A DNA stretch of 8,244 nucleotides from Candidatus Rokuibacteriota bacterium. GTDB lineage: Bacteria > JAUVQV01. The position numbers and the translations under genes are program-made. Below the pieces are notes generated by a model. That model was not told the DNA's origin and did no database searches. It was given only the letters and a program-made list of their open reading frames with translations. Shown one piece after another: positions 1-8,244 of the stretch (position 1 is the first letter of the stretch; the number at the start of each line of letters is the position of its first letter). The stretch covers positions 1 through 8,244 of the forward strand of contig JAUVQV010000021.1 in NCBI GenBank assembly GCA_030597995.1, written 5' to 3'.

Positions 1-2447
1 GCCCCCAGGTCCAGCAGCATGCGGTATACCCCGGAGGGGCCATCCTGAAAATCCAGGATGGGTTTCAGCAGGCGAACCCCGCGCAGGCGATCGGAGAGAA
101 CGGACTCCGCCAGATAGGGAAAGGCCTGGCTGTAAGGACAGACGACGTTCCTCTGGTACTGGGAGCCGTTTTGGGAAAAACTGATCATACTGGGCAACAG
201 GAGGGTGTCCACACCCTCGTCCAGGAGTGCCGTGATGTGGCCGTGGGCCATCTTCACCGGGAAGCAGACCTCCGCCGAGACGGCCTCCAGCCCCGACCGG
301 ATCATCTGCGCCGTCGACGACGGTGAGGGCACCACCTCGAAACCGAGGCTTTCGAAGAAGGCCCTCCAGAAGGGGAAGAACTCGTAAAAGTGCAGGGCCC
401 GGGGGACTCCGATCCGGCCGCGTCCGGCGATCGAGCCCTCACGGCGCGGCGGGCCGAGCAGGGCCTCCTCCCGCTCTTGGAAGAGGTCGGGAAGACCCGT
501 CCTCCCGGCCGTCTCCCGTTCCACCTCGTATTTTTCGCAGCGGCCGCCGTAAAAGAGAGGTTTTTCTCCTTCCACTTTCACGCGGTTGATCTCGCACTGG
601 TTGGAGCAGCCTTTGCACTCGAAGGAATCCTGTCGGTAGCTCTTTTGGGTGAGATCGAATCCCTTGAAGCGGCTGGCGCCTCCTTCGGGGCGGCCCATGG
701 CCAGGATAGCCGCGCCGATGGCGCCGGTGACGTCGTGGTGGGGCGGGACGGTGATCGTTTTTCCGGTAACTTCCTGGAATGCGGCCACCACCCCCTCGTT
801 AAAGGCTATTCCCCCCTGCAGAAAGATGCGCTCGCCGACCTTTTTGTCCCCCACGACTTTGTTGAGGTAGTTGTGGACGATGGAGTAGCACAGACCGGCG
901 GCCAGGTCCTTGGAATCGGTCCCCCGCTGCTGCTGCTTGACCAGGTCGGAATCCATGAACACGGTGCAGCGTTCTCCGAGCTTCGAGGGGCATTGGGAAT
1001 CGAGGGCCTGCTCGCCGAACTCCCGATCGAGCTTGATACCCAGCCTTTCGGCCTGCTCTTCCAGGAAGGAGCCGGTGCCGGCGGCGCACACCTTATTCAT
1101 CTCGAAATCCACCACCGCCCCGTCCCTCAGGCCGATGGATTTTGAATCCTGCCCCCCGATCTCGAAGATGGTGTCCACTTCAGCGTCTATGTGAACCGCG
1201 GCGGTAGCCTGGGCGGTGATCTCGTTGCGTACCACATCGGCGCCGATGTAGTCGCCGATCATGTACCGTCCGGAGCCGGTGGTCGCCACTCCCCGCACCG
1301 TGACCTGCCCCCCGAGCTCCTCCCCGACCTCCCGGAGACCGGAGAGGACGGCCTCGATCGGCCGGCCGGCGGTCATGAGGTACCTCTTGGCCAAGAGGTT
1401 CTTCTCCGGGTCGATGGCACCGACATTAGTGCTGATGGAGCCGACGTCTACCCCGAGGTAGACCTCGGGCGCTCCCGCGGGTCTCGGTTTGGCCGGCGGG
1501 GTGAGAGCTCTGCGGCCCCTGGCGCAGCCGAGCGGGGAGAGGGATCCGGAGGCCTGGGGGTGAGGCTCGGCCAGGTACTTCTCCAGGGCCTCTATCCCCC
1601 GAAAGGGGGGGGGCGGCTGGGGGAACTCCCGGAGAAGGATGACCGCGCCGATGGCACCCATGGAGGCGAAATGGCGGGGGATAATCAACTCCTTTTCCTC
1701 GAGTCCGAGCACCTCCTTGAAGGCCCTGACCAGGCCGGTGTTGGCGGCCACTCCCCCCTGGAAAGCCACGGGCTTTTCGATGGTCTTTCCCCGGCCGATG
1801 TCACTCTTGAAGTTCCGAGCGAAGGCGAAGCAGAGCCCGGCTATTATGTCGTGCACCGGCGTCGCAATCTGCTGGAGGTGAATCATGTCCGACTTGGCAA
1901 AGACACTGCAGCGTCCCGCAATCCGCGGGGGACGCTCCGACTTGTTCGCCAGCTCCCCGAACTCCCCCTCCACCGAAACGCCAAGGCGGGAAGCCTGCTG
2001 GTCGAGGAAAGAGCCGGTGCCGGCGGCGCAGACGGTGTTCATCGAAAAATCCTCGAGCCGACTCTCGACTTCGGACCCCTCGTGCCGCATGATGAGGAGC
2101 TTGGAGTCTTCACCCCCCATTTCGATCACACTTCTGACCTCAGGATGGTATCGGGCAACCGCCCGGGACTGGGCGATGACCTCGTTGACCACCAGGCCCC
2201 CCAAGATCTCCGACAGCAACCGCCCCCCGGAGCCGGTCATGGCGGCACCGCGGAGGTCTTCCGGGTGAAACTCCCCGAAGACCCTCTCCAGTGCCCTGCG
2301 GCAGGTTTGCAGGGGCTCCCCCTTTATACGGTCGTACCACTCCCTGACCACCTCTCCAGCGGAATTCACCACCACTGTATTGAAACTGATCGAGCCGGAG
2401 TCCAGCCCGAGGTAGTATCCTTTCGCCCTGCGGTTCTCAGCTTGCAT
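1..2447 (-). CDS. Large two-domain 2-hydroxyacyl-CoA dehydratase activase-type ATPase (BadF/BadG/BcrA/BcrD family), C-terminus beyond window
   Basis: An uninterrupted reading frame of 815 codons runs from ATG 2447 off the left edge. An SD-like GGGAG lies at 2454-2458, six bases before the ATG. Two homologous ATPase/[4Fe-4S] domains are in tandem. Domain 1 (residues ~11-275) has GLDSGS (14-19), TGSGG (71-75), GGEDSK (111-116), VCAAGTGS (139-146) and RCSVFAKSD (179-187). Domain 2 (~329-585) has GVDVGS (332-337), TGSGR (390-394), GGQDSK (431-436), VCAAGTGS (453-460) and RCTVFMDSD (493-501). A Pro-rich linker (277-281) sits in the gap. Next come a Cys cluster (C611, C614, C618 and C637) and a DUF2229-like stretch from ~678. 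Classical activases are homodimers in which each subunit gives two Cys to one bridging cluster and ATP drives electron transfer to a dehydratase. Here C140/C180 and C454/C494 could form that cluster within one chain. Fused proteins of this kind are usually well over 1000 residues. The partner reductase or dehydratase is not visible, so the substrate is unknown. Family confidence is high and exact reaction confidence is low. Confidence 0.93.
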   Translation of the reverse strand, partial: MQAENRRAKGYYLGLDSGSISFNTVVVNSAGEVVREWYDRIKGEPLQTCRRALERVFGEFHPEDLRGAAMTGSGGRLLSEILGGLVVNEVIAQSRAVARYHPEVRSVIEMGGEDSKLLIMRHEGSEVESRLEDFSMNTVCAAGTGSFLDQQASRLGVSVEGEFGELANKSERPPRIAGRCSVFAKSDMIHLQQIATPVHDIIAGLCFAFARNFKSDIGRGKTIEKPVAFQGGVAANTGLVRAFKEVLGLEEKELIIPRHFASMGAIGAVILLREFPQPPPPFRGIEALEKYLAEPHPQASGSLSPLGCARGRRALTPPAKPRPAGAPEVYLGVDVGSISTNVGAIDPEKNLLAKRYLMTAGRPIEAVLSGLREVGEELGGQVTVRGVATTGSGRYMIGDYIGADVVRNEITAQATAAVHIDAEVDTIFEIGGQDSKSIGLRDGAVVDFEMNKVCAAGTGSFLEEQAERLGIKLDREFGEQALDSQCPSKLGERCTVFMDSDLVKQQQRGTDSKDLAAGLCYSIVHNYLNKVVGDKKVGERIFLQGGIAFNEGVVAAFQEVTGKTITVPPHHDVTGAIGAAILAMGRPEGGASRFKGFDLTQKSYRQDSFECKGCSNQCEINRVKVEGEKPLFYGGRCEKYEVERETAGRTGLPDLFQEREEALLGPPRREGSIAGRGRIGVPRALHFYEFFPFWRAFFESLGFEVVPSPSSTAQMIRSGLEAVSAEVCFPVKMAHGHITALLDEGVDTLLLPSMISFSQNGSQYQRNVVCPYSQAFPYLAESVLSDRLRGVRLLKPILDFQDGPSGVYRMLLDLG
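1605..1613. repeat. G9 homopolymer tract inside the activase gene
   Basis: Nine consecutive G on the plus strand read as C9 in the activase, encoding consecutive prolines at ~278-281 of the linker between the two ATPase domains. The frame is intact as written. Tracts of this length can slip during replication or sequencing. Loss or gain of one base would cut the protein after the first ATPase domain. Confidence 0.85.
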
Positions 2448-2581
2448 ACTACGCTCCCGTGCGAGAAAAACTTTTCCCTCCGTCCTTCTTGAAACCGCCA
2501 GCACTGTGGCGCCGGCTGTTTCCGAAAAGGCGGGGGAGGCACATTTCACCTTTCCGTGTGGGTCTGGTTATGTAAGGCACT

Positions 2582-2610
2582 ATTTTTTCCAGATTTGTCG
2601 CTCCTGTCAA
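2582..2610 (-). promoter_or_regulatory. Putative sigma70-type promoter of the activase gene
   Basis: On the minus strand a perfect -35 box TTGACA (2610-2605) is followed after 17 bp by AAAAAT (2587-2582), which matches 4 of 6 bases of TATAAT. The predicted start is near 2575, giving a leader of about 128 nt before ATG 2447. The match and spacing are seen directly; activity is inferred. Confidence 0.4.
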
Positions 2611-2643
2611 GGTGCTGCTTCACGCGCCGAACCCGGGCCTCCC

Positions 2644-2672
2644 TTGAGGAGGGTGGTGGCCTCTGGTATGCT
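2644..2672 (+). promoter_or_regulatory. Putative extended -10 promoter of the HAD phosphatase gene
   Basis: TTGAGG (2644-2649) and TATGCT (2667-2672) are separated by 17 bp. TG at 2664-2665 gives an extended -10 (TGnTATGCT). With a normal discriminator, +1 falls at 2679, the G of the GTG start codon, so the transcript may be leaderless. Each hexamer matches consensus at 4 of 6 positions. Confidence 0.4.
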
Positions 2673-2678
2673 GCCGGA

Positions 2679-3323
2679 GTGAAAAACGCTATTTGCCACT
2701 GGCTGTTCGACCTCGACAACACACTCTACCCCTCTTCCTGCGGCCTTTTTGACGTCATCGATGAGAGGATAAACCTCTATCTGAAGGAGTTTCTCGGCGT
2801 CCATCCGCGGCAGGCCGACTCCCTGCGGCGAGGCTACTTTGAAAAGTACGGGCTGACACTGGTGGGGTTGATGCGGGAGCGGGATGTCGACCCGGCCCAC
2901 TATATGGAATTCGTGCACCAGGTGCCGCTCGGGGACTACCTCAAACCGAACCCCTCCCTTCCGGCTCTCCTACACTCGATCCCGGTCCCCAAGACGATCT
3001 TCACGAACGGTTCCCGGGGGCACTCCCTGGCGGTCGTCCGGGCCTTGGGGTTGGAGGGTGTCTTCACCGAAATTTACGATATTGCCTCTTTCGGGTACAT
3101 CCCGAAGCCCGATCCTTTGACGTACCGTACGGTCCTCGACCGTCTCGGTCTCAGCGGCCCGGAGGTCGTGCTGGTCGACGACCTGGAAAGGAACCTGTCC
3201 CCGGCCAGAGAACTCGGCATGAAAACCATCTTCGTCGGAGCACACGGGGAGAGCGCGGTGGCGGACTTCTCTCTCTCCTCCCTCGAGGACCTGCCCGTCA
3301 TCCTCCCCCAGCTCCCGCACTGA
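2679..3323 (+). CDS. HAD-superfamily phosphatase, pyrimidine 5'-nucleotidase-like
   Basis: The 214-residue product from GTG 2679 carries all four HAD motifs. Motif I is DLDNT (11-15) with nucleophile D11 and acid/base D13. Motif II is FTNGS with T109. Motif III is K143 in IPKPDP. Motif IV is VDDLERN with D167/D168. The N-terminal form LFDLDNTLYP, the helical cap at roughly 20-90 and the overall length fit the yeast SDT1/SSM1 type of pyrimidine 5'-nucleotidase, which dephosphorylates UMP/CMP-like nucleotides. The exact substrate is inferred from subfamily resemblance. It is cytosolic, with no signal peptide or membrane segment. GTG 2679 was chosen because the HAD fold normally begins a few residues before motif I and the longer frame from ATG 2556 adds an unlikely N-terminus. 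No well-spaced Shine-Dalgarno precedes it; GGAGGG near 2649 is too far upstream. It is divergent from the activase and convergent with the cytochrome operon, so it is probably a single-gene transcript. Confidence 0.9.
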   Translation: MKNAICHWLFDLDNTLYPSSCGLFDVIDERINLYLKEFLGVHPRQADSLRRGYFEKYGLTLVGLMRERDVDPAHYMEFVHQVPLGDYLKPNPSLPALLHSIPVPKTIFTNGSRGHSLAVVRALGLEGVFTEIYDIASFGYIPKPDPLTYRTVLDRLGLSGPEVVLVDDLERNLSPARELGMKTIFVGAHGESAVADFSLSSLEDLPVILPQLPH

Positions 3324-3341
3324 ACGCTGAATTTTTCCGGG

Positions 3342-3355
3342 CTTAACCGGTTAAG
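3342..3355. repeat. 14-bp perfect palindrome between convergent genes
   Basis: CTTAACCGGTTAAG is its own reverse complement and lies 19 bp after the stop of the HAD gene. No T-run follows on either strand, so it is not a typical intrinsic terminator. It could be a protein-binding site or a weak hairpin. The symmetry is certain; the role is unknown. Confidence 0.6.
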
Positions 3356-3367
3356 TCGCGAGAGTCA

Positions 3368-3464
3368 TTTTCTGTTCTGGCGAGGCGTCGCCGGAGTGAG
3401 CGCGGAGGCGTACTACTGTACGCCGCACAAGCGAAGGAGGGCGCAACGAAGCCAGGGCAGAAAA
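3368..3464. repeat. 97-bp imperfect inverted-repeat element with central hairpin (REP-like)
   Basis: The ends are inverted copies: the 14 bases at 3368-3381 match the reverse complement of 3451-3464 at 12 positions. The centre has a perfect 7-bp stem (GGCGTAC 3407-3413, GTACGCC 3418-3424) with loop TACT. The arms between are only partly complementary. The element fills most of the space between the converging stops at 3323 and 3477. That position suits a palindromic interspersed repeat that blocks readthrough or protects 3' ends. There is no long U-run, so a simple intrinsic terminator in either direction is unlikely. Only one copy is in the window, so the repeat-family assignment is inferred. 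Confidence 0.6.
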
Positions 3465-3476
3465 GGGCCTCGTGAC

Positions 3477-5519
3477 TCAGTCGGGGAAATGGTATTTCCG
3501 GTAGCGCTCGATGGTGTCGTTACGGTGACATTCCCGGCAGAAGGCGCGCTCGATAGCGAAGGTGCTGCGGACCCGCAAGAAACTGTTTTCTACGTCGCCT
3601 TCCAGAGGCTGGCCCTCGCCGGAACCGGCGACGTCAGGATCCCAGCGGTGAACATCGTGGCACGAGGCACAGGAGAGATACCCCCGCTGGGCCTTGGCGC
3701 CGTCCGTGGAGTAGAGCTCAAATGCCTGAGGGAGGTCGAGCAGAGACCTCCTCCGGGAGAGAAAGGTCCGCTTGACCATCCCCCGGCCCGGGTAGCGAAC
3801 CAGGTGCGCTGAGAGGCGCGGGGGAACTTTTTCCGCCGCTGTCCGGCCTTCGGAGTGACAGCTGCGGCAGGCGCGGCTCGGCAGGTCCTCCCCCTCTCCG
3901 AGCGGGCGGTTCCAGAGGACAAAGGTGTTGGGCGCCTGGTGGACCTTATGGCAGGCCCCGCAGACCCCGCTCCTCCGAGTTTCCTCACTGTCGAGGTTGA
4001 CGGCGTCGGGAGCGGTGACCCGGAGGTCGTGGTCGGTGCCGATCACGGTGGACTTGTCCTCGTGGCAGGAGGCACAGAGGGGAGAGGGGCCGTCCGACGG
4101 CGAGCGGAGAAAGCTGGTGCCGGACGAGGCCTCCGATGTGGCCGGGTCTCCGGATTCCATTCCGAGCTCCGGGGCCCAGCGGTGCGGGTCATGGCAGGTC
4201 CCGCAGGAGATCTCGTCATCGGACTGCCTCTTCAGCGACAAGGAGAAGACGAGGCGGCTCTTTCTCGCTTCCCGGCGCCGGCTCATGCCGACCGGATGCG
4301 TGTACCGTCCGACCTGAGACTGGGCCGCCATCTTCCCCGCCGCATGGCAAAAGAGGCAGGTCTCCGTCCTCACGCTGTCACTCCCGGTCAGGGGGGCCGG
4401 CCAGAGCAGGGCCGGCTCTTCCCCGTGGGAGCGGTGGCAAGGCCCGCACAGCCCCCCATTCTCCTCCCCACCGGTTCCAGGGGAGAGCATGCCTTCCGGC
4501 CGGAGGAGCGAGAGGTCATGCTTCGTGCCGGCCACTGCGGCCTGTTCGGGATGGCACCCTACGCAGAGTTCGGACCCTGTGCCGGCTGACCTTACGAGAA
4601 AGCTGGTGGTGGCGTCGCCCGGTTTGAGAATGTCCCCTTTCTCTTTCGGGTCGGCCGCGCTCCAGAGGTGAGGATCATGACAGCTGCCGCAACCGACCGG
4701 CTGCACATCCTGTCCCGGGTACCTTGACAATGAGCTCTGCGAGTGGCTCTGTCGCGGCACCAACTTCCCGTGGGCGATTCCTCCCTCCCGGTGGCATTCG
4801 GTACAGAAGGCGGACAACTCATCGCTCTCGCCGCCCAGGAGATTGATCCCCCTCGCCCAGGAGCCCCCCAACCCGCCGCCGTGTGTCGCGTGGCAGGCCC
4901 GGCAGGGACCACTCTTTGAGGCCTCTTCTCCGTACCGGTTCTTCTCATTGGGGAAGTGTAATGAGAGGTCATGCTTGGTCCCGGCCACGGACCCCTGACG
5001 CTGGTGACACCCGAGGCAGAGATCACCACCATCCTCATCCGGCCCTTGCCGGAGAAAATTCCGAGAGCTGCCCCGGTGTACGTCATGGCAGGTCGCGCAG
5101 CTCAACAGCCCCTTTTCAAGCCTCCGGCCGTCCTTCCAGAAGAGCGGCAGATACTCCGGGGAGCCCCTTTTCTCCAGCGAGACCCCCAGGGGATGGTGAA
5201 CCGTACCCGTGAAGCTGGCGATCTTCCCCGGCCCATGGCAGGACCAGCAGACCTTCTCGATCACTGTCGCCCCGATATCCAGATCCCCCACCGCGCCGGT
5301 CCAGCCATGCTCTTTGTGACAGGCCCGGCACACATCAGACCCGAATGACTCTTCGCCCGGGGCCTTCTTTTCCCGGGGTCGGGAAAGACCCAGGTTGTGA
5401 ACCGTGGCCTCCATCCCGGCCTTGTCGGTGTGACAGAGTACACATGAATACACCTTCGGCTCCAGCACCAATCCCGGCGTCCCCGGCTGGCCGTGGTGAG
5501 TGCTGTGACAGGTGACACA
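3477..5519 (-). repeat. Tandem tetrahaem modules within the giant cytochrome
   Basis: Residues 424-563, 564-699, 700-861 and 862-1039 each carry four haem sites in the same order, and 1040-1103 is a partial fifth unit with two. The order in each is a CxxCHxxH site (often CHDPH or CHDVH), then a CxxCH followed by a G-T-(K/D)-H-D-L or V-H-N-L motif, then CxxCHxxHG-like, then CxxCH followed by G-(K/R)-x-A or a similar stretch. Three modules then have an H-P-(V/L)-G or R-Y-P-G motif. Unit lengths are 140, 136, 162 and 178 residues. DNA at 4510-4535 and 4963-4988 (GTKHDL motif) is nearly identical, which supports duplication. Confidence 0.75.
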
Positions 5520-6788
5520 CGTCAGCTCCCCCCGGTCGCCGGTTTCCCCCCCCGCCTCGAGGAAGAGATCCGGGATGACCGCCCGGCGCGGCGCCACGGA
5601 AACCGGTTGGTGGCCGCGGGAGGCCAGCTGAGGATCCTGTGAAGTCTGGGCGGGTTGGCAGTAGTGGCAGAGGGACTGCGTGTTGGCCACCAGAGCCGGC
5701 GTCCCCTCCTGAGCGCCGTGGACCAGGTGACAAGAGAGGCACAGAACCTCCCTCTCCGGCCCCAGATACGCCCCGTGGGCGGTCAATTTTCCGAGGCGCA
5801 CCCCCTGCTCGAGGCTCACCTGCCAACCCAGAGGGTGACTCCACTCTCCGGTACCCGAGATGAGAGAGGAATGGCACCCCGTGCAGAGTTCGTTGTGTTC
5901 CGTAGCCAGGGCGAGCAGGCTTGCCCGGCCCTGGAAAGAAATCGCGTTATGGGCCCGGTGGCACGAGAGACACTCCACCCTCTCCGGGACGCGAGGGTGG
6001 TTTCCCTCCCGCTCCCCCGAGGAAAAGTGCTCCTCGTGGCATTCACGACAGAGAAAACTGCCGGTAGCCTCCTCCTTTAAAAGACCCCAATTGGAGGAGG
6101 CCCAATGAACGGTGTGACATACCACGCAGGTCGGATTCTCCCCGCCGACGGGATGGCTCTCGAGCCCGGGGCCCTTTCCCGCCAAACTGGGATTCTCTCC
6201 ATGGCACTGGGCGCACAAGGCTTCGGCGGAGGTCTCCCGGATCAAGCCCTCTCCCGCAGCCCGGTGGACCACATGACAGCTCCCGCAACCCGGGTCTCCC
6301 CTGCCCCTCGCCATCTTACTGCCACCTCCGGGGGAGGGGTGCTCCCCTTTCTTCCCTCCCCCCCGCCCAGTGTGACAGGCCAGGCAGTACGCGCTGTTGC
6401 TGCTCTCATAACGCATGAAGGGCCGGGCCCCCGGGATCTGCACGTGAGGGTCGTGACAAGTTCCGCAGGTCACGGTCACCCCCCGGCCGGCAGTCGAAGA
6501 CCACGACCCCACCGGATGCTGTCTCCCGAACCAGATCGAGCGCCGCGAATCCAGTACCGGGCCATTGTGACAGCTGTAGCACATCCCGCTGTCCCCGGAG
6601 CCGACCCCCTCCAGGAGAGAGAGAAAATTAAAAGCTCCCGGAGCCGGCTCTTTCTGGATTCTTTCCGGGTGACAGATGCCGCAGCGCGGAGGGAGGCCTG
6701 TCGCGGGCACCTCTTCACCAGAGGCGTACCCCGGCCGCCACAGTCCCAGGAGCGCCACAAAGAGGATGGCGAACCTGCTCGTGGTCAT
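3477..6788 (-). CDS. Giant exported multiheme c-type cytochrome with 29 canonical haem sites
   Basis: The 1103-residue product has a Sec signal peptide (basic start, hydrophobic FAILFVALLGLW, likely cleavage around 22-23 after YAS). After it there are only haem-binding modules. Canonical CxxCH first cysteines are at 36, 70, 108, 135, 168, 192, 221, 247, 273, 302, 350, 424, 449, 487, 514, 564, 591, 629, 662, 700, 742, 781, 811, 862, 905, 943, 974, 1040 and 1084. A thirtieth site is CHYCQ (374-378), which lacks the proximal His. Many sites are CxxCHxxH (doubled-CXXCH style), and about 36 other His residues are enough to ligate every haem bis-His. There is no lipobox, membrane helix or catalytic domain, so a periplasmic or extracellular electron-transfer role is likely. 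Haem numbers of this size are best known in Geobacter-type bacteria. ATG 6788 overlaps the upstream stop (ATGA), with GGAGG directly before it. It is the last visible gene of the operon. Confidence 0.96.
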   Translation of the reverse strand: MTTSRFAILFVALLGLWRPGYASGEEVPATGLPPRCGICHPERIQKEPAPGAFNFLSLLEGVGSGDSGMCYSCHNGPVLDSRRSIWFGRQHPVGSWSSTAGRGVTVTCGTCHDPHVQIPGARPFMRYESSNSAYCLACHTGRGGGKKGEHPSPGGGSKMARGRGDPGCGSCHVVHRAAGEGLIRETSAEALCAQCHGENPSLAGKGPGLESHPVGGENPTCVVCHTVHWASSNWGLLKEEATGSFLCRECHEEHFSSGEREGNHPRVPERVECLSCHRAHNAISFQGRASLLALATEHNELCTGCHSSLISGTGEWSHPLGWQVSLEQGVRLGKLTAHGAYLGPEREVLCLSCHLVHGAQEGTPALVANTQSLCHYCQPAQTSQDPQLASRGHQPVSVAPRRAVIPDLFLEAGGETGDRGELTCVTCHSTHHGQPGTPGLVLEPKVYSCVLCHTDKAGMEATVHNLGLSRPREKKAPGEESFGSDVCRACHKEHGWTGAVGDLDIGATVIEKVCWSCHGPGKIASFTGTVHHPLGVSLEKRGSPEYLPLFWKDGRRLEKGLLSCATCHDVHRGSSRNFLRQGPDEDGGDLCLGCHQRQGSVAGTKHDLSLHFPNEKNRYGEEASKSGPCRACHATHGGGLGGSWARGINLLGGESDELSAFCTECHREGGIAHGKLVPRQSHSQSSLSRYPGQDVQPVGCGSCHDPHLWSAADPKEKGDILKPGDATTSFLVRSAGTGSELCVGCHPEQAAVAGTKHDLSLLRPEGMLSPGTGGEENGGLCGPCHRSHGEEPALLWPAPLTGSDSVRTETCLFCHAAGKMAAQSQVGRYTHPVGMSRRREARKSRLVFSLSLKRQSDDEISCGTCHDPHRWAPELGMESGDPATSEASSGTSFLRSPSDGPSPLCASCHEDKSTVIGTDHDLRVTAPDAVNLDSEETRRSGVCGACHKVHQAPNTFVLWNRPLGEGEDLPSRACRSCHSEGRTAAEKVPPRLSAHLVRYPGRGMVKRTFLSRRRSLLDLPQAFELYSTDGAKAQRGYLSCASCHDVHRWDPDVAGSGEGQPLEGDVENSFLRVRSTFAIERAFCRECHRNDTIERYRKYHFPD

Positions 6789-6991
6789 TCCTCCAGTGCT
6801 CTTTTGAAAAGATAATATGCTCCCTTGACTTCACCCTGGCTGGTGGTAAAAGGAACAATACCGACCAGCTCCCACCCTTCTCTCCCTGCCCTGTTGAGAC
6901 GCGAGAGGTCGAGCCCGGATTTCGGCATACCCCCGAAAATGTCAGGATGCGCTACGTACACCTGGCCGTACTCCCACTTGCTCTGTGCCAT
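6785..6991 (-). CDS. Small DUF4177-like protein
   Basis: The 68-residue product has the DUF4177-type pattern: an N-terminal W-E-Y-x-x-V-Y strand, then LNRAGREGWELVGIVPF (residues 32-48) and a closing YYLFKR strand. The core is the conserved L-N-x-x-G-x-x-G-W-E-L-V element. There is no signal peptide, Cys or haem site, so it is probably cytosolic. The family's function is not established. An excellent Shine-Dalgarno (GGAGGTGG, plus-strand 6998-7005) lies six bases before ATG 6991, in contrast to the weak signals of its neighbours. Its TGA overlaps the ATG of the giant cytochrome (6785-6788), which suggests coupled translation. It starts 56 bp after the NHL gene ends. A role in cytochrome production or regulation is inferred from position only. 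Confidence 0.82.
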   Translation of the reverse strand: MAQSKWEYGQVYVAHPDIFGGMPKSGLDLSRLNRAGREGWELVGIVPFTTSQGEVKGAYYLFKRALEE

Positions 6992-7030
6992 ACGCTTCCA
7001 CCTCCCTTGCCGCGTTCCGGCCCGGCTCGA

Positions 7031-7046
7031 TCCCCCTCGAGGGGGA
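7031..7046. repeat. 16-bp perfect palindrome between NHL and DUF4177 genes
   Basis: TCCCCCTCGAGGGGGA is a perfect palindrome starting one base after the NHL stop codon (7048-7050) in transcription order. In RNA it gives a 6-bp, five-GC stem with loop UCGA. No U-run follows, so a full terminator is unlikely. A processing or 3'-end stabilising hairpin that sets unequal expression within the operon is plausible. Confidence 0.6.
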
Positions 7047-7047
7047 A

Positions 7048-8055
7048 TTACCGGATTATTTCAAGCCCTTTCACCCGGCTCTTTCCCATCTCCAGAACAA
7101 ATATTATCTGATCCCGGACGGCGAGGCTGACCGGATTTTTCAGAACCAGGGGCTGCTGATCCTGACCGCAGAGAACACCCTGATACCTCCCCTGGAAATC
7201 GAATACCTGCAACGATCCGAGATAATTGTCCCCTACCAGGAGAAGATCCTCAGCCAGCACCGCCAGTCCGGCGGGCCGGAAAAGGGTCCCCTCGCTCACC
7301 CCGAACTCTCCGAACGTCAAGAGCGGATTCCCCTTGGGAGTGAAAATCTGGATCCGGCTGTTGAGGGTGTCGGCCACGATTATCCGGCCGGGATCATCCT
7401 GGACCACCCGGAAGGGGTAACGGAGCCCCTGCGGCCCCTCTCCCAACTCTCCCCATCGTCTGAGGGGCTGCCCCTTTAAATCAAAAACCCGGATCTGGTG
7501 CGCCGCGCTGTCCACCACGTAACATTCTCCCCGGGAAACGAGTATCCCGACCGGTCTCGAGGGCTCGTCACCCTCGCCGGTCTCGAACTCTTTCACCACG
7601 TGCCCTTGCAGGTCGGTGACGAGAACTCTCCCCCCCCCGGAGTCCGCCAGAAAGATCCGGTCGGCCCCCCCCAGTCCCATCCCGAGATAGGAGACCTCCC
7701 TGCCACCGGGAGTTTTCACGGCTCTCTTAAAACGGCCCCCGAGATCGTAGACCGCCACCCTCCCGTTGAGATCATCCAGGACATAGAGGAGGTTTTCATG
7801 AACCAGGATGTCCGAGGGCTGGCGGAGCGGAACTCCTCCCGCTTCCCGGATCTCGAAAGTCTCTCTCACCATCCAGCACTTTGCCGGGGCCGGGGCCGCC
7901 GGGGAGACCAGGGGCATCCAGAGAGGGAGCGCGGCGGTCAGGAAGGCCACCCTCACCGCCCTGGACCACTCGACCCGGCGGAGAGACGATAACGCCCGCA
8001 CCCGGTCCCCGTGACCCCCCCGGAGAGGTCCGGCATCTGAAGCGGGACCCTTCAT
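7048..8055 (-). CDS. Exported NHL-repeat six-bladed beta-propeller protein
   Basis: From ATG 8055 the product is 335 residues. After an Arg-rich start comes a hydrophobic export segment (about 35-50, VAFLTAALPLW) and an Ala/Pro cleavage zone (about 51-58). The mature part has six NHL-type blades near 80-109, 123-151, 167-196, 213-242, 259-290 and 307-333. The blade signature is P-x-x-(I/L)-x-V...hydrophobic-V-x-D-x-x-x-x-R-(I/V)-x-V-(Y/F)-(D/T)-x-x-G. There are no haem sites and no catalytic residues are recognised. NHL propellers are protein- or ligand-binding platforms, and exported ones are often encoded beside multihaem cytochromes in metal-reducing bacteria, where a scaffold role is inferred. 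The frame opens at GTG 8205, but that overlaps the preceding gene, whose TGA is at 8061-8063. ATG 8055 (or GTG 8058) lies just after that stop. GTG 8004 (codon 18 from the ATG) is an alternative that would give a tighter signal peptide. No clear Shine-Dalgarno is seen, which suggests coupling to the upstream gene. Confidence 0.88.
   Translation of the reverse strand: MKGPASDAGPLRGGHGDRVRALSSLRRVEWSRAVRVAFLTAALPLWMPLVSPAAPAPAKCWMVRETFEIREAGGVPLRQPSDILVHENLLYVLDDLNGRVAVYDLGGRFKRAVKTPGGREVSYLGMGLGGADRIFLADSGGGRVLVTDLQGHVVKEFETGEGDEPSRPVGILVSRGECYVVDSAAHQIRVFDLKGQPLRRWGELGEGPQGLRYPFRVVQDDPGRIIVADTLNSRIQIFTPKGNPLLTFGEFGVSEGTLFRPAGLAVLAEDLLLVGDNYLGSLQVFDFQGRYQGVLCGQDQQPLVLKNPVSLAVRDQIIFVLEMGKSRVKGLEIIR
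7630..7638. repeat. C9 homopolymer tract inside the NHL gene
   Basis: Nine C on the plus strand read as G9 in the NHL gene, encoding Gly-Gly-Gly (140-142) in the second blade. The frame is intact. It is a second slippage-prone tract in the window, equal in length to the one in the activase. A C8 tract (5546-5553) lies in the cytochrome gene. Confidence 0.8.
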
Positions 8056-8060
8056 CACGG

Positions 8061-8244
8061 TCAACGAATGTGCGGAAAATACCACTTGGCCCCCGGGGGG
8101 AGAGTGTAATACTCTTCGAGCACTTCCAGCCGCGCCCTCTGCTCCGGTGTGGTCCCGGCGCGGACGTATTTTTTCAATCCATCGCGTCGGTGGCAAGCGG
8201 CGCACTTCGGCCCGCGGTCGAAACAGGGCTGCTTTCGTACCACC
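8061..8244 (-). CDS. 3' end of a c-type cytochrome gene, N-terminus beyond window
   Basis: The frame enters from the right edge and ends with TGA at 8061-8063, giving 61 visible residues. There is one haem-binding CAACH (residues 14-18 counted from codon 8243-8241) and another Cys seven residues earlier. A basic and acidic helical stretch (PEQRARLEVLEEYY) and a short tail ending FPHIR follow. A GTG lies at 8243-8241, but a start there would leave a haem protein without a signal peptide, so this is more likely the C-terminus of a longer exported cytochrome. The stop is five bases before ATG 8055 of the NHL gene, so the two are almost certainly co-transcribed. Total haem number and length cannot be judged. 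Confidence 0.65.
   Translation of the reverse strand, partial: VVRKQPCFDRGPKCAACHRRDGLKKYVRAGTTPEQRARLEVLEEYYTLPPGAKWYFPHIR

Follow-up and report, generated by a model that had tools for sequence, protein, structure and literature searches.

The minus-strand gene at 3477..6788 of the window (the whole stretch of 8,244 nucleotides analysed) encodes a 29-haem member of a 30-haem cytochrome family, and the C-terminal 648 residues of its product consist of four tetrahaem modules (haems 15-30). Our best explanation, which we hold tentatively and with a little less than even confidence, is that the protein is a monomeric electron wire of fixed length, in which four OmcE-like units fused to an MtrA/DmsE-like 14-site part bridge quinone-side cytochromes to the outer membrane or cell surface. 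This reading draws on features of the sequence, namely the site count, the repetition of modules, the conservation in the family, the His pattern and the genes neighbouring its relatives. The module repetition, a rule for the haem counts and the His pattern together suggest that OmcE-type units have been fused and capped and do not form a polymer. Genomes are known to encode very large multihaem cytochromes, whose construction is often unclear.

The gene, its haem sites and its family

3477..6788, minus strand: gene of the putative wire cytochrome (29 haems; 30 in the family), 1103 residues from ATG
6720..6788, minus strand: signal peptide-like N-terminus, about residues 1-23, ending near YASG/EE, judged by eye
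5655..5669, minus strand: degenerate haem site 12, CHYCQ (residues 374-378); CxxCH in 28 of 28 aligned relatives; codons inspected
5607..5609, minus strand: Gln394, where the other 28 of the 29 aligned sequences keep a His; this His and site 12 were lost together
6414..6416, minus strand: Met125, possible axial ligand; present in 29 of 29 aligned sequences and in 35 of 35 members of the 30-haem class

The first-pass annotation had placed this reading frame of 1103 residues exactly, giving no strand, and its count of 29 CxxCH sites, about one per 38 residues, was reproduced. In 2000 shuffles of the same residues, CxxCH occurred 0.2 times on average and at most 3 times. All 60 Cys residues are paired, and the 30 pairs comprise the 29 CxxCH sites and one CHYCQ, which that annotation did not mention. 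The protein contains 66 His residues, 37 of them outside CxxCH. No lipobox pattern was found in the first 40 residues, and no anchor was found. The cytochrome, with its signal peptide-like start, is presumably exported; its location and function, as proposed below, are inferred.

Each of the 28 full-length relatives in the alignment carries 30 sites, and the present protein is the only member of the 29-sequence alignment that lacks both site 12 and the nearby His. The homologue set (n = 98) comprised a 30-haem class of 35, a 28-haem class of 14 and a 24-haem class of 49 proteins, and in 90 of these 98 the haem count is 8 or 14 with four more for each module. The Met125 column, the only one with at least 80% Met in the 30-haem family alignments, holds in the 30-haem class only, and we speculate that this Met is a ligand of one haem. 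Two apparent degenerate sites, in P0050 and P0060, fell within the first 32 residues of these proteins and were discounted as signal-peptide noise. In the genome sample, matches at E ≤1e-100 were found in 2 of 247 genomes from the phylum of G001 (the centre genome and G027), neither of them seen as 30-haem class. None of 9 genomes from the phylum of G002 matched, a result that is uninformative because the match in G002 itself (1.9e-47) falls short of this threshold. With P0071 as the query, 1 of 398 genomes from the phylum of G003 matched, which was the centre itself.

Tetrahaem modules and the N-terminal part

5424..6683, minus strand: N-terminal part, sites 1-14, residues 36-455, two-haem repeats leaning towards MtrA/DmsE
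5001..5423, minus strand: tetrahaem module M1, residues 456-596
4548..5000, minus strand: tetrahaem module M2, residues 597-747
4059..4547, minus strand: tetrahaem module M3, residues 748-910
3480..4058, minus strand: tetrahaem module M4 and C-terminal tail, residues 911-1103

At least four consecutive tetrahaem modules had been proposed, and a leave-one-out test showed that four are real. When an HMM was built from three modules, the fourth scored 62-89 bits, whereas no more than 38.5 bits was reached in 4 x 500 shuffles that left every C and H in position. The module order given at first reading (CHxxH, G-T-K-H-D-L, CHxxHG, CHxxG(K/R)xA) fits the sequence. What had been called a half module has its counterpart, as judged by eye, in the related two-haem repeats of N-terminal sites 1-14, 13 of which are intact in this protein.

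The suggested wire and its kinship to nanowires gained support from a profile search, in which the modules were compared with 177,635 distinct PDB sequences. The first match was 9yuq, which appears to be an OmcE-like chain from its alignment and 16 identical chains, and the second was OmcE of Geobacter sulfurreducens (7tfs). Both have in common with each module the order TKHDL, CxxCHxxH, W, CxxCH, HP, LPLF, C-S-CHxVH, LCxxCH, the HP stretch being visible in the 9yuq alignments but not in the printed OmcE alignments. OmcE is described as a single tetrahaem subunit that polymerises via a His common to neighbouring subunits (PMC9473688), whereas the present protein has four such units fused, with the 14-site part before them and a C-terminal His after them. 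No description of tandem-fused OmcE-type units was found in the open-licence papers searched. Structural support for the wire and its OmcE likeness is mixed: Foldseek with the model of the C-terminal part returned only four unrelated chains with E of at least 4.5, which counts against the OmcE reading.

By profile search, the part that holds sites 1-14 shows a leaning towards MtrA/DmsE. Positions 54-283 of the family profile aligned with residues 118-327 of MtrA (PDB 6r2q_A; E 5.7e-15), and the DmsE model scored 85 bits on the N-terminal part versus 48 bits on the C-terminal part (cut-off 192). Against this leaning, a single-sequence search gave OmcE first and listed no MtrA. The MtrA/DmsE model TIGR03508 was the best decahaem model in NCBIfam for the whole protein, but its 114.5 bits lie far below the curated cut-off of 192.2, and ordinary membership was rejected, as it was for OmcA/MtrC (TIGR03507; 55.0 bits versus 209.3). 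MtrA/DmsE proteins have ten haems, about a third of the 29 sites present here.

Use of the haem chain as a periplasmic electron store (capacitor), which would charge and discharge but bridge no compartments, is unlikely in our estimation. The Geobacter "nanowires of hemes" GSU1996 (12 haems) and GSU2210 (27 haems; likened here by description only), for which a wire or capacitor role has been proposed (PMC10138318), likewise carry many haems in one exported chain and are similar in size and haem number. A store would agree with the lack of a detected anchor or lipobox, and in the PDB the family profile matched, among others, 3ov0 (GSU1996; E 1.7e-6). However, the trihaem domains that make up GSU1996 are described as carrying one His-Met haem each (PMC10138318), whereas the repeat here is of four haems and only one conserved Met was found in the 30-haem class. 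GSU1996-type trihaem repeats were rejected as the main reading because the period is four, and 3ov0 was absent from the 32 matches of the module profile, which OmcE-type chains head.

Gene neighbourhood

7048..8205, minus strand: gene immediately upstream, for an NHL beta-propeller protein with a signal-like stretch; its start codon is uncertain

The genes of the relatives adjoin those for cytochrome b561, small c cytochromes and an NHL propeller, of which the window keeps the NHL gene. A membrane protein of the cytochrome b561 type and several c cytochromes accompany the relatives, but no recognised porin does: no porin family was detected among the 6, 4 and 10 proteins scanned in loci L001, L004 and L009, or among the other genes of the window, whose contig ends past the NHL gene. 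In this respect the neighbourhoods scanned may differ from those of MtrA/DmsE, which has a partner porin. Locus L004 contains NHL, 11-haem and 3-haem genes. The Uet cluster (undecahaem UetJ, NHL UetHI, trihaem UetDEG) likewise has NHL and trihaem genes beside a larger cytochrome; it is described as having an 11- or 12-haem cytochrome and a porin (PMC10734462) and is likened here by description only. OetABI, OmcKL and OmcX of syntrophic sulfate reducers (PMC10553843) and the D. ferrophilus clusters (PMC9769857) were also considered as comparisons, by description only. A neighbouring activase has relatives named Latescibacteria, Deltaproteobacteria, Thermodesulfobacteriota, Syntrophaceae and others.

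The neighbourhood bears on a further reading, to which we give a rather low probability, namely that the protein is a periplasm-spanning or extracellular cytochrome of a PCC3-like porin-cytochrome conduit. PCC3 cytochromes are described as having very many haems at low residue-to-haem ratios, as in the present protein, and the periplasmic ones of Gallionellaceae as having 21, 24 or 27 haems (PMC5566968, PMC10734462); long linear models have been proposed for those of iron-oxidising bacteria (PMC10734462). The 24-haem homologues P0071 and P0101 bear the names Thiobacillus and Gallionellaceae. However, a PCC3 cluster, likened here by description only, consists of a porin, extracellular and periplasmic multihaem cytochromes and an inner membrane protein with five transmembrane segments, whereas the scans above detected no porin family, and the haem numbers of the homologues step by four.

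Chain ends and the proposed wire

6669..6683, minus strand: haem site 1, residues 36-40, the sole haem of this protein without a His before the next site
3489..3491, minus strand: C-terminal tail residue His1100, which may cap the last haem; conserved without exception in the 29 aligned sequences

The estimate of about 36 additional His residues was nearly right, but bis-His ligation would not extend to haem 1, which alone lacks a following His. The same holds in 88 of the 98 homologues (33/35, 12/14 and 43/49 in the 30-, 28- and 24-haem classes). At the other end, a His follows the last haem in 97 of the 98, and the tail His is present in 118 of 120 listed proteins, including this one. Between residue 21 and the first CxxCH no His was found in 86 of the 98, although seven of the 98 start too near the first site for such a test; the present protein also has none before its first site. 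The chain thus looks closed on itself, which argues against the earlier suggestion of a polymer.

In OmcE and OmcS filaments a His reaches into the neighbouring subunit (PMC9473688). The OmcE sequence suggests that a free N-terminal His serves as the donor arm and that the last haem lacks a His of its own; the present protein appears to have neither feature. An extracellular filament of subunits polymerised end to end as in OmcE is therefore improbable, more so than the conduit, since the conserved chain ends offer no obvious donor arm and most chain lengths are set in four-haem steps. The OmcE-like modules and the signal peptide-like start would agree with a filament, and haem 1 could accept a His from another subunit. 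Since the OmcZ polymer is described as having no ligands common between subunits (PMC9473688), some other form of polymer is still conceivable. A terminal reductase or oxidase with haem 1 as the active site and the remainder as a feed wire is very improbable, and was rejected as the main reading: in agreement with the first-pass annotation, no enzyme family reached its curated cut-off, the haem 1 pattern would equally suit a plain entry or exit haem, and the region around haem 1 was poorly predicted.

In the fused and capped wire that we favour, the His opening each module (in TKHDL) would ligate the last haem of the preceding module, by analogy with OmcE filaments, where a His from another subunit does so. 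His1100 would ligate the last haem and close the chain, so that no polymer forms by that route, and haem 1 is likely a contact end or an odd site (His-Met or open). Electrons would pass between an inner-membrane cytochrome b561/c cassette on the quinone side and a partner in the outer membrane or farther out. If every four haems add 34 Å, the rise in OmcE, chains of 24 to 34 haems would span some 204 to 289 Å, near the periplasm width quoted as roughly 200 Å. A bolder form of this idea, which we consider possible but somewhat unlikely, is a gene-encoded nanowire: OmcE-type subunits joined head to tail into a capped, insulated single molecule, whose length in four-haem steps matches the width of the periplasm and which needs no diffusing shuttle. 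If this were true, the natural loss of two conserved His residues at site 12 would be a built-in test of how a missing haem is tolerated.

In this family a simple rule covers most haem numbers, namely 8 or 14 and four more for each module, and the unit can be tied to the subunit of an OmcE-type nanowire. If the wire reading is right, the family would provide a nanowire in the form of a soluble single chain, open to study one unit at a time, and electron transfer across the whole periplasm by one protein would become directly testable.

Haem sites and tetrahaem modules of the proposed wire cytochrome

The wire cytochrome gene and its four C-terminal modules, which span 648 residues, were located as follows.

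6788 down to 3477, minus strand: wire cytochrome ORF, 1103 aa
aa 456-596: module M1
aa 597-747: module M2
aa 748-910: module M3
aa 911-1103: module M4 with tail

The first-pass annotation had counted 29 CxxCH sites in 1103 residues, and the same number was found in this ORF, whereas shuffles of the protein (n = 2000) contained 0.2 sites on average and 3 at most. All 60 Cys residues occur in pairs, which form the 29 CxxCH sites and one CHYCQ (aa 374-378). The N-terminus, judged by eye, resembles a signal peptide, and a simple scan detected neither a lipobox nor a membrane stretch in the protein. Long open frames at 1191-2492 (+) and 6105-6815 (+) lie antisense to annotated genes; such frames are expected at 63% G+C and were not regarded as genes.

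Four consecutive tetrahaem modules had also been claimed, and the claim held when each module was scored with a model made from the other three. The scores were 62.1, 80.3, 85.3, and 89.0 bits, whereas the best of 500 shuffles each, with all Cys and His residues fixed, reached 32.1, 25.8, 38.5, and 38.5 bits.

A profile search with the tetrahaem module, suggested by the same annotation, was run against 177,635 distinct PDB sequences using 15 modules (four each from the window protein and the relatives at loci L001 and L003, and three from L009). It gave 32 matches at E 0.01 or better, led by 9yuq_N (1.4e-10) and OmcE (7tfs_A, 2.9e-9), which were followed by a reaction centre cytochrome (2.8e-6) and OmcS (3.4e-6); MtrA was placed further down (3e-4).

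A protein search for homologues scored 7995 candidates, of which 452 had E <= 0.001, and the best 120 of these, including the window protein, were listed. Many full-length relatives among P0002-P0037 of this list are 44-51% identical to the window protein. We picked 28 full-length listed relatives and aligned them with the window protein (alignment A2). The A2 profile matched MtrA best (6r2q_A, 5.7e-15), most strongly across the N-terminal part (haem sites 1-14), followed by 9yuq (6.2e-10), OmcE (6.2e-9), and 3ov0 (1.7e-6). The molecule name given for 6r2q_A is cystathionine beta-synthase and the entry title is 'Structure of the Mtr complex'. The DmsE model scored 85 bits in the N-terminal part and 48 bits in the C-terminal part (cut-off 192). 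The N-terminal part may thus lean to MtrA. As a single-sequence query, it matched OmcE first (1.1e-4) and 9yuq second (5.6e-4), and MtrA was not among the matches, so that the leaning is drawn from the A2 profile and the DmsE model.

Haem numbers and His pattern

When the module model was applied to the 120 listed proteins, 16 of which begin very near the first haem site and are probably fragments, haem numbers mostly followed the modules. The 24-haem class has 8 haems before the first strong module and then four modules (47/49), the 28-haem class 8 and five modules (14/14), and the 30-haem class 14 and four modules (29/35), the other six having three strong modules with 14 haems ahead of the modules. 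Single proteins carry 32 haems (8 plus six modules) and 34 haems (14 plus five); one with 35 haems falls outside the rule, and 18 further relatives carry 17 to 27. Among relatives in the loci, 18 haems were divided by eye into 6 + 12 and 22 into 6 + 16.

Haem 1 is the only haem without His before the next site in the window protein, as in 43/49, 12/14, and 33/35 proteins of the 24-, 28-, and 30-haem classes. Of the 98 proteins in these classes, 97 carry a His beyond the last haem (118/120 of all listed), and 12 carry one in the stretch from residue 21 to the first site (12/120 of all listed). In the window protein, the His of HDL or HNL is located 11 residues after each module-ending site and after the site preceding M1, and His1100 is located 12 residues after the last site. 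Profile alignments place TKHDL near the start of OmcE, which ends at LCLGCHK. One haem of OmcE is described as being ligated by His of the neighbouring subunit (PMC9473688, PMC12954529). Whereas His reaches between subunits in OmcE, the corresponding reach in the wire protein would be between modules of one chain, which may be capped at its end. A review describes haem 2 of OmcE as receiving its ligand from the next subunit (PMC12203936), which disagrees with the His assignment proposed here.

Departure from the family at haem site 12

CxxCH is present at all 30 sites in 28/28 A2 relatives, and CHYCQ at site 12 of the window protein is the sole departure in A2. Position 394 is Gln in the window protein and His in the other 28; conversely, positions 375 and 393 are His in the window protein but in none of the 28 relatives. 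These four changes, found in the window protein alone, surround one haem pocket (5607-5669, minus strand). The codons are TGC CAC TAC TGC CAA at site 12 and GGC CAC CAA CCG around Gln394. A sequencing fault is possible but would require several separate changes. Since both conserved His residues near site 12 are gone, the simplest reading of the sequence is that the window protein has lost one haem there.

Neighbouring genes and possible role

In eight of ten loci taken from genome contigs (L001-L003, L005, L006, L008-L010), the ORF immediately upstream of the wire gene encodes a homologue of the window's NHL protein (E ~5e-33 or better); this NHL ORF follows a 5-haem gene in L001. The NHL gene of L004 (1e-21) is farther away within the cluster, only 465 bases are available upstream in L007, and another NHL protein of L009 matched at 5e-13. 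Farther upstream, 8/10 loci have a 3-haem ORF (it is truncated in L006, and L007 leaves no space for it). A membrane-protein-like ORF also lies in this stretch, as does one with 6 or 7 haems (8 in L004). In L001, L004, and L009, the three loci scanned, this membrane protein is cytochrome b561 (PF01292), and the scan of 6, 4, and 10 proteins, respectively, showed no porin family.

L001 and L003 contain two distinct wire genes (24 and 22 sites) of one assembly (JAUXEW01, CSMAG_2887), each preceded by its own NHL gene. Downstream of the 18-haem wire of L009, the only locus in which domains of this region were scanned (9980-11755 (+), 11861-12919 (+), 13328-15797 (-)), are a 14-haem cytochrome with a Glucodextran_B-like domain, a redoxin-TPR protein, and a second NHL protein adjoining a 10-haem cytochrome; ORFs similar in size and haem count occur in L005, L006, and L010. 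In L019, from another genome, a wire-like frame is broken by one TAA and is represented by two ORFs, with 18 and 10 sites.

The window probably covers its contig completely, as the longest contig for P0001 is 8244 bases. Two further genes lie in the window.

3-2549, minus strand: 2-hydroxyacyl-CoA dehydratase activase, partial, 849 aa (most listed relatives ~1400 aa)
2556-3323, plus strand: HAD hydrolase, converging on the wire gene; its score exceeds the NCBIfam pyrimidine 5'-nucleotidase cut-off

Two of the best activase relatives lie on contigs of 40,662 and 10,538 bases. Because these sizes coincide with those for wire relatives P0004 and P0039, the linkage of wire and activase is suggested to be shared with relatives.

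The rise of OmcE is reported as 34 Å per subunit (PMC12954529), and with 8.5 Å for each haem a chain of 24 to 34 haems would be 204 to 289 Å long. MtrA has been described as not long enough for the ~200 Å periplasm (PMC7096707). A wire this long adjoining quinone-side cytochromes fits a periplasm-bridging role, as suggested earlier for PCC3 cytochromes (PMC5566968, PMC10734462). A capacitor role like that proposed for Geobacter periplasmic nanowires (PMC10138318) is possible, and the protein could likewise be a terminal reductase or form an extracellular filament.

Large multihaem cytochromes are already known, and examples containing as many as 86 motifs have been described (PMC12133095). What is added here is a repeat unit tied to OmcE, a four-haem length rule, a His pattern with a putatively capped end and an orphan first haem, and the apparent natural loss of one site.
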